Below, one piece after another: positions 1 through 64,000 of a DNA stretch of 64,000 nucleotides; position 1 is the first letter of the stretch, and every line of letters starts with the position of its first letter. The stretch comes from an uncultured archaeon. GTDB taxonomy: Archaea; Thermoplasmatota; Thermoplasmata; Thermoplasmatales; Thermoplasmataceae. Where the stretch lies: positions 1,188,457 to 1,252,456 of the forward strand of contig CP009479.1 of NCBI GenBank assembly GCA_000965745.1, given 5' to 3'. Made by a program: the position numbers and the translations under genes. The notes under the pieces were generated by a model. That model was not told the DNA's origin and did no database searches. It worked only from the letters and a program-made list of their open reading frames with translations.

Positions 1-519
1 GGAAAGGCAGTTCTAATCGATCCGCTTGCAATGCCGGGCCTTAATCGAATGATACAGATTTTGGGTAAACCAGAGGCCGTAGTCATGACCGTATATCCAC
101 ATTTACGTGGATGCTCCTTAATTTCCAGGCAGCTAAACATCCCTCTGTTTATCCCTGATATTAAAGTGGTCGAGGAAGATGAGACAGTCACAAGAATGTT
201 CATTGATTTATATGACATGAAACACGGGCAGCAGTACAATGAATCAACAGAACTCCCGCTTGGAATACGGGCCCACAATATCGCTGGCCGTCATGAAATG
301 GCTCTGAAGTTTGATGATTACTTGATAGTTGGTGATTCCGCTTATGGAATTAATGGTCAACTCAATTTCTATCCAAGCGGAATTTGGCCAGATGATTCGA
401 GCAGCAAGGCACGTGCCACTTCAGACGCTTTGATACCGTTGATAAGAAAAACTGGAGCTAAAGGACTCCTGTCGGGGCATATGGAAGACATTCCTTCAGG
501 ACTTCAGGAAATGGTATAA
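1..519 (+). CDS. Metallo-beta-lactamase-fold-like protein, 5' end missing
   Basis: The frame is open from base 1 (reads GKAVLIDPLAM before the first Met at 31), so the gene starts left of the window and at least 172 residues are visible. The layout resembles the metallo-beta-lactamase fold: a VLIDP strand, a loop where the metal motif should be, a YLIVGDSAYG strand (GD plus small residues), and a late LLSGHMED strand with a His. The usual HxHxDH metal motif is replaced by YPHLRGCS, with one His only, so metal binding looks reduced or lost. I infer a degenerate, possibly non-catalytic member of the fold. The function is not recognised. It ends 200 bases before the next gene and no operon is evident. 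Confidence 0.55.
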   Translation, partial: GKAVLIDPLAMPGLNRMIQILGKPEAVVMTVYPHLRGCSLISRQLNIPLFIPDIKVVEEDETVTRMFIDLYDMKHGQQYNESTELPLGIRAHNIAGRHEMALKFDDYLIVGDSAYGINGQLNFYPSGIWPDDSSSKARATSDALIPLIRKTGAKGLLSGHMEDIPSGLQEMV

Positions 520-718
520 ATCCAATCCCCCATTTGCCCGTTCTGACAGAAATTTCAGCCGTGCACAGTCTGTCAAGTTCCGTCACCCCTGCAATTCGGT
601 TTACACTCCTGCACTGTATTATAAGGGCTGAAATTTGAGAATGGACGCCTGAAAAATAATTTCGTTTTATCAAGCTCATGGCGCCACAAGTTAAGTATGG
701 AATCTTTATGATACTTCA

Positions 719-1195
719 TTGATAAACGGCCCGCTCCTGAAGATGATTTTCCTGTTTCCCACGTTTTTATATGTGGTCAGCGCAGCAGTACGAATCATCA
801 TCCGGAGGGAAAGCAGATATCTTGGCCTTAAGGGGCGTGAAAGCCGTATTTACGAGAGAAATTTTATATTCACCCTTCTTGCAGATTGCCTGATTCTGAA
901 TCTGGTCAACGGCCTGATAATCATTTTTGGTGTAATTCAAATCATCTTTGGAATTGCAATAATCTTGGTTGGCACCTTGATCTCACTGTTCGGTATGTCT
1001 TCCTTGTTCACAGAAACAGAGGAAGTTAGAGAATTGTTCCTTGTTATTGCCAACATCGTGATTTTTGGCGAAATTATCGACTTTGTACTTCATTCGCCCA
1101 TTGCTTCTGGAGGCGTTATGGTTGCTCTTGTTGTACTGCTCCTCTATTACGCATTCCGTGTGTCAGGAGCATTCGAATCACCAACTGCCCAGTGA
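719..1195 (+). CDS. Hypothetical membrane protein, about four helices
   Basis: Unrecognised protein of 158 residues. Hydrophobic stretches lie near residues 8-26, 52-72, 74-94, 103-122 and 130-147, so four or five membrane segments are likely. A basic loop (RIIIRRESRYLGLKGRESR) follows the first segment and suggests that loop is cytoplasmic. The first possible start is TTG at 719; an ATG at 743 (MIFLFPTF) would remove eight residues and is an equally good choice. The gene stands alone between the truncated gene on its left and the convergent TauE/SafE gene on its right. No catalytic motif is visible. Confidence 0.5.
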   Translation: MINGPLLKMIFLFPTFLYVVSAAVRIIIRRESRYLGLKGRESRIYERNFIFTLLADCLILNLVNGLIIIFGVIQIIFGIAIILVGTLISLFGMSSLFTETEEVRELFLVIANIVIFGEIIDFVLHSPIASGGVMVALVVLLLYYAFRVSGAFESPTAQ

Positions 1196-1384
1196 GGGGA
1201 TTCAATGAAAACCGCGGGATGTATACTTCCAATCAAGTATTGAAAATATTCAAAACATCAGTTGATAAACCACCTGTCTCTTTTTGTCCCAACAGCTTGA
1301 GCCACTTCCAATCAACCGCTGATCAGGCTGGCCTGAACTCTCCACTTTCATTCCTCGCGAGACTTCTAGTGATTTTGTTCATTA

Positions 1385-2167
1385 TCAGTAAGTTGACAAC
1401 AGGTAAAGGGCTGCGGACAGCACTCCAAAAGCTATTATTATGTATCCCTGAAAGAACCTGAGACTGACCTGGGGCGCCTTTCTTATTACCCATGACCCTA
1501 TGATTCCGCCCAGAAATGCCCCGATTACCAGAGGCGGAGCATACGCAATGTTTATGAAGCCCGTGTAATAGAAATGGAGTGCCATTCCGGCAACTGTAAC
1601 AGGAAGTGTAGCAGCAATAATTGTTGCTATGGCTCTCTTCGGCTGGGACCTTTTTATCGCCGTCAGGTAGGTCCCTATTATGCCGCCTATGCCTATTCCG
1701 ATAAAACCTGATACAATTCCGGCAATGAGCGATACAATTCCTGTGTCTGGAGAATGGGCTGGCCGGGAACTGTATTCTTCAACTCCACCCCTTGTCTGCA
1801 TGCGGGATGCGTATACAGAAAACAGTCCAAGAGTGATGAGGATTGTGGAAAACACTCCCTTGAAAATCCCGGATGGTACGTAGCTGGCCAGAAAGGAACC
1901 GAATAATGCCCCGAATACGGCAACTGTTGCCATTATCAGGAAAAGCCTTATGTCCACGAGCTTCTGCCTCATGTTCTGAACGAATCCGGTCAAGGAACTG
2001 AATACAAGGGTCAGAAGGCTAAGGCCTGCTGCATCAAGAGGGTTGAAGCCAAACACGTAGATAAGGAAAAGTATGATCATGACGCCTCCACCTATTCCGG
2101 AAATATTCCCTATCAGGCCTACCAGAAAGGCGAGTGCGAAAATTACTATTAACAGCAGAAGAAGCAC
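1385..2167 (-). CDS. TauE/SafE family membrane transporter
   Basis: Predicted plasma-membrane permease of the TauE/SafE (sulfite/organosulfonate exporter) family. The 260 residues form about eight hydrophobic segments in two repeated halves. Each half has the family's glycine-rich motif: GNISGIGGGVMI near residues 21-32, and SGFIGIGIGGIIG in the second half. The substrate cannot be told from sequence; members export sulfite, sulfoacetate or related anions. The start is GTG at 2167, supported by a TATA-like CTTTAAATAC about 26 bases upstream, which suggests a leaderless transcript. A second member of the family lies at 57125-57880 on the same strand. The 3' end faces the preceding membrane protein gene. 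Confidence 0.85.
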   Translation of the reverse strand: MLLLLLIVIFALAFLVGLIGNISGIGGGVMIILFLIYVFGFNPLDAAGLSLLTLVFSSLTGFVQNMRQKLVDIRLFLIMATVAVFGALFGSFLASYVPSGIFKGVFSTILITLGLFSVYASRMQTRGGVEEYSSRPAHSPDTGIVSLIAGIVSGFIGIGIGGIIGTYLTAIKRSQPKRAIATIIAATLPVTVAGMALHFYYTGFINIAYAPPLVIGAFLGGIIGSWVIRKAPQVSLRFFQGYIIIAFGVLSAALYLLSTY

Positions 2168-2303
2168 AATACCCTGAATGTGAGCCTGTATTTAAAGAAA
2201 AACAGCAGTTTTACACTTCTTCTTAGAGTTTGTCATTTATGGGTGTTTCCTCATTTAATTCGGTGCAGGTAACGTTTATATCGAATACTATCTAAACGAC
2301 AGC

Positions 2304-3026
2304 ATGGCAACATTCGTTCTCGTCCCCGGAGCATGGCTGGGAGCATGGGTCTGGAAAAAAATCACACCTGTTCTGCGCAAAAAGGGGCACGATGTGTACA
2401 CTCTAGCTCTGACAGGGATGGGTGAAAGAGTACACCTCGCAAACAGGGACAGCGGTATTGAAGTGGCAGTCCTGGATGTAATCAACCTGATAGAATTTGA
2501 GGACCTGAGAGAGGTGGTGCTTGTAGGCCACAGCTTCGCAGGAAAGGTAGTGAGCATGGTTAAGGACAGAATTCCTGACCGGGTAAATATGGTGGTATTC
2601 CTTGACGCCGTGGTTCCTGATAAAAAAGAGGGGCCGCAGAAAGGCAGGGATGACTGGATGCCGGAACACATAAAGCTTGTGGAGGATGATGCAACTAGGA
2701 ATGGTGACGGATGGCGTTTGCCTCTCACAGACGGCCTTCTTGTTGATCTGGTCGATATAAAGGGGGCAGACTGGGAATGGTTCGGGTCCAAGCTCACTCC
2801 GTGGCCTCTGAGATTACTGTGGGACCCAATTTCTGTTGGGAAGAACTACTTTGAATCCAAGAAGGCATACATCCTCTGTACAGAAGGAGGCGACAATGTC
2901 CAGGAGATCATAGACAAAGGACTTGATGGTGAGTATCGGATCATAGATTCAGGGCACTGGCCCATGGTTTCCAAACCAAATGAACTTGCAGAAGCACTGA
3001 TGGATTTGGCCGGGGCCAGTTGGTGA
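2304..3026 (+). CDS. Alpha/beta hydrolase (esterase-like)
   Basis: Predicted cytoplasmic serine hydrolase of 240 residues in the alpha/beta fold group that includes plant methyl-ester esterases and bacterial EstC-like enzymes. Visible motifs: the N-terminal strand FVLVPGAWLGAWVW forms the oxyanion region, GHSFAG (Ser77) is the nucleophile elbow, and SGHWPM (His218) is the catalytic His. The acid residue is probably in the ILCTEGGDN strand region but is not certain. The substrate is unknown. The ATG at 2304 is preceded by GTTTATATCG about 26 bases upstream, a good TATA position for a leaderless mRNA. It is monocistronic, divergent from the TauE/SafE gene. Confidence 0.85.
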   Translation: MATFVLVPGAWLGAWVWKKITPVLRKKGHDVYTLALTGMGERVHLANRDSGIEVAVLDVINLIEFEDLREVVLVGHSFAGKVVSMVKDRIPDRVNMVVFLDAVVPDKKEGPQKGRDDWMPEHIKLVEDDATRNGDGWRLPLTDGLLVDLVDIKGADWEWFGSKLTPWPLRLLWDPISVGKNYFESKKAYILCTEGGDNVQEIIDKGLDGEYRIIDSGHWPMVSKPNELAEALMDLAGASW

Positions 3027-3161
3027 TCCCTGGCTACACACTCAAAATATGGAAAAACTTCCCATATTCGTTCGGTCAGTTGTCTAAAGTGCGGTGAATC
3101 GTCAGGGTTTTTGGTCGACAATAACAGAATAGATTTAATAAAATATAACAATGACATTACA

Positions 3162-3443
3162 ATGGCAACTCCAGGCTTTAATTTTCAGGGTGAAGGGGAA
3201 ATAGTTGAATTTCAGACCGAAGAAGAACCAAAATGGATAACTGTTCGCCTTGGCGACGGATCCGTAATACAAATCAAGATGGAAATAGTTTCAGTTATGA
3301 GGAATGGCAATGATCCAAACACCGGGATTCCAAATTACATGGTTCAGGCTACCAATATTATAAGAATGGTGAAAATACCAAAAGAACTCATAAAGAGAGG
3401 AAAGAAAGAGGACGACAACAGGGGACAGACAATGTACCGGTAG
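3162..3443 (+). CDS. Small conserved-looking protein, unknown function
   Basis: Unrecognised protein of 93 residues starting MATPGFNFQGEG. An in-frame GTG start 51 bases earlier is possible, but the ATG at 3162 has a TATA-like TTTAATAAAATAT centred about 26 bases upstream, so I choose it as a leaderless start. The middle is beta-rich (EIVEFQTEEEPKWITVRLGDGSVIQIKMEIVSV is summarised here as alternating strands) and the tail is highly charged (KRGKKEDDNRG). The pattern suggests a small beta-barrel with a flexible C-terminus. No catalytic residues stand out. It is followed by 250 bases with no gene. Confidence 0.6.
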   Translation: MATPGFNFQGEGEIVEFQTEEEPKWITVRLGDGSVIQIKMEIVSVMRNGNDPNTGIPNYMVQATNIIRMVKIPKELIKRGKKEDDNRGQTMYR

Positions 3444-3696
3444 TTTACCGACACATTTCAGATTAGGCCCCAAGCATTTTTCAGTTCACAAATAGTATCA
3501 ACGGTACATTATTCGAACCTCATTATACAAAACGGCTCTAATATATTTCCACCAATTAAATACTGACGTTCAGTTGATGGAGAAATATCAGTTTCATTCA
3601 AAATTCCTGATGTTCTGCCTTCAAAACGGTTTTTAGATTGGAATTCTGACAGAACAAATTCGGAAACTATTTTTAAGCAAATGCCATTACAATAAC

Positions 3697-4089
3697 GTGG
3701 ACGAGAGGGACAGGGCAATTCTTGCCCGACTCCGGGAAAACTCAAGGTTATCTAACTCAGAGATAGCCAGGGAGCTTAATGTATCAGAGGGAACCATACG
3801 TAAGCGGATTTCCAGGCTTGTTTCTTCCGGGGTTATAAAGCAGTTCACGGTTGTAACAAGCAGCAGCGGGATAGACGCAATTGTCCTCATCAGAATGGAC
3901 GTCAAAAGGGCCCAGGACATCATCAAACTTCTAAAATCCAGATTCAGTGAGATCTATGAATTTTCAGGAAGAGTTGATCTCGCAGTGAAACTCACTTGCG
4001 GCAGTGTTGAGGAGTTGAACAGGATTGTAGATGAAATAAGGGTAATTGACGGAGTGAAGGGAACAGATACACTGATAAGGCTGGGATAG
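3697..4089 (+). CDS. Lrp/AsnC family transcriptional regulator
   Basis: DNA-binding regulator of 130 residues. Residues 1-50 form the Lrp winged helix-turn-helix (DERDRAILARLRENSRLSNSEIARELNVSEGTIRKRI is the recognisable block, with SNSEIARELNVSEGTIRKR as the HTH). Residues 60-130 form the RAM ligand-binding domain, ending DGVKGTDTLIRLG. Family members sense amino acids and often regulate their own gene. The start is GTG at 3697 with TATTTTTAAGC about 25 bases upstream. The 250 bases before it contain a split inverted repeat GTTCTG / CAGAAC (about 3612 and 3650), a possible autoregulatory site. It lies just before alba. Confidence 0.9.
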   Translation: MDERDRAILARLRENSRLSNSEIARELNVSEGTIRKRISRLVSSGVIKQFTVVTSSSGIDAIVLIRMDVKRAQDIIKLLKSRFSEIYEFSGRVDLAVKLTCGSVEELNRIVDEIRVIDGVKGTDTLIRLG

Positions 4090-4092
4090 GCT

Positions 4093-4125
4093 GACACGTG
4101 ACACGTGACGTACGTTATTATATAT
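4093..4125 (+). promoter_or_regulatory. Probable alba promoter with tandem 7-base repeat
   Basis: Two direct copies of GACACGT (4093-4099 and 4100-4106) are followed by GACGTACGT and then a TATA element TTATTATATATT (about 4114-4125). The repeats sit where the transcription factor B recognition element or an operator would be. Transcription would start near 4145-4150, giving alba a leader of about 35 bases. Confidence 0.5.
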
Positions 4126-4183
4126 TCAACATGACGATATGATTAAATATCAAACCAGAATCAGACAAATGGAGAGGACTACA

Positions 4184-4453
4184 ATGGCTGAAGAAAACGT
4201 AATCTTTGTGGGAAAGAAACCAACAATGAACTATGTTCTCGCAGTTGTTACTCAATTCAACAACAACATAGACAAAATAGTCATAAAAGCGAGAGGCAAG
4301 ACAATCAGCAAGGCAGTGGACATTGCGGAAATTACAAAACACAAGTTCATTCCTGAAGCTAAATACGCTAACATAAACATTGAGACAGAAGTCCTCCGCG
4401 GTGAAAGGGGAGACTCCAACGTTTCATCAATAGAAATTACCTTGACAAGGTAA
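4184..4453 (+). CDS. alba: Alba chromatin protein
   Basis: Archaeal DNA/RNA-binding chromatin protein of 89 residues, the usual length of the family. The diagnostic start MAEENVIFVGKKPTMNYV contains the paired lysines of the DNA-binding surface (VGKKP). The next block, VIKARGKTISKAVDIAE, and the C-terminal IETEVLRGERGDSNVSSIEI also match Alba. A reading frame runs 45 bases further upstream, but the family start is the ATG at 4184. GGAGAGG lies 9 bases before it and can serve as a Shine-Dalgarno sequence. A T-rich tract (CTCTCTTTTTTTG) just after the stop is a likely terminator. Confidence 0.95.
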   Translation: MAEENVIFVGKKPTMNYVLAVVTQFNNNIDKIVIKARGKTISKAVDIAEITKHKFIPEAKYANINIETEVLRGERGDSNVSSIEITLTR

Positions 4454-4592
4454 GCCTCTCTTTTTTTGATGAGCAATAACAGATCCTCTATTTTCAAGGG
4501 TTTTTGTCATTTCTGATAAACACAAGTACATAATATGGACTAAAAAAGAGTTATATGACTATTCGTAATCATCAGTCTGCATCCTGATAATC

Positions 4593-5573
4593 ATGAAGAG
4601 CTTCTTTGAATGGGAGATGGGCCTCCATGGAAAGGTAGAGGAAGTTAATGAGACACTTCTAAGGAATATCTATACTGCTCAGGATGAACTGTACAGAATG
4701 TCAAAGTATGTCATTGAAGCTGGCGGAAAGAGATTCAGGCCCCTTCTTACGATTCTGGCATATGAAATAAGCACTTCTGAGCCATATTCAAATATTCTTG
4801 ACCTTGCAGCAGGTTACGAACTCATACACACCGCAAGCCTGATTCACGACGACATAATAGATAACGCTACGGTAAGGAGGGGACTTCCTACGCTCAATCA
4901 TGTGGACGGGGAATCCAACGCAATCGTTGTAGGGGACTACCTTTTTGCAAAGGCCTATGAACTTGGCTCCAGGTATGGCCCGACAGTATCTAAGATAATG
5001 GCGGACGCATCCAGCAACCTCGCCGAAGGGCAGATTCTTGAGGCAACGAATCTTGGCAACCTGGATCTCCAGGAAGACATATACCTTGAGATAATAAGCA
5101 ACAAGACCGCAAAATTCTTCGGTGCCTGCGCTGAAGGTGCGACTACTGCTGCCAAGGCACCCTATGAGGTCAGGATCAATCTGACGAACTTTGCGTACAA
5201 CCTGGGCATGGCATTCCAGGTTACTGACGATATAATGGACATTGTTGGAGACCAGGAGAAGATGGGAAAGCCTGTTCTGGCTGATATAGGGCATGAGGCA
5301 ATAACGCTCCCGGCAATTTATGCACTGAAGCATGGGAACAGGGATGCGAAGGAGACTTTGAGAGCTGCACTGACAGGGGACAATACAATCTCCGGTGATA
5401 AGATCAAGACTGTCTTTATGGAAACAGGATCCATAGATTACTCGTTCCGCAAGGCCAAATCATTCACAGAAAAGGCTCTTGAGTCGCTAGGCAAGACCAA
5501 GAAGTCCGCCGACCTCGATCTTCTGATGGAACTCGCACTCATAGTAATTGACAGGATTGAAGAATTCGGATAA
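4593..5573 (+). CDS. Geranylgeranyl-type polyprenyl diphosphate synthase
   Basis: Trans-prenyltransferase of 326 residues that condenses isopentenyl diphosphate with allylic diphosphates, supplying C20 or longer chains for archaeal ether lipids. Visible motifs: GGKRFRP (44-50) for diphosphate binding, the first aspartate-rich motif HDDIID (Asp86, Asp87, Asp90), RRG (95-97), and the second aspartate-rich motif TDDIMD (Asp212, Asp213, Asp216) followed by GD. A small residue (Ala81) at the position five before the first motif fits a C20 or longer product, but chain length cannot be fixed by eye. Its TAA is one base from the ArsA gene, so the two are co-transcribed. Confidence 0.92.
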   Translation: MKSFFEWEMGLHGKVEEVNETLLRNIYTAQDELYRMSKYVIEAGGKRFRPLLTILAYEISTSEPYSNILDLAAGYELIHTASLIHDDIIDNATVRRGLPTLNHVDGESNAIVVGDYLFAKAYELGSRYGPTVSKIMADASSNLAEGQILEATNLGNLDLQEDIYLEIISNKTAKFFGACAEGATTAAKAPYEVRINLTNFAYNLGMAFQVTDDIMDIVGDQEKMGKPVLADIGHEAITLPAIYALKHGNRDAKETLRAALTGDNTISGDKIKTVFMETGSIDYSFRKAKSFTEKALESLGKTKKSADLDLLMELALIVIDRIEEFG

Positions 5574-5574
5574 G

Positions 5575-6738
5575 ATGACAACTAGAATAATGCTTTTTAC
5601 CGGCAAAGGTGGAGTGGGCAAAACGAGTGTCGCAGCAGCAACTGCTGCCATGATGGCAAGCAGGGGCCTGAAGACCCTGATTATGTCAACGGACCCTGCC
5701 CACAGCCTAGCAGATGCTGTCGGAGCCAGAATAGGGCCTGTTACAAAGAAGATTGGCGAGAATTTCTATGCACAGGAAGTGAGCGTTCTCGAAGCCATAA
5801 GCAGCCACTGGGATGAACTCAAGGGATACCTCACTGGCCTCTTTCAATCCCAGGGACTAGACCCTGTTTCTGCCGAGGAAATAGCAACGCTTCCCGGGTT
5901 CGATGAAGCTTCTCACCTCCTCTATCTCAACGAATATGTCGAAGCAGGCGAATATGATGTTATTGTTCTTGACAGCGCCCCTACTGGCGAAGCTCTGAAG
6001 CTTCTGTCATTCCCCGAGGCGATGTCCTGGTACATGGAGAAGTTCTTCCCAATAAGCAGGAAAACTGCCAAGATAATCAGGCCAATGGCCAAGCCGTTTT
6101 TCAACCTCCCTCTTCCCGACGATTCTGTATTCAGGAGCATGGAGACCCTTTACAACAACCTGAGCAAAGTGAGGGGGCTGCTCTTGGATCCTGAAATGAC
6201 TTCAATCAGGCTCATTTGCAATCCCGACAGGATGTCTGTCAATGAAACGAAGAGGGCTTACACCTACCTCATGCTTTATGAGTATCCGGTTGACGGTGTT
6301 ATAGTAAACAAAATATACAGGGAAAATACAGGGCCGTTCTTTGAGAAATGGAGAAAGTCCCAGGATGAGATAATAAAGGAGATTGAGGACTCATTCGGCG
6401 ATGTCAAGATATTCAAGTCCTATCTTACGGAGGAGGAGCCTACAGGCCTGGAAAGGCTGATCGACTTCGGCAGGAGAATTTACGGTGACGACGATCCTTA
6501 CGACATATTCTACTCGGGAAGGCCAGTCGAGTATATCAGGGAAAACGGTGAAAGTATTGTCAAGATAAAGCTCCCATTCGCGGACAAGGAGAACCTGAAC
6601 CTCTTTAACAAAGGGGGAGAGCTTGTTATAGAAATGGACAACTGGAGAAGGGTATTTTATCTGCCACAGACTTTTTCAGATAAGAGTCCTGAGTCCGCAG
6701 AATTTATTAACCAACATTTACTCATAAAGATGTCATGA
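5575..6738 (+). CDS. ArsA-family ATPase with Hsp20-like C-terminal domain
   Basis: Deviant Walker-A ATPase of the ArsA/Get3 group, 387 residues. The start at 5575 gives MTTRIMLFTGKGGVGKTS; an in-frame start 27 bases earlier lies inside the upstream gene and is unlikely. Motifs: GKGGVGKT (10-17), STDPAHSLADA (switch I), and DSAPTGEALKLLSFP (switch II). The last 80 residues (VKIKLPFADKENLNLF to WRRVFYLPQTF) look like the small-heat-shock-type domain found at the end of some ArsA proteins. Arsenite-binding cysteines are not visible, so a role in targeting or chaperoning membrane proteins is more likely than arsenite export. It overlaps the next gene by ATGA. Confidence 0.88.
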   Translation: MTTRIMLFTGKGGVGKTSVAAATAAMMASRGLKTLIMSTDPAHSLADAVGARIGPVTKKIGENFYAQEVSVLEAISSHWDELKGYLTGLFQSQGLDPVSAEEIATLPGFDEASHLLYLNEYVEAGEYDVIVLDSAPTGEALKLLSFPEAMSWYMEKFFPISRKTAKIIRPMAKPFFNLPLPDDSVFRSMETLYNNLSKVRGLLLDPEMTSIRLICNPDRMSVNETKRAYTYLMLYEYPVDGVIVNKIYRENTGPFFEKWRKSQDEIIKEIEDSFGDVKIFKSYLTEEEPTGLERLIDFGRRIYGDDDPYDIFYSGRPVEYIRENGESIVKIKLPFADKENLNLFNKGGELVIEMDNWRRVFYLPQTFSDKSPESAEFINQHLLIKMS

Positions 6739-6959
6739 GCACGTCGGATCAGAAGCAGGGGAGCAACGAAAAACAGAATTCCCAAAACAGCACGGTCATT
6801 GAGATAAAGATTTCAATACCCCCATTTCTAGGTGGGAACGTAGGATCACTTTTCGACCATCTAGGCCAGGCAGCCAAGGAACTGGCAAAGGCAGGAAGGT
6901 CGTTCATCTCTGCAGAAAACCAGCAACCCGTGAAAATGCGCAAGATTGAAATAAAATAA
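6735..6959 (+). CDS. Small protein translationally coupled to ArsA
   Basis: Unrecognised protein of 74 residues. Its ATG overlaps the stop of the ArsA-like gene (ATGA), so the two are likely translated together. The first 20 residues are polar (STSDQKQGSNEKQNSQNS). A strand VIEIKISIPP follows, then an amphipathic helix (LFDHLGQAAKELAKAGRSFI) and a basic tail. The context suggests a partner or client of the ATPase. No TATA element is needed or seen. About 80 bases follow before the next gene. Confidence 0.6.
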   Translation: MSTSDQKQGSNEKQNSQNSTVIEIKISIPPFLGGNVGSLFDHLGQAAKELAKAGRSFISAENQQPVKMRKIEIK

Positions 6960-7040
6960 TTATCACTATACATTTAGTCGTTAATATTTTAACATTATCC
7001 CGATTACCCATGCGGTAGTTTTCATCTGAATGGTGATGTT

Positions 7041-8585
7041 ATGGATATTGACAAATTTAGGGAAGAAACATTGAAGAGACTTGGCCTGGGTGAGGTCAAC
7101 TCCGGTATTTATGATGGCAAGTGGGCTCCAGTAGAGGGAAGGGAGACTGTTACTTCATACAGCCCAATTGATGGAAAACCGATAGCAAAAGTCACCCTGG
7201 CAAGAAAGGATGACTACGATGAAACCGTCAAGAAATCCAAATCAGTTTTTGAGGAGTTCAGGCTGATTCCCGCACCAAAGCGTGGGCAGATAATAGCCGA
7301 AATAGGACGTGCCCTCAGGGAACATAAGGAAGACCTGGGAAGGATGGTGACCCTCGAGGTCGGGAAGACAAAGAGTGAAGGCGAGGGCGAAATTCAGGAG
7401 ATGATTGACATTGCCGATTTTGCAGTGGGGCTCTCAAGGCAACTTTACGGGCTGACAATTGCAAGTGAACGCCCTTACCACAGGCTGTATGAACAATGGA
7501 TTCCACTGGGGCCGGTTGCAGTCATATCCGCATTCAACTTCCCCTCTGCAGTATGGTCATGGAATGCATTCATAGCTGGAGCAGCAGGGGATACAGTTGT
7601 GTGGAAACCTTCCACTAAAGCACCACTTACAGCTGTTGCGGTAATGAAAGTCATATCCGGCGTTTTTGAGAAACACGGATTCCCGCCTGTCTACAGCCTG
7701 ATAGTCAGCAAAGGGTCCGAAGGGGGAAACTGGATCACCGATGATCCTGAACTCAGGCTTGTGTCATTTACCGGTTCAACAAGGGTTGGAAAGAGAATCT
7801 CTGAGCAAGTTTCCAGGAGGCTGGGAAGGAGTATCCTCGAGCTTGGAGGCAACAATGCAGCGATTGTCACAGCAAAGAGCGATGAAAACATAGCTCTTAA
7901 GGGAGTCGTATTCGGCGCCCTTGCAACTGCGGGGCAGAGATGTACAAGCACCAGAAGGGCAATTGTTGAATCCTCAATTTATGATAACTTCCTTGGGAAG
8001 CTGAAGAACGCGTATTCGAAGATCAAGGTTGGAAATCCCTCTGAGAAAGGGACGCTTGTTGGCCCCCTTATTGATGCCGAAGCCATAGAAGATTTCAAGA
8101 ATACGGTTGAGACAGCCAAGAGACAGGGTGGAAAAGTGATATACGGAGGAAAAGTAGTGGAGAATCCGACTGTTCCTGGCGGGTTCTACGTCGAACCAAC
8201 ACTGATAGAGGCACACAGCGGAATGGACATAGTCAAAGAAGAAACATTTGCCCCCATACTGTATGTACTTAAGTACACAGGTATCGAAGAAGCACTCAGG
8301 CTGCACAACTCAGTCCCGCAGGGTCTTTCATCAGCACTGTTCACCAATGACATGAGGGAAGAGGAAGCCTTCCTGTCGGCCTACGGATCGGACTGCGGGA
8401 TTGCAAATGTAAACACGAGCACTGCCGGTGCAGAAATCGGCGGGGCATTCGGCGGCGAGAAGGAGACCGGGGGAGGCAGAGAGAGCGGCAGTGACGCCTG
8501 GAAGGGGTATATGAGGAGGCAGACGGTCACAAAGAACTGGGGAGACGACATACCTCTGGCGCAGGACGTTGTTTTTGACTTCTAG
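7041..8585 (+). CDS. ALDH7-type aldehyde dehydrogenase (aminoadipate semialdehyde group)
   Basis: NAD(P)-dependent aldehyde dehydrogenase of 514 residues. The nucleophile is Cys301 (GQRCTSTRR), the general base Glu267 (LELGGNN), the oxyanion Asn166 (FNFPSAVW), and the cofactor loop FTGSTRVG (243-250). The segment NVNTSTAGAEIGGAFGGEKE and then GGGRESGSDAWKGYMRRQT is diagnostic of the ALDH7/AmaB branch (antiquitin, piperideine-6-carboxylate or 2-aminoadipate semialdehyde dehydrogenase). A role in lysine degradation is therefore likely, though no other lysine gene is adjacent. It is a single-gene unit, and an inverted repeat with a T-run follows its stop codon. Confidence 0.9.
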   Translation: MDIDKFREETLKRLGLGEVNSGIYDGKWAPVEGRETVTSYSPIDGKPIAKVTLARKDDYDETVKKSKSVFEEFRLIPAPKRGQIIAEIGRALREHKEDLGRMVTLEVGKTKSEGEGEIQEMIDIADFAVGLSRQLYGLTIASERPYHRLYEQWIPLGPVAVISAFNFPSAVWSWNAFIAGAAGDTVVWKPSTKAPLTAVAVMKVISGVFEKHGFPPVYSLIVSKGSEGGNWITDDPELRLVSFTGSTRVGKRISEQVSRRLGRSILELGGNNAAIVTAKSDENIALKGVVFGALATAGQRCTSTRRAIVESSIYDNFLGKLKNAYSKIKVGNPSEKGTLVGPLIDAEAIEDFKNTVETAKRQGGKVIYGGKVVENPTVPGGFYVEPTLIEAHSGMDIVKEETFAPILYVLKYTGIEEALRLHNSVPQGLSSALFTNDMREEEAFLSAYGSDCGIANVNTSTAGAEIGGAFGGEKETGGGRESGSDAWKGYMRRQTVTKNWGDDIPLAQDVVFDF

Positions 8586-8590
8586 GCTTC

Positions 8591-8614
8591 ATATTACCAA
8601 GAGTAATATTTTTA
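8591..8614 (+). terminator. Inverted repeat with T-run after the ALDH gene
   Basis: ATATTAC (8591-8597) and GTAATAT (8603-8609) can pair around a 5-base loop and are followed by a T-run. Only six bases separate the repeat from the ALDH stop codon. It may stop transcription ahead of the next promoter, whose TATA-like T-rich element lies near 8623-8632. Confidence 0.5.
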
Positions 8615-8653
8615 TCACTAAATTTTTTTAATCTGTTCCCATACAAAATCCCA

Positions 8654-9481
8654 GTGAGCGAGATCAGAACCATTGAAGATATAAAATTCGTAAAATCAGT
8701 AGAACTTGTACCCAGGAAGGAGGGAGGGGTCGAAGACATCCTGGAGGCCGTGGATATCCTGGGCTCCTCAGCCAATTTCCTCACTTCCCCGGAGAACCCC
8801 ATGGGAAAGCCCGGCATCGATCCTGTAATGTCGCTATATCTCGCATCCAGGAACAGTAATTTTATCGTGATGCCACATATTACTCCTAGGGATAAAAACT
8901 CATTATTCGTTTACTCCCAGGTGCTTACTGCACTGAAATTCGGCATAAACCACTTTTTCATTATAGGCGGAGATCCGATAGACCAGACTATAGGCGCAAA
9001 GGAAGTGCGGGAGATGGATGTAATGGGAATGATATCCGCTATTTCCGGAGAAGACGGGTACGTCAAGAGGCAGAATGGATATGGCAATTCGATCAGGCTT
9101 GGCGCTGCGCTTAACCCTTACAGGGAACAGGAACCTGAGATAGCTGGAAAGAAGCTGGAAGCAGGGTCCAACTTCTTCATTTCACAGATTCTATACGAGA
9201 GTCAATGGTTGAAGAAAGACTGGGTCAAGGAAAGGAAATTTAAAGTGGTAGCAGGCTTTTTCCCGTTGCGCAAGAAATCACAGCTGAAGTTCGTGAAAAA
9301 AATGCATGTCCCGGTTTCTGAAGAAGTTGAGAACAGGATAGAAAATTCTGACAACGTCGCGGAAACCTCAAGAAAATTAATATTGGATACAATTGACGAC
9401 CTCAAGGGCTACATCGACGGAGTCCACATCATGCCCATAGGCCACAATGAGATAGCCAGGGACATACTGGAGAGTGTATAG
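8654..9481 (+). CDS. Methylenetetrahydrofolate reductase-like protein
   Basis: TIM-barrel protein of 275 residues related to MetF-type methylene-tetrahydrofolate (or tetrahydropterin) reductases. The recognisable part is PHITPRDKNSLFVYSQ, then FGINHFFIIGGDPI, the strand-loop pair that holds flavin in the family, and a later RLGAALNPYREQ. The start is GTG at 8654 with a TATA-like T-rich element about 26 bases upstream, a leaderless arrangement. Its stop directly abuts the next ATG. Being first in an operon with both halves of a MetE-like methionine synthase, it probably supplies the methyl donor. Whether the carrier is folate or another pterin cannot be seen. Confidence 0.75.
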   Translation: MSEIRTIEDIKFVKSVELVPRKEGGVEDILEAVDILGSSANFLTSPENPMGKPGIDPVMSLYLASRNSNFIVMPHITPRDKNSLFVYSQVLTALKFGINHFFIIGGDPIDQTIGAKEVREMDVMGMISAISGEDGYVKRQNGYGNSIRLGAALNPYREQEPEIAGKKLEAGSNFFISQILYESQWLKKDWVKERKFKVVAGFFPLRKKSQLKFVKKMHVPVSEEVENRIENSDNVAETSRKLILDTIDDLKGYIDGVHIMPIGHNEIARDILESV

Positions 9482-10396
9482 ATGGCAAAAGTTGAAACAC
9501 ATGTTTACGGCATATACCCAAAAACAGAGAATCTGAGAAAAAATATTAACAGATGGGAACGCGGAAAGATTGAGACAGGAGAAATATATGAGGCATTGCG
9601 ACAGGAGAAAGAACAGTATTTTACTCTCCTCGACGAGAATAAAATCGCCACTTTCACCGATCCGCTTTTCAACTGGTATGATGTTCTCAGGCCCATAGTC
9701 CTTCTGTCAGGGGGGTCTCTCGGTCCACTTACAAGATATAAGGAGAACAACACTTTCTACAGGCTTCCTGAGTTTGAGGAGGTGAAAGGCCTTACAATGG
9801 ACCCGACAAAGAATGCTGAGGTTGAATCAAACCCCCCGTTTCCCCTTTACCAGAACGCTGGGTCAAACGGCTTCAGTGCATTTTTACCCTCACCGGTGAC
9901 CATATACAGGATGTCGCAGGTATCCGAGAAAATCGGAAAAAGTGACTTCATAAACAAAATCACGGACAACTATCTTGAAATCTGCAGGAAGTTCGGAGTA
10001 AAGAGAACCACCATTTTTGAGTCATTTGAATACGGCAACGAGGACATATCTTTCTTGGACAGGCTTTCCAAGGAACTTGATGTTTACCTGATCACAGAGG
10101 GAAAGCTGAACGAGGCGACCTTCAAGAACCTTGGTGAAAAGCTATACTCGGTCGTGGTCTCAAAGGAGGGCGATATCTCCCTGGCAGCCAAGTATTCAAA
10201 GGTTCCGGGCGTGAAACTGCTTGATGCCCACAACACCAAGCTTGAAAGAGTGGATTCACTCAAAAAGAAGGTTGAAGAACTGTCCGGCGGAATCAATGCG
10301 GAAAGCATTGTCGTCACGAATTCAGACTATTATGATTTCCTTCCCCGCAGCATCGCAGACAGGAAGGTAGAAATTCTCTCTCAGGTAGGTGAGTAA
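9482..10396 (+). CDS. MetE N-terminal-domain-like protein
   Basis: Protein of 304 residues that resembles the N-terminal barrel of cobalamin-independent methionine synthase, here a separate gene. It begins ETHVYGIYPKTENLRK and contains a FTDPLFNWYDVLRP segment and a FLPSPVTIYRMSQ segment that are typical of the domain. The N-terminal barrel lacks the catalytic zinc site and is thought to help bind the substrates. The gene starts right after the stop of the reductase-like gene and overlaps or touches the C-terminal-domain gene, so the three are one operon. Confidence 0.75.
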   Translation: MAKVETHVYGIYPKTENLRKNINRWERGKIETGEIYEALRQEKEQYFTLLDENKIATFTDPLFNWYDVLRPIVLLSGGSLGPLTRYKENNTFYRLPEFEEVKGLTMDPTKNAEVESNPPFPLYQNAGSNGFSAFLPSPVTIYRMSQVSEKIGKSDFINKITDNYLEICRKFGVKRTTIFESFEYGNEDISFLDRLSKELDVYLITEGKLNEATFKNLGEKLYSVVVSKEGDISLAAKYSKVPGVKLLDAHNTKLERVDSLKKKVEELSGGINAESIVVTNSDYYDFLPRSIADRKVEILSQVGE

Positions 10397-10397
10397 A

Positions 10398-11438
10398 TTG
10401 ACGAACATCAAATTCATTACACAGGAAATAGGAAGTTACAGGAAGCCAGATTATCTCAGCAAGAAATTCCACACTCTAAAGGGAACGCCTGAGTTCAGGG
10501 AAAAAGCTGAGAAAGCAACTCTTGAGACACTTAAGCTATTTGACGAAGCTGGTCTGCAGAACATCGGCGTTGGCGGAGAAATGTTCAGGTGGGAAATGTA
10601 TGAACATCTCGCGGACAACATATCGGGGATCGAATTCTATGGAAAAGTGAGATCATTCGACAACAGGTACTACAACAAAGGTAGCATAGTCAAGGAAATA
10701 ACCAGGAAGAACCCGGTACATCTGGACGAGCTGGAGTTTGTGCTCAACAACACGGAGAAAGCCATAAAGGTACCGATCACGGGACCTTATACGATGATGG
10801 ACTGGTCATTCAACGAGCACTACAGGGACAGAAGGGAACTTGCAAACGCTTTTGCTGACATAATCAGAGAAGAGATAAGGGACCTGAAAAAGCTCTGGGA
10901 TACAAGAAGGAGTGGACAGCTCCTGGAGATCCAGATAGATGAACCTGCGGCGACAACTCACCCTGACGAGATGGATATTGTTGTTGAGTCAGTCAACAGG
11001 TCATTCGAGGGAATAACCGGAGCCGAATTCAGCGTTCATGTATGCTACAGCAAGGACTACCGGATGCTTTACAACGTAATGCCAGACCTGAAGGTCGATG
11101 GTCTTAACCTCGAGTATGCGAACAGGGATACCTTCAAGCTTGGGGTCGAGGATGAAGCAAGGCCAGGATATGACGATCTTGCTGATTTTGCGGACATCAA
11201 TGATCAACTTTCAAGAAGGAAGTTCCTTGGCCTTGGCGTCACAGATGTCCATCAGGACACCATTGAATCCGTCCAGCTCATAAAAGACAGGATAGGTTAT
11301 GCGATGGCATTCATCGAGAACCCGACAAACATCAGGCTCAACCCTGACTGCGGGCTCAGGACAAGGTCAAGGGAAGTGGCATTCCAGAAATTGAAAAATA
11401 TGGTGGAAGCGAGAGATCTGGTAATGGAAGAATACTAG
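10398..11438 (+). CDS. Methionine synthase, MetE C-terminal catalytic domain
   Basis: Zinc-dependent methyltransferase that forms methionine from homocysteine, about 346 residues. Counted from an in-frame GTG at 10389, the zinc ligands are His217 and Cys219 (SVHVCYS), Glu242 (LNLEYANR) and Cys321 (NPDCGLRTR). Substrate residues around DEPA (about 184-187) are present. Two starts are possible: the GTG at 10389 inside the preceding gene, or TTG at 10398. I prefer TTG because AGGTGAG lies four bases before it, the same spacing as at nuoC. The stop overlaps the stop of the convergent protease gene. Confidence 0.85.
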   Translation: MTNIKFITQEIGSYRKPDYLSKKFHTLKGTPEFREKAEKATLETLKLFDEAGLQNIGVGGEMFRWEMYEHLADNISGIEFYGKVRSFDNRYYNKGSIVKEITRKNPVHLDELEFVLNNTEKAIKVPITGPYTMMDWSFNEHYRDRRELANAFADIIREEIRDLKKLWDTRRSGQLLEIQIDEPAATTHPDEMDIVVESVNRSFEGITGAEFSVHVCYSKDYRMLYNVMPDLKVDGLNLEYANRDTFKLGVEDEARPGYDDLADFADINDQLSRRKFLGLGVTDVHQDTIESVQLIKDRIGYAMAFIENPTNIRLNPDCGLRTRSREVAFQKLKNMVEARDLVMEEY

Positions 11439-14400
11439 AATTTTATCTCCCTTTTTTTACGCATTCTTCCAAGATATCTTGTTGCCATTACAGCGTAAAC
11501 AATGATTCCGATCACGATCGCAGCATTTGCCAGAAGCACGAATGGATTGGAATATCCCAGCGACACCACATGGCTGCCGTATATCTCCCCGTCTGTAAGG
11601 AACACCGAGACAGTGATGTAATAGTTCTTGCCGGGTATGATTCCGGTAATGAAAGCAAAGGTAGTGTTCTGGTTCCCCACAGTGACAGTACGGTACTGGG
11701 TCATTGCGTGGCTGGTCGAGATATAAATCTGATAAGCGCCGAACTGTGGCCCTGTGTATTTGCTCCATGATACATACCCGAAGTAGAAAAGGAGGGGAAA
11801 GGCTCTTCCTATTTTCATGCTCGGGATGTTGGTGATGTTGGTCTGTTTGGGGTAGAGCTCCACACTGAGGCTTGAAGTCTGAGTACTCGTGATGTTCAGG
11901 TTGAGATATTTTGGCTTGTAAAGGGTCTGGTTAAATGAGATGTTATAATTTCCCGGGTTCAGGAACATTATGAAGTATCCGCTGTTGTTCGTGTAAGTGT
12001 GCTGCGAATCCTTCGTGGCCACATTGACACCGACTATTGGAAAACTGTATAGGCCGTCTGTAACGTTGCCGTTGATTACCGCCATGCTTGAAACATTCAG
12101 GGGAATAAGCGTCTCCTGCCTGGTGTAATTATTCCCCGGGATCACGTCAATTTTGTAGCTTATTGGCTGGTATCCTGGAGAACTTATGGCAACATTGGTT
12201 GACTGGGGAGTTATTGAAAGGGTGTGCATTCCCATTATTCCTGTGGTGTTCTGCCCGTTGATCTCCACTGATGCGTTTCCCGGGAATGTGAAAACAGATA
12301 CGTTGACGTTCCTCGGGATCAGTGTGGCAGAGTAGTCATGCCCGCCTGTAATATCGCGGGCGTATGGGTTGAAACCTTTTGAATTAATTGTTATATTGTT
12401 TGTGCCGGAGACAACAGGAACAGTGACTTTTCCCTGCGCATTAAAATGGTAGAACCGGTTCACATTTATCGTGTAATCGGGGGTGCTGTAGTAGCCAAGA
12501 CCGCTTGATACGGTGATTGCTGAACTTGCCATCGAGGGTAGGTGTATGAACCTGGTTATCACAAGGCCTGTTCCATACTCCGCAGTTATGTTGTATATGC
12601 CACCCGAGGCAAAGGTGTAACTGTTTCCCGTAATGTACTGTCCGTCGACAAACCACTGTGGAGGGCTGGGCGAAGGGTTGTTGAGAAGTGAGAATGTTCC
12701 CACGGGTTTTGCCGAGTATGTCAGGTTATAGAGTACCTCCGTTATAGAACCCACATATGTTCCCAGGACCTTGTCAGAAGGTTTGCTGTTGTACAGTACA
12801 GAGTAGTTGGAAGCTGATGAGCTTTCGATCTGAATCGTGCTGTATTCATGATACCCCGTAGAAGAGTAGTGTGTTTCATAAACCTCCGCCGGTGTCAAAT
12901 TCGTGTTGTTCTTGTGAATTGTAACTCCGGTGAAAGTCGCATAGGGAATTCTGGTCATATTGGTGCCTGAAGCTATCTGCTCAGCCCCGAATGACATCCT
13001 CGACCGGCCGGCATTTTCAAGAAACAGGTTCAGGTTTGTCTTATGGCCATTCTCTGTGAAGTTGAGATACTGGCCGCTGGCACTAAGGTTGAGGTTGAAG
13101 CTGTGTGTCGATGATGTAAAGGAACCCAGCGGAGTGAATGACTTGAATACCTCCCCACCCTGGGATATCATGTACCCTTCAGATATTGTGGAGTTGTTGA
13201 CCTCGATCCCGAACTTTGCAAAATTGCCGCTGTTGTAATAGGAGCTGAGGTAATAGAAACTCGTGCCGTTGTAGGTTTCATTTGACGGGTAACCGCCTAT
13301 GCTGAGTGAAGCAGAGATTCCGGACGAATCATACCCGGTTCCGTTGATCAGTGCAATAGCACCGTATGGTGACAGTATTTTCTGCGTAGCGTTGATCAGG
13401 TCACCTACCTTCGGGGTTCCCAGTCCTGTTACCGGATCCCAGCCGGTGGTGGCATTGTAGTACCCGTTGTTTCCAGCGGTGATATCCTGAAAACTTGTCT
13501 TGTACATTGGCGTGTTGGAGATCTGGTATAGAAGTGGGTTTACGAAACCAAGTGATCTGTGCGACACCTGATCAATGAGGCTGATTACATCAGCCCACAT
13601 CGGTGAGGATATGCTGGTCCCTCCGATCTTGTATGGTTTTGCCTCGGAAATGACAAGCATCCCTGTATTCTTGTTCGCGTTCATGGAGACATCAGGAGTG
13701 CCCCTGTAAGCAGAGCCGAAACCCGGGGCAACCTGCCACCATGGCCTGGAAAAGTAACTGCTGTACCCCCCTCCACTTCCGTACGTGCTTCCATCAAGTA
13801 TTCCTCCCCATGCACTCTGTTCAAAATGGTTATTGACCGGATAGAGTGAAGTTCCACCTATGGCAAGCACATACGGGTCTGATGACGGGAAATTGACAGT
13901 AAGTGTCTTCTGCTGATCGTAAGCACCGTAGTCTCCAGTTGCAGCCAGCACTGAAATTCCACTGTCTGCAGCATACTTGTAAACCTGTGAGAACGTGTTA
14001 AGTCCCTGGGTACCAAGCTGGGATTCCGGGAGGCCCCAGCTCAATGATATGATGTTTGCAAGGCGGTGGGAAATTACATAACTCACGGCATTGTCCAGCG
14101 TACTGACATTGGCGTTCTGGGCTATTACCAGAACTATCCTTGCACCCGGTGCAAGTGCATGAGCCCATTCAACATCAGTTGCAGTCTCAATGGACCAGCT
14201 GTTGTTATACCCTGCCGGATGGTAATTGTTCGGGTAAACAACAGTGAGGTTGGTGGGCGGGAGGCCCGTGAGGTTGTCAAAGGCATTCACGTCGTATTTT
14301 ATCAGGGGATCGCCGTAAGCATCAACTAGCGCTATGGTGGTCCCTTTGCCGGTGATATTGTGCTGCAGGGGATATGTGAAGTTGTAAGCCCTGCGTATAT

Positions 14401-14833
14401 CGCTTGGGAGATACTCGTTCGCTGTCTGCTGCAGGGGGGATGCGTTTGAAACCTGGTATAGCGCCGGGAATGCTACTGCACTCCCGTTGTTCACATAATA
14501 CTGTATGCCAAAGTCCTGTTTAAGAATATTAAGTTCTCCAGTGATCTGGGAGCTGGCGGCGGCAGGCATGTTAAATGAAGAGAGAAGACCGTACGATTGG
14601 ATTCCGATTCCCCTGTAGGAAAGGAAATCTGCGAGTATGTTTCCGGCCACTGCATTTCCGGGAGGTACAAAAACAGAAACCTCAGTGGTGTTTCCTGTGA
14701 AGTGATTTTGTGTCTCAAAATTAGTTACAGCAAATACTGGAACATTAACTGACGGGTGGAGGACAGGTTGCAGCTGCAATACGACAAGAGCTAACAGAAT
14801 CAGTGCAGCAAGCCCCCTTTTTTTACTGATCAC
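11435..14833 (-). CDS. Secreted S53 (sedolisin) protease with C-terminal membrane anchor
   Basis: Acid serine-carboxyl peptidase of 1132 residues, probably secreted and held at the cell surface. Residues 5-27 are a signal peptide or anchor. A pro-region (about 45-140) precedes the S53 domain (about 145-490). Catalytic residues: Glu216 and Asp220 (IETATDVEWAHALAPGA), oxyanion Asp301 (ATGDYGA), and Ser407 (GGTSISSP). The calcium site FQDITAGNNG to WDPVTGLG closes the domain. A lectin-like beta region, PEGA-like repeats (about 830-900) and a carboxypeptidase-regulatory-like fold follow. A transmembrane helix near residues 1100-1122 ends in a basic tail. The start is GTG, divergent from priS. The stop codon overlaps that of the methionine synthase gene. 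Confidence 0.9.
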   Translation of the reverse strand: MISKKRGLAALILLALVVLQLQPVLHPSVNVPVFAVTNFETQNHFTGNTTEVSVFVPPGNAVAGNILADFLSYRGIGIQSYGLLSSFNMPAAASSQITGELNILKQDFGIQYYVNNGSAVAFPALYQVSNASPLQQTANEYLPSDIRRAYNFTYPLQHNITGKGTTIALVDAYGDPLIKYDVNAFDNLTGLPPTNLTVVYPNNYHPAGYNNSWSIETATDVEWAHALAPGARIVLVIAQNANVSTLDNAVSYVISHRLANIISLSWGLPESQLGTQGLNTFSQVYKYAADSGISVLAATGDYGAYDQQKTLTVNFPSSDPYVLAIGGTSLYPVNNHFEQSAWGGILDGSTYGSGGGYSSYFSRPWWQVAPGFGSAYRGTPDVSMNANKNTGMLVISEAKPYKIGGTSISSPMWADVISLIDQVSHRSLGFVNPLLYQISNTPMYKTSFQDITAGNNGYYNATTGWDPVTGLGTPKVGDLINATQKILSPYGAIALINGTGYDSSGISASLSIGGYPSNETYNGTSFYYLSSYYNSGNFAKFGIEVNNSTISEGYMISQGGEVFKSFTPLGSFTSSTHSFNLNLSASGQYLNFTENGHKTNLNLFLENAGRSRMSFGAEQIASGTNMTRIPYATFTGVTIHKNNTNLTPAEVYETHYSSTGYHEYSTIQIESSSASNYSVLYNSKPSDKVLGTYVGSITEVLYNLTYSAKPVGTFSLLNNPSPSPPQWFVDGQYITGNSYTFASGGIYNITAEYGTGLVITRFIHLPSMASSAITVSSGLGYYSTPDYTINVNRFYHFNAQGKVTVPVVSGTNNITINSKGFNPYARDITGGHDYSATLIPRNVNVSVFTFPGNASVEINGQNTTGIMGMHTLSITPQSTNVAISSPGYQPISYKIDVIPGNNYTRQETLIPLNVSSMAVINGNVTDGLYSFPIVGVNVATKDSQHTYTNNSGYFIMFLNPGNYNISFNQTLYKPKYLNLNITSTQTSSLSVELYPKQTNITNIPSMKIGRAFPLLFYFGYVSWSKYTGPQFGAYQIYISTSHAMTQYRTVTVGNQNTTFAFITGIIPGKNYYITVSVFLTDGEIYGSHVVSLGYSNPFVLLANAAIVIGIIVYAVMATRYLGRMRKKREIKF

Positions 14834-14880
14834 GGCACCCCTATCACAAACATAATTAAAATATTATTATATTTAGCTTC

Positions 14881-15927
14881 ATGGGCGAAAGAGAGTCCGA
14901 ATTTAAGCTGAAAAACTATTTCTTCAAGTATTATGACAGCTGGACTCTCAGATCTCCTGAACTTCTCCAGTCAAGAGAGATAGGTTATATTCCTTTCTTC
15001 GGCACAATGACCAGGCACAGGAAGGTTAACAGCACTAAAGAGATGGACAGTTTTGTCAAGTCTGCGGTGCCAAGGCACCTCTACTATTCGTCAGCTTATT
15101 ACAGGAAACCCGATGAAAAGAGAATGCAGGACAAGGAATGGCTTGGCGCTGAGCTTATCTTTGATCTCGATGCCGATCACGTTGAAACTGGCAGGAAGAT
15201 CACCTATGAGCAAACTCTTGCTCTTATTAAAGAGCATACAATAAGGCTGATTGACAAGTTTCTCATAAAAACACTCGGGTTCGATGAATCTGAGATCAAG
15301 GTTTTCTTCTCAGGGGGCAGAGGGTACCATGTACATATACTAAGTGAAAGGGTGTACTCAATGACTTCAGATTCCAGGAGGGAGATCGCCAGTTACATCA
15401 GGGGTGAAGGGGTCACGCTGGATGAATTTCTCAAGACCTACAAGTCAACACCCCTGGACCATGGGGGGTGGGCACAGGAAGTAGCCTGGACAATTCTCTC
15501 TGAAATGGGCCCATCTCCCTCAGGCAACGGTAAAATCTCCGATCAGGTCATGGACCTCAAGTCTGCAGGGGTAAGGAAGCAAAAAGCAGTTGCAAAGGCC
15601 ATAGAGGAGATGAAGTCTGCAAATATGGCCGAGATAGACGAACCTGTAACAACCGATGTCCACCGGCTCATCCGATATCCCGGCAGCCTGCATGGCAAGA
15701 CAGGCTTCGAGGTGAAGGAGGTGGCGCTCGACGATTTGCCAAGCTTCGAGCCTTTGATGGAATGCATACCCGAAATTTTCACAGTGGGCGAAGAGGAAAT
15801 AGAAGTACCTGCACCCTTCAAGATATCACTGCTTGACGAGAAGCACGAGCTTGCCAGGGGAAAAAACACCGTCCCCCTTCATGTGGCGTTGTACTCAGTT
15901 TTGTCGGGGAAAGCACAATTTATATGA
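14881..15927 (+). CDS. priS: DNA primase small (catalytic) subunit
   Basis: Archaeo-eukaryotic primase catalytic subunit, 348 residues, which makes primers at replication forks with PriL. The metal-binding acidic motif is FDLDADH (Asp95, Asp97). The nucleotide-binding motif is FFSGGRGYHVHI (about 142-153). A late VHRLIRYPGSLHGKTG block carries the conserved Arg and His of the active site. The start is ATG at 14881, with ATTATTATATTTAG about 20-28 bases upstream, so the mRNA is likely leaderless. The promoter region of only 47 bases is shared with the divergent protease gene. priL is not in this window. Confidence 0.95.
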   Translation: MGERESEFKLKNYFFKYYDSWTLRSPELLQSREIGYIPFFGTMTRHRKVNSTKEMDSFVKSAVPRHLYYSSAYYRKPDEKRMQDKEWLGAELIFDLDADHVETGRKITYEQTLALIKEHTIRLIDKFLIKTLGFDESEIKVFFSGGRGYHVHILSERVYSMTSDSRREIASYIRGEGVTLDEFLKTYKSTPLDHGGWAQEVAWTILSEMGPSPSGNGKISDQVMDLKSAGVRKQKAVAKAIEEMKSANMAEIDEPVTTDVHRLIRYPGSLHGKTGFEVKEVALDDLPSFEPLMECIPEIFTVGEEEIEVPAPFKISLLDEKHELARGKNTVPLHVALYSVLSGKAQFI

Positions 15928-15936
15928 AATATTGAT

Positions 15937-15951
15937 TGATAGTTACTATCA
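15937..15951. promoter_or_regulatory. Perfect palindrome upstream of rubrerythrin
   Basis: TGATAGT and ACTATCA flank a single T, giving 7-base arms. It directly abuts the TATA-like AAATATTTATT (15953-15963) of the rubrerythrin operon, on the upstream side where an activator or TFB-blocking repressor would bind. The symmetry and position make it a good operator candidate. Confidence 0.55.
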
Positions 15952-15995
15952 GAAATATTTATTACCGGAGTCTCAATCAAGATCCTGGTGAATAA

Positions 15996-16421
15996 ATGGA
16001 GCTTAAAAACAGCAAAACTCTGGAAAACCTCAAAGCCGGATTTGCAGGCGAATCTCAGGCGAACAGGAGATACCTGTACTTCGCCCAGAAGGCTGACGAG
16101 GAGGGAAATCAGGAAATAGCGCAGGTATTCCGTTCAACTGCCGATGGTGAGACGGCTCATGCATTCGGCCATATGAAGTACCTGGCAACTGTGGGTGACC
16201 CTGTAACAGGAGAACCAGTTGGAACCACGGAACAGAACCTCAAATCTGCCATAGCCGGAGAGACCTACGAGTACACCCAGATGTACCCTGGATTTGCCAA
16301 GTCAGCAAGGGAAGAGGGCTTTGACGACATAGCGCACTGGTTTGAAGTTCTGTCAAAGGCAGAAAAGTCCCACGCCAAAAAGTATGAAGACACGCTTGAG
16401 AAACTGCAGCAGTCACAGTAA
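15996..16421 (+). CDS. Rubrerythrin (single-domain, no rubredoxin tail)
   Basis: Di-iron peroxide-reducing protein of 141 residues, like the sulerythrin type that lacks the C-terminal rubredoxin domain. Iron ligands by position: Glu19 (GES), Glu52 and His55 (GETAH), Glu89 and Glu92 (GETYEY), and Glu123 and His126 (KAEKSH). It removes hydrogen peroxide in the cytoplasm with electrons from an unknown donor. GGTGA lies about five bases before the ATG. The DUF3501 gene follows after two bases. A palindrome and TATA element precede it, so oxidative-stress or metal control is likely. Confidence 0.92.
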   Translation: MELKNSKTLENLKAGFAGESQANRRYLYFAQKADEEGNQEIAQVFRSTADGETAHAFGHMKYLATVGDPVTGEPVGTTEQNLKSAIAGETYEYTQMYPGFAKSAREEGFDDIAHWFEVLSKAEKSHAKKYEDTLEKLQQSQ

Positions 16422-16423
16422 AT

Positions 16424-17005
16424 ATGTCACAGAAAATACTAAGGGAAGATATCCTTCCCCCGGACACTTATTCGAAAAACAGGAATGAGGTCAACGCAGA
16501 GGTAATCAAGAAAATCAAGCTCAGGCGTCTAACAACAAAGACCTTCAGTTTCCTTTTTGAAGACAAGGATACGGTTCTTAACCAGATCAATGAGATGGTA
16601 TTCCTTGAGAACATAAAGGATGAAGAGGAGATTGACAGGCTGATTGAAGTGTACAGTGAACAGCTGCCTGGTGACAGTGAACTGAGTGTTTCAATGTTTA
16701 TCGAGTTTGAGGACGAAAACCAGATGGTAAAGGAACTCCCAAGACTGGCTGGCATTGAGCAGTCCGTCTACCTTACATTTGATGGGAATGAACTGAGGGG
16801 AATCCCAGAAGAAGGGCGGTCAACCGAAGTCCTGGAATCAACACTGCAGTACCTGAAGTTCCAGTTTACATCGAGTCTTCTGGAGAAGTTTCTCACTTCA
16901 AAGAACGTGTACATTGAGACAAGGCACAAGACGTACCAGGAGATTGCAAAGATAACGCCTGAGCTTCTTGAACAGCTCAAGGAAGAACTCAGGCAGGATC
17001 ACTAA
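16424..17005 (+). CDS. DUF3501 family protein
   Basis: Protein of 193 residues that matches the DUF3501 pattern: an N-terminal reDILPPDTY, a basic KKIKLRR segment, FSFLFEDKDTVLNQINEM, and a central block on peptide-like acidic residues. In many bacteria a DUF3501 gene lies beside rubrerythrin and an Fe-S oxidoreductase, and here it follows rubrerythrin after two bases. The function is unknown; the pairing suggests a role in peroxide defence or in maturing the di-iron protein. A run of eight T at 17012-17019 just after the stop is a likely terminator. Confidence 0.8.
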   Translation: MSQKILREDILPPDTYSKNRNEVNAEVIKKIKLRRLTTKTFSFLFEDKDTVLNQINEMVFLENIKDEEEIDRLIEVYSEQLPGDSELSVSMFIEFEDENQMVKELPRLAGIEQSVYLTFDGNELRGIPEEGRSTEVLESTLQYLKFQFTSSLLEKFLTSKNVYIETRHKTYQEIAKITPELLEQLKEELRQDH

Positions 17006-17152
17006 CCAATATTTTTTTTACCGAACTGATAGAATTCCACAGGACTCCTGATGTTATCCGAGCGGCAGCATCACCATATGCTATGCTGTAACATTACCGG
17101 TGACTCTAAAGAAAACATAATAAAGTGAAGCCCCATCTAAACTTGATTACAT

Positions 17153-18298
17153 ATGGATACCATTCATTTGTCTGAGCCTGAAAAAGATGTTCTGAAGTAC
17201 GTCACACAATTTGCTCAGAAAGAGGTGAAGCCTCTCGCAAGGGAAATTGACGCGAATATGACAGTTCCCCGGAAGCTGATAGACAGGATGAATGAACTTG
17301 GCCTCTTTGCAAGTTATATCCCTGAGGAATATGGAGGGGCAGGCCTGAGTTTCAGTTTTCTTGTAAGAGTCATAGAAGAACTTTCCAAGGCATGCCCGAG
17401 CACAGCTCTTGTCCTGGACGGTGCACTTACCCTTTTCGCAGAGCCCCTGATAATGTTCGGGTCAGAGGAACTTAAGAAGAGGTACCTCACAAGGATTGCA
17501 AAGGGTGCAGTCGGCGGGCTTGCTTTAACGGAAACTTCTGCAGGAAGCGATGCCGCTGCAATCAAGACGACTGCCGAAAAGAAAGGAGGCAAATACATCA
17601 TCAACGGCAGCAAGATGTTCATTTCAAACGGGAGCATTGCTGAGTTTTTTGTTGTTGATACGGTAACAGACAAGGAGAAAGGTTACAAGGGGATCACGAC
17701 CTTCGTCGTTGACAAGGGTACACCGGGGTTTGAAATAGGGCGCGAAATTCACAAGATGGGAATACGCGGCAGCAGCACCGTTGAGCTTTCATTAAACAAC
17801 GTTGAAATACCCGAGAGCAACATGGTTGGGAAGCTCAACGAAGGGTTCAAAGTGGTCATGGAAACTCTCGACGCTGGAAGGATAGGCATAGCTGCACAGG
17901 CCCTCGGAATAGCACAGACAGCCTTCGACGAGGCACTGGAATACATCAAGGACAGGAAGCAGTTCGGAAGGAGCATCTCGGACTTTCAAGGCATAAAATT
18001 CATGATCGCAGATATGGCCACCCAGCTGGAGGCTGCTAGATTGATCACATACAGGGCTGCGGACATGTGGACGAACCATGAAGACACAATAAAGGTCGCG
18101 TCCATGGCCAAGATGTTTGCGTCCGACATGGCCATGAAGGTAACCACAGATTCTCTTCAGCTATTCGGTGGATACGGATTTACCACGGACCTAGACGCTG
18201 AAAGGCACATGCGTGACGCTAAGATAACCCAGATATACGAGGGGACAAATCAGATCCAGAGGGACATAATAGCCAGGGAAATACTGAAAGGCAAGTGA
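17153..18298 (+). CDS. Acyl-CoA dehydrogenase
   Basis: FAD-dependent enzyme of 381 residues that introduces a double bond into acyl-CoA thioesters. Family motifs: LTETSAGSDAA for flavin and substrate contacts, MGIRGSSTVEL, and ALGIAQTAFDEALEYIKDRKQFG at the third domain. The catalytic base is Glu363 in QIYEGTNQIQR near the C-terminus, the position used by short- and branched-chain enzymes. FGGYGFT and the C-terminal REILKGK also fit. The acyl chain length cannot be told. The DUF72 gene starts six bases downstream, so the two probably share a transcript. Confidence 0.93.
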   Translation: MDTIHLSEPEKDVLKYVTQFAQKEVKPLAREIDANMTVPRKLIDRMNELGLFASYIPEEYGGAGLSFSFLVRVIEELSKACPSTALVLDGALTLFAEPLIMFGSEELKKRYLTRIAKGAVGGLALTETSAGSDAAAIKTTAEKKGGKYIINGSKMFISNGSIAEFFVVDTVTDKEKGYKGITTFVVDKGTPGFEIGREIHKMGIRGSSTVELSLNNVEIPESNMVGKLNEGFKVVMETLDAGRIGIAAQALGIAQTAFDEALEYIKDRKQFGRSISDFQGIKFMIADMATQLEAARLITYRAADMWTNHEDTIKVASMAKMFASDMAMKVTTDSLQLFGGYGFTTDLDAERHMRDAKITQIYEGTNQIQRDIIAREILKGK

Positions 18299-18304
18299 TG
18301 TTCC

Positions 18305-19117
18305 ATGATCTATCTGGGCTGCTCAGGCTGGAGCTATCCTGACTGGGTAGGCCCATTTTACCCTAGAAAGGCTACCGAAAAGCTCAGTTTTTACTCCGGA
18401 ATCTTCAACACCGTTGAGATAAACACCACATTCTACAGAATCCCAGACGCGGGAATGGTCACTGGATGGATGAAGCGGGTCTCAAACAGGGACTTCAAGT
18501 TCTCCGTAAAATTTCCCGGGCAGGTGACCCATAAAGATATTCTCGGCGACCTTGAACGGGCGGTGACAACATCAGTGGATTTTGAAGAGAGGTACCTCAA
18601 GCCTATGGCCATGGAAAACAGGCTCGCGGCTGTACTTCTTCAGCTCCCGCCATATTTTACAATCAAGAGCACGCACAGGCTGGCCACTTTACTCAAAAGC
18701 CTCAACACCGATGCGATAGGGTATTTTGTTGAACCACGGCATCAAACGCTCTACGGCAACAGTCAATTCCGGGAGGAGATTGCCAGCGCTGGTGCAGGTG
18801 TTGTGGAAATAGACGGGCCAGAGAAAGAGTTCCTGGACATTTCATCCACTGGAAAGAGTTTCTACATGAGGCTTCATGGCAGGAACTATGACCTCTGGAA
18901 CAGGAAAACTGACACTCCCTCGGAGAGATACGATTATGAATACTCGACAGAAGACCTCAAACCGATATCGGAAGTCATCAGGAAGAACATCGGGAAGTAT
19001 GAGGACGCGTTCATTTATTTCAACAATCACCCCCGGGGAAAAGCTCCAAGGAACGCAATGGCACTTTCAACCCTCCTCGGACTGCCCCGGGACACCCCCC
19101 AGAAAAGGCTGATATAA
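18305..19117 (+). CDS. DUF72 (YecE-like) TIM-barrel protein
   Basis: Protein of 270 residues with the DUF72 signature: GCSGWSYPDW at the N-terminus, VEINTTFYRIP, FKFSVKFPGQVTH, LLQLPPYF, and YFNNHPRGKAPRNA at the C-terminus. The fold is a TIM barrel of unknown activity. It follows the acyl-CoA dehydrogenase after six bases. Conservation of the carbohydrate-enzyme-like His and Glu residues suggests catalysis, but the substrate is not known. Confidence 0.88.
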   Translation: MIYLGCSGWSYPDWVGPFYPRKATEKLSFYSGIFNTVEINTTFYRIPDAGMVTGWMKRVSNRDFKFSVKFPGQVTHKDILGDLERAVTTSVDFEERYLKPMAMENRLAAVLLQLPPYFTIKSTHRLATLLKSLNTDAIGYFVEPRHQTLYGNSQFREEIASAGAGVVEIDGPEKEFLDISSTGKSFYMRLHGRNYDLWNRKTDTPSERYDYEYSTEDLKPISEVIRKNIGKYEDAFIYFNNHPRGKAPRNAMALSTLLGLPRDTPQKRLI

Positions 19118-19201
19118 TCCTGCACTTGAGCGATGCACTCAACTGTGGGCCGACACACTAATTATTTATCATAAGCTCATATTTCTACCTGTTCGAGTTA
19201 T

Positions 19202-20440
19202 ATGTCAGATAACAGAGAGTCATTGAAGTTAAGGAAAATCAGGTTTGTGTACAAGGGGGCGGAGCAGGAAGGCACCCTTATCCATGAAAACTCCGGCTTA
19301 TTGACAATTAAACTGAAAAGCGGATATAACATAGTTGCAGAAAAGGGGGCCGTGGAAATTAAAGAAGAATCGCTTGAAGAGGCTCCACAGGCCCGCTCTT
19401 CAAAAGACACCTTCATCGGCAGCGGCCCCGGGAAGGTCACGATAGTTGCAACAGGCGGAACTATATCGAGCCGGGTGGATTACTCAACAGGGGCGGTCAC
19501 TCCCTCTAACGACATCAGCTTCCTCAAGTCCACAGTGACAGATCTCGAGAGAAGGTTCACGGTTGAGCTGGAAAGCAGGGACAACATCCTGAGTGAAAAT
19601 ATGACCCCGGAGAAATGGGTCAACATTGTGAGATGGGTCAAGGAAGGCCTGAAGAAGTCGCACGGGGTTATAGTATCCCATGGGACAGACACAATGTCCT
19701 ACACCGCTTCCGCTGTGTCATTCATGCTCGAGAAGCAGTCCGGACCGGTTATATTTGTAGGCTCCCAGAGGAGCCCGGACAGGCCCAGCAGCGACGCCTT
19801 CACCAATATAGAGGCCGCAATACATTTTGCATCCGCTGAAATAGGTGACGTGGGCATTTCGATGCACAGCGGGAATTCAGACAACAAGATCTCACTGCTC
19901 CGGGCAACAAGGTCAAGGAAAATGCACTCCTCGAGGAGGGATGCGTTTCATTCAATAGGTGAGGAGCCCATGGCATTCTACTCCGACGGCAGTGTGGTGA
20001 TAAACCGCCTGAGCAAGAGGCCCGATGACGAAACGGTCATCAATGACCGCCTCGACAGTTCTGTCGGCCTTATGTATTTTCATCCCTCACTCAGCCCTGA
20101 AGATCTGATGAATTACAGTGAAAACAAGAAAGCTGTAATCTTGATGGGGACGGGGCTGGGCCATGCTGCCGACAGGCTTATTGGTCCCATAAGGGAAATG
20201 ACAAGAGAGGGAAAGCAGATAGTAATGACCACTCAATGCATAAGCGGTACAACAAACCTGAACGTATATTCAACAGGAAGAAAACTCCTTGACGCAGGGG
20301 TTCTGGAAATGGGGAACGTCGTCCCTGAGATCGCATACGTAAAGGCGATGTATGTCCTGGCAAACTACGATTTCAATGACTTTGGGAAAATAATGAAGAC
20401 AAATCTGAGAGGGGAATTGCTCACAAGGGAGGAGTTGTGA
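19202..20440 (+). CDS. gatD: Glu-tRNA(Gln) amidotransferase subunit D
   Basis: Asparaginase-like subunit of the archaeal GatDE complex, 412 residues, which releases ammonia from glutamine or asparagine to convert Glu-tRNA(Gln) into Gln-tRNA(Gln). A short N-terminal beta domain (1-75) precedes the asparaginase fold. Active-site threonines are visible in IVATGGTISSRVD and VSHGTDTMSYTAS. A FVGSQRSPDRPSSDAF loop and a C-terminal QCISGTTNLNVYSTG are typical of GatD. gatE starts four bases downstream, the expected partner. Confidence 0.95.
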   Translation: MSDNRESLKLRKIRFVYKGAEQEGTLIHENSGLLTIKLKSGYNIVAEKGAVEIKEESLEEAPQARSSKDTFIGSGPGKVTIVATGGTISSRVDYSTGAVTPSNDISFLKSTVTDLERRFTVELESRDNILSENMTPEKWVNIVRWVKEGLKKSHGVIVSHGTDTMSYTASAVSFMLEKQSGPVIFVGSQRSPDRPSSDAFTNIEAAIHFASAEIGDVGISMHSGNSDNKISLLRATRSRKMHSSRRDAFHSIGEEPMAFYSDGSVVINRLSKRPDDETVINDRLDSSVGLMYFHPSLSPEDLMNYSENKKAVILMGTGLGHAADRLIGPIREMTREGKQIVMTTQCISGTTNLNVYSTGRKLLDAGVLEMGNVVPEIAYVKAMYVLANYDFNDFGKIMKTNLRGELLTREEL

Positions 20441-20444
20441 TCCC

Positions 20445-22295
20445 ATGGCGTCAGGAGAAAAGGGAAAAGCACCCAAAGAAAGCAAAGTGATGATCGGACT
20501 GGAAATACATTTCCAGCTGAAGGGAAAGAAACTCTTCTGCGACTGCAGTACCGAGAGCTACGGCGTGCAGAAAACCTCTTTCGAGAGGATACTTTCTCCA
20601 ACTGCAAGTGAAATGGGTTTCTACGATCCCGCAGCAGAATATGAGAAGACGAGGGACAGGAAGTTCAGATATGTCTCCACAGACAACAGCTGCCTGGTTG
20701 AAGCGGACGAGGAACCTCCTCATTCGCCGAATGAAGATGCTATTGCAACGGGTATGATGGTTGCAGGCTCGCTAAACTGCAGGCCCCTCGACTCAGTGAT
20801 GTTCATGAGGAAGGTCGTGGTTGACGGCTCAAACACTTCTGGATTTCAGAGAACAGCGGTTGTTGGCTTCGACGGAAAGATGGAAACGAGCAGGGGGCCT
20901 GTGAGAATCTCAAGTGTCTGCGTTGAGGAAGACTCGGCAAGAAAAATAGAACAGGACAGGAAGGTGGAGGAGGACGTTCTTTACTCTCTGGACAGGCTTG
21001 GCATACCTCTTCTTGAAATTGTAACGGAACCGGATATACTCGATGCGGAACATGCAGTGGAAGTGGCCAAGTCGATAGGCTTCATAGTCGCATCCACTGG
21101 TAGATCGAGAAGGCAGGTGGATTCAATAAGGCAGGACGTGAACATTTCACTCGGCTTCGGCAGGGTTGAAATTAAGGGGATCCAGAAACTGTCCCTGATT
21201 GGAAAATCGATCTCGCATGAGATAGAAAGGCAGAGAAATATGAGGGATGCAATGGAGATTCTCAAAAAGAGAGGAGGCATGAAAAGGCCCATAATGTTTT
21301 CCGAAGCAGGGAAATATTTTGAGAAAACCGAGTCTAAGATGCTGAAGAATGCATTCAGGAACCGGCTGTCCATATACGCATCAGTAGGGTCCAATCTGGA
21401 CGGCCTGCTCAAGAATGACCAGTTCAGGGTAGGGAAGGACCTTTCCGATATTGCCAAGGCATTCGGCCTCGGAGGCATTCTCCATACCGACGAACTTCCG
21501 GCATTCGGCATAACTGGCAAGGAAGTGGAGATGGCCAGAGAGGAGCTTTCACCAGGGGATGAGGACGCAATTATTTTCGTTATAGCAGACAAAAGTAAAG
21601 CGGGCAAACTTTCAGACGCCTTCACCTCAAGAATTAAGAAATTGTCAAGCCTCGATTTCTCCGAGACGAGGGGTCCACTTGAAGACGGGTCCACAAAATT
21701 CCTGAGGCCGCTGCCAGGGAAGGACAGAATGTATCCCGAAACAGATGTCCCTATTGTCCAGATTGGCAGTGATGCACGCCAGAGAATCAGCGAGTTCGTT
21801 CCAAGGAGCGAGGAGGAGATCGCTAAGGACCTCTCTGAAGAGTTTTCAATTTCGTTGCAGGACGCAAGGACGATAGCATCCAACTTTCTTCTCGACGATT
21901 TCCGCGATCTGACTGAAACAACAAAGGACGGAAAACTCTCCGCAAGGATCATGCTGCAGACAATTCCGGAAATGGAGAAGAAGCACAAAGCCAGTTTCGA
22001 AACAGGGGAGCTCAACAGGCTCCTCAAAATCTCGACAGAAATGGGTTGGTCCCGGAACACACTTGAGAATGCCATGGAGGTAATGCTCACCAGGAAACTT
22101 GACGCCAAACAGAGTGCAAAGGAAGTACAGGAAGCCTCACTGTCGGAAGGAGATCTCATGGTCCTGGTGAAGGAGATCGCTGATGCGTCAGGCAAGGAAA
22201 TAAAGCCCGGAACTCTGATCGCGATGCTTAAGCAGAAGACGAAAAAGTCCTTCGATCCCAAGGAAGCAATCGAGATTCTTGAGAAGCTTAAGTGA
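20445..22295 (+). CDS. gatE: Glu-tRNA(Gln) amidotransferase subunit E
   Basis: tRNA-binding and kinase subunit of GatDE, 616 residues, which activates the glutamyl group by phosphorylation before transamidation. The start VMIGLEIHFQLKGKKLFCDC contains the GatB/GatE signature. Further motifs are PLLEIVTEPDI, RQDVNISLGFGRVEIKGIQ, and GKDRMYPETDVP. The GAD-like insertion and C-terminal YqeY-like helices fit GatE rather than GatB. The stop codon lies inside an inverted repeat that probably ends the operon. Confidence 0.95.
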   Translation: MASGEKGKAPKESKVMIGLEIHFQLKGKKLFCDCSTESYGVQKTSFERILSPTASEMGFYDPAAEYEKTRDRKFRYVSTDNSCLVEADEEPPHSPNEDAIATGMMVAGSLNCRPLDSVMFMRKVVVDGSNTSGFQRTAVVGFDGKMETSRGPVRISSVCVEEDSARKIEQDRKVEEDVLYSLDRLGIPLLEIVTEPDILDAEHAVEVAKSIGFIVASTGRSRRQVDSIRQDVNISLGFGRVEIKGIQKLSLIGKSISHEIERQRNMRDAMEILKKRGGMKRPIMFSEAGKYFEKTESKMLKNAFRNRLSIYASVGSNLDGLLKNDQFRVGKDLSDIAKAFGLGGILHTDELPAFGITGKEVEMAREELSPGDEDAIIFVIADKSKAGKLSDAFTSRIKKLSSLDFSETRGPLEDGSTKFLRPLPGKDRMYPETDVPIVQIGSDARQRISEFVPRSEEEIAKDLSEEFSISLQDARTIASNFLLDDFRDLTETTKDGKLSARIMLQTIPEMEKKHKASFETGELNRLLKISTEMGWSRNTLENAMEVMLTRKLDAKQSAKEVQEASLSEGDLMVLVKEIADASGKEIKPGTLIAMLKQKTKKSFDPKEAIEILEKLK

Positions 22296-22310
22296 TTTAT
22301 TTTAATCACT
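22291..22310 (+). terminator. Inverted repeat overlapping the gatE stop codon
   Basis: AGTGATT and AATCACT flank a 6-base AT loop, and the TGA stop of gatE lies in the left arm. An AT-rich stretch follows. It probably ends the gatDE transcript ahead of the complex I promoter. Confidence 0.45.
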
Positions 22311-22446
22311 ATATAATATTTTCTCCTGTTGACATGATCACAGTGTCCTATCTGAGAAAAATTTAAATAGTCAGTCAAAGAAATTTAATACTGACAATTT
22401 CCAATTTTTTAGCTGTTAAGCTCCATTAAAAGCTTGTAAACAATAC

Positions 22447-22456
22447 TTAAATATCG
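22447..22456 (+). promoter_or_regulatory. TATA element of the complex I operon
   Basis: CTTAAATATC lies about 24 bases before the nuoA ATG, the spacing of a leaderless archaeal promoter. Upstream, GTCAGT (near 22372) and ACTGAC (near 22392) form a split inverted repeat that could bind a regulator. Confidence 0.6.
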
Positions 22457-22473
22457 CGTGACGATTACAGAAT

Positions 22474-22911
22474 ATGTTGGATGGGTATATAGCACTGCTG
22501 ATAACGCTGGTGCTGATGGTACTTTCCCTCTATGCCATTTTTGCAATATTACCCTCAATTTCCAAGAAAAGGTACGATCCATCGGGCAAAATCAGTTTCA
22601 AGTTCGCGGATGTTCTCAAAAATCTTGTCAATGAATCTAACCCCCCTGTCAAGGATACCAGATACCTGGAACCTTACGAATCCGGTGAGGTTGCCAAAGG
22701 TGACCTTGGCAAATACGTGAACGTCCAGTATTATATCGTGATTCTGCTTTTCGCTCTCTTTGATATTGATATGGCGCTGCTGCTGCCATGGGCATTCGAC
22801 TTCAAGTATCTTGGCCTTATTCCTTTCATTGAGACCCTGCTTTTCCTCTCCATGCCCATGTTTGCGGTATTCTATGCCATGAAGGAAGGATATTTGAGGT
22901 GGTTGAAATGA
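22474..22911 (+). CDS. nuoA: Complex I subunit A
   Basis: Membrane subunit of the proton-pumping respiratory complex I, 145 residues with three helices (about 5-28, 88-108, 113-137). The loop after the first helix carries the ESGE-type sequence ([10 protein letters not shown]) known for NuoA/Ndh[16 protein letters not shown] in helix 2 holds the conserved acidic residues. First gene of a tightly packed operon, and its stop overlaps the start of nuoB. Confidence 0.93.
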
Positions 22912-23372
22912 AAACCGGTGATATGGGGGTCATCACAACTACGATTGAAAAGGCCCTTGAATGGGGAAGGAGCAACTCTCTATGGCCGCTTACTTTTGGG
23001 CTGGCCTGCTGCGCCATTGAAATGATGGCAACGCAGGCATCGAATCTGGATATTTCCAGGTTCGGCAGTGAAATATTCAGAAATTCACCCAGGCAGTCTG
23101 ATCTCATGATAGTTTCGGGGACTGTTACCAAAAAAATGGCACCAAGGGTCAGGAGGCTGTATGATGAAATGCCCTACCCGAAATATGCCATAGCAATGGG
23201 TGTATGTGTTATCCAGGGTGGGCCATACAATCAGGGTTATTCTGTCGTGCTTGGAGTCGATAAGGTGATTCCTGTTGACGTTTACGTACCGGGCTGCCCT
23301 CCGACCCCTGAGGCGTTGACATACGGAATAGTTACTCTTCAGAAGAAGATCAGGGGAGAAACCGACAGGTGA
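22908..23372 (+). CDS. nuoB: Complex I subunit B (N2 iron-sulfur cluster)
   Basis: Peripheral-arm subunit that holds the terminal cluster N2 next to the quinone site, about 154 residues. Four cluster cysteines are visible: the CC pair in [11 protein letters not shown], the Cys of MGVCVIQGG, and the Cys of [10 protein letters not shown]. The ATG at 22908 overlaps the nuoA stop (ATGA). An in-frame GTG at 22899 is also possible, but GAGGTGG at 22896-22902 sits at Shine-Dalgarno distance from the ATG and decides the start. Confidence 0.95.
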
Positions 23373-23377
23373 TTTCA

Positions 23378-23836
23378 GTGGCTGAAATACTTGAAGAGAC
23401 TAAAGGAAAAGACGGGAGAAGAATACTGAAAGTCGATAAGGACAATTTTCTTCAGTTAATGGAAGAGCTGAAAGAGCAGGGGTTTGATCATCTGTCCCTG
23501 ATAACCGCTGTCGACTGGAGGGATAGGATAGAACTAGTCTATCACCTTCACAATATGGAAAATGACAATTATGTGGTCGTAAAATCAGACACCCTCAACA
23601 ACGTATTTCCGAGCGTAGTGCATCTCTGGACCAGTGCAGACTGGGAAGAAAGAGAGCAGTGGGACATGATGGGTGTGTGGTTTGACGGTCATGCCAACCT
23701 GAGGAGGCTTTTCCTCCCGGAGAGCTGGACCGGGCATCCACTTAGGAAAAATTACGATCTCAGCAAAGTACAGTACATCAATATGGACGATGAGGGAAAC
23801 GATTACGCCACATTCGATCCGGGAGATGGTTGGTGA
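23378..23836 (+). CDS. nuoC: Complex I subunit C
   Basis: 30-kDa-type peripheral subunit, about 152 residues. The signature REQWDMMGVWFDGHANLRRL, then ESWTGHPLRKNY, is that of NuoC/NdhJ. Two GTG codons can start it: 23369, which overlaps nuoB, and 23378. AGGTGAT lies four bases before the second, so I use 23378. It binds NuoD in the arm next to the membrane. The stop overlaps the nuoD start. Confidence 0.92.
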   Translation: MAEILEETKGKDGRRILKVDKDNFLQLMEELKEQGFDHLSLITAVDWRDRIELVYHLHNMENDNYVVVKSDTLNNVFPSVVHLWTSADWEEREQWDMMGVWFDGHANLRRLFLPESWTGHPLRKNYDLSKVQYINMDDEGNDYATFDPGDGW

Positions 23837-24957
23837 TGACAGAGGCCGAAGAGAGGCAGAAATGGGTCGACCTGAACATGGGCCCGCAGCATCCGTCTAC
23901 CCATGGCGTACTGAGGCTAAAAGTCAAGCTTGACGGCGAGATTGTAAAGGAACTTGAGCCGGTAATAGGATACCTGCACAGAAATGCTGAAAAGATCTGT
24001 GAGCTTGATTATTATTGTGATTCTATTATTTATTTTGACAGGATGGACTATGTGGCAGCCATGAACATGGAAGTCGGGTACCTTGAAGCCGCTGAGAAGC
24101 TGCTTGGCATACCTCCACCCGAGAGAGTTCAATGGATCAGGGTAATCATGGCAGAACTCAGCAGGGTTGCTTCACACCTTGTATGGACCGGCGCCTTCGG
24201 GCTGGACCTTGGCATGCTGACCCCATTCTTCTACGCTTTCATCGAGAGAGAGAAGATTCTGAAGATATTCACGGAAGTATCAGGCTCCAGGCAGGAAGTC
24301 AACTATATGAGCATAGGTGGAGTCTATCAGGATTTTAACGAAAAGATCGTGCAGGAGATCAACGAATTCTGCGACCAGTTCCCCAAGAAGCTCGAGGACA
24401 TGTACGATCTGTTCACAAAGAATGACATATTCATTTCAAGAAACAAGGGCATTGGAGTGCTTCCAAAGGAGGTTGCTCTCGATTATGCAGTTACCGGCCC
24501 TATGCTCAGGGCATCAGGGGTTCCGTACGATGTCAGGAAAGCTGAACCTTATCTCGTATATGACAAAGTGAATTTTGACATACCTGTTTCCCAGAAGGGA
24601 GACAATCTCGCAAGGTTCCTCGTAAGGTTTGAGGAGATGAGGCAATCGATAAAGATTGTCAAGCAGGCAATTTCAAAACTTCCGGAAGGACCGTTCTTCA
24701 ACCCTAAGGCAAAGAAATCACTCATGATAAGGCTGAGGGGTGAGGGTGACGTCTACGCAAGAACGGAATCCTCCAAGGGCGAGCTCGGAGTTTATATCGT
24801 CGGCGACGGCTCGGTCAAGCCTTACAGGTTGAGGGTCAGGAGCCCGACACTGAGAAACCTTTCAGTTCTCAGATATCTTGCAAAGGACCAGATGATAGCG
24901 GATGTGGTAGCCATATCCGGGACAATTGATCTGGTATTCGGGGAGGTCGACAGATGA
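23836..24957 (+). CDS. nuoD: Complex I subunit D (quinone-site subunit)
   Basis: 49-kDa-type subunit, 374 residues, that forms the quinone pocket with NuoB. LNMGPQHPSTHGVLRL at the N-terminus contains the His residues of the quinone site. GYLHRNAEKICE and the C-terminal VAISGTIDLVFGEVDR are also diagnostic. It is separate from nuoC here, unlike the E. coli fusion. The ATG at 23836 overlaps the nuoC stop and has a GGTTGGTG sequence before it. Confidence 0.95.
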   Translation: MTEAEERQKWVDLNMGPQHPSTHGVLRLKVKLDGEIVKELEPVIGYLHRNAEKICELDYYCDSIIYFDRMDYVAAMNMEVGYLEAAEKLLGIPPPERVQWIRVIMAELSRVASHLVWTGAFGLDLGMLTPFFYAFIEREKILKIFTEVSGSRQEVNYMSIGGVYQDFNEKIVQEINEFCDQFPKKLEDMYDLFTKNDIFISRNKGIGVLPKEVALDYAVTGPMLRASGVPYDVRKAEPYLVYDKVNFDIPVSQKGDNLARFLVRFEEMRQSIKIVKQAISKLPEGPFFNPKAKKSLMIRLRGEGDVYARTESSKGELGVYIVGDGSVKPYRLRVRSPTLRNLSVLRYLAKDQMIADVVAISGTIDLVFGEVDR

Positions 24958-26000
24958 ACGTACTCTTGAGGCTTGCGAATTTCTTCTCTCCCTTGACACA
25001 TTATATAGCCTACATCCTGGCATATTTCTTCGAAACTCTATTCATGCTGATTTTCATCACAATCTCACTTGTGGCGGTAATATACATCTTCAGAAAATAT
25101 ATGGCAAGGCTCCAGGTTCGCCGTGGTCCAAACAGGGTGGGGAAATTCGGCATTTTTCAGATGATCGCTGACATGATGAAACTGGTGCAGAAAGAGTCGA
25201 TCCTACCGAAGAAGAGGGATGATCTTCCTTACAAGGTGGCACCCGTTGTCGTCATGCTCGGCCTTTTCCTAGGATTCGCGCTAATGCCTTATGGAAGTTT
25301 CTACTACATAGGTTCCCTGACAGTTACCCACTCGTCAGTAAGCCTTGTCCTTCTAATAGCGGTCATAGCAATAATGCCAATTGGAGAAATACTGGCGGGA
25401 ATAAGCTCCCACAACAAATATGCAATGGTGGGGGCACTCAGGGCAGTGGCAAAGGATGTATCGTTCGAAGTTCCGATGATGATCACCATCCTTGCACTTG
25501 TAATGATGGCATCAGGCCAGACTTCGTCCCCTCTCAACATAGATTCCATAGCTTCAAGCTCCAGGGCATTTATTGCATACGGCCTGGTTCAGCCGATAGG
25601 CCTTGGCGTATTCATGATATCCATGATTGCGAGGGCATCCTACAGTCCGTTTGATCTGGGAGAGAGCGACAGTGAGCTCGTTTCGGGCCACTCAACAGAG
25701 TATACTGGGATGAGGTTCGGAATATTCTATGTCGGGCTATTCGGCAGCATATTCCTGGGGTCCATGATGGTATCCACACTGTATCTCGGTGCATACAACG
25801 GGCCCTTCTCCGGGGATGTTGGCTTCATATATCTTGTGATAAAGACCTGGATACTTGTCCTGATATCATTTACTATCTGGCTGTCAATGCCAAGAATAAG
25901 GATTGACAAATTTGTCAACTTCGGCTGGAAATACCTGCTTCCGGCATCAGTTATAAATCTGATCCTTGCAGGCATTCTTACACTTGGGTGGTCATTGTGA
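24954..26000 (+). CDS. nuoH: Complex I subunit H
   Basis: Membrane subunit that links the quinone site to the proton channels, 348 residues with about eight helices. VRRGPNRVGKFGIFQMIADMMKL is the first cytoplasmic loop. ASYSPFDLGESDSELVSGHSTEYTGM is the acidic second loop, which is part of the quinone tunnel. The start overlaps the nuoD stop (ATGA) and the end overlaps nuoI. Confidence 0.95.
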   Translation: MNVLLRLANFFSPLTHYIAYILAYFFETLFMLIFITISLVAVIYIFRKYMARLQVRRGPNRVGKFGIFQMIADMMKLVQKESILPKKRDDLPYKVAPVVVMLGLFLGFALMPYGSFYYIGSLTVTHSSVSLVLLIAVIAIMPIGEILAGISSHNKYAMVGALRAVAKDVSFEVPMMITILALVMMASGQTSSPLNIDSIASSSRAFIAYGLVQPIGLGVFMISMIARASYSPFDLGESDSELVSGHSTEYTGMRFGIFYVGLFGSIFLGSMMVSTLYLGAYNGPFSGDVGFIYLVIKTWILVLISFTIWLSMPRIRIDKFVNFGWKYLLPASVINLILAGILTLGWSL

Positions 26001-26440
26001 TTGGAATAAAAGAAGTGGAAGAACCAAAAAAGCAGATTCCCATCGTCGGCTCACTGAAAGGGATCCTTCTGGTTGCGAAGCACCTGTTTGAGAAACCGGC
26101 TACTGTTGAGTATCCCGAGACCAAACCTTACATAGCTGAACGATTCAAATTCAGGATTTTCCTCAGTCTTGACGACTGTGTCGGCTGCACTCTGTGTGAG
26201 CAGGTCTGCCCTAACCTGACTATACATATGCAGCCAGTCGACAGGGAAAATCCCAGGAACAAGAGAAAAATATACCCTGATGTGAACTTTGGAACATGCA
26301 CTGTATGCAGGAACTGCGAGGAAATTTGCCCCACCGACGCAATTTACCTCACCCATGAATTTGAGACTTCCAGGACGAGGAACAGCTTCACCTATTCACC
26401 AGAGGAGCTTCAGAATCCGGAGGACGAGGTAAAAAGATGA
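25997..26440 (+). CDS. nuoI: Complex I subunit I (two 4Fe-4S clusters)
   Basis: Ferredoxin-like subunit of 147 residues that carries clusters N6a and N6b. Two CxxCxxCxxxCP motifs are visible: CVGCTLCEQVCP and CTVCRNCEEICP. The start is GTG at 25997, which overlaps the nuoH stop. An in-frame GTG nine bases earlier is possible, but GGGTGG lies at a fitting distance from the later one. In a complex without NuoEFG this subunit or NuoB is the likely entry point for electrons. Confidence 0.93.
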   Translation: MIGIKEVEEPKKQIPIVGSLKGILLVAKHLFEKPATVEYPETKPYIAERFKFRIFLSLDDCVGCTLCEQVCPNLTIHMQPVDRENPRNKRKIYPDVNFGTCTVCRNCEEICPTDAIYLTHEFETSRTRNSFTYSPEELQNPEDEVKR

Positions 26441-26688
26441 TAGCTTACACTCTGATATTCATAATATTCGCAGCAATACTTGTTCCTCTTGCACTTCAGG
26501 CAATAAGGGCAAAGAACCTCGTTCATTCAGGGGTGTACCTGATGGTCTTCCTGTTTGTGCTCGCATCACTCTTCATATTCCTAGGCGCATCGATTGTGGG
26601 AAGCATTGAGCTGCTAGTATATGTTGGTGCAGTGATTACGCTTCTGATCTTCACTCTTATGCTTACGGGGGGTAAGGAGATTGAATAA
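26437..26688 (+). CDS. nuoJ1: Complex I subunit J, N-terminal half
   Basis: Membrane protein of 83 residues with three helices that matches the N-terminal half of NuoJ. SIELLVYVGAVITLLIFTLML in its third helix is the NuoJ core that contains the pi-bulge in known structures. The rest of NuoJ is encoded by the next gene. Split nuoJ genes are also known from haloarchaea, so this is probably an old arrangement and not a recent frameshift. The start overlaps the nuoI stop. Confidence 0.85.
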   Translation: MIAYTLIFIIFAAILVPLALQAIRAKNLVHSGVYLMVFLFVLASLFIFLGASIVGSIELLVYVGAVITLLIFTLMLTGGKEIE

Positions 26689-26899
26689 GAACCTGTCCAG
26701 GCTTGCAGTAATATTCTTCTTCCTGGTATTCTTCTTTGCCATGATCCAGATACCCGGAAACTTTGTCCCAACATCTCAGGACATCGCCGGGATTGGGAGG
26801 AGCCTGTTCGGGCCATATGTGATAGCCTTCGAGCTTCTGTCGGTGATACTTGTTGGGGCAATCATTGGAATGTTCTACATCGCCGGGAGGGATGAATAA
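26681..26899 (+). CDS. nuoJ2: Complex I subunit J, C-terminal half
   Basis: Membrane protein of 72 residues with two helices (about 8-24 and 45-67) in the place of the C-terminal half of NuoJ. FGPYVIAFELLSVILVGAIIG holds the conserved Glu of the last helix. The start is TTG at 26681, eight bases inside nuoJ1 and in a different frame, with GGAG just before it. It ends at the nuoK start. Confidence 0.8.
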   Translation: MNKNLSRLAVIFFFLVFFFAMIQIPGNFVPTSQDIAGIGRSLFGPYVIAFELLSVILVGAIIGMFYIAGRDE

Positions 26900-27198
26900 T
26901 GCAGATAGAATTCGTGAATGTACTTTCCCTGATACTGTTCAGTATAGGCCTGTATGGAGTTATGACGTCCAACATAGGAATCAAGATGCTGATCTCAATT
27001 GAGATTCTTCTGAACTCCGCCATTCTGAGCCTCATTGGTGCAGGCATACTCTTCAACACGAGCAGCCCCCTTGTCTTTGCACTTTTTGTCATTGCCATAG
27101 GCGTGATCGAGTCAGTGATCGGCATGAGCCTCATGGCTGCCATATACAGAAAATACGGCAAAATCAGCATTTCGCTCATTAAGGAGATAAAGTGGTAA
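26899..27198 (+). CDS. nuoK: Complex I subunit K
   Basis: Membrane subunit of 99 residues with three helices, an antiporter-like channel. The two key glutamates are present: ISIEILLNS in helix 2 and IGVIESVIGM in helix 3. Its ATG overlaps the end of nuoJ2 by one base, and nuoL follows directly. Confidence 0.95.
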   Translation: MQIEFVNVLSLILFSIGLYGVMTSNIGIKMLISIEILLNSAILSLIGAGILFNTSSPLVFALFVIAIGVIESVIGMSLMAAIYRKYGKISISLIKEIKW

Positions 27199-27199
27199 C

Positions 27200-29104
27200 A
27201 TGTTTATCTGGGCATGGCTAATATTCATCTTTCCGCTTATCGGGTTCGTTCTCTCCTGGTCCATAGGCAGATACAGGAAGATGCTTGGCGGTGTGATAGC
27301 ATCATTCATGGTTGGGCTTTCCCTTCTGGCATCCTATGAGACATTTCTCTACGTTAACAGCCTGGGGCACCCTCTGTATCAGAGCTACCAGTGGTTCTAC
27401 AACATAAAAATTGGAGTTTATGTAGACCACATCACGCTGATAATGGTGCTTATGGTTTCCCTAGTGTCGACCATAATCCACCTCTTCACAATGTATTACA
27501 TGAAGGGGGACCCGGGAAGGCACGTATTCTTTGCTGAAACATCCCTCTTTACCGCAGGAATGCTCGGGCTGGTTGTTTCCTCGAACCTTGTGGTGTTCTT
27601 CCTGTTCTGGGAACTTGTGGGGCTCTGTTCATACCTGCTCATTGGTTTCTGGTTCTTCAAGCCTAACGCAACTGCAGCAGCAAAGAAGGCATTTATAGTG
27701 ACCAGGGTGGGGGACCTGCTCTTCCTGATCGGCATGGCCGTGATTTACAACGCTCTCGTAGGCTATCCTGGTCTTGGAGGCAACAGCCCCCTCAGCATAC
27801 CTTTCCTTATCAACAACGCATCCAGCATAGCTTCATACATGGGTGCGACAAACTTGGGAATCGCCGCGGTCCTTCTGCTGGGAGGCGCTGCAGGAAAATC
27901 CTCACAATTCCCCCTTCACGTATGGATACCAGACGCAATGGAAGGCCCTACGCCTGTATCGGCTCTTATCCATGCTGCCACAATGGTAACCGCGGGTGTC
28001 TATCTTGTAGCCAGGACGTACAACATATTCTTCTATTCAGCCCCATTCGCAATGTATTCAGTTGCAATAATAGGGGCGTTCACTGCATTATTTGCCGGAA
28101 CTCTTGGAATAGTGGTTAACGATCTGAAGCGTATACTTGCCTATTCAACAATAAGCCAGTTGGGCTACATGATGGCCGCTATCGGGCTGGCACCCGTTAT
28201 CGGTGCTGCCGGAATATCCTTCGGAATGTTCCACCTTGTGATACACGCGATGTTCAAGGCCCTCCTTTTCCTCACTGCGGGAGCCATACTCATCTCACTG
28301 ATGGACCTCAGGGATGTCCGCCAGATGGGCGGCCTGTGGAGAAAGATGCCAGTAACAATAACACTCTTCCTCATAGGTTCAATCGCGCTGGCTGCGATTC
28401 CGCCTACCTCCGGGTTTTATTCCAAGGATACCATTATTTCAGCATCATGGCTTTATTTCTCCCACTACGGAAGTTTCCAGGCCTTCCTTCCATGGCTCTT
28501 CCTCAGCCTTGGGGCCCTGCTGACTGTCCTTTACACATTCAGGATGTTCTTCCTGGTGGCAGTGGGAAAGCCGAGGTCGCATCTCGCGGAGCACGCAAAA
28601 GAGGCCCCAATCATCGCACTGATCCCTCTTTTCATACTGGCATTCTTCTCACTCTTCGGCGGGTACCTGTTCCAGGTCCCGTTCTATAATTACCTCGCAA
28701 CAGGAGTTACACTCCCTTCGATACCGGCATACATCGAAGATATACCTCTCATATACGTCGCGATTGGATTCTTGGTTGCACTATACCTCTACGGGACAAG
28801 CAGGTGGAAATCGATCGACCTCAGCAGGAATTTCTTCTACAACCTGCTGAAGTGGAAATATTACATGGACGTCCTCTATACAAGAATAATCGCTGAAAGG
28901 ATAATTCTCCCTGTATCTGCAGCCTTCAGCACAGTAGAGAATTCCTATAACAGCGGTGTTGACAGGACAGGGTCCGGTGCGCTCAGCTTTGGAACGCTCT
29001 TGAGAAGAATGCAGGATGGTGTGGTTGAGAACTACTTTATTGTCCTCATAATAGGCATATCAATCGTATTTCTCCTTGTGGAGCTTTTCAAGGTGGTGAT
29101 CTGA
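27200..29104 (+). CDS. nuoL: Complex I subunit L (proton-pumping, antiporter-like)
   Basis: 634 residues with about 15-16 helices. The proton path residues are visible in FLFWELVGLCSYLLIGFW (Glu of helix 5), GGAAGKSSQFPLHVWIPDAMEGPTPVSALIH (Lys and the broken helix 7) and DLKRILAYSTISQLGYM (Lys). The C-terminal amphipathic arm and final helix (about 515-634) are present, so this is a full-length NuoL and not an NuoM paralogue. It abuts nuoM with no gap. Confidence 0.95.
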   Translation: MFIWAWLIFIFPLIGFVLSWSIGRYRKMLGGVIASFMVGLSLLASYETFLYVNSLGHPLYQSYQWFYNIKIGVYVDHITLIMVLMVSLVSTIIHLFTMYYMKGDPGRHVFFAETSLFTAGMLGLVVSSNLVVFFLFWELVGLCSYLLIGFWFFKPNATAAAKKAFIVTRVGDLLFLIGMAVIYNALVGYPGLGGNSPLSIPFLINNASSIASYMGATNLGIAAVLLLGGAAGKSSQFPLHVWIPDAMEGPTPVSALIHAATMVTAGVYLVARTYNIFFYSAPFAMYSVAIIGAFTALFAGTLGIVVNDLKRILAYSTISQLGYMMAAIGLAPVIGAAGISFGMFHLVIHAMFKALLFLTAGAILISLMDLRDVRQMGGLWRKMPVTITLFLIGSIALAAIPPTSGFYSKDTIISASWLYFSHYGSFQAFLPWLFLSLGALLTVLYTFRMFFLVAVGKPRSHLAEHAKEAPIIALIPLFILAFFSLFGGYLFQVPFYNYLATGVTLPSIPAYIEDIPLIYVAIGFLVALYLYGTSRWKSIDLSRNFFYNLLKWKYYMDVLYTRIIAERIILPVSAAFSTVENSYNSGVDRTGSGALSFGTLLRRMQDGVVENYFIVLIIGISIVFLLVELFKVVI

Positions 29105-30580
29105 ATGCTAATGGTAATAACATTCTTCCTCTCAATGATTCTTGCATTCGCCTCCTTCTTCATGGGGAAGAAGGCGAGGCTGTTTTCTATCGCATCTGCT
29201 TGGCTAATGGCAATCCTCGTCGGGATATATATATACATGACCTTCGGGGGCGGATATCATGGAGGGATCGTCAGCCAGTATAACTTCCAGATAGCGCCAT
29301 CCATCGGGATATCATTCACGACTGGAGTTACGGGATTCACAGGAGCACTCATAGCTCTCTCTGCAGTCATAATACTCGTCTCACTCATGGTCGTGGAAAA
29401 GGATTCTGAGAACTCAATCTACGGCCTCATCCTTTCAACCGAGGTGGGGCTTTTCGGGCTGTTGATCTCAAGGAACTTCCTCTTCTTCTACATATTCTGG
29501 GAGGTGGTACTCATACCCATGTACTTCCTGATAATAAGGTTCGGTGGGGCAAAAAGAGACCGCGTTGGCCTGAAATTCTTTGTTTATACGCACATTGGGT
29601 CGGTCTTTATCCTCCTGGCGTTCTTCACGCTTTACAACTATTACTACCTCAGCACGGGAGAGTTCACGCTGGACATGGGGACACTCATGAACACTGCGTT
29701 CATTACGGGCCATATTCCAGTATTCTGGAGAGACTTCATGTTATTCGGATTCCTTATTGGATTTCTTGTGAAACTTCCTTCATTCCCGGTGCACTCATGG
29801 CTGCCTGATACTTACCAGACCGCGCCATACCCCGGAACCATAATCCTTGCGGGCGGGCTCTCGCTTATGGGAGGATACGGGCTGTTCGGCATCCTCCTTC
29901 CGGCGTCAGGTATATTCAGCTCAACTCTGCTTTACTTCCTTGCATTCCTGGGTATATTAAGCCTGGTCTATTTCTCATTCGTCGCCATGTTCCAGAAGGA
30001 CATCAAAAGGATGATGGCATTTGCCAGTGCAGCCGCAATGGGATTCGTGACAATATCATTCGCAGTCGGGATACTGGAACACAGCTATACCCAGGTTCTC
30101 GAGCTCTCCGGCGGAATGTTCCAGATCATAGCACACGGCTTCATAATGGCGCTGATATTTGCATCCCTGTATTACATCAGGAGAAATACCGGATCAGAAA
30201 TGACATACGGCCTTGGAGGGATCTACAGGGAAGCCCCTCTCCTGAGTTCTTTCATGCTCGCAGGGCTTTTTGCATCCCTGGGCCTTCCAGGCCTCGCGGG
30301 ATTCATTGGCGAGTTCTCGATAGTTGTAGGCGTCTACCAGGGAATAACGTGGTGGATATTCTTCATCATCCTCGGGATGATAGTTACTGCCTCATATCAC
30401 GTCTGGGTCGCCCAGAGAGCCCTGTACGGCCCATACAATGAACACCTCGGCCACATCAGGGATATAAACAGAAAGGAGTTTGCCACCCTTTGCGGGCTGC
30501 TGGTCCTGATATTCGTCCTGGGGGTCTTTCCGAACCTGCTTGATGGACTGCTTACCGCCTACGTTGGAGGATTAATATGA
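29105..30580 (+). CDS. nuoM: Complex I subunit M (antiporter-like)
   Basis: 491 residues with about 14 helices. Key sites are FFYIFWEVVLIPMYFLI (Glu), LVKLPSFPVHSWLPDTYQTAPYPGTIILAG (Lys in the broken helix) and DIKRMMAFASAAAMGF (Lys). The order after nuoL and before nuoN is the canonical one. The stop overlaps the nuoN ATG. Confidence 0.94.
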   Translation: MLMVITFFLSMILAFASFFMGKKARLFSIASAWLMAILVGIYIYMTFGGGYHGGIVSQYNFQIAPSIGISFTTGVTGFTGALIALSAVIILVSLMVVEKDSENSIYGLILSTEVGLFGLLISRNFLFFYIFWEVVLIPMYFLIIRFGGAKRDRVGLKFFVYTHIGSVFILLAFFTLYNYYYLSTGEFTLDMGTLMNTAFITGHIPVFWRDFMLFGFLIGFLVKLPSFPVHSWLPDTYQTAPYPGTIILAGGLSLMGGYGLFGILLPASGIFSSTLLYFLAFLGILSLVYFSFVAMFQKDIKRMMAFASAAAMGFVTISFAVGILEHSYTQVLELSGGMFQIIAHGFIMALIFASLYYIRRNTGSEMTYGLGGIYREAPLLSSFMLAGLFASLGLPGLAGFIGEFSIVVGVYQGITWWIFFIILGMIVTASYHVWVAQRALYGPYNEHLGHIRDINRKEFATLCGLLVLIFVLGVFPNLLDGLLTAYVGGLI

Positions 30581-32037
30581 TCGTTAACAGCTTCATAACA
30601 GAATTAGCACTTAATACCGGACTTTCAAACCTCAATTACCTTTATCCGCTATTCCTTCTGGGAATCGTCGCCTTTGTCATCCTGGCAATAGGGATCAGGA
30701 TTGAGAATCCGAGGCTCTTTGCCTCCATTACTGCGGGCGCTCTTGCAATAGTATTCTTCTGGCTCTACTTCCTTCCGGGAAACCCGAACCTGGTGATGTC
30801 AGGCACGACCATTTACAACAGGTACGGGACGTACTTCGCAATGATAATGATTCTTGCGTCGCTGCTCGTTGTTTTCCCGGCGGCAAGAAGGCTGAGCAAG
30901 AAGGCTGACATATTCTATGCAATCCTCCTGTTCGTCAACATAGGCATAATCATCGCATCCTTTTCCTACAATATACTCGTGATGTTTGTGTCCTTCGAGG
31001 CCGTCAGCATAGGGACATACATAATGGCTGCATTCGGGAAGGAGAAGAGGCATCTTGAAGCATCGCTCAAGTATTTCTTCACGAGCACAATCGCCACCGC
31101 CTTTACGGCCTTCGGGGCATCGTTCTTCTACATCTCAACCGGGACATTCGACCTGACTGCCGGCCTCAAAGTGTCTTCCTTCCAGTCTATGGATATAGCC
31201 CTTCTCTTCCTCGCAGTTGGATTCGGCTTCAAGATGGCAATTTTCCCGATGCACCAGTGGGCGATTGATACCTACGACGGGGCTGAAAACTCCATTGCTG
31301 CCTATCTTTCCACAGGAAGCAAGATCCTGGCCTTCGTAGTTATCCTGAAAATATTCCTCGTGGGCTTTTCCGGGGATTTCGAAGTTGTATTCTACCTCTT
31401 CACCATCCTTGCAATCGCCTCAATGACCTACGGGAACATTGCAGCCCTGTCCCAGGACAACCTAAAGCGGATACTGGCATATTCAAGCGTTGCCCAGGTG
31501 GGTTACCTCATCCTGGTGCTTGCACAGGTGTCTTACGTGGGGAACACCTCTTCGCACGCAGTAACCCTGGCAGTCGCCACAGGTATGTATTATTCAGTCG
31601 TATACATATTCATGAAGGGAGGAGCCTTCCTTACAATGAATATTGTGAAGAAGGACAAGGTTGAAATTTCGGATGTGACGGGTCTCTTCAGAAAGTCTCC
31701 TGCCGTGGCAGTGAGTTTTTCAATACTTCTTCTCGCACTTGCCGGAATCCCTGTTACCGGCGGGTTCTTCGCCAAGTACAACCTGTTCCTCGCACTTATA
31801 ACGGGCCAGCTCTGGTGGCTTGCTGTCATCGCCATACTGAACAGTGCAATCTCAGTGTTCTACTACTTCCGCGTGATCCTCTACATGTTCAAGGACCCGG
31901 TGGGGGAGACCGATTTCAACCTTTCAACCTCAGTCAGGATTCCTGTCATTGCGACGGCATTCATCACGGTTGGCCTCGGAGTGGCGTTCCAGATGGTGTA
32001 CCTTCTCATGTCGGTGGCGCCGGGATTATTCGGGTGA
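30577..32037 (+). CDS. nuoN: Complex I subunit N (antiporter-like)
   Basis: 486 residues with about 14 helices. Motifs: VMFVSFEAVSIGTYIMAAF (Glu), GFKMAIFPMHQWAIDTYDGAENSIAAYLSTGSK (Lys before the helix break), and DNLKRILAYSSVAQVGY (Lys). It is the last recognisable complex I gene. Six bases separate it from the next, unknown gene. Confidence 0.94.
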   Translation: MIVNSFITELALNTGLSNLNYLYPLFLLGIVAFVILAIGIRIENPRLFASITAGALAIVFFWLYFLPGNPNLVMSGTTIYNRYGTYFAMIMILASLLVVFPAARRLSKKADIFYAILLFVNIGIIIASFSYNILVMFVSFEAVSIGTYIMAAFGKEKRHLEASLKYFFTSTIATAFTAFGASFFYISTGTFDLTAGLKVSSFQSMDIALLFLAVGFGFKMAIFPMHQWAIDTYDGAENSIAAYLSTGSKILAFVVILKIFLVGFSGDFEVVFYLFTILAIASMTYGNIAALSQDNLKRILAYSSVAQVGYLILVLAQVSYVGNTSSHAVTLAVATGMYYSVVYIFMKGGAFLTMNIVKKDKVEISDVTGLFRKSPAVAVSFSILLLALAGIPVTGGFFAKYNLFLALITGQLWWLAVIAILNSAISVFYYFRVILYMFKDPVGETDFNLSTSVRIPVIATAFITVGLGVAFQMVYLLMSVAPGLFG

Positions 32038-32043
32038 TAGAAA

Positions 32044-32412
32044 ATGCTCAAAGCTGAACTTGATGTTGAAGTTATTAAGAGTGCCCTTCTGGCCGGAGAA
32101 GTTGACGATGCAGCCGACTGGATCCGGAAGGCAATGCACAGGATAGAGATCTACAGAAGGGTCACAAAGAAGTCAAAGTACGATGCAAGATACAGGTTCC
32201 TCGAATCCCTGATGGGGTACCTGTCCGGCGACTTCCGGCTTGACGAGCTCAGGAAGAACATAGAGAAGATCCCCGGAGTAAGGGACATGTTTGTTGATCC
32301 AGAAGAGTTCAGGACATTTCTGGACAGCTTCCTGTATTATGTACAGCTGTCCGCGGACAGGTACAACATTAGGTACCCGAGTTTTGACGGAAAAAGGTGT
32401 GACGACAAATGA
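32044..32412 (+). CDS. Unknown protein at the end of the complex I operon
   Basis: Soluble, helix-rich protein of 122 residues. It begins MLKAELDVEVIKSALLAG, then DDAADWIRKAMHRIEIYRR, and has basic middle and acidic C-terminal parts. No cluster or nucleotide motif is visible (one Cys, near the C-terminus). It starts six bases after nuoN and overlaps the next gene by ATGA, so it is transcribed with complex I. I infer an accessory subunit or assembly factor; it is not NuoE, NuoF or NuoG. Confidence 0.7.
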   Translation: MLKAELDVEVIKSALLAGEVDDAADWIRKAMHRIEIYRRVTKKSKYDARYRFLESLMGYLSGDFRLDELRKNIEKIPGVRDMFVDPEEFRTFLDSFLYYVQLSADRYNIRYPSFDGKRCDDK

Positions 32413-32663
32413 AAGACACATTCGAGAAATGCTACGAGGACCTCGAAAGTACAGAGGAATCAGCGGCCGAGTGCATTCACTGCATGAAGAAGTATGGTGA
32501 GCAGATCTTCTTTGACAGGGAGGCCGGCAGGCTCAAACTTGGAAGGGAGGTATACGACAGGAAGTACTCCGGGATCATGGAGACTCTCTCAAATGTAATG
32601 GGCATAGATTCCCTGGAAACCTATGAGAAAATGGACAAAAAATATAACCTGACCATGTACTGA
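32409..32663 (+). CDS. Second unknown protein at the end of the complex I operon
   Basis: Protein of 84 residues that overlaps the preceding gene (ATGA). Three cysteines occur early: CYEDL, then ECIHCMKKYG with a CxxC pair. That could bind a metal, but it is shorter than any Fe-S fold I recognise. The rest is charged and helical, ending EKMDKKYNLTMY. It is the last gene on this strand before the convergent tat genes. The function is unknown. Confidence 0.65.
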   Translation: MKDTFEKCYEDLESTEESAAECIHCMKKYGEQIFFDREAGRLKLGREVYDRKYSGIMETLSNVMGIDSLETYEKMDKKYNLTMY

Positions 32664-32846
32664 TTTCCCAAATCTGTCATTCTGGCGGCGGTCATCCATG
32701 TGATGCTTGACATCACCGTGTGCAGCCCCATGCCTCTATTTCTGCGCCAATGCATCCGGCATAGCTGTTCATGCCTTGTTTCACGTCCTGTTCAAGCGCA
32801 ACCTCAATGATTGTGCCCCCCAATATTTTGAGGAGATCAGACCGGT
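32664..32846. other. Intergenic region between complex I and tatC, with a possible hidden minus-strand ORF
   Basis: On the minus strand a frame that starts inside the end of tatC stays open for about 50 codons (about 32724-32885) and reads like protein (SDLLKILGG, then EVALEQDVKQG and CIGAEIEAWGCTR). It has no ATG in a useful place; a TTG is possible. I cannot tell a small gene from chance. Confidence 0.25.
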
Positions 32847-33674
32847 CTACGATATTTCTGATGCTGAATTTACTTTTTCGGCCTCAGCCTTTCTTTCTGC
32901 CCTTCTTGCAAAGTATATCCCCCCCATGTACAGGGCGATTATCGGGACAGCCATGACTACCATGGTGAAACCAATAACTCCCGGGGAGAATATCATGCCG
33001 AAAATGAGGGCGCCTATAACCGCATGCCTCCAGTGGTCCTCCCAGAATTTTGCTGAAACGATTCCAGTCCTGGTAAGCGCAACCATGAATACCGGAACCT
33101 CGAAGGAGATCCCGAAAGTTACTGTGTATATAAAAGTGAATGAGATAAAACTCATAAGGCTGAGGGACTCTGCTGCACCCAAGCCCAGATCATACCCGCT
33201 GAATATTATGAAAAGCGGGGGGGCGACAATCCAGAGCCCTATGGCAGATCCAGCGGTGAAAAGTGCTGTTGCAGGAACTATGGCCGACCTCAGGGCGTCT
33301 TTCTCGCGTTTCTTGAGGGCAGGGCCGAGAAATTCCCCGATCTCCTTTACTATTATGGGCATTGCGAAGAGCAATGCAAGGAACATTGAAACATCGAGGT
33401 CTGCCAGAACTCCGTCAGCAGGCTTAAGCACAAAAACTGTGGTTCCCGCGGGTAGTATGTGATTTTCTATAAGCAGAAGGAACTGTGCCGCGGTGTTGTG
33501 GTAGAAATTGGGGTACAGAAAGATAAATGTGTGGCCAAAAAGAGTTACTTCCTGTATCCTGAGAGTTAAAAAAATTGCTGCAAAAATGCCGAATACTATA
33601 AGTATCCGTGTAAGTCTTACCCTGATTTCATCCAGGTTTCTAAAGATGATGGGAAATACTTCTTCATCGCTCAT
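32847..33674 (-). CDS. tatC: Twin-arginine translocase subunit TatC
   Basis: Membrane receptor of the Tat export system, 275 residues with six helices. The N-terminal DEIRVRLTRI replaces the usual HLxELRxR. A conserved Glu sits in the periplasmic-facing block LALLFAMPIIVKEIGEFLGPAL, followed by KKREK. FGISFEVPVFMVALTRTGIVSA is typical. A long insertion between helices 1 and 2 is as in other archaeal TatC proteins. It lies five bases after tatA in the same direction. Folded cofactor proteins are the expected cargo. Confidence 0.93.
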   Translation of the reverse strand: MSDEEVFPIIFRNLDEIRVRLTRILIVFGIFAAIFLTLRIQEVTLFGHTFIFLYPNFYHNTAAQFLLLIENHILPAGTTVFVLKPADGVLADLDVSMFLALLFAMPIIVKEIGEFLGPALKKREKDALRSAIVPATALFTAGSAIGLWIVAPPLFIIFSGYDLGLGAAESLSLMSFISFTFIYTVTFGISFEVPVFMVALTRTGIVSAKFWEDHWRHAVIGALIFGMIFSPGVIGFTMVVMAVPIIALYMGGIYFARRAERKAEAEKVNSASEIS

Positions 33675-33679
33675 TGCTT

Positions 33680-33976
33680 TTAGTTCTTGAGTTTCTCGGC
33701 AATTTCAGCTTTGAGCTGGTTCTCATCTTTGTTGTCTGTCACTATTCCCATATTCTTGGCGACTTCCCGGAAATCGACTTTTCCGTCCTTTGGGGCTGTT
33801 GAAGAAGTTGCGTACATTGAATTCTTAATTTCTTTCTCAAGTTCCAGCTGTCCTCTCTTGAACTCACCAGTGGCACGACCCATGCTTCTCGCAAGATCGG
33901 GTATCTTCTTTGCGCCACCAAAGAGAATAAGGCCGACGACTGCAATTATGAGTATCTCTTCGATGCTGAACATCAT
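33680..33976 (-). CDS. tatA: Twin-arginine translocase subunit TatA
   Basis: Pore-forming Tat component, 98 residues: one short N-terminal helix (IEEILIIAVVGLILFGGAKKIPDLARSMG) and then an amphipathic helix that carries the FG hinge. The tail is charged. Two adjacent ATG codons begin the gene (33976, 33973). GTTAAATAAC about 24 bases upstream is a good TATA element. It is the first gene of tatA-tatC. Confidence 0.93.
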   Translation of the reverse strand: MMFSIEEILIIAVVGLILFGGAKKIPDLARSMGRATGEFKRGQLELEKEIKNSMYATSSTAPKDGKVDFREVAKNMGIVTDNKDENQLKAEIAEKLKN

Positions 33977-34082
33977 CGATGTATCATAAGTAGTTATTTA
34001 ACTTTTTACGGTTAATATTTCAATCCGTAATACGCTTGAAAAAAGCCTCTCTCCATGAAGTGTAAAAAAAAGAATTCAGGCT

Positions 34083-34424
34083 TCAGTTAGGCAAATCAAG
34101 CTCTACCTGAAAACCTTCACTTCTGTAACTGTTCATTACCTTGTCGATCTCTTCCTTTGTATCGCCGTTCATCTCACTGAATGACAGAGAAACAACTTTC
34201 TTGGCCTTATTCAGGACAACGAATCCCAGGGTTCGATCAGTTGGCTGTATTTCATCAGATCTGGCGAATTCCTCGATGTATTCCGCCATGCTTTCTTCAG
34301 GATAGTCGGACTTGGTAACCTCAATAAGGCCTGAAAGAGAATCTTTCAGTCTTGACATTTCGACACAAATTGTGGATGGGTGGTAGTCTCCCATCGTGAT
34401 GTTGAACATGGCGCAATCTGTCAT
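34083..34424 (-). CDS. Unknown protein downstream of peroxiredoxin
   Basis: Unrecognised acidic protein of 113 residues. It begins MTDCAMFNITMGDYHP and ends SEGFQVELDLPN, with mixed helices and strands and two cysteines in the first 20 residues. It starts 12 bases after the peroxiredoxin stop on the same strand, so co-transcription is likely and a role in redox stress is a reasonable guess. No motif supports a specific activity. Confidence 0.6.
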   Translation of the reverse strand: MTDCAMFNITMGDYHPSTICVEMSRLKDSLSGLIEVTKSDYPEESMAEYIEEFARSDEIQPTDRTLGFVVLNKAKKVVSLSFSEMNGDTKEEIDKVMNSYRSEGFQVELDLPN

Positions 34425-34436
34425 CCGGATCTTTCC

Positions 34437-35051
34437 TTATGCCTTAGCCCTCTTGAGGTACCATCTCTCGGCACCCTCTTCCTTCTCCCTGACCAGTGCT
34501 GCCTCGAAGGTGTTCGGCGCACCGACGATTCCCTTGTCTCCGGGTTCCCAGTTCACGGGAGTTGCGAGCTTGCTGTCCCAGTTGAACTGGAACGCCTTGA
34601 TCACCCTTATGATCTCGTTGATGTTCCTCCCGATCTCAGCGGGATAGTAGATCATCCATCTCACTGTCTGGTTCGGGTCTATTATGAAGACGCCCCTGAC
34701 AGTGACACCGCTCTTTGGATCGTACAGGTTGTACGCGTCCGCCACTTCCTTCTCTATGTCTGCTATTACCGGGAAGGGTATCTCTACACCGTACTTCTCC
34801 TTGATGTCCTTGAGCCAGGCGATGTGCGAGTATATGCTGTCAACACTCAGTCCGATGAGTTCTACTCCGAGCTTCCTGAATTCATCGTACCTCTCGGCAA
34901 ATCCCATGAATTCTGTCGTGCACACGGGCGTGAAGTCCGCCGGGTGTGAGAAGAGAAGTACCCACTTTCCCTTGAGGTCCGAGAACGTCATTGGCCCTTT
35001 GGTCGTATTTACGGTAAAATCCGGTGCTTTCATTCCTAGATAGACTGCCAT
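34437..35051 (-). CDS. 1-Cys peroxiredoxin (Prx6 group)
   Basis: Thiol peroxidase of 204 residues that reduces hydrogen peroxide and organic hydroperoxides. The peroxidatic Cys44 lies in HPADFTPVCTTE. No other cysteine is present, so no intramolecular disulfide can form, unlike archaeal relatives with extra C-terminal cysteines. The long C-terminal dimer arm (TPVNWEPGDKGIVG to WYLKRAKA) marks the Prx6 group. The start is the ATG at 35051, where GGTGAT lies four bases upstream; an upstream extension of 21 codons is not supported. Confidence 0.92.
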   Translation of the reverse strand: MAVYLGMKAPDFTVNTTKGPMTFSDLKGKWVLLFSHPADFTPVCTTEFMGFAERYDEFRKLGVELIGLSVDSIYSHIAWLKDIKEKYGVEIPFPVIADIEKEVADAYNLYDPKSGVTVRGVFIIDPNQTVRWMIYYPAEIGRNINEIIRVIKAFQFNWDSKLATPVNWEPGDKGIVGAPNTFEAALVREKEEGAERWYLKRAKA

Positions 35052-35152
35052 TAAATCACCATATCTAAATCTTGGAATCACTAATAAGTGTGTTGATTTA
35101 TGCATTTGCGACATAAAAACAATGAAGAATGTAATTGCTTCTCTATGCCCAT

Positions 35153-36112
35153 TTACCTATTCTTCAGCAGATACTCGGCAAAGTACGTTATTATGATGTC
35201 TGCACCTGCCCTGAATATTGAGACAATCGACTCCTCTATTACTTCGTCTTTCAGCAGGCCATCTTTCACTGCTCCCATTATCATGCTGTATTCGCCACTG
35301 ACATTATAGGCTGCAATGGGGAGCTCAAACTTCTGCCTCGACAGAGAAATGATGTCAAGGTAGAAGAGTGCAGGCTTGACCATGAGGATGTCCGCACCCT
35401 CTTTCTCATCCTCCTCCATCTCCCTGAGGGCTTCCCTGGAGTTCCTGAAGTCCATCTGGTAGCCCCTCCTGTCTCCCGACCCCGGTTTTGAGTCAGCTGC
35501 CTCCCTAAACGGGCCGTACAGCGACGTGTGATATTTTGCCCCATAAGCCATTATTGCTATTCCACCGTAACCATTTGAATCAAGGGCACTTCTGATCGCA
35601 CCAACCTGTCCATCCATCATCCCGCTGGGGGCAACCATGTCAACTCCGGCTTTAGCATAGCTCACGGCAATCCTTGCGTACACGGGCAGGGTACTGTCGT
35701 TGTCTACATTGCGATCCTTGATAATCCCACAATGCCCATGGTCCGTATATTCACACAGGCAAAGGTCTGCAATCACGTTCATCTGTGTATTGTCCTTGAT
35801 GAGCCTGATTGCCTTCTGAACAACCCCTTCCTCATCATAGGAAGAAGACCCTTCGCTATCCTTGTGGGCAGGAACCCCAAAAAGGATAACGGAATTAAGG
35901 CCCAGGTCCTCGAGCTCCTTGACGTACGATGAAAGCGACTCAAGAGAGTGCCTGTAGATGCCTGGCATTGACTTTATTTCCCTCTTTCCCTCCAGGCCTT
36001 CTTCAACAAAAACTGGCATAACCAGCTTTTCGTAATTGATCGGCGTTTCACTGAAGAGTTCCCTCATGTGCTGGCTACTTCGTAGCCTTCTCATTCTCAG
36101 AGCCGGAAACAT
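35153..36112 (-). CDS. hemB: Porphobilinogen synthase (delta-aminolevulinate dehydratase)
   Basis: Condenses two aminolevulinate molecules into porphobilinogen in heme synthesis, 319 residues. Zinc cysteines 118, 120 and 128 are in DLCLCEYTDHGHC. The Schiff-base lysines are Lys193 (AYGAKYHTSLYGPFREA) and Lys246 (MVKPALFYLD). The N-terminal RMRRLRSSQHMREL arm is typical. No other heme gene lies next to it. Cytoplasmic homo-octamer by family. Confidence 0.95.
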   Translation of the reverse strand: MFPALRMRRLRSSQHMRELFSETPINYEKLVMPVFVEEGLEGKREIKSMPGIYRHSLESLSSYVKELEDLGLNSVILFGVPAHKDSEGSSSYDEEGVVQKAIRLIKDNTQMNVIADLCLCEYTDHGHCGIIKDRNVDNDSTLPVYARIAVSYAKAGVDMVAPSGMMDGQVGAIRSALDSNGYGGIAIMAYGAKYHTSLYGPFREAADSKPGSGDRRGYQMDFRNSREALREMEEDEKEGADILMVKPALFYLDIISLSRQKFELPIAAYNVSGEYSMIMGAVKDGLLKDEVIEESIVSIFRAGADIIITYFAEYLLKNR

Positions 36113-36165
36113 AAGGGATAAGTTACAGAAATGAATTAAATTTTGCTGGCAGCCTGCAAGGAACG

Positions 36166-37632
36166 TCAGACTATTTCGTCGAGTTCGACCTCTGGCCAGC
36201 GGTCCTTTCCATATTTCGTGCTTGAGATAAACACGCTTCTCTTGGAAGAATTGAGAAGTACATAACCGCTGAAGTCCCTGAAATGAACAGTAAGGTTGGC
36301 GTAGTGGCTAATTTTCTGGTAGTATTCATCATCAGCCACAATGACAATGATTCCTGTCATTCTGATGATGTTAATGAGGTTAAGCAGGTCCCCGAAGAAA
36401 TCATTGCCGTATGTGAACGAGAGGAAATCTGTTGAAAACAGGTAAACATTTGGCCTGGATGATGATGACATGAAGAAATCTATGACTTCATGCGGAAAAT
36501 CCTCCACGAGGCTCTTTCCTTCAAGATTTATGACGTATGAACTCGACCTCTTTGATTTCTCGGCAGTGATGTAGTGTTTCAGCACTTCTGATTCCATGGT
36601 GTCAACCATTACCCTGGAAGTTTCATAACTGCTTGAGGTGGCGTCTATCACTCCCCTCCCTTCCAGCACAGTGCGCCTTATCAGGTTGTTTTTCACAAGA
36701 TTTACGGCCTGGTCAACAGAAGTTGACTTGTTCACTCTGTGGAATATTACCACATAGCCAAGCGGGACCCTGTCAAGATCTTTCTCAACAAGCTTGGAGA
36801 AGGAATCGCTTCCAAGCGGGACTTCAAAGGACCTTTCCTCGGCTTTCACCTTTGTCTTCAGCTTGTTCTCCGGATAGGTCACTGAATCTCTTTCAAACGG
36901 GAGGAACCTCCCTTCCTTGAGTGAGTAAAGCCAGACCGGGCTGGAACCAGTGGACATTCCACGCAGCTTGGCTACTGTCAGTGTCCTGACCAGAAAATCG
37001 TCCTTCAGCTGATAATCCATTGACACAACGCCATCGGAGAAATATTCCAGCTTCGTGTTGTTCATCTCCTCCATTACAACTATGATATTTGCGCCAGAAT
37101 TTTCTACAAGATCGGAATGAAGCACCGAGAAAATGGTCGCGGACTCAATCCCGTATTTTTCTGAGAGGGCATCAATGGAATCCAGAACAATGATTGGGGA
37201 GCTGTTATAATTCTCGTCAACAAAATCGTAGATTGTCTGAATCTCCGGTACGAGGTCCCTGATATTCAGAACAAGCCCGGTATCGTGCGAGGTCAGCTGG
37301 GTTGAAATGTTTCCTTCCTCGATCATCTTCTCAAGCTTTCCCAGCGAGTCGCTGATGACATTGGTAAAATCACGCTGAGGCAGCCTTGACTCGACTCTCT
37401 TGGCCGAATATTCGGGAAGCCATGGGAACTGTTCGGTCAGTGGTTCATCCGAAAATCTCGCCGAAAGGTACAGAACTGGTGTCTCGTCTCTTACATGATT
37501 GAGGAATTCAAGCGCAAAGGTTGTTTTGCCTGCTCCGGGCCTTCCCTTAACTACAAGGGATTTACCGTAGTTCTGACGAAAAAACGTCTTCAGCATATCT
37601 AGCAGGTTATTATTTCCCATTTGCGCTTTCAC
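36166..37632 (-). CDS. KaiC/GvpD-like RecA-fold ATPase
   Basis: P-loop ATPase of 488 residues. Walker A is GRPGAGKTT (30-38) and Walker B is PIIVLDSIDAL (about 145-155), followed by a RecA-like core. The C-terminal half (about 280-488) repeats a RecA-like topology without a Walker A motif. The overall plan resembles the GvpD-type regulators of haloarchaea, although no gas vesicle genes are present, so the name describes homology only. It starts three bases after the DUF835 gene, so both are one transcript. I infer a nucleotide-dependent signalling role. Confidence 0.7.
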   Translation of the reverse strand: MKAQMGNNNLLDMLKTFFRQNYGKSLVVKGRPGAGKTTFALEFLNHVRDETPVLYLSARFSDEPLTEQFPWLPEYSAKRVESRLPQRDFTNVISDSLGKLEKMIEEGNISTQLTSHDTGLVLNIRDLVPEIQTIYDFVDENYNSSPIIVLDSIDALSEKYGIESATIFSVLHSDLVENSGANIIVVMEEMNNTKLEYFSDGVVSMDYQLKDDFLVRTLTVAKLRGMSTGSSPVWLYSLKEGRFLPFERDSVTYPENKLKTKVKAEERSFEVPLGSDSFSKLVEKDLDRVPLGYVVIFHRVNKSTSVDQAVNLVKNNLIRRTVLEGRGVIDATSSSYETSRVMVDTMESEVLKHYITAEKSKRSSSYVINLEGKSLVEDFPHEVIDFFMSSSSRPNVYLFSTDFLSFTYGNDFFGDLLNLINIIRMTGIIVIVADDEYYQKISHYANLTVHFRDFSGYVLLNSSKRSVFISSTKYGKDRWPEVELDEIV

Positions 37633-37635
37633 ACT

Positions 37636-38499
37636 CTACGTTAAGTCACGGATGGATGAGGGATTCCATTCTACGGCAAATCTGGTGATCTGTCCGAAGC
37701 GGATATGATCCATGGCTTGATCACTAAAGGTCAAAAGTAGATAGATATTTCGCTCAATCGCAAGACTTTTCACCTGTTCGAAAGCTCTGGCAACATCATA
37801 AAAATCATGGTATACTATAAGCAGATCGAACACGTCAATAAAAACGACGGTGCTGTTGTTTTCAACTATCCGCTTTACAATCGAATCCATGATGTATGTC
37901 AGGTTAACCGGCCTGTTCCTCTGTGCACCTATTGAATCAGTAACCCAGAGAAAATTGTTGTCGTTGAGGAGGTCCGGCAATTCATGGCGCATGTTGAACC
38001 TTGAGGCGACAAAAATCTTGCTTTTGTCTATTGTGTCTGAAAACATCAGCGAAAAGAAGGTCCTCGCATTCTCAGGCTTTGTGTAGTATATCACTCCAGG
38101 ATAAAGCCCGTTCTTTCCCAGGTATACGGTGGTGTTGTTTATCATCCTGAGTTTCCTGACTGTGTAGCTAGTAAGTGCCTGCCTAAGGTATTTCCTTGAA
38201 GTCTCAAGGTCATTAGGGTCAATTATAACAATTTCAGCGGTGTACCTGATCCTCTCATCGATCTCAGGATCATGGTTCGACATTACAATCAAGAGATAGT
38301 CCCTCTTCTCCTGGAGGAAGTATTCTTCTACATCCTTGGGCATCCCGGAATTAAGGTAGAGCACTATCGATGTAGGCTTTATGTCTTCTATGACTTTGGA
38401 GGAAAAGTTTTCGATTAGCTTATACTCAATTCCAGTCGGTCTCAGTAATTTTTCGAACAACCCATCACTGTCCCCTGACTGGTCGTATATAACTATCAT
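37636..38499 (-). CDS. Receiver-like protein with DUF835 domain
   Basis: Protein of 287 residues. Residues 1-105 look like a response-regulator receiver fold (MIVIYDQSGDSDGLFEKLL, LLIVMSNHDPEI, VIIDPND). The usual phospho-acceptor Asp after strand 3 is not clearly kept (SIVLYLNSGMP). Residues 150-287 match DUF835, a domain common in archaeal signalling proteins: IFVASRFNMRHEL, FLWVTDSIGAQ, TVVFIDVFDLLIVYHDF, then IYLLLTFSDQAMD. It is the first gene in an operon with a GvpD-like ATPase. Confidence 0.7.
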   Translation of the reverse strand: MIVIYDQSGDSDGLFEKLLRPTGIEYKLIENFSSKVIEDIKPTSIVLYLNSGMPKDVEEYFLQEKRDYLLIVMSNHDPEIDERIRYTAEIVIIDPNDLETSRKYLRQALTSYTVRKLRMINNTTVYLGKNGLYPGVIYYTKPENARTFFSLMFSDTIDKSKIFVASRFNMRHELPDLLNDNNFLWVTDSIGAQRNRPVNLTYIMDSIVKRIVENNSTVVFIDVFDLLIVYHDFYDVARAFEQVKSLAIERNIYLLLTFSDQAMDHIRFGQITRFAVEWNPSSIRDLT

Positions 38500-38660
38500 T
38501 CGAATTATAAAATCCTGAAGATTATTTAATCTTTCGTGTAATAGGTTAGATGTAATTTCGCTTTGAACTCAGATTTTATATCGGAAGACCATGCGGGTTG
38601 ACCTGAGGGTAATACTGAGGAGTACGACAATATTTTTAGCTTGTAACCCATTTCATGCAC

Positions 38661-39629
38661 ATGGCCAGACGCAAGATTTCAGTTATAGGTGCTGGAAATG
38701 TTGGTGCTTCACTTGCACAGTTTCTTGCAGTGAGAGAATTGGGAGACATTTACCTTTTTGACGTTGTTGATGGCGTCCCTGAAGGAAAAGCTCTTGACAT
38801 GAGAGAGGGTGCCCCTCATTGGGGATACGATTCTGCAGTTGTTGGGTTCACAACAACCGACAAGGATGCATACAAGCACCTCGCAGGGTCCGATGTTATA
38901 GTTGTAACGGCAGGACTGGCCAGAAAGCCCGGAATGAGCAGGGACGATCTTCTCAACAAGAACCTCCAGATCATGAAGGATGTTGGAGAGAACATAAAGA
39001 AGCATGCCCCTGATGCAGTTATTGTCGTTGTCTCAAACCCTGCGGACATAATGGCCTATGCCCTTCAGAAGATAACAGGTGCCGACCCGTCCAAAGTAAT
39101 GGGTCTTGGCGGAGCTCTTGACAGTGCAAGGTTCAGGACATTCCTGGCAATGGAACTGGGCGTCTCTGTCGAGGACGTCAATGCATTCGTGATAGGCGGA
39201 CACGGAGACGACATGGTTCCCTTCATCAGGTATTCAAGCGTTGCAGGAATACCGATATCCAACCTTCTGAGCAAGGAAAAAATCGAAGAAATAGTCAAGA
39301 GGACAAGGTTCGGCGGCGGAGAAATCGTCAATTTCCTCAAGACAGGAAGCGCTTTCTATGCTCCAGGGGCATCAATCAGGGCTATGGTGGAATCTGTCAT
39401 ACTGGACAAGAAGAGGGTAATTCCCTGCGCAGCCCACCTCACAGGAACACACGGGAAACACTATGGTGCAGACGGACTCTTTATCGGGGTTCCAATCAAA
39501 ATCGGGGCAGATGGCGTTGAACATATCTACGACATGGATTTTAACGCAGAGGAAAAAGAGCTTTGGGACAAGACAGCCGCCTCGGTGCGCGAAAACGCAC
39601 AGAAAGTGGACAGGTTTTTGTCCCAATAA
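38661..39629 (+). CDS. mdh: Malate dehydrogenase (LDH-like type)
   Basis: NAD(P)-dependent malate/oxaloacetate oxidoreductase of the citric acid cycle, about 322 residues. The Rossmann motif is VIGAGNVGASLAQF. The substrate loop ARKPGMSRDDLL carries the Arg expected for malate rather than lactate. The catalytic His is in GGHGDDMVPF, and VVSNPADIMAY holds the conserved Asn. An alternative ATG lies two codons earlier (38655). A TATA-like AATATTTTTAG sits 20-30 bases before both. It converges on queC, with a T-rich shared end. Confidence 0.93.
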   Translation: MARRKISVIGAGNVGASLAQFLAVRELGDIYLFDVVDGVPEGKALDMREGAPHWGYDSAVVGFTTTDKDAYKHLAGSDVIVVTAGLARKPGMSRDDLLNKNLQIMKDVGENIKKHAPDAVIVVVSNPADIMAYALQKITGADPSKVMGLGGALDSARFRTFLAMELGVSVEDVNAFVIGGHGDDMVPFIRYSSVAGIPISNLLSKEKIEEIVKRTRFGGGEIVNFLKTGSAFYAPGASIRAMVESVILDKKRVIPCAAHLTGTHGKHYGADGLFIGVPIKIGADGVEHIYDMDFNAEEKELWDKTAASVRENAQKVDRFLSQ

Positions 39630-39632
39630 ACC

Positions 39633-40346
39633 CTATTTTTTTACATTTTTCAGAAATTCAGAGTAGAATTCAGGATATTCCTCATAGCTGATTGGGTCGG
39701 GATAGCCTGCATCCATGAAACCTTTAAGCCTCAGCAGGCAGGAATCGCATCTTCCGCAAGCCCTTTCGTTTCCATTGTAACAGGAGGAAGTGTGCTCGTA
39801 TGGGACATTCAGGCCCATGCCCATCTTTATTATATCGGATTTTGAAAGGTACTGGAGCGGGGCCTCAATGGTCATCCATTTCTTCTTTCCATCTCCTGTC
39901 CCAAGGTTAAGTGCCTTTTCCATGGCGCTGATGAACTCCGGCCTGCAGTCCGGGTATCCTGAATAGTCGACTGCATTTACACCTATGTACACCGCTTCGC
40001 CTCCAATTGTCTCAAGGAAGCCTGCCGCCAGTGAAAGGAAAATGGTATTTCTTGCAGGAACATACGAAGTGGGTATGCCATCCGCGATCTCATCAACGCT
40101 TCTCGTTGCTACAGGGATATCATCGGTAAGGGAACTTCCTCCTATCTGGGTGAGGTCAACATCTATTATCTTGTGCCTGACCCCATAATGATCTGCTATC
40201 TTTCTTGAGGATTCCACCTCCATTGAATGCCTCTGCCCGTACCTGAAACTCAGCGCATGAACATCCAACCCCCTGCTGAGGGCGTATCCTATAACCGTGG
40301 TTGAGTCAAGCCCTCCGGAAAGGAGGCATACAACCTTCTTACTCGT
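39633..40346 (-). CDS. queC: 7-cyano-7-deazaguanine synthase, no standard start codon
   Basis: ATP-dependent enzyme that makes preQ0 from carboxy-deazaguanine for archaeosine. The PP-loop SGGLDSTT lies near the N-terminus, and the zinc cysteines are in SSCYNGNERACGRCDSCLLR. SFRYGQRH and VPARNTIFLSLA also match. The coding frame reaches upstream to codons read SKKVVCLLSGGLDS, but between the stop at 40347-40349 and the PP-loop there is no ATG, GTG or TTG. The first such codon in frame is the TTG at 40268, which would delete the ATP site. The frame begins exactly at the queD stop, so non-standard initiation (ACG at 40346), +1 shifting at the queD stop or a sequence error are the options. The interval given spans the whole open frame. 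Confidence 0.85.
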   Translation of the reverse strand, partial: TSKKVVCLLSGGLDSTTVIGYALSRGLDVHALSFRYGQRHSMEVESSRKIADHYGVRHKIIDVDLTQIGGSSLTDDIPVATRSVDEIADGIPTSYVPARNTIFLSLAAGFLETIGGEAVYIGVNAVDYSGYPDCRPEFISAMEKALNLGTGDGKKKWMTIEAPLQYLSKSDIIKMGMGLNVPYEHTSSCYNGNERACGRCDSCLLRLKGFMDAGYPDPISYEEYPEFYSEFLKNVKK

Positions 40347-40815
40347 TTAAATCAATCTCCACAAAGGATCCCTGGCCGGGCCCTTCTTCAATGGAAACCT
40401 CCATGGCGGTGAGGTTGGGCCTGGAACCTAGGTTCATGGCTATCTTCCTTCCAACGTAGTATGACAGTTCCTCGCTCGATGTCACTTCAACATCGCATAC
40501 ATGAACGTCCCTTTCAACAGCAACAATCCTCTTGTCTTCATACCGGACCTCGACCTCACCATTCTCTACTTTGTAAACAGCCTCACTGCTGTTCCCGGGA
40601 ATGAGAAGCTTGTGATCAAGCTCGGAAATGGCATCTCTCATAGCTTTCTTGAGATCGGTAAAATCTATCAGGATGCCCTTGACCTTCTCGCCATGTAGCC
40701 TGATCTTTACGCCATAATCATGCCCGTGAATTCGTGAGCATTTGCCCAGCTTCGGTATAAAATGGGCGGAGGAGAACCTGATATTTGCACTCCAGCCATC
40801 AACGTGAATTTCCAT
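40339..40815 (-). CDS. queD: 6-carboxytetrahydropterin synthase QueD
   Basis: Zinc enzyme of 158 residues in 7-deazaguanine (archaeosine) synthesis. Zinc ligands are His18 (SSAHF), His30 and His32 (RIHGHDYG), and Cys26 is the catalytic Cys (GKCSRIHG). LELDHKLLIP-like and SSEEL segments complete the active site. It lies directly upstream of queC, and its TAA overlaps the queC frame. queE is not in the window. Confidence 0.93.
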   Translation of the reverse strand: MEIHVDGWSANIRFSSAHFIPKLGKCSRIHGHDYGVKIRLHGEKVKGILIDFTDLKKAMRDAISELDHKLLIPGNSSEAVYKVENGEVEVRYEDKRIVAVERDVHVCDVEVTSSEELSYYVGRKIAMNLGSRPNLTAMEVSIEEGPGQGSFVEIDLNE

Positions 40816-40863
40816 ATGTCAGGAAATAACTAATCCGGTTATAACTCTTAAGGAGTGTAGAGA

Positions 40864-41136
40864 TCACCCCTTCTTCATTTTTCCGGCAACCCTGCCTATA
40901 TAGATCGTTATTACAACTGCGATTACTGTTACTATGACTGCATAGAGTACCATGGCTAACAGGTCGCTGCTGCTTCCAAATATAACTGAGAATATTTTGA
41001 GGATGGCGGAGTTCCACGCAAGTGCTGCAACAAGCCCGAATGCTGATGTTATAAGTGTGGCCAATTTCTCTATGGATTCACGCTTGATCTCTTCAAAAGA
41101 ATTGGTCTTCTTTTCCTCTCCTTCCGGCTCGGTCAT
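40864..41136 (-). CDS. DUF5654 family membrane protein
   Basis: Protein of 90 residues: a charged N-terminus (1-20), then two hydrophobic segments (about 27-53 and 60-82). LITSAFGLVAALAWNSAI is the DUF5654 hallmark block. The function is unknown; such proteins occur across archaea. It stands alone upstream of queD on the same strand, separated by 48 bases. Confidence 0.75.
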   Translation of the reverse strand: MTEPEGEEKKTNSFEEIKRESIEKLATLITSAFGLVAALAWNSAILKIFSVIFGSSSDLLAMVLYAVIVTVIAVVITIYIGRVAGKMKKG

Positions 41137-41366
41137 GTGACCACATAAATCTAGTGAAGTGATATATATAAAGATGATACCGCTATGTTTTCATCTGTTC
41201 AGGAAGCTCCAACTAAAGCCCACAATTGAAAGCCACCCGCTGTGCATTTATAAACTCAACCATTAGCCTACCAGGTGTATCTGTTTCTTTACGCATCAAC
41301 CCTAAGAATCTTATTATATGTGGTAAAACGATTAGGGATAGGCTTGACATAAGCCCTGTGGTTTCG

Positions 41367-41441
41367 GGGCGCGTGGCCCAGTCTGGATAAGGCAACAGCC
41401 TCCTAAGCTGTGGATCGGGGGTTCGAATCCCCTCGCGCCCG
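41367..41441 (+). tRNA. tRNA-Arg (anticodon CCT)
   Basis: Acceptor stem GGGCGCG (41367-41373) pairs with CGCGCCC (41434-41440), with G as discriminator. The anticodon arm ACAGC / GCTGT encloses CTCCTAA, giving anticodon CCT for codon AGG, which is used very often in this window. The T arm is GGGGG-TTCGAAT-CCCCT. The length is 75 bases with no intron and no encoded CCA. Confidence 0.95.
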
Positions 41442-41502
41442 CTTCGTTCTGTTTTCTTGCAATGCCCCTTTCGACTGCCACTATCTTTCCACAGAACATA
41501 AC

Positions 41503-41787
41503 TTATTTGATGGAAAATTGAGCCTCATCTGAGTTGAAGCCTGTTAGGGTTTCCACATTCTGCAGTCCTGATTCCGTACTTTTCATAGAATACTTCAGGG
41601 CGGCCAAATCACTCGGGAACTCAATTACTTCAATTATATCGTATCTCCCAAGCGTCATGAAAGCTTCTTTGCTCTTTCCACCAAGGCTCTTTATAAGCTC
41701 TGACAGTTCCTTACTATTCTCTTTGACAAGGTCCAAGTTGGATTTCCCCTTCTCTGTAAGGGTCACCAAAAACACATAAACAGGCAT
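41503..41787 (-). CDS. GYD domain protein
   Basis: Small protein of 94 residues in the GYD family, named after the motif, here LGRYDIIEVIEFPSD. The start MPVYVFLVTLTEKGKSN is also typical. The open frame extends 30 codons further, but the ATG at 41787 fits the family and has a TATA-like GTATTTAAG about 28 bases upstream. The family has no established biochemical activity; members form ferredoxin-like dimers. Confidence 0.82.
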   Translation of the reverse strand: MPVYVFLVTLTEKGKSNLDLVKENSKELSELIKSLGGKSKEAFMTLGRYDIIEVIEFPSDLAALKYSMKSTESGLQNVETLTGFNSDEAQFSIK

Positions 41788-42151
41788 GCCAAATTTAACC
41801 ACTCTGGGCTTAAATACGCTATGGATTAATCTTAAAGCATCAATATGCAATTTGGATGCGAAACCTCTCGCCGCCATATCTGTCCGTATTATCTGCCCAA
41901 AGAACTGGAAAGCTGTGCGCCCACCAGGACTTGAAACTCAACAGTTGAAAAACCTTTAATTGGGATGCAACCTCTTAACAGCTAAACTTTGGAAAGATTC
42001 ATGCCCTCTCCGGACTGCCATATTCCTGATCTCACTATTGTCAAAATTCTGGAGGGTATTTAATTTCACAGAACCTTTTCTATTTGGAACATGAAACGGA
42101 AATTGCAAAATACAGCTCCCAGAATGAGCATAAAGGATTCAAAAAATTATG

Positions 42152-42901
42152 TTACTGCTCCATTCTTGGAGCAAGCAGGAAAACGCCTGATATATGTTTC
42201 TCAGCATTCCCCTTTCCCTGATTGAGCGTAAACTCTATGGTCAGGGGGTAGTCGTCCTTGAAGCTCATCTTCATCTCGTCGGCGGATGCGAGTGATTTTA
42301 CCAGCTTGAGCAAGTACTCAAGAGGATATGAGCTCTTTACCGGTCCCTTGCAGAATATCTCCTTCAGCATGTCTTTTGGAAGTACCATTTCGGACTCTTC
42401 AGAATCGGACATGGACCGTGCCTTGAAATCGGAATCCGTGAGTGTAAGCCTGATGGCATCAGACACATCCTCTGCCGCCCTGAGCCCCTTCTCAAGATCG
42501 GACTTGCCCAAGACAACAAAGTACTCTGAGCTTATCTGCGGGATCCTTGGAGTGGTAACAGAATTGTTGTCCAGGAGAGAGATGCTCTTTACAATGTTGC
42601 CTATCTCAAACTTCAGTTTCTCCTTCTCCTTTGAAATGGTGACAAGATCACTGGAACTGGCCAGCTTGATTACCGCCTTGAGCCTCTCAACATCCAGTGA
42701 TATCTCTTCTTCCTCGTCCACCTGAAACTCGTTGAATATATCTTTGGGCAGGTCTATACTTATCATTGCCACGTGTGCAGGGTCCACTGCCTTTACAGAG
42801 ATCCCTGTCTTATCAAGCTTGAATTTGGCCTCCGTAACGACTGTATTTAGAAGGTCGGCCACCTCCTTCAGGTTCTTAACAGAAATACTAATTCTCATCA
42901 T
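42152..42901 (-). CDS. pcn: DNA polymerase sliding clamp (PCNA)
   Basis: Replication clamp that forms a trimeric ring and tethers polymerases and ligase, 249 residues, the usual length. VSVKAVDPAHVAMISIDLP is the classic N-terminal domain segment. The interdomain connector and the C-terminal strand HISGVFLLAPRMEQ fit, though the last residues are not the usual YLAPRIE exactly. Two adjacent ATG codons start it; GGTTGAT lies upstream. It stands apart from other replication genes. Confidence 0.95.
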   Translation of the reverse strand: MMRISISVKNLKEVADLLNTVVTEAKFKLDKTGISVKAVDPAHVAMISIDLPKDIFNEFQVDEEEEISLDVERLKAVIKLASSSDLVTISKEKEKLKFEIGNIVKSISLLDNNSVTTPRIPQISSEYFVVLGKSDLEKGLRAAEDVSDAIRLTLTDSDFKARSMSDSEESEMVLPKDMLKEIFCKGPVKSSYPLEYLLKLVKSLASADEMKMSFKDDYPLTIEFTLNQGKGNAEKHISGVFLLAPRMEQ

Positions 42902-43048
42902 TCGATCAACCTTTGACTATGTGAGTTAAGAGTTATGGATAATCAATTAGAACGTAATTAATACTTTTCATAGCCTCATCGCAAAGCCCGCGTCCGCACT
43001 ATCCCGAGGGGATATTATACACCTCATTCAATCAAAATCCAGGGACGT

Positions 43049-43669
43049 TCAGACCTTTATCAGCTTGAGTGCATACGAGGTGAACGGGTCAAGTATCAGC
43101 TCTCCATTTGCAGTCTCAACAGTCACATCACCGTCGTTAAGCAATTCCACTGAAGCTCCAGGGAAAGCCGACACTGAGGACATCTCTCTCAGCAGCTTCC
43201 TGTCCTCGAAAGATACCCTGTTCAGTGTGTATTTGCCTGGCTCAGCGAGTGATGCCGAAACCTCCTTCTTTCTTTCGGATGGGTTTACGGGATTTCCGTG
43301 AGGGCATGTCTCCGGCCTGCCAATATTCTTGAAGAGCTTCTCTCCCTTATCCCCGTGGAAAAGGTGCTCCAGCTCCATGACAGATGAATGCGAGTCCTCC
43401 CATGGTATTTCCAGGAACTTGTATGCGAATACCTCAACTATCCTGTGTTCCCTGACCATTGGCATCACTTTCCTGTATCCCCTGGAAGTGAAGTTAACAT
43501 CCCTCCCCCTCTTGACGAGCAGCCCGTCATCCACGAGCTTTGACACGTATTCTGAGGCGGTGGGAGCAGAAATCTTGAGCCTTCTGGCTATGTCTTTTTC
43601 CGAGACCCTTCCTATGGTCTCTATAAACTCCCATGTAACCAGCAGGTAATCTTCTTTATTATTGGCCAT
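43049..43669 (-). CDS. DtxR/MntR family metal-dependent regulator
   Basis: Transcription regulator of 206 residues controlled by iron or manganese. The N-terminal winged helix (EKDIARRLKISAPTASEYVSKLVDDGLL) is followed by the dimerisation region HRIVEVFAYKFLEIPWEDSH, then MELEHLF and CPHGNPV, which hold the metal ligands. The C-terminal part (about 135-206) is a FeoA/SH3-like domain. TATA-like CTATTTAAAG is about 20 bases upstream of the ATG. It could control the metal or oxidative-stress genes here, but this is unproved. Confidence 0.9.
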   Translation of the reverse strand: MANNKEDYLLVTWEFIETIGRVSEKDIARRLKISAPTASEYVSKLVDDGLLVKRGRDVNFTSRGYRKVMPMVREHRIVEVFAYKFLEIPWEDSHSSVMELEHLFHGDKGEKLFKNIGRPETCPHGNPVNPSERKKEVSASLAEPGKYTLNRVSFEDRKLLREMSSVSAFPGASVELLNDGDVTVETANGELILDPFTSYALKLIKV

Positions 43670-43816
43670 TAACGGCTTTAAATAGGGTTTTTATAGTTAA
43701 ACATTTCCCATCATTCCGATGCAGATCACACCATGGATATACTCCGTGACATGGGCCAGCTCATTCAAGCCCGGTTAACTCATCACGATTTAATACTTCA
43801 AGTCGATATTCTTTTC

Positions 43817-44524
43817 ATGGAGATTGTATTTCTCGGAAACTGGTCGGCAAGACTTGCTCCCGGGAAAGTAAACACATCATTCGTGATAGACGGGAAGATT
43901 GCCTGTGACTTCGGACCTGGCTCTCTTCAGTCCATGATTGAGAAGGGCCTTGACCCCAACGGCCTGGAACAGGTGCTCATATCCCACATGCATTATGATC
44001 ACTTCGCGGGATTGACGGGCCTGCTCTGGTACAGGGCCATGTCCGGTACTGAGGAAGAGTTGCTGATAACCGGCCCCGATGGCATTGAGAAAACATCAAA
44101 AGACTTGCTGGAATCATATCGGACGCCTCATGGCTTTCACATCTACGCCTCATTCGAGAAAAAATCAAATGATGACATCCAAATCATCTCTGGAGACCAC
44201 ACAATCCCCAACAATGGTTACAGGATACACTACAACGGCAGGACGGTATTCTATACAGGCGACACTGCTTTCAGCGAATTGATTGTAAAAGGGGCTGAGA
44301 ACGTTGATCTTCTTATTCATGAAATGACCTACACTGACGATCTGAGAATAGAAGCAGAACTGTGGAGGCACTCAACGGTTTCGGATGTAATGTCTACATT
44401 CACCGAAAGCAGTGCCAAAAGGCTTGTCCCTGTCCATCTTACCGCTGAAACCCTTAAGGCGATCCCGGCACTACAGAGAAAGAACGACCAGCTCTTCCTC
44501 CCTGAGGGCAGCATACTCCTGTAA
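43817..44524 (+). CDS. Metallo-beta-lactamase-fold hydrolase (RNase Z/ElaC-like)
   Basis: Zinc hydrolase of 235 residues. The metal motif is SHMHYDHFAG, followed by the GDTAFSELIV strand with its Asp, IHEMTY and a final VPVHLTAE His. That is the pattern of small RNase Z-related or phosphodiesterase enzymes. The exosite of true RNase Z is not evident, so the substrate is uncertain. The frame is open further upstream, but GATTTAATAC lies about 26 bases before the ATG at 43817, which supports this leaderless start. Confidence 0.85.
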   Translation: MEIVFLGNWSARLAPGKVNTSFVIDGKIACDFGPGSLQSMIEKGLDPNGLEQVLISHMHYDHFAGLTGLLWYRAMSGTEEELLITGPDGIEKTSKDLLESYRTPHGFHIYASFEKKSNDDIQIISGDHTIPNNGYRIHYNGRTVFYTGDTAFSELIVKGAENVDLLIHEMTYTDDLRIEAELWRHSTVSDVMSTFTESSAKRLVPVHLTAETLKAIPALQRKNDQLFLPEGSILL

Positions 44525-44605
44525 GCCCGAAGCATGGGGCCCATGGAAAACAGATCAACGGAAAAGAGTACAAGTGCCTGTTTTTCCAAGCACATCGTCA
44601 CAACG

Positions 44606-44625
44606 GTTAAATACTACGAAAGTAT
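44606..44625 (+). promoter_or_regulatory. Promoter and operator-like repeat of the aromatic amino acid operon
   Basis: GTTAAATAC (44606-44614) is a TATA-like element centred about 28 bases before the ATG at 44638. ATACT (44611-44615) and AGTAT (44621-44625) form an inverted repeat that overlaps it and could bind a repressor. The spacing predicts that transcription starts at, or within a few bases of, the small ORF's first codon. Confidence 0.5.
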
Positions 44626-44637
44626 ACATGCTTGATA

Positions 44638-44778
44638 ATGTCACGCCTGCCTAACAGAAAAAGTATAATTGCAGTTGAAGGGCCTTCCAGGGCTCAAATG
44701 AATTTGGAACCAAATGCAGTTATAAGGTCTGAATTTTTTGGCAGTGATGTTTTCTATTATCGTTTTGCACCTTTCTAA
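44638..44778 (+). CDS. Small ORF rich in Phe/Tyr at the head of the aromatic operon
   Basis: ORF of 46 residues, leaderless by promoter position, ending 15 bases before the chorismate mutase ATG. The last 14 residues are FFGSDVFYYRFAPF, with seven Phe or Tyr. Their codons are also a series of T-runs (TTTTTT, GTTTTC, CGTTTT, CTTTC). The first 30 residues are ordinary and basic (SRLPNRKS). The arrangement looks like a leader peptide that senses Phe/Tyr-tRNA supply, but it could simply be a small protein. AGGGAGCTG just after the stop is a ribosome-binding site for the next gene. Confidence 0.5.
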   Translation: MSRLPNRKSIIAVEGPSRAQMNLEPNAVIRSEFFGSDVFYYRFAPF

Positions 44779-44793
44779 GGGAGCTGAATTAAT

Positions 44794-45411
44794 ATGGGTT
44801 CTCAGAGGAAACTTATAGGCAACAGTGAGGAGATTTCGTCTCTGCTCTCCATGCGGGATGAGCTTTTCAGGAATACACTACAGATTATAGATCTGGTCAG
44901 GGAAAGGATCAAGCTTGCGGCAGAGATAGGAAAGGAGAAGGACATGCTCGGCATGTCACCGAGGAACAGGCAAAGGGAACTCGAGGTCCTGAACAGCATA
45001 CCAGAACTTGGTGAGATTGAGAAATCAGTTCTGAACATGATTTTTGAGCTTACAATTCTCAATGAGGTAAGCCAGAGGCCCGAAGTATCAGTTCCTGAAT
45101 CCCATGGGGAAAATGGCGGCAGCATAGTGCTTTCAGGCCCGGACGGGCTTCTTGCATATTCAATGGGGCTCATTGTCTCTTTTCCGGGATTTGAGCTGAA
45201 GGATACTGCGGGGATCCCTGAAAATCTCGCATTGGGGGTTGTTCAGAGGGGTGGCCATATAACAGCTGAAAAAGAGGGCGGAAACTCAGGAAAAATAACC
45301 CTTGTGAATTCAGAGGGAACTGTTATGGCAACTCTTGATAACGGGATACTGAAGATCTGTCCTGAATTATTCTCAAAAAACTCAAAGAATGAAATAATGG
45401 AGGCGGTATAA
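44794..45411 (+). CDS. Chorismate mutase (AroQ type) with extra C-terminal domain
   Basis: Converts chorismate to prephenate in Phe and Tyr synthesis. Residues 15-95 are the all-helical AroQ domain: RDELFRNTLQIIDLVRERIKLAAEIGKEK, then PRNRQRELEVL with the active-site Arg, Lys and Glu. Residues about 105-205 form an unrecognised beta-rich domain (GSIVLSGPDGLLAYSMG to ATLDNGILKICPELF). The TAA at 45409-45411 is directly followed, in the same frame, by the dehydrogenase sequence, so the two may make a fused or coupled protein like the E. coli T-protein. Confidence 0.82.
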   Translation: MGSQRKLIGNSEEISSLLSMRDELFRNTLQIIDLVRERIKLAAEIGKEKDMLGMSPRNRQRELEVLNSIPELGEIEKSVLNMIFELTILNEVSQRPEVSVPESHGENGGSIVLSGPDGLLAYSMGLIVSFPGFELKDTAGIPENLALGVVQRGGHITAEKEGGNSGKITLVNSEGTVMATLDNGILKICPELFSKNSKNEIMEAV

Positions 45412-46071
45412 ATTAAAGTCTCAATAATTGGTTCCAGGGGAAGGATAGGCTCCACTATCAGGGAAAAGCTTGAAGGAAACGGGCATGAAATAATATGTTC
45501 AGTCGACAGGAATGATACAATAGACACTGCAAAACTGAGGTCTTCCGATGTGACAGTCCTGGCTGTCCCGCTTGAGGATGCAATATTGCTCATCGAGAAA
45601 TACAGGCATGAAATCGCCATCGTTGAACTTTCCTCCGTGAAATCTCCCATGAAGCGATTCTCCGGTGAAGTGGTAAGCCTGCATCCACTGTTTGGCCCTG
45701 CTTCATCGAAGAATCCGGATTTCAACACAATCCTGTTTGTTAATGACATTTCGCCTGACGGATCGCTCCAGAAGGTCCGGGAACTCTTTGCCGACAGCAA
45801 CATTGCCAGTGTAACCGCAGAGGAGCATGACAGGGCCATGGCTGACCTGCTGGTTGCACCATACGCAGTATCGATGATTGCAAAGAGGATAGTGGCATCA
45901 AACCAGAAATTTGTCACCCCCTCGTTTGCAAATCTCCAGAAAATAGCATCAATTCTGGACGGGGAAAACTCTTCAGTTGTCAGGGACACAATATCGAAGA
46001 ACGAGTTTTCACGTTCAGTGCTGGAGCAGATCAACAATGAGATTATGGAAATAAGGAGTGGGTTGAATTGA
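45412..46071 (+). CDS. Prephenate dehydrogenase-like protein, no standard start codon
   Basis: NAD(P)-dependent oxidoreductase related to TyrA, 219 residues. The frame opens with ATT at 45412: KVSIIGSRGRIGSTI is the Rossmann start expected for this family, and then LAVPLEDAI, ELSSVKSP and LHPLFGPASSKNPDF (the His of the active site) follow. The codon before ATT is the chorismate mutase TAA in the same frame. The first GTG is at 45550, after the Rossmann motif. It therefore needs AUU initiation, reinitiation or stop readthrough. The gene ends in an overlap with the DAHP synthase start. Confidence 0.8.
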   Translation: MKVSIIGSRGRIGSTIREKLEGNGHEIICSVDRNDTIDTAKLRSSDVTVLAVPLEDAILLIEKYRHEIAIVELSSVKSPMKRFSGEVVSLHPLFGPASSKNPDFNTILFVNDISPDGSLQKVRELFADSNIASVTAEEHDRAMADLLVAPYAVSMIAKRIVASNQKFVTPSFANLQKIASILDGENSSVVRDTISKNEFSRSVLEQINNEIMEIRSGLN

Positions 46072-47042
46072 TCATTATTCCTAAATCCTCCGTGTACGAG
46101 GAAGCGCTGAAGGACAACATGATGGACTCCACGTTCAGCTACAGGGTGATAGACCTCTACGGAAGAAAGATAATCCTTACTGAAGGGCAGACCCCTTCGA
46201 GCCTTCCCATGGATAGCGACACTGCATTGCTTGTCAACGGAAACCTTTACTCAAAGGAATTCAAGCAGGAAAAGACAGTAGTACAGGTTGATAATGTAAG
46301 CATAGGGGAGAAAAAGCTGATAATTGCAGCCGGTCCCTGCGCCGTGGAATCTGAAGGCCAGGTTATGGAGACGGCAGAGGCAGTAAAGAAGATGGGTGCT
46401 GACATGCTCAGGGGCGGCGCATTCAAGCCCAGGACCAGCCCTTACTCGTTCCAGGGCCTTGGGCCGAAGGGGATACAGCTTCTAATGAAGGCGAGAGAAG
46501 AAACTGGCCTGCCGGTAGTCAGCGAGCTTCTTGACATTTCAGATTTCAGTGCCTTCCGGAACAATGTTGACATGATCCAGGTCGGGGCAAGAAACGCGCA
46601 GAACTTCACTCTCCTGAAGTTCCTGGGGCAGCTCAAAACGCCCGTTCTCCTTAAGAACGGCCTTGCTACGACCATGAACGAATGGCTTGGATCAAGTGAA
46701 TACATACTCTCTGGCGGCAATGAGAATGTTGTAATGTGCTACAGGGGAAACAGGAGCTTCGAGAATTATACCAGGTTCAATATGGATATCGGCTCGATAG
46801 CTTCTCTGAAAAACCTGACACATCTTCCTATATGCGCGGACCCAAGCCATCCCGCCGGAAGGAGGGAACTCGTGGAATCACTGGCACTGGGAGCAGTTGC
46901 GTCAGGCGCAGATATGCTTGAGGTTGAGGTCCACAGAGACCCTGACAATGCACTTTCAGACTCGTCGCAGCAGCTTACTCTGGAGATGTTCAACAGGCTT
47001 ATGAAGAACGTCAGGAAGGTAGAAGAGATAGTGAGAGGGTAG
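46068..47042 (+). CDS. aroF: 3-Deoxy-D-arabino-heptulosonate 7-phosphate synthase (type I-beta)
   Basis: First enzyme of the shikimate pathway, 324 residues. AAGPCAVESEGQV is the phosphoenolpyruvate site, GGAFKPRTSPYSFQGLG is the KPRTSP motif, and VGARNAQNF, CYRGNRSF and CADPSHPAGRRE carry metal and substrate residues. An N-terminal ferredoxin-like domain of about 90 residues is the kind that binds Phe or Tyr in relatives, so feedback control is likely. The start is TTG at 46068, which overlaps the upstream stop, with AAGGAGTGGG before it. Last gene of the operon. Confidence 0.93.
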   Translation: MIIIPKSSVYEEALKDNMMDSTFSYRVIDLYGRKIILTEGQTPSSLPMDSDTALLVNGNLYSKEFKQEKTVVQVDNVSIGEKKLIIAAGPCAVESEGQVMETAEAVKKMGADMLRGGAFKPRTSPYSFQGLGPKGIQLLMKAREETGLPVVSELLDISDFSAFRNNVDMIQVGARNAQNFTLLKFLGQLKTPVLLKNGLATTMNEWLGSSEYILSGGNENVVMCYRGNRSFENYTRFNMDIGSIASLKNLTHLPICADPSHPAGRRELVESLALGAVASGADMLEVEVHRDPDNALSDSSQQLTLEMFNRLMKNVRKVEEIVRG

Positions 47043-47089
47043 ATTTCTGGCTGATTTAATGGAAAAGTCGTTCTGTGACGGTCAGAACT

Positions 47090-47596
47090 TCATTTCCATG
47101 CCAGGAACCATTCTCCCTTTTCCTCCGTGTTATAACCATTTTTCCTTGCGTAACTGATTATCCTGTCCTTGTTTTCCAACAGGTCCCCTGCGCTGTGTGG
47201 AACCCTTACCCCCGATGCAGGAGTGTCCCAGTCAACAATGATAACCCTCAGCCTTGTCACCCTTTCTATTTCCTTTATTGCATCGTGGGTCTCCGGAACG
47301 TGATGCAGGCTGGTTATTGCCAGGCTGGTGTCGAAGTATCTGTCATCGTATGGAATACGCTGGACTCTTGCCTTACTCAGCTTCAGCCTGCCTTCCTTTA
47401 TGGCATCTGAAAATTCCCGCTCAATATCGGCAAAATGCCATGCTTCAGGGTCTATGGAAACCACCTCAAAGGAAGGGTTTTGCAGCAACTTCGTCACGAC
47501 TGTGCCGAATCCAGTTCCTATGTCTAATATTCTCTTTCCGACAACCATCGGCATTAATTCATCTATGATTTCCTCGAGCTTGCTTCCTTCGTTCAC
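47090..47596 (-). CDS. Class I SAM-dependent methyltransferase
   Basis: Methyltransferase of about 168 residues. Motif I is ILDIGTGFGTVV, the acidic residue after strand 2 is VVSIDPEAW, and later motifs are LAITSLHHVPE and LRVIIVDWDTP. The substrate is unknown. In-frame starts are TTG at 47608 and GTG at 47596; an AT-rich TATA-like AATTAATC about 25 bases before the GTG favours the latter. It ends 47 bases from the convergent aroF gene. Confidence 0.85.
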   Translation of the reverse strand: MNEGSKLEEIIDELMPMVVGKRILDIGTGFGTVVTKLLQNPSFEVVSIDPEAWHFADIEREFSDAIKEGRLKLSKARVQRIPYDDRYFDTSLAITSLHHVPETHDAIKEIERVTRLRVIIVDWDTPASGVRVPHSAGDLLENKDRIISYARKNGYNTEEKGEWFLAWK

Positions 47597-47770
47597 AAAT
47601 ATAAACAATCTGCATGTTGATTAATTTTTCCGGTGCATTCCAGGGAGGTTTCTACCGTGACAGAAAAAGACCATTTCGAAAGTGTCTTTGGCATAAGAAC
47701 CAAACGTTGGGTCAATAAAAGTCCCCGAAAAGAATTGATTCCAGAAGGTTGGTTCCAGTTCTCTGGCATC

Positions 47771-49285
47771 TCATTTTCCTCCCTCTCGCTGTTTGCGCTT
47801 AGTCAAGTAGTATACGGTAAGTATGAAGGCAATTATGCCACTTGTGGCAATTGCTATGTTATAAATTTCTGCTATGGGCGTAAACACAATCTGAAAGGAT
47901 GAATCTATCCCATTCACGGCCATTTTGTCGGTTTCACTGTAGACAAACCCTGCAGGCCCTTTAATGGTCAGTGTGTATGTTCCATTGGAGAGGTATGCTA
48001 TGTAAGTGCCCCTCACTATGGGCCCCGAATCACCAGTGGCTGAACCGTTAATATACCAGACACTGCCGGTCGGTAATCCATCTTCTGTAATTGGCACAGG
48101 GTAGACAGGCATCACAGATAATGTAGGTTTTATTATAGAAACAGTTCCGGGTTCTTCGTTGACTAGCATGACCTCCTTGTTTGAAGGAATATATGTCACT
48201 CCCATCGGAATGAGGCCCACACTTAAGTCTGCAACAATTTTATTGTCCGATCCGTTGATGGCCCAAACGTTTCCATACCCCTGCCCATCCACGTAAATCT
48301 GGTTCGTGTCAGGGTCAAAGGAGAAGTAAGCAGGTTCACCATATTTTCCCAGATTGCCGATAGTTGCAACGAGAGTGTTTGAAGTCGTGTTTATGACAGA
48401 AATGGTGTCAGAGTTTGACACATAAAGGTCGTAGTTGACCGGGTCATACACTATCCCCCTCGGGGTTGAACCGACCGATATATTCCCGAAAACTGAATAG
48501 TTGACCGGGCTTATCAGTGAGACAGTTCCTCTGCCGTACATTGTCGCGTACACTACATCCGTCGCAGCAGAATAAGCAAGCAGGAACGGCGAGGGCGGGT
48601 TGTAATCGCCGCTTACGTATGAAGAACTCATTGTTATGTTCCTGAAAATTGTATCAGTGGAGCAGTTTATGACTGTAACGTGATTGTCTTCACCAGCAAC
48701 AAAGACCTGGTTTTTGTCTGGTACGAGCACTTCTCCGAAGACAGTGGTGCCGATGTTGATCTCTTTGGATACAGTGTTGCTAACCGGATTTATCACCAGC
48801 ACATTTCCAGACTTGCCGGAGTCAGTTTTTACGGCGGCATACAACTCATTGTCGGCGGGATTGTAGACCACGTCACCGCCCTGGAAGGACGTGATGCTGA
48901 TTTTGTCAACAAGGCTATTCGTTGAGGTGTTGACAACGTAAATGTATGCGGATCCGCCCACAAACTCGGAGGAGGATATGTAGAGGTTGTGGTTCATCGT
49001 ATCATATGCGGCCATTTCCGGCTTCTCCAGAGGTGCGTCGAAATATCCATGCGGTCTTGAAATTGAATTGCCCGGGAATATGGAATTGTTGTAGAGGGAG
49101 AGAGTGGACATTGGGTAATAGTACCTGTATGATGAGTTGCTCTCCGAAAGTCCAACACCGGGCAGCGCACTTGGTCCATTTGCATTGCCTTCAAAACTCG
49201 TGCCGTCATATAGCGCAATACCCGGAACTATCATCATAACTGAGATTAAAACAGACAGGCCCACTAAAGCTAATCTACTCAGCAT
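47771..49285 (-). CDS. Surface beta-propeller protein with C-terminal anchor
   Basis: Protein of 504 residues. A signal peptide (about 3-25) precedes YVTN-type beta-propeller repeats (about 90-400) with units such as GIVYDPVNYDLYVSNSD and VINTTSNTLVATIGNLG. A Thermoplasmata-type module EDGLPTGSVWYINGSATG to TIKGPAGF follows (about 405-465), and a membrane helix (about 475-497) with a basic end anchors the C-terminus. Many NxS/T sites occur. It is likely exposed on the cell surface. The function is unknown: adhesion, S-layer or binding. Confidence 0.85.
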   Translation of the reverse strand: MLSRLALVGLSVLISVMMIVPGIALYDGTSFEGNANGPSALPGVGLSESNSSYRYYYPMSTLSLYNNSIFPGNSISRPHGYFDAPLEKPEMAAYDTMNHNLYISSSEFVGGSAYIYVVNTSTNSLVDKISITSFQGGDVVYNPADNELYAAVKTDSGKSGNVLVINPVSNTVSKEINIGTTVFGEVLVPDKNQVFVAGEDNHVTVINCSTDTIFRNITMSSSYVSGDYNPPSPFLLAYSAATDVVYATMYGRGTVSLISPVNYSVFGNISVGSTPRGIVYDPVNYDLYVSNSDTISVINTTSNTLVATIGNLGKYGEPAYFSFDPDTNQIYVDGQGYGNVWAINGSDNKIVADLSVGLIPMGVTYIPSNKEVMLVNEEPGTVSIIKPTLSVMPVYPVPITEDGLPTGSVWYINGSATGDSGPIVRGTYIAYLSNGTYTLTIKGPAGFVYSETDKMAVNGIDSSFQIVFTPIAEIYNIAIATSGIIAFILTVYYLTKRKQREGGK

Positions 49286-49395
49286 TGCCAGATAAAAACA
49301 ACCTCAATCAGTATATGAACGTTGCTTATTACATCTGATACTCATGCCCAACTGCCTGGAACAAAAACAACTGGAAAATTATCTCAAATACAGGA

Positions 49396-49466
49396 TGCGG
49401 GTGCCGGGATTCGGACCCGGGTTAAGAGCTTGGGAAGCTCCTGTGATACCGCTACACTACACCCGC
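49396..49466 (-). tRNA. tRNA-Gly (anticodon CCC)
   Basis: On the minus strand GCGGGTG pairs with CACCCGC and A is the discriminator. The D arm is TAGTGTAGCGGTATCA, the anticodon loop TTCCCAA gives CCC for codon GGG, and the T arm is CCGGG-TCCGAAT-CCCGG. The length is 71 bases with no intron and no encoded CCA. Confidence 0.95.
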
Positions 49467-49523
49467 GATACTTCCAGTATGTGCTAGAAATATCTAAACT
49501 TACTCTTGGTCAGCCGATTTTTC

Positions 49524-50447
49524 TCATTTTACATACGTGAGCCATTTTTCATATTTGGAGACCTTTCCTGCTACAGTGTCGAAGTAGATTTGCGCTATTG
49601 AGGACGTTATCGGACCTCTCTTCCCGCTCCCTACCTTAATTCCGTCCACGCTCGCTATTGGCGTGACCTCTGCAGCAGTCCCGCAGAAGAACGCTTCGTC
49701 GGCCACGTATATCTCCTCTCTGTGGATATCCCGCTCCACGACTTCTATCCCCTTGTCCCCGGCAATCTCTATGATTGTGTCGCGTGTTATTCCCACGAGT
49801 ATGTCTGCACTGGTTCCGGGGGTGAAAAGCTTCCCATCCCTGGCAATGAATATGTTCTCCCCGGGACCTTCGGCAAGATAGCCGTTTCCTGAAAGAAGGA
49901 TGGCCTCATCAAATCCTGCGTTCTTTACTTCCCTGCTTGTCAGAATTGAGTTCAGGTAGTTCCCGCTTGCTTTTGCCCTGACTGGAATTATATCAGAATT
50001 GATCCTCCTCCATGAGGAAGTCTTGCATTTCGCGCCCTTCTCCTGGGTCTCCCCAAAGTAGCTTCCCAGCGGTATTGCAGCTATGTAAACACTGATCTTT
50101 TTGCCCTCTGTTGAAAGTCCTATCCTGACATCATTGTAGAAAGCGAATGGGCGTATATAACATGAATCGAGGCTGTTCATCTTTACCGTCTCAACGATAG
50201 CGTTGTTGATCTGTTCGGGCGTGTACCCGAGATCCATGCCGTATATTTTTGCAGTGTCAAAAAACCTCCTTACGTGCTCCTTTAACCTGAATATTGCAGG
50301 CCCTTTCTCTGTCTTGTAAGCCCTGATACCTTCGAAAATGCCTGATCCGTACTGCAGGGAATGAACAGTCACCGGGACTGTTGCTTCATCAAATCCCATT
50401 GTCTTTCCATCAAACCAAACCTTCAGGTTGGAATACGGGGTTTCCAT
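49524..50447 (-). CDS. ilvE: Branched-chain amino acid aminotransferase
   Basis: PLP enzyme of fold type IV, 307 residues, that makes Val, Leu and Ile from their keto acids. The cofactor Lys159 lies in RAKASGNYLNS. Further motifs are LQYGSGIFEGIRAY, EGPGENIFIARDG and FFCGTAAEVTPIASVDG. It stands alone on the minus strand, with the tRNA-Gly 57 bases downstream. The family match is strong. Confidence 0.94.
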   Translation of the reverse strand: METPYSNLKVWFDGKTMGFDEATVPVTVHSLQYGSGIFEGIRAYKTEKGPAIFRLKEHVRRFFDTAKIYGMDLGYTPEQINNAIVETVKMNSLDSCYIRPFAFYNDVRIGLSTEGKKISVYIAAIPLGSYFGETQEKGAKCKTSSWRRINSDIIPVRAKASGNYLNSILTSREVKNAGFDEAILLSGNGYLAEGPGENIFIARDGKLFTPGTSADILVGITRDTIIEIAGDKGIEVVERDIHREEIYVADEAFFCGTAAEVTPIASVDGIKVGSGKRGPITSSIAQIYFDTVAGKVSKYEKWLTYVK

Positions 50448-50516
50448 GCGCTTCGTATTCCATAATTGCTAATAAGGCATATGCAGAAGTAATAAGGCGG
50501 ATCCGGGAGCAACTTC

Positions 50517-51440
50517 TCATCCGAGATTCTGGGTGTGGTACCTGTAGAAAATAGTCCTGTTGGCAGCCTGCCCGTTTACCTGTATGAAACCCCAGCCATT
50601 GGTTATCGAGTATCCGGTGACATTGTGTGTCGAGTACTGGTAAGTGCCGTTGGGCAGCACCAGGTCTATGGGGTTGTAGGAAAGCCCTGAGAAATTAAAT
50701 TGGGAATACACAGTGCGGCCGTCTACCTGAAGGCCAATGCCATTTATGTTTCCCGTGTTGACCTGGAAATCAGCGCTTATGTTGATCGTAACACTGTATG
50801 CAGTCGATGTGAAATCCACATGAACCGTTGAGGATGAAGGCCTCAGGACCACGGAGCTGAAACCGTTTTTATAAACAGTGGACGGAAGTTCGGGGTATTT
50901 CGGCACGCTTCCCCGGGTGGGCGATGTTTGTGACACTGAGTATCCATATATTCCAGCAGGCTCTGAAAATTCAATAGTGCTATTCCCGGACTGGGATGTA
51001 ACTATTCCTGCTGGTGAGTTGAGGGCAACACTCCATTTGCTGCCGCCGGGGAGGCCGCTCTCGTTGAAATAGAGCGTATATAATTTGAGAAATGTCAGCG
51101 TCATCTGAGGTGCCACATTGGAACTTGAAAGATGAAAATCGGACCCGGAAACTCCACTTATGTACCCCGGGGGCGTGATTGGCGCGTAATGGTAATAACC
51201 GTAGGGGAGATCGACCGAGAGTGTTGGCGAAAACGACTCATAGGTTCCCATTAGTTGCTGAACCCCGTTCTGGTACTTGTAAAGGTGGACTCCCCACAGG
51301 GTCTCGTTACTGATGCCCTGCTCCTGCAGGACAAAACTGTGGGTCTGTGGAAGGTAGTACGCATAGTAATTTGACACGAAAGGCATAATCGAGAAGTTGA
51401 CAACCAGTATGATGATTACAACCTTGATCTGCCTGTCCAT
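50517..51440 (-). CDS. Secreted surface protein with GLP-G module
   Basis: Protein of 307 residues with an N-terminal membrane segment (about 5-25) and an extracellular, Ser/Thr/Tyr-rich body. The module FNESGLPGGSKWSVALN (about 138-154) is of the same kind as EDGLPTGSVWYING in the beta-propeller protein at 47771-49285. Beta sandwich domains are likely. A second module at about 215-300 ends in YRYHTQNLG. No membrane anchor is seen at the C-terminus. The function is unknown. Confidence 0.7.
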   Translation of the reverse strand: MDRQIKVVIIILVVNFSIMPFVSNYYAYYLPQTHSFVLQEQGISNETLWGVHLYKYQNGVQQLMGTYESFSPTLSVDLPYGYYHYAPITPPGYISGVSGSDFHLSSSNVAPQMTLTFLKLYTLYFNESGLPGGSKWSVALNSPAGIVTSQSGNSTIEFSEPAGIYGYSVSQTSPTRGSVPKYPELPSTVYKNGFSSVVLRPSSSTVHVDFTSTAYSVTINISADFQVNTGNINGIGLQVDGRTVYSQFNFSGLSYNPIDLVLPNGTYQYSTHNVTGYSITNGWGFIQVNGQAANRTIFYRYHTQNLG

Positions 51441-51512
51441 GAAAACAAAACCCGGTTGGCGTTGTTAAACTTTACTGGAGCCTCCTCACTTGAATGGTGG
51501 GTGGTAATCAGG

Positions 51513-53321
51513 TCAGTATTCCTCCCCTTTCTTCATCTGGCTGATCTTGAATTCCCTGAACCTGTCCTCGTACGCATCAGCGATTTCTGTAAATCCCAGT
51601 GTTCCCACGACTTCAGACCCGTCACTTTTCAAAACAACAATGTTCTCCTGGGGATCGGGAGGGAGAATATTGATCGCCCTGTGAATCGTATCACTTTCAA
51701 GGACTGTCACAGGCTTCATCATCTCTATTTCAGACAGTTTCTTTTTAGAATTTTTCCCGTATTTTGTGAGCATATTCCTGCTTACATACCCCACAAGCCT
51801 GCTGTCTTTCAATATGACCGCACCTTTGACATGCCTGATACGCATGGTGTACGCCAGATCCCAGACCCCGCTATTGATGTCAACCTCTATGTGGTTCGGG
51901 TTCATTGCCTCCCCTATGATTATGCTGTCCATTATCTGATTCCTGTACTCGAAGAGGTGGGCCGGTGAATGCAGGCGGTCGAGAACCTGCTCGTGATAGA
52001 CAGAATTCTTGATCCCGGATGCAAAGTAGGATATTGTTATGGCGATCATCAGCGGGAGGAAAAGGTCGAGCCCTCCTGCCATCTCCGTACCCATGATAAG
52101 CATGGACACTGGCGTTTTCGACACTCCTGCAAAGAATGCTATCATTGTCACTATCGTGACCTCATCAATCGTGACAAAGGGCAAAAAGGGGTGGGAAACG
52201 ATCCCTATGCTTGCCCCAAGAAAGGCCCCAGTGACGATGCTTGGTGCGAAAGCACCTCCCGACCCGCCCGATCCTATGCTCAAGGAAGTGGCCAGTATCT
52301 TTAGAAAGAAGAGAATTAGCAGAACCTTCAGGGGCGTATAAGCAAGATTTCCACTCAATATCAGTTGCACCCATCCATACCCAAGGCCCATTATCTGGGG
52401 GTAGAATATTGCCACTGCCCCTACAAGGAAACCACCTATGGCGGGCTTGACGTAGGATGGGACACTCCTGAGCCTGATAAAGGCAATATGGACCAGGTCG
52501 AACACTTTTACATAGAACCTTCCGCCAAGGCCCGCCAGTATCCCGATTATGGTGTATACAAATATGGATCTGCCGTCGAGGAAGAGGAATGAGCTTGCTG
52601 CAGTTGTGAAAAGCGGGTTGTAGTGAAACTGGTAGCCGAAGATGGCGTACCCCACAACCGATGCCACTGTGGCAGGTATCAGCGCTTCCACCTCAAAATC
52701 CCTCTTGTAGAGTATTTCAGTGCTCATTATTGCCCCGCCAATGGGAGCCATGAATATGCTTCCTATTCCGGCGCCTATTGCGGAAGCCATCACTATCCTT
52801 CTGTCGTGGTCGTCAAGCTTGAACAGGTTCGCGAGGTATGACCCGAACACCGCGGAAATCAATGCAACAGGGCCATCCCTCCCCGCACTTCCTCCAGCCC
52901 CTATGTTGATTGCAGAGGATGCAAGCTTGACAGCAGGCGTCCTGTTTTTTATCCTTACCGTAAGGTTGTGGAACGCGTTTACTGCGGCGTTTATCCCGAG
53001 TCCTTCCGTCCCGGGCGTAAGTTTATAGACCAGGTACCCGGAAAGAAAGCCTCCTAGCGTTGTGGAAACAGGAATGAGCAACCTGTCGTAGCTTCCAATG
53101 CTGTATACCGGTGATCCTCCCTCCCCTCCAGGAAGTGGTGGGCTGAACCCCGAAATTCCAAAAAGAATAAGATGCGAGAAAAATCTTATACCATTGTAGA
53201 GGAGCAGCGATCCTATTCCCGCGGAAATGCCGATGAGGAGCCCGATGGCTACCCACATGCCAGGCTGGCTGGAAAGTATCCTACGCTGGAAAAACTCGTA
53301 CAGAGTTGATATGTATGGCAT
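51513..53321 (-). CDS. CLC chloride channel/antiporter with two CBS domains
   Basis: Membrane protein of 602 residues. The CLC selectivity sequences GAGGSAGRDGP (the position that is GREGP in antiporters has Asp here) and GSGGSGGAFAPSI are present. The remaining helices span about 20-440. Two CBS domains lie at about 475-600. Asp rather than Glu in the gating-glutamate position is unusual. In an acidophile such a protein may help with proton or anion balance. The start is ATG at 53321 or GTG at 53324. Confidence 0.9.
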   Translation of the reverse strand: MPYISTLYEFFQRRILSSQPGMWVAIGLLIGISAGIGSLLLYNGIRFFSHLILFGISGFSPPLPGGEGGSPVYSIGSYDRLLIPVSTTLGGFLSGYLVYKLTPGTEGLGINAAVNAFHNLTVRIKNRTPAVKLASSAINIGAGGSAGRDGPVALISAVFGSYLANLFKLDDHDRRIVMASAIGAGIGSIFMAPIGGAIMSTEILYKRDFEVEALIPATVASVVGYAIFGYQFHYNPLFTTAASSFLFLDGRSIFVYTIIGILAGLGGRFYVKVFDLVHIAFIRLRSVPSYVKPAIGGFLVGAVAIFYPQIMGLGYGWVQLILSGNLAYTPLKVLLILFFLKILATSLSIGSGGSGGAFAPSIVTGAFLGASIGIVSHPFLPFVTIDEVTIVTMIAFFAGVSKTPVSMLIMGTEMAGGLDLFLPLMIAITISYFASGIKNSVYHEQVLDRLHSPAHLFEYRNQIMDSIIIGEAMNPNHIEVDINSGVWDLAYTMRIRHVKGAVILKDSRLVGYVSRNMLTKYGKNSKKKLSEIEMMKPVTVLESDTIHRAINILPPDPQENIVVLKSDGSEVVGTLGFTEIADAYEDRFREFKISQMKKGEEY

Positions 53322-53407
53322 CACAGCCCACTTTGCCTTTGTGTTAAACTAACATACAGGCTTTATTTAATACTTGCCAGCTTGTGCATTTCATAAAATA
53401 ATGCAGC

Positions 53408-54007
53408 TCAATGCTCTATCTCGTCACGAAGTATCTTCTTGTACAGGTCGTCAAGGCGTTCGGTAATCTCCTTCACATCGTTGACGATCTTGGGGATGGC
53501 TTCCCCGTAGGTTCTTGACATATGATCCATAAGCCTGATCAGGTACTCTACCCTGTTCTGTAGAACATCGATCTGGGGGTCAGCTACATTTGTGCCTCCA
53601 GGTGAGCCCTCTTTCTTCTCGCCCTTCTCCTCCTTGTAATTCTGGTAGGTCCCGAGAACCGATTTCGACTCTATCTGAAAATCCTCTGCATCGGCATATT
53701 TGGAAAAAATATAGTCCGAAAGCCTGATCTTGTTGCCAACCGCATACTGGCACTCTTCAACACCAAGCTGTGTGGAACTCCCATCTTTTTTGATTACCTT
53801 AATCCTGGCCTGGTCGCACATAGGGCTGTTGAAAGTGTTTATCTTCTCTTCTATTCGCCCTCTCAGATCAACAAATATTGAAAATGGATATTTTCCGTAG
53901 AATCCCCTTATGTTCTTCCTGAGATCCAATAAGCTCTTGTATCTGTTAGTTCGCACTATCTGAGACTTGAGAGCATTGGGATCATTGGGATCATTGGGAT
54001 CATCCAC
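53408..54007 (-). CDS. Unknown protein with DPN tandem repeat at its N-terminus
   Basis: Unrecognised protein of 199 residues. It begins DDPNDPNDPN, encoded by three copies of a 9-base repeat. Residues about 25-100 look like a compact domain with two cysteines (SPMCDQAR, EECQYAVG). A charged linker follows (KEEKGEKKEGSPGG), and residues about 150-199 are a coiled coil or helix (LIRLMDHMSRTYG to LYKKILRDEIEH). The start is probably GTG at 54007; other frames contain ATG codons made by the repeat. The position of the true start may vary. Confidence 0.55.
   Translation of the reverse strand: MDDPNDPNDPNALKSQIVRTNRYKSLLDLRKNIRGFYGKYPFSIFVDLRGRIEEKINTFNSPMCDQARIKVIKKDGSSTQLGVEECQYAVGNKIRLSDYIFSKYADAEDFQIESKSVLGTYQNYKEEKGEKKEGSPGGTNVADPQIDVLQNRVEYLIRLMDHMSRTYGEAIPKIVNDVKEITERLDDLYKKILRDEIEH
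53974..54000. repeat. Tandem repeat of 9 bases, three copies
   Basis: CATTGGGAT occurs three times without spacer, followed by CATC. It encodes Asp-Pro-Asn repeats at the start of the minus-strand gene. Copy number could change by slippage without a frameshift. Confidence 0.9.
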
Positions 54008-54295
54008 ACATCTTCAGCGAGGATAATTATTAAAATCTTACTCCCATGATTGAAGATTTCGTACGGTAGCAGGTTCCCTGTACCTATGATTTGAGGTGAA
54101 CAGGCCCGCCGGCGCGAAAACTCCACTTCTGTATGCATGTATGCACCCCCATAGATCGGCCAGGATCGCATTCAGAAGCAATGTGCTTCATCTGACCCGG
54201 ATGGATCGTCACAGCTCCCAATTGGTGGAATTTTCCGAAATCGCTCATATATACCTGTCCGCCTTATCTTTACGGTGCCAGGTATATGCCTGTCA
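54008..54295. other. Intergenic region without a supported gene
   Basis: About 290 bases. Contains a CATATATACC element near 54245 and weak GC-rich stretches; no reading frame or RNA structure could be supported. Confidence 0.5.
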
Positions 54296-54514
54296 ATGGC
54301 TATAATTAGATCGAGCTCTGTAGAGATGAAATTTGCCAGTTTTTATGACACCAGGCTTCTATTCGTAAGTGTTGCGATAATGGTCCTCGGAGCTCACCTG
54401 ATTATACTTTCATCAATGGAATTTCTATCCTCGCTTTTTCTTGTAGTAGGTGCAGCATCAGTCGTTTCAGCGATGTTTTTCATTATGCTGAATATAAGGA
54501 AGAGAGTCATCTAA
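54296..54514 (+). CDS. Small membrane protein, two helices
   Basis: Unrecognised protein of 72 residues starting MAIIRSSSVEMKFASFYD. Two hydrophobic segments lie at about 22-40 and 45-65, and a basic end KRVI follows. An in-frame ATG seven codons earlier is also possible, and a further ATG lies downstream (MKFASFYD). It sits 71 bases before another two-helix protein on the same strand. The function is unknown. Confidence 0.4.
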   Translation: MAIIRSSSVEMKFASFYDTRLLFVSVAIMVLGAHLIILSSMEFLSSLFLVVGAASVVSAMFFIMLNIRKRVI

Positions 54515-54585
54515 TCCGGCATAGATTCTGAAAAAATTGCAACTGTTCCACAACATTAAAATAACCGACTGTAAATATATACAAA

Positions 54586-54819
54586 ATGGCATTATGGTCA
54601 CCCGAATTTGAACAGAACCTGATCAAGGCAATAATAGGGCTGGTATTCCTTATCGTTGGAGCCCAGCTGATTGCGGTCGGAGGTACAATCGCCGTTGGGC
54701 AGATCGTTTTCTTCCCTGTGAGTATAGTGCTGTTTGTAGTAGGGGCCATTCTCATCTACTTCTCAATTAAAGTGCTCATCTCACTTCTCCGGTCAATGGG
54801 CGTAAAGCTCTGGGACTGA
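54586..54819 (+). CDS. Small membrane protein, two helices
   Basis: Unrecognised protein of 77 residues. Segments at about 15-37 and 40-63 are strongly hydrophobic and glycine-containing (GLVFLIVGAQLIAVGGTI). The end LRSMGVKLWD is short and polar. CATTAAAATAAC about 26 bases upstream of the ATG supports a leaderless promoter. No family is recognised. Confidence 0.5.
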   Translation: MALWSPEFEQNLIKAIIGLVFLIVGAQLIAVGGTIAVGQIVFFPVSIVLFVVGAILIYFSIKVLISLLRSMGVKLWD

Positions 54820-54969
54820 CAGCCTCCGGTAAGCCGGTACATTCAAGTGTCAGCCAGCCCCTGTCTTGATGGGAAGTGCGGATGATGTCTCGGGGAATTC
54901 CGTCATTTCCTTCTTATTATTAATGAGCTTTCTATATAAGCTGCATAGTCTTGGTAATTAACGATTATC

Positions 54970-56202
54970 ATGGACAAGCACAGGGATGAATACCCGATGC
55001 TGAACCACTGGGTCTTCTTCAATGCAGCAGACCAGATGGTTGCAGGAAGATACTGGCTCAACGCGATGAGGGAGAGTCTGAATTTGTACGAGGCAGGAAG
55101 GGCTGAGGATGATCCACCTTTTGGTCCAGTTACACACCCGTTCCTCACCACTGTCTTCAACGAGGTTAACTCCAGGGCAGCGAAGCTGATTCACGCGAAA
55201 GAGAACGAAGTTACCAACATGTACAGGGTAATGACGGCATCGAACCTGATACTTAACGACCTTATGGACCTGAAAAAAGGGGACAATGTTGTTTTCTCCG
55301 ACCTGGACTACCCATCCATCCCCTTTATCCTTCTGAACCTCCAGAAGAAGGGTGTTGAACTCAGAAGGATTGGCAACGTGAAGGGCGAGATCCTGATGGG
55401 CGACATGGAAAAGGCCATAGACGAGCATACAAAGGTGGTGATACTCAACAGGACGACACCATGGGCAGGCTTTACCTATGATGTCAGGGCAGTATCACAG
55501 ATTGCACATGAACACGGGGCACTTGTTTTGGATGATGCAATACAGGCGGTAGGAGCCATAGATGTGGATGTGCACAAGGACGATGTCGATTTCCTCATCA
55601 CAGGCAGCTACAAGTGGCAGGGCGGTCCCGAGGGATCAGGGATCTTCTACATCAGGGAAGACCTCATAGACCAGTTTGAGCCGTCATTCAGGAATTACAT
55701 ATGGGCCGACCTCCCAGATGGAATACCATTCGGGTTTCCCGATCACGACAACCTGAAACATTGGGACAGCCCATTGGTCAGGAACGCAAATAAATTCAAC
55801 CTCGGCGAATCCGTCTCTCCCGTCCTGTTCGGATGGAACGCTACCCTCAAGTTCTACGAGAAAGTGGGGATAAAGAATATTGAGAGTGAAGTCAGGTCAT
55901 TGGGAGATTACGCCATTGATAGGCTGAAGGAAATCGGATGCAGGGTCTATACTCCTGAAGACAGGGAAAAGAGGCATGGGCTCGTGAAATACACAACTGG
56001 CGACCCGTCACTTGACCTCAAGACATTCAACAGGTTCAACAACCCGCCCGCAGGCGAGAAACCGGTCAAGGTCTCGCTGAGGGCGCTGGGTGGAATTGAC
56101 GGTATACGGGTGAGCTGCCATTTCTTCAACACGAAGGACGAAATAGACACGCTGGTTGAAACTCAGGAGCGCCTGATGCACCAGGAACACGTTCTCGCAT
56201 AG
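54970..56202 (+). CDS. Class V aminotransferase (cysteine desulfurase-like)
   Basis: PLP enzyme of 410 residues. The cofactor Lys215 is in TGSYKWQGGPEG, the PLP Asp is in LVLDDAIQAVGAID (Asp188, Asp189), and VVILNRTTPWAG follows the large domain's strand. The reaction may be desulfuration, lyase or transamination; the Cys loop of IscS-type enzymes is not seen, which argues against a plain cysteine desulfurase. The gene stands alone. The start is ATG at 54970 with AATTAACG upstream. Confidence 0.85.
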   Translation: MDKHRDEYPMLNHWVFFNAADQMVAGRYWLNAMRESLNLYEAGRAEDDPPFGPVTHPFLTTVFNEVNSRAAKLIHAKENEVTNMYRVMTASNLILNDLMDLKKGDNVVFSDLDYPSIPFILLNLQKKGVELRRIGNVKGEILMGDMEKAIDEHTKVVILNRTTPWAGFTYDVRAVSQIAHEHGALVLDDAIQAVGAIDVDVHKDDVDFLITGSYKWQGGPEGSGIFYIREDLIDQFEPSFRNYIWADLPDGIPFGFPDHDNLKHWDSPLVRNANKFNLGESVSPVLFGWNATLKFYEKVGIKNIESEVRSLGDYAIDRLKEIGCRVYTPEDREKRHGLVKYTTGDPSLDLKTFNRFNNPPAGEKPVKVSLRALGGIDGIRVSCHFFNTKDEIDTLVETQERLMHQEHVLA

Positions 56203-56297
56203 GCTTTTGGGCCTGTGTGAAAACACCCATTTTTTATTCAAACACACTGAAGCGATTTCCGGAAAGAGTTTTATAATTGCCCCCTATCGAAATCGCC

Positions 56298-56783
56298 ATG
56301 GATAACTCTGCCAATAACCTGGAGTTCAGGATTGTCGAGGAAAGCGAAGCAGATCTTGTATGGAGGATAGTCAACACATCATTCGAGGAATACAGAAACT
56401 CGGAGGCTCCTTCAAGTGCTCTTCTTGAAACGGTGGAACATGTAAAGCAGGCTTTAAACAATGGCAGGGAAAAAGCAGTTGTATGTTATTGTGACGGCAG
56501 GCCTGCAGGAACAGCACGTTTCTATAGCGAGAACGGCCTATATTTCAGGAGGCTGGGGGTGCTTCCTGAGTTCAGGCGAAGGGGGATCTCAAAGGCAATT
56601 ATCGGCTGGCTCGAGAATTATGCCAGATCGAAGGGAGAAAGGAGGATATGGTGCAATACCAGATCTTCAGTTGACCGGAACATGTACCTTTACAGAAGTA
56701 TGGGCTATGAGCTGGAAGGTGAAAGGACAATCCAGAGAAATGATTCAACAGTGGGAGTTGCCACTTTCTCCAAGAACCTGTGA
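56298..56783 (+). CDS. GNAT family N-acetyltransferase
   Basis: Acetyl-CoA-dependent transferase of 161 residues. The core motif RLGVLPEFRRRGISKAI holds the RRxGxxK acetyl-CoA loop, and NMYLYRSMGYELEGER is the C-terminal part. A TATA-like GTTTTATAATT lies 27 bases before the ATG at 56298, so I use that start over an earlier in-frame TTG. The substrate is unknown. A 43-codon ORF starts just after its stop. Confidence 0.88.
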   Translation: MDNSANNLEFRIVEESEADLVWRIVNTSFEEYRNSEAPSSALLETVEHVKQALNNGREKAVVCYCDGRPAGTARFYSENGLYFRRLGVLPEFRRRGISKAIIGWLENYARSKGERRIWCNTRSSVDRNMYLYRSMGYELEGERTIQRNDSTVGVATFSKNL

Positions 56784-56786
56784 GTT

Positions 56787-56918
56787 TTGGCGGAAGCATG
56801 GCTGTTCCTCAATGACGGGCCTCTTTTTACAGCGGCAGAACAAACTGCAGAATGGATTGCAGAGAAGGATGATAGCTATAACCTTGCAGATTTCAGAACT
56901 GTGGGCATTGGTGAGTAA
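56787..56918 (+). CDS. Possible small protein after the GNAT gene
   Basis: ORF of 43 codons that starts with TTG four bases after the GNAT stop and ends TAA at 56916. It reads like protein: AEAWLFLNDGPLFT, then AAEQTAEWIAEKDDSYN. The composition is acidic, with two Trp. A ribosome-binding site is not clear. It may be a coupled small protein or the remnant of a longer gene. Confidence 0.35.
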   Translation: MAEAWLFLNDGPLFTAAEQTAEWIAEKDDSYNLADFRTVGIGE

Positions 56919-57124
56919 ACAAACGGGGAAAATCACAGTCTTCCCGGATGAGGAAGTTTCATCCACTACTTCACCTCAAAAGGATTTTCAGGAATAACAA
57001 CATAAGAATACTGGCTGATTATGCAGACGGAAATGGTGATTGGATTCATCATCATGTATCCTGTCAACTGTGAAGTTGTCAAATACGGCGTGAAATATAG
57101 GATGTAAACGGTCATTCTGTAAAA

Positions 57125-57880
57125 TCATATGAGGGAGTGGATGAGGATCCCTATGAGTATTAGTATTACGGCCGATGTAAATATACTGATTTTCCTTGAG
57201 CCAAGTATATGGAGGAAATATGATGCGGATACACCCCCAAGTGCGCTGCCTGAGATAACAATGGTCCACAGGAAGATGGGAATGTCTGGAACATAACCTA
57301 TATGGAAGATAAAACTACTTATGGAAATGAAAAGTGCTACGTATCCTGTTGTGCCTGCTATTTTCCTGTAATCATCCTCCATGAATGTGAGTGCAGGGAG
57401 TATGATGAGTCCTCCTCCAATTCCGGAAAGTCCGCTGAGGAATCCAGCTATAAGACCTATTGGGACCGCGAGGATTATCGTTATCTTTCCAACAATTTTC
57501 TCCCTGTGTTTTTCACTGCGCTTTAGAATAACGTGATAGAATGCATAAACAAGCAGGGCAATGAAGATTACAAGCACATAGGACCTTGGAATAATAGATG
57601 TTGCCATCTCACCCAGGGGTGTCATTGCTATGGCAGGAACCAGGAATACTGTGCCGAGATTCCACCTAACTATCCTGTGCCTATAGTTGTGTCCTGTGAC
57701 CAGGGAAAGTGATATTATATTCATGACCAGTCCTGACGTTACAGCGATGGGGAGTGCGATTCCCAGTGAAACATAGGTTGGCACCAATATGATGCCACCC
57801 CCAAGTCCGCTTGTTGCAAAAAGTGTGTGAAGAAGCCAGGTTATTAAGAACATCATTGCATCGAACAGGAAGTATGGCAA
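57125..57880 (-). CDS. TauE/SafE family membrane transporter, second copy
   Basis: Predicted permease of about 251 residues and eight helices. The family motifs are TSGLGGGIILVP (first half) and SGLSGIGGGLIILPAL (second half). It is only distantly similar to the gene at 1385-2167. The start is TTG at 57880 or ATG eight codons later. The substrate is unknown: sulfite, thiosulfate or an organic anion by family. It stands alone. Confidence 0.82.
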   Translation of the reverse strand: MPYFLFDAMMFLITWLLHTLFATSGLGGGIILVPTYVSLGIALPIAVTSGLVMNIISLSLVTGHNYRHRIVRWNLGTVFLVPAIAMTPLGEMATSIIPRSYVLVIFIALLVYAFYHVILKRSEKHREKIVGKITIILAVPIGLIAGFLSGLSGIGGGLIILPALTFMEDDYRKIAGTTGYVALFISISSFIFHIGYVPDIPIFLWTIVISGSALGGVSASYFLHILGSRKISIFTSAVILILIGILIHSLI

Positions 57881-58108
57881 CTGTCAGGACCTCCATATGG
57901 TCATCATGAGACCACGATCACAGTACTCAGAATAACCGGTAAATTCACCTCTTGTTCGAACATTTGACTTGGCATAATCCTGCTTTAAAATTTAAACTTT
58001 GGTTGACATTGATGGGATGTTTAAGAGCCCTGGATAAGGGAAGGTCAACCTGCGTCCAATGTTATTGTGGCATCACCGTTTAAGGGGCGATGATTCACGT
58101 ATACTGGA

Positions 58109-58330
58109 ATGGACATTTCAACAAAAAGCGTTATTGAGTCAATTTTGAGAGGCATAATATCAAACTCGATAGATGCTGATATAGACTATTTACAAAGGGA
58201 TTCTTCGAACCTGGGACTCAATTTTTCTGCAGATATAGAGAAGAATAGCCGTCTGACCATCAATCTTCGTCCAGCAATCGTAAGTAAGAAATCTGGGTTG
58301 CCCCTATCTACTCTGAGGTTATCTATGTAA
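58109..58330 (+). CDS. Possible small protein near the CRISPR trailer end
   Basis: Open frame of 73 residues starting MDISTKSVIESILRG. Polar with a helical first half; no family is recognised. The region between 57.9 and 58.7 kb is AT-rich and could contain only remnants. ATG follows a plausible AT-rich stretch. Confidence 0.25.
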   Translation: MDISTKSVIESILRGIISNSIDADIDYLQRDSSNLGLNFSADIEKNSRLTINLRPAIVSKKSGLPLSTLRLSM

Positions 58331-58383
58331 GGACTATGTAAGGAGTTCTAGCCGCCTACAATTTAGTTGTTGCTCGAGAACAT

Positions 58384-58566
58384 ATGTCTGAGCGAGTCTA
58401 TTGGTATAAGACAGTAAGAGCTTTCAAAGCTATGCTTTCCACGTCCCTAATGCTTAACCTAACAAATGATACAAGAAATGGATCAAAAGCAAAGGACGGC
58501 TACCTCGAAAAATTACGTGATGTGGTGAAAGAATTTGTACTCAATCCCCAAACTGTCTTTTCCTAG
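58384..58566 (+). CDS. Possible small protein near the CRISPR trailer end
   Basis: Open frame of 60 residues starting MSERVYWYKTVRAFKAML. Basic N-terminal half, then charged, ending VKEFVLNPQTVFS. No family is recognised. It could be part of a decayed gene together with the frame at 58109-58330, or chance. Confidence 0.25.
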   Translation: MSERVYWYKTVRAFKAMLSTSLMLNLTNDTRNGSKAKDGYLEKLRDVVKEFVLNPQTVFS

Positions 58567-58679
58567 GGCCTAACATATAGCGGCCCAACCTCGGTGTATT
58601 TAACTGTCACTGACCTTAAGGTGCTAATGGACTTGAGGATGCGACTATATTCTCAGTCGGGCTTTGATATTACGGTTAA

Positions 58680-61600
58680 GTTTCAATCCACGCATCCCTG
58701 CGGGATGCGACTACTCATCACTTTCTTTGGATTGACATAGGTAAAGTTTCAATCCACGCATCCCTGCGGGATGCGACTCAAGATATTCTCCCTTTATGGT
58801 GCCGTCAATGTAGTTTCAATCCACGCATCCCTGCGGGATGCGACGATTTCTTGCCCTTGTTTTTCTTGACTTTCCATTTGTTTCAATCCACGCATCCCTG
58901 CGGGATGCGACAATTTCCCTCTGGTTCCTCACAGGGGTCATAAATTGTTTCAATCCACGCATCCCTGCGGGATGCGACGAAATGTGTGGTAAATACCCAA
59001 TAACGGGTGTTGTGTTTCAATCCACGCATCCCTGCGGGATGCGACTGCCATACCTGTATTATTTGTATTGTGGTTCCAGTGTTTCAATCCACGCATCCCT
59101 GCGGGATGCGACGTCTGTCTGCTCATTTGGATTTGCATCCCAGAGTGTTTCAATCCACGCATCCCTGCGGGATGCGACGATTTAATGTTATTCCCCATTT
59201 AAAGTGCCATCCAGTTTCAATCCACGCATCCCTGCGGGATGCGACGTGTTTGTCATTGTAAGTGAATCAGATGAATTGAGTTTCAATCCACGCATCCCTG
59301 CGGGATGCGACGCCCGGGGCCTGACGGGGGATCAATCGTCGGCTTGTTTCAATCCACGCATCCCTGCGGGATGCGACTATCTATAAAACGCTTGAAAATA
59401 CGTAAATTATTAGTTTCAATCCACGCATCCCTGCGGGATGCGACTTTCTTCCCCTTCAGTATTCCTGGCAACTTCAAAGTTTCAATCCACGCATCCCTGC
59501 GGGATGCGACCATAACATTACGCTCCTATTGCCACTAATGCGAGTTTCAATCCACGCATCCCTGCGGGATGCGACGCCAGCTCCTACGGCTTCTATGTCA
59601 ATGGTGTGCTGTTTCAATCCACGCATCCCTGCGGGATGCGACACGGCAATTCTCCAGAGTCAAACACGATACAGGTTTCAATCCACGCATCCCTGCGGGA
59701 TGCGACCTACGAGACTTCCGGGGCATCGATTGCTGCAAAGTTTCAATCCACGCATCCCTGCGGGATGCGACCCTGTCTCTGCTTGTCTGACTGGCCTCCA
59801 ATTATGGTTTCAATCCACGCATCCCTGCGGGATGCGACTAAATCAAATTATTGAAGGTCGATATAAAAATGTTTCAATCCACGCATCCCTGCGGGATGCG
59901 ACCTGAAAGGCCTATGCGATATTTTGTATCATTCGAGTTTCAATCCACGCATCCCTGCGGGATGCGACTCACTGTATCAGTGTTTTTATCATAATCCCAC
60001 AGCGTTTCAATCCACGCATCCCTGCGGGATGCGACTCACATAATCCCATTAGATATTACCTTGAGATTAGTTTCAATCCACGCATCCCTGCGGGATGCGA
60101 CGTAATCAACAATATGGTTTAATGCTTGGTCAGGGTTTCAATCCACGCATCCCTGCGGGATGCGACCAAGTTTGTACATTTCTAATAGTTCATTACCAGT
60201 GTTTCAATCCACGCATCCCTGCGGGATGCGACAGCCGCCTGGACACGGGCTTCACCCTGGAGGTGTCGTTTCAATCCACGCATCCCTGCGGGATGCGACG
60301 CCAAATTATCAGCAATTTAGTACCGGTTTTTGAGTTTCAATCCACGCATCCCTGCGGGATGCGACTTTACGATCAGTTCAAAGGCGATGATGATCTAGAA
60401 GTTTCAATCCACGCATCCCTGCGGGATGCGACCTGACGAATCAAATCAAAGAGGGAAAAGAAGGAGAGTTTCAATCCACGCATCCCTGCGGGATGCGACA
60501 TTGCCCATGATATTAATCCTCTGACTGTCATCCTGTTTCAATCCACGCATCCCTGCGGGATGCGACGACGAAGTCGATACCATGGAAGAGCAATTCCTAA
60601 GGTTTCAATCCACGCATCCCTGCGGGATGCGACAGGATCAGGATCGCAAATGGGAAGAACGGTTTAGGGTTTCAATCCACGCATCCCTGCGGGATGCGAC
60701 GACATTGTTTTTGGTTCAACCGGTAATCTTTACATTGTTTCAATCCACGCATCCCTGCGGGATGCGACACAGCGGAGCACTGAATATTGGTGCTAGCGGA
60801 CTGGTTTCAATCCACGCATCCCTGCGGGATGCGACGAATACCCGGCTACGCCTCTAAGAAATACCATGAGTTTCAATCCACGCATCCCTGCGGGATGCGA
60901 CGTGTGTAGAGTGTGATGGAGGCAAAGGAAGGTTTGTTTCAATCCACGCATCCCTGCGGGATGCGACGAGCTCCTTGAGGGTGGTTCCAACGACTTCATC
61001 ATGTTTCAATCCACGCATCCCTGCGGGATGCGACTAAGCTGTGTTGTCTGGCCGTCTCCCCAGTGCAGTTTCAATCCACGCATCCCTGCGGGATGCGACA
61101 GGTGAAGAAATGAAAATCAGAGGCCTCAAAGGTGTTTCAATCCACGCATCCCTGCGGGATGCGACCCAGAGCAACAGGTCAACTGGCACCTGATGCCAGG
61201 GTTTCAATCCACGCATCCCTGCGGGATGCGACTTTACATTCTTCTCATAACTGGCAAAGCCAGGTGTTTCAATCCACGCATCCCTGCGGGATGCGACACC
61301 CGGGACTATAGAGGATTCCACCAATTATAAAAGTTTCAATCCACGCATCCCTGCGGGATGCGACGGGCCAGCCGTTAGCCTGAGCTTCAACGCTCCGCAG
61401 TTTCAATCCACGCATCCCTGCGGGATGCGACCACAATATTATCTATCGACAATAATGTAATTCTTGTTTCAATCCACGCATCCCTGCGGGATGCGACTTA
61501 TATCCTTATTATATTTTCTTTATAATTGAGTTTCAATCCACGCATCCCTGCGGGATGCGACGAGGTGCTGAAGGATCGCTTGCTGAATAGCCATAGGTTT

Positions 61601-62420
61601 CAATCCACGCATCCCTGCGGGATGCGACGAAGTTCACTCGCTTGTTGTTGAGAACTGCATACTGTTTCAATCCACGCATCCCTGCGGGATGCGACATACC
61701 GGACTTCCACTTCGCAATCAACCTAGTAAAGTTTCAATCCACGCATCCCTGCGGGATGCGACTTTTTTCATTGTACATGTAGTACTGACACACATAGTTT
61801 CAATCCACGCATCCCTGCGGGATGCGACATTTCTGCCACGTGTATCCCGAGCAACCGGTTAGTTTCAATCCACGCATCCCTGCGGGATGCGACGAGGTGC
61901 TGAAGGATCGCTTGGAAAATAGCCATAGTTTCAATCCACGCATCCCTGCGGGATGCGACGAATGGCGGATTTCCATTTCGTAACTAATCGAGTGTTTCAA
62001 TCCACGCATCCCTGCGGGATGCGACTATTACACCTGTTCAACAACTAATAGTGTATAAGTTTCAATCCACGCATCCCTGCGGGATGCGACTTTTTTCATT
62101 GTACATGTAGTACTGACACACATAGTTTCAATCCACGCATCCCTGCGGGATGCGACGACCTGACCTTGTGATCGAAGGTGAGAGTAACAAAGTTTCAATC
62201 CACGCATCCCTGCGGGATGCGACATTCGGAAAGACGCAGCAGAGTGCAAGATACAGGTTTCAATCCACGCATCCCTGCGGGATGCGACGTGGTATGGGAA
62301 GGAGTGTGTTCTTGACCTCATGGTTTCAATCCACGCATCCCTGCGGGATGCGACTTGACGCTATCAGCGGTATCACGAGTTCTATCAGGTTTCAATCCAC
62401 GCATCCCGCAGGGATGCGAC
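58680..62420 (-). CRISPR. CRISPR array, type I-C repeat, 57 repeats and 56 spacers
   Basis: I count 57 repeats of 32 bases, the first at 58680 and the last at 62389. On the plus strand each reads GTTTCAATCCAC, then GCATCCC, loop TGC, GGGATGC, then GAC. On the transcribed minus strand it starts GTCGCATCCC and ends GGATTGAAAC, the type I-C pattern, and can form an 8-base stem. All repeats look identical except the leader-proximal one, whose loop is GCA. Spacers are 33-36 bases. cas2 and cas1 lie on the right, read leftward, so the leader is at the right and the oldest spacers are at the left. Left of the first repeat, GGATGCGAC at 58637-58645 plus a 34-base gap is a decayed older repeat. One spacer occurs twice. 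Confidence 0.98.
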
Positions 62421-62589
62421 TGCAAGATATGCAAAACGCATAGCGTCTAAGTTGATAAAATCATTTTCCGCGAAAGGGTGATGGAACTGATTTCGAAAAA
62501 CAAAAAACCTCATGCAAGCAAGGCCTTTAGGCAGTATAGGTGAGGACCCGCGGAAACACCATAGGTGGAATGTTCGCTTGTGGTTCGCG
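62421..62589 (-). promoter_or_regulatory. CRISPR leader
   Basis: The 169 bases between cas2 and the leader-proximal repeat contain no gene. Read on the minus strand it includes a T-rich stretch (GAGGTTTTTTGTTTTTC) that could end cas2 transcription, and near the array GATTTTATCAAC, a possible TATA element for the pre-crRNA. Other motifs cannot be identified by eye. Confidence 0.7.
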
Positions 62590-62877
62590 CTAAAAAATAA
62601 TGGTCCCCTCTGGATCATACCCTTTCTGGGTTCCAAAGTGATCAACTCGCTTCTTCCAGTTCTTGCCAAGGAAATAGTATCTGAGGCTGTCTTTGCCTGA
62701 GTCGACAATATTCTCAAGTCTATGGCGCAACTCAGTAAACTGGTGCGGTTCCACCAAGCACTCAAACACTGAGTTCTGAACCCTCTGCCCATAGTTAAGG
62801 CATTCTCTTGCAACGTACCTCAAGCGTTTTGCACCATCTGGATCAGATGTATTAACGTCATATGCTATAACTACCAT
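62590..62877 (-). CDS. cas2: CRISPR-associated protein Cas2 (type I-C)
   Basis: Adaptation nuclease subunit of 95 residues that forms the integrase with Cas1. MVVIAYDVNTSDPDGAKRLR, then GQRVQNSVFECLVEP, is the type I-C Cas2 sequence; the usual length is 96. An in-frame GTG lies six codons earlier, but GGTGATAA about ten bases before the ATG at 62877 and the family length support this start. It follows cas1 by 18 bases. Confidence 0.95.
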   Translation of the reverse strand: MVVIAYDVNTSDPDGAKRLRYVARECLNYGQRVQNSVFECLVEPHQFTELRHRLENIVDSGKDSLRYYFLGKNWKKRVDHFGTQKGYDPEGTIIF

Positions 62878-62895
62878 CAATTCAGTTATCACCAC

Positions 62896-63927
62896 TCATT
62901 TCCACAGGAATGGAGGATAGTCGGATAAGTCACCTCTCAAATTTCTCGCTAGAAGCATGGACTGAACGTATGGGATAAGGCCTATGGGGATCTTCTCATT
63001 CAGAAATGGATGCACTATCTCCTCCCTCTTCCTATTCTGCCATGCCATTATTACTTCTTTCCTCGTGGCATCATCCATCAGAACAGTTCCATTCTCTCGC
63101 TTAATAAACCCAGAACCTACTACTTGCTTTCTATTTATAATTGTCAGTACAAGCCTGTCAGCAACATACGGTCTTAGTTCCTCCATCAAATCCAGGGCAA
63201 GACTTTCCCTGCCTGGTCTGTCAGTGTGCAAAAAACCAACTTGCGAATCCAGTCCCACGGATTCCAGAGCGGAGGAACAATCATGGGCAAGGAGTGTGTA
63301 GACAAAGGAAAGTAATGCATTCACAGGATCGGTCGGTGGGCGCCGGACTCTTCTCTGGAAATTAAACTGATCCTTCTGGTTCAGTATCATACTGTCGAAG
63401 TTGGAGAAGTAGAGGGTCGCAGCCTCTCCTTCAATGCCCCTTACCGAATCGACTGAGTCTGAATTGTCTATTCTGGAAATCATTTCCTTTAATCTCCCGA
63501 TAGCAAGCGGTAATCCATTGTCCACTGTGTTAGAATCATGCTCTCTCACCAATCTCTGTATGACCCTTCTGGAGTTGTGTATTTTTGCGGTAACGAATCG
63601 CTTTGTAAGTCTAAGCCTCTCATCATCACTATCCGCCCACCTGAACTGCTTCCTTCTCAGGAGTACATTACCTGAAGACCTGCCCGTCACTCTCGCCTGG
63701 AAACGCCCGTTAGGTGTAAGGAAAGAGAGCCCCACTCCTCTTTCAGCGCAAAGCTGCATAGCAGAAGGGCTGGCTCCCATGTGCCCGAAACAGATTACGC
63801 TATCAAGATTGTGGACCGGGATACGGAATTTAATTTCATCCTTTACCTTAATGAGGAGGTTTTCTCCCTGTTTTGTTAGGTATGAGTCAGGAGTTGTAAT
63901 AAAAAGTGTGTTTAGAAGCCTTTTCAT
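62896..63927 (-). CDS. cas1: CRISPR-associated integrase Cas1 (type I-C)
   Basis: Integrase of 343 residues that inserts new spacers. Metal-site residues are Glu166 (RGIEGEAA), His234 (GFLHTDRPGR) and Asp246 or Glu249/Glu250 (LALDLMEELRP). LLNTLFITTPDSYLTKQGEN at the N-terminus and the PPTDPVNALLSFVYTLL block are subtype I-C. The ATG overlaps the stop of the previous frame (ATGA), which fits a cas4-cas1-cas2 order. Confidence 0.96.
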   Translation of the reverse strand: MKRLLNTLFITTPDSYLTKQGENLLIKVKDEIKFRIPVHNLDSVICFGHMGASPSAMQLCAERGVGLSFLTPNGRFQARVTGRSSGNVLLRRKQFRWADSDDERLRLTKRFVTAKIHNSRRVIQRLVREHDSNTVDNGLPLAIGRLKEMISRIDNSDSVDSVRGIEGEAATLYFSNFDSMILNQKDQFNFQRRVRRPPTDPVNALLSFVYTLLAHDCSSALESVGLDSQVGFLHTDRPGRESLALDLMEELRPYVADRLVLTIINRKQVVGSGFIKRENGTVLMDDATRKEVIMAWQNRKREEIVHPFLNEKIPIGLIPYVQSMLLARNLRGDLSDYPPFLWK

Positions 63928-64000
63928 CCCGCACCATCATACCTGTCGGATAAATGCGACTTAAGGTAATTCTCTACGCTTCTGTCTGCTGTAGTCCACC
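63924..64000 (-). CDS. C-terminal end of a gene upstream of cas1, probably cas4
   Basis: The last 25 codons of a frame that overlaps the cas1 ATG (ATGA). It ends RSVENYLKSHLSDRYDGAG. In type I-C loci cas4 precedes cas1, and Cas4 proteins often end in a short helix of this kind, but no cysteine or nuclease motif is in view. The rest lies beyond the window. Confidence 0.5.
   Translation of the reverse strand, partial: WTTADRSVENYLKSHLSDRYDGAG

Follow-up and report, generated by a model that had tools for sequence, protein, structure and literature searches.

A Phe/Tyr-rich open reading frame upstream of the chorismate mutase operon of a Thermoplasmataceae archaeon as a possible leader cistron

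In the 64,000-nucleotide stretch of archaeal DNA analyzed here (the window), the operon encoding chorismate mutase (CM), prephenate dehydrogenase and DAHP synthase is preceded by a short open reading frame (ORF) rich in Phe and Tyr codons. We tentatively read this ORF as a leader cistron with a translational influence on CM, possibly sensing Phe and Tyr, a reading to which we give only slightly less than even chances. The amino-acid-sensing step, taken alone, is its least certain part and is better regarded as conceivable than as probable. The leader cistron reading draws on the uniqueness of the Phe/Tyr cluster, on a 15-nt gap to CM that carries GGGAG, on a reading frame that would be ancestral and on analogous leaders upstream of leuA and ilvB.

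The leader ORF (44638..44778; this and all features below are on the + strand) runs from an ATG at 44638 to a TAA at 44776-44778, and its 46 codons translate as MSRLPNRKSIIAVEGPSRAQMNLEPNAVIRSEFFGSDVFYYRFAPF. Its last 14 codons (FFGSDVFYYRFAPF) contain seven Phe/Tyr codons and form a cluster at 44734..44775, which begins with a T6 tract (44734-44739). The ORF and its codon cluster, both described in the first-pass annotation, were confirmed by the sequence and by frame counts. When five stretches of this genome, window included, were broken down into 5,171 stop-to-stop frames and these were compared for the number of Phe/Tyr codons among their last 14, the leader ORF ranked alone and no other frame equalled it. 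The cluster is more than chance would produce, with P = 5e-4 when the whole leader was shuffled and P = 0.015 when the shuffles kept local dinucleotides and T-richness (mean of 4.3 Phe/Tyr codons). The region is T-rich (23 of its 42 bases, with several T4 tracts in addition to T6), and this local T-richness accounts for part of the cluster. No homologue of the peptide was found in 117 genomes of the order, the best chance match having an E of 0.04. A scan of named genomes with the window's CM returned no relative, and hence no genus-mate for a comparison of codon conservation.

A 15-nt gap separates the leader stop from the ATG of CM (44794), and the Shine-Dalgarno-like GGGAG of CM, recognized from the sequence (44779..44783), abuts the leader stop codon. 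The junction thus has the layout of a coupled leader cistron, in which no more than about 20 nt separate the stop from the following start and a ribosome-binding site is found between them. In bacterial leader genes, leader-to-gene distances of 10-16 bp are associated with reinitiation (PMC4833913). The CM gene (44794..45411) encodes an AroQ-type protein of 205 aa (PF01817, E 1.2e-6) with homologues in 46 of the 117 genomes, and it is devoid of the V-[VI]-x-F-I N-terminus typical of nearly all relatives. It is followed by the genes for prephenate dehydrogenase (45412..46071; PF02153 below cut-off, collinear with relatives) and DAHP synthase (46068..47042; PF00793, E 2.4e-68), the TTG start of the latter overlapping the stop of the preceding gene. 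The spacing and gene identities proposed earlier were thus upheld, and the same gene order is found in relatives of the family. The prephenate dehydrogenase gene has no ATG, GTG or TTG start, and the CM stop UAA abuts AUU AAA GUC (window 45409-45414). This AUU aligns with the start codons of relatives, which are mostly ATG, and an AUU start coupled to the upstream CM stop is apparent from the alignment.

Two TATA-like elements lie upstream of CM. Element 1 (TTAAATACT, 44607..44615) has the top TATA score of the 44560-44640 region (5.5), and element 2 (GTATACAT, 44622..44629), with a score of 4.8, occupies the position expected from the promoters of relatives. Directly behind element 2 is a palindromic operator-like site, GCTTGATAATGTCACGC (44630..44646), which overlaps the first codons of the ORF. 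Sites with at most one mismatch from GCGTGAN5TCACGC occur only four times in the 2.23-Mb genome, and the chance of finding one in these 150 nt is about 3e-4. In relatives, CM promoters consist of a TATA element, then a palindrome of the GCGTGA-N5-TCACGC or TGATAGA type (e.g., GCGTGACATTATCACGC and TGATAGATATACTCTATCA), then a transcript start some 20 nt from the first base of that palindrome. The matrix built on the relatives' TATA and operator had its best match upstream of CM at 44617 (score 6.2, with 5.7e-4 of window positions scoring as high), and the relatives' layout is matched in the window by element 2 only, not by element 1. As this layout fits element 2, transcription is predicted to start near 44650, inside the ORF and downstream of its ATG. 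The first ATG after this predicted start is codon 21 (44698), in the same frame, and would open an alternative, shorter leader ORF (MNLEPNAVIRSEFFGSDVFYYRFAPF, 44698..44778). The operon thus has a short translatable ORF in its predicted 5' leader in either case, 44638-44778 or 44698-44778. The ATG at 44638 lies about 27 nt after element 1, and upstream of the transcription start if element 2 is used. Hence, of the leaderless transcript proposed earlier, the TATA element stands, but a leaderless start at 44638 is doubtful, since element 2 scores about the same and has the operator layout; the first 20 codons of the ORF may be absent from the mRNA. The Phe/Tyr cluster would lie within the leader, in the same frame, for either predicted start. 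The palindromic operator, situated between the TATA element and the start site, is the probable point of transcriptional control of the CM operon. Across the order, the position of the CM-operon palindrome between TATA and transcript start is conserved while its sequence changes.

A leader ORF upstream of CM is supported by comparison as a conserved feature of Thermoplasmatales. A short ORF in this position, which the first-pass annotation had suggested looking for in related genomes, is present in most of the 46 genomes with a CM homologue, where it starts at the TATA-predicted transcript start and crosses the CM start in another frame (e.g., MNTKRSGLFYRQ, MKSGGSLYRP, MADKMRDDLLYRGTA and MPLNGSDSLYQENQW). 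In these ORFs, found in two families, the initial ATG or GTG lies 4, 10, 13, 16, 19 or 22 nt upstream of the CM start codon. All six spacer lengths are 1 mod 3, for which the chance is near 0.004 if they are taken as independent and shared ancestry is ignored. Genera with a leaderless CM, which have the TGATAGA-type palindrome, are without a leader ORF. The offset in the window, 109, is also 1 mod 3, and its assignment to the relatives' frame depends on a weak block match. The block, GATGTTTTCTATTATCGT (44746..44763), is the best block-matrix match in the leader, has the relatives' frame relation and may be a remnant of their leader/CM-start overlap; matches as good occur at 4.8e-4 of positions, which over the 126 positions tested gives about 0.06. 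At its 5' end the ORF reads CCT AAC AGA AAA AGT against ATG AAC ACA AAA AGA AGT in relatives, and at its 3' end DVFYYR weakly matches their DDLLYR.

Conservation of aromatic codons, which had been proposed as the accompanying check, was not found: most leaders of relatives contain one or two aromatic codons. Single-base codon differences among 21 distinct overlap blocks numbered 160 synonymous and 190 non-synonymous when scored in the CM frame, as against 12 and 377, respectively, in the leader frame. In addition, LFYR in the relatives' leaders is what V-V-Y-F-I of CM gives when shifted by one base, and genera lacking the leader ORF retain V-[VI]-x-F-I in CM as well. The overlap varies as expected from the CM frame, hence the Phe/Tyr codons of the relatives' leaders are a by-product of the CM start and were rejected as evidence for sensing. 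The Phe/Tyr-rich form of the leader is known from one genome only, in which the cluster no longer overlaps CM. A +1 frameshift from leader to CM at a YUU-UAU slip site was also considered for the relatives; it was not retained as the principal interpretation, given that CM almost always starts with GTG or ATG and that V-[VI]-x-F-I is kept where CM is leaderless and there is no leader ORF. In four loci of two genera, the CM gene has an in-frame stop at codon 3 (GTG ATA TAA/TGA TTT ATA ...), and most of these genes have no suitable ATG, GTG or TTG that keeps the conserved first Arg; one further CM locus also shows a 1-nt shift. As judged from these sequences, expression would require AUA initiation, reinitiation or recoding.

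The mechanism put forward in the first-pass annotation, in which the T-runs of the Phe/Tyr codons act as terminators and the pace of ribosomes across them determines transcription into the operon, was not borne out. It has some basis in that archaeal RNA polymerase terminates at U-tracts with the help of aCPSF1/FttA, which coupled ribosomes may exclude (PMC8116511), and in that the T6 and T4 tracts do lie inside the cluster. However, T6 stands at the beginning of the cluster and would already have been passed by the polymerase when a ribosome stalls, no T-tract lies between the cluster and CM, and the CM leaders of relatives do not keep T-runs as a feature in their own right. Moreover, uncoupling under starvation should raise termination, which would be the wrong sign for a biosynthetic operon. 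Folding of the CM leader revealed no structure beyond that of shuffled sequence (z of 0.07 and 0.17) and neither a terminator nor a switch between mutually exclusive structures, one of them a terminator or a sequestered ribosome-binding site; no Rfam leader family was matched in the leu or CM loci. With the polymerase past T6 and the sign wrong, the T-tract mechanism is not favored, and we consider it very unlikely.

Cognate-codon leaders in Thermoplasmatales are otherwise well supported by comparative sequence analysis. In the same genome, the leuACDB operon, whose leuA was named from gene order and PF00682, is preceded by a leader ORF (genome position about 1628137-1628216) reading MLTLVLHEVLLLNESTLSPVVL, whose 22 codons include 8 Leu and 4 Val; of 3,522 frames, it alone attains this Leu+Val count. 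The ilvB leader ORF (about 304279-304353), VSLTASTTELNFSVVGILQIIIGL, has its GTG at the TATA-predicted start and an Ile/Leu/Val count reached by 14 of 5,679 frames. Both leaders recur in other genera. For leuA, the leader of the nearest genus is VNKVLTLLVPEFLLLGQSTLSPVVL, in which the last eight codons and the stop differ synonymously only; MNSIMFIEQLFFLLLE, MNSITFIRQLYFLLLE and MNTIIFTQQLFFLLLQ were found in another single genus, and MNGMVFTQLLFLLAE and MFNIVSNNANVLFLGLHSGH in further genera. The ilvB leader of the nearest genus is MRPNPTASNVILNTISGIIGLVIR, and in another family three ORFs of 34 codons were found, which end in RLLLVIIILVILIIVQ, HLLLSVLVILLIIIVQ and QLLLLVIVILLLIIVQ and downstream of which lie GC-rich sequence and a T6 tract. 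Other genera have very short ORFs some 60-115 nt upstream of ilvB; these terminate in -RFI*, -GFI* or -RLI* and fall within the conserved stretch AGGTTTATCTAACATCTGTGGCG. A hairpin is predicted around the Leu codons of the leuA leader in five genera (z from -2.2 to -7.2), with 25 predicted pairs in seven sequences of two genera, four of them with both bases changed and pairing preserved. The hairpin is followed by a U-tract and a ribosome-binding site, with which its 3' arm could form an alternative pairing, as seen by inspection only. This arrangement suggests translational control as well as, or instead of, transcriptional control, and makes the leuA leader a strong candidate for an archaeal leucine attenuator. 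Cognate leaders were absent from the trp operon (trpB first) and from pheA of the same genome, hisG is absent from this genome, and ilvE in the window has no obvious leader. The general idea of archaeal amino acid leader peptides thus receives strong comparative support, and to judge from these comparisons it is much better supported by the leuA and ilvB leaders than by the CM ORF.

Two other explanations of the CM ORF have to be weighed. The ORF might be incidental, a repressor at the operator controlling the operon and the T-rich 5' leader happening to read as Phe and Tyr. We hold this to be a serious possibility, if a rather improbable one: the operator and TATA layout is conserved across the order, composition-matched shuffles already yield several Phe/Tyr codons on average, the CM leader shows no RNA structure and the peptide is without a homologue. 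An accident would nevertheless leave unexplained that 46 codons are open in the relatives' leader frame, that the cluster surpasses all frames of the comparison set, that cognate leaders also precede two further amino acid operons of this genome and that the ribosome-binding site of CM follows the leader stop directly, in the fashion of a second cistron. Alternatively, the relatives' out-of-frame leader could be a constitutive brake that captures leaderless initiation, runs through the CM start and so limits CM synthesis, the ORF of the window being a separated remnant with no sensing. The fixed frame relation across six spacer lengths points in this direction, as do the use of a frame that avoids both an in-frame extension of CM and a stop at or near its start, and the existence of genera in which a leaderless CM has no leader ORF. 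In the window, however, the leader no longer overlaps CM and contains more, not fewer, Phe/Tyr codons than the leaders of relatives, and we regard the brake as unlikely.

In the leader cistron reading that we prefer, the ORF would be the form taken in this lineage by the short leader with which the mRNA for CM, prephenate dehydrogenase and DAHP synthase begins in Thermoplasmatales. Ribosomes would translate the leader first, and their arrival at its stop, over GGGAG, would govern CM initiation, either through reinitiation after termination or through a terminating ribosome covering GGGAG. The Phe/Tyr codons would tie ribosome flow to charged tRNA-Phe and tRNA-Tyr. Should GGGAG be covered by terminating ribosomes, it would become free on starvation and CM synthesis would rise, which is the useful direction. 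T-tract termination would not be required, and we infer that a translational mechanism at the stop/GGGAG junction is simpler than the T-tract model and can have the right sign. Doubt comes from the single genome, the origin of the relatives' aromatic codons as a by-product of the CM frame, the lack of RNA structure and the local T-richness. It is increased by the uncertain transcription start, the lack of a trp or pheA leader and the weak DVFYYR homology (about 0.06). For the CM ORF, the case for attenuation is no more than suggestive. The ORF has a cluster of end-product codons; as it has neither an RNA switch nor conserved regulatory codons, it is not classed as a classical attenuator.

Control of bacterial amino acid operons by ribosome-sensing leader peptides is textbook knowledge. 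Like the bacterial attenuators of pheA, trp, leu and ilv, the CM leader is a short ORF with cognate codons just upstream of an operon. It differs from them in having no alternative hairpins or terminator, in its archaeal host, in a codon cluster that extends to the leader stop, 15 nt ahead of the following gene, and in the lack of conservation of that cluster in relatives. With the leuA and ilvB leaders it shares the genome, the cognate codons (Leu/Val and Ile/Val/Leu, respectively) and the position directly upstream of the first operon gene. Those leaders recur in several genera whereas the Phe/Tyr form of the CM leader does not, and the strong hairpin with compensatory changes, the U-tract and the ribosome-binding site of the leuA leader have no counterpart in the CM leader. 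The coupled leader genes described in bacteria (PMC4833913) have in common with it a stop 15 nt before the next start and a ribosome-binding site at the junction, whereas a Phe/Tyr cluster is foreign to that model. A body of 5.39 million open papers yielded no archaeal precedent for a cognate-codon leader, in agreement with the earlier statement that no established archaeal example is known. On balance, it is plausible, although we put it somewhat below an even chance, that leader peptides of Thermoplasmatales sense the end product of their operon, i.e., Phe/Tyr for CM in this lineage, Leu for leu and Ile/Val/Leu for ilv. If true, such end-product-reading leaders would represent ribosome-mediated attenuation in archaea.
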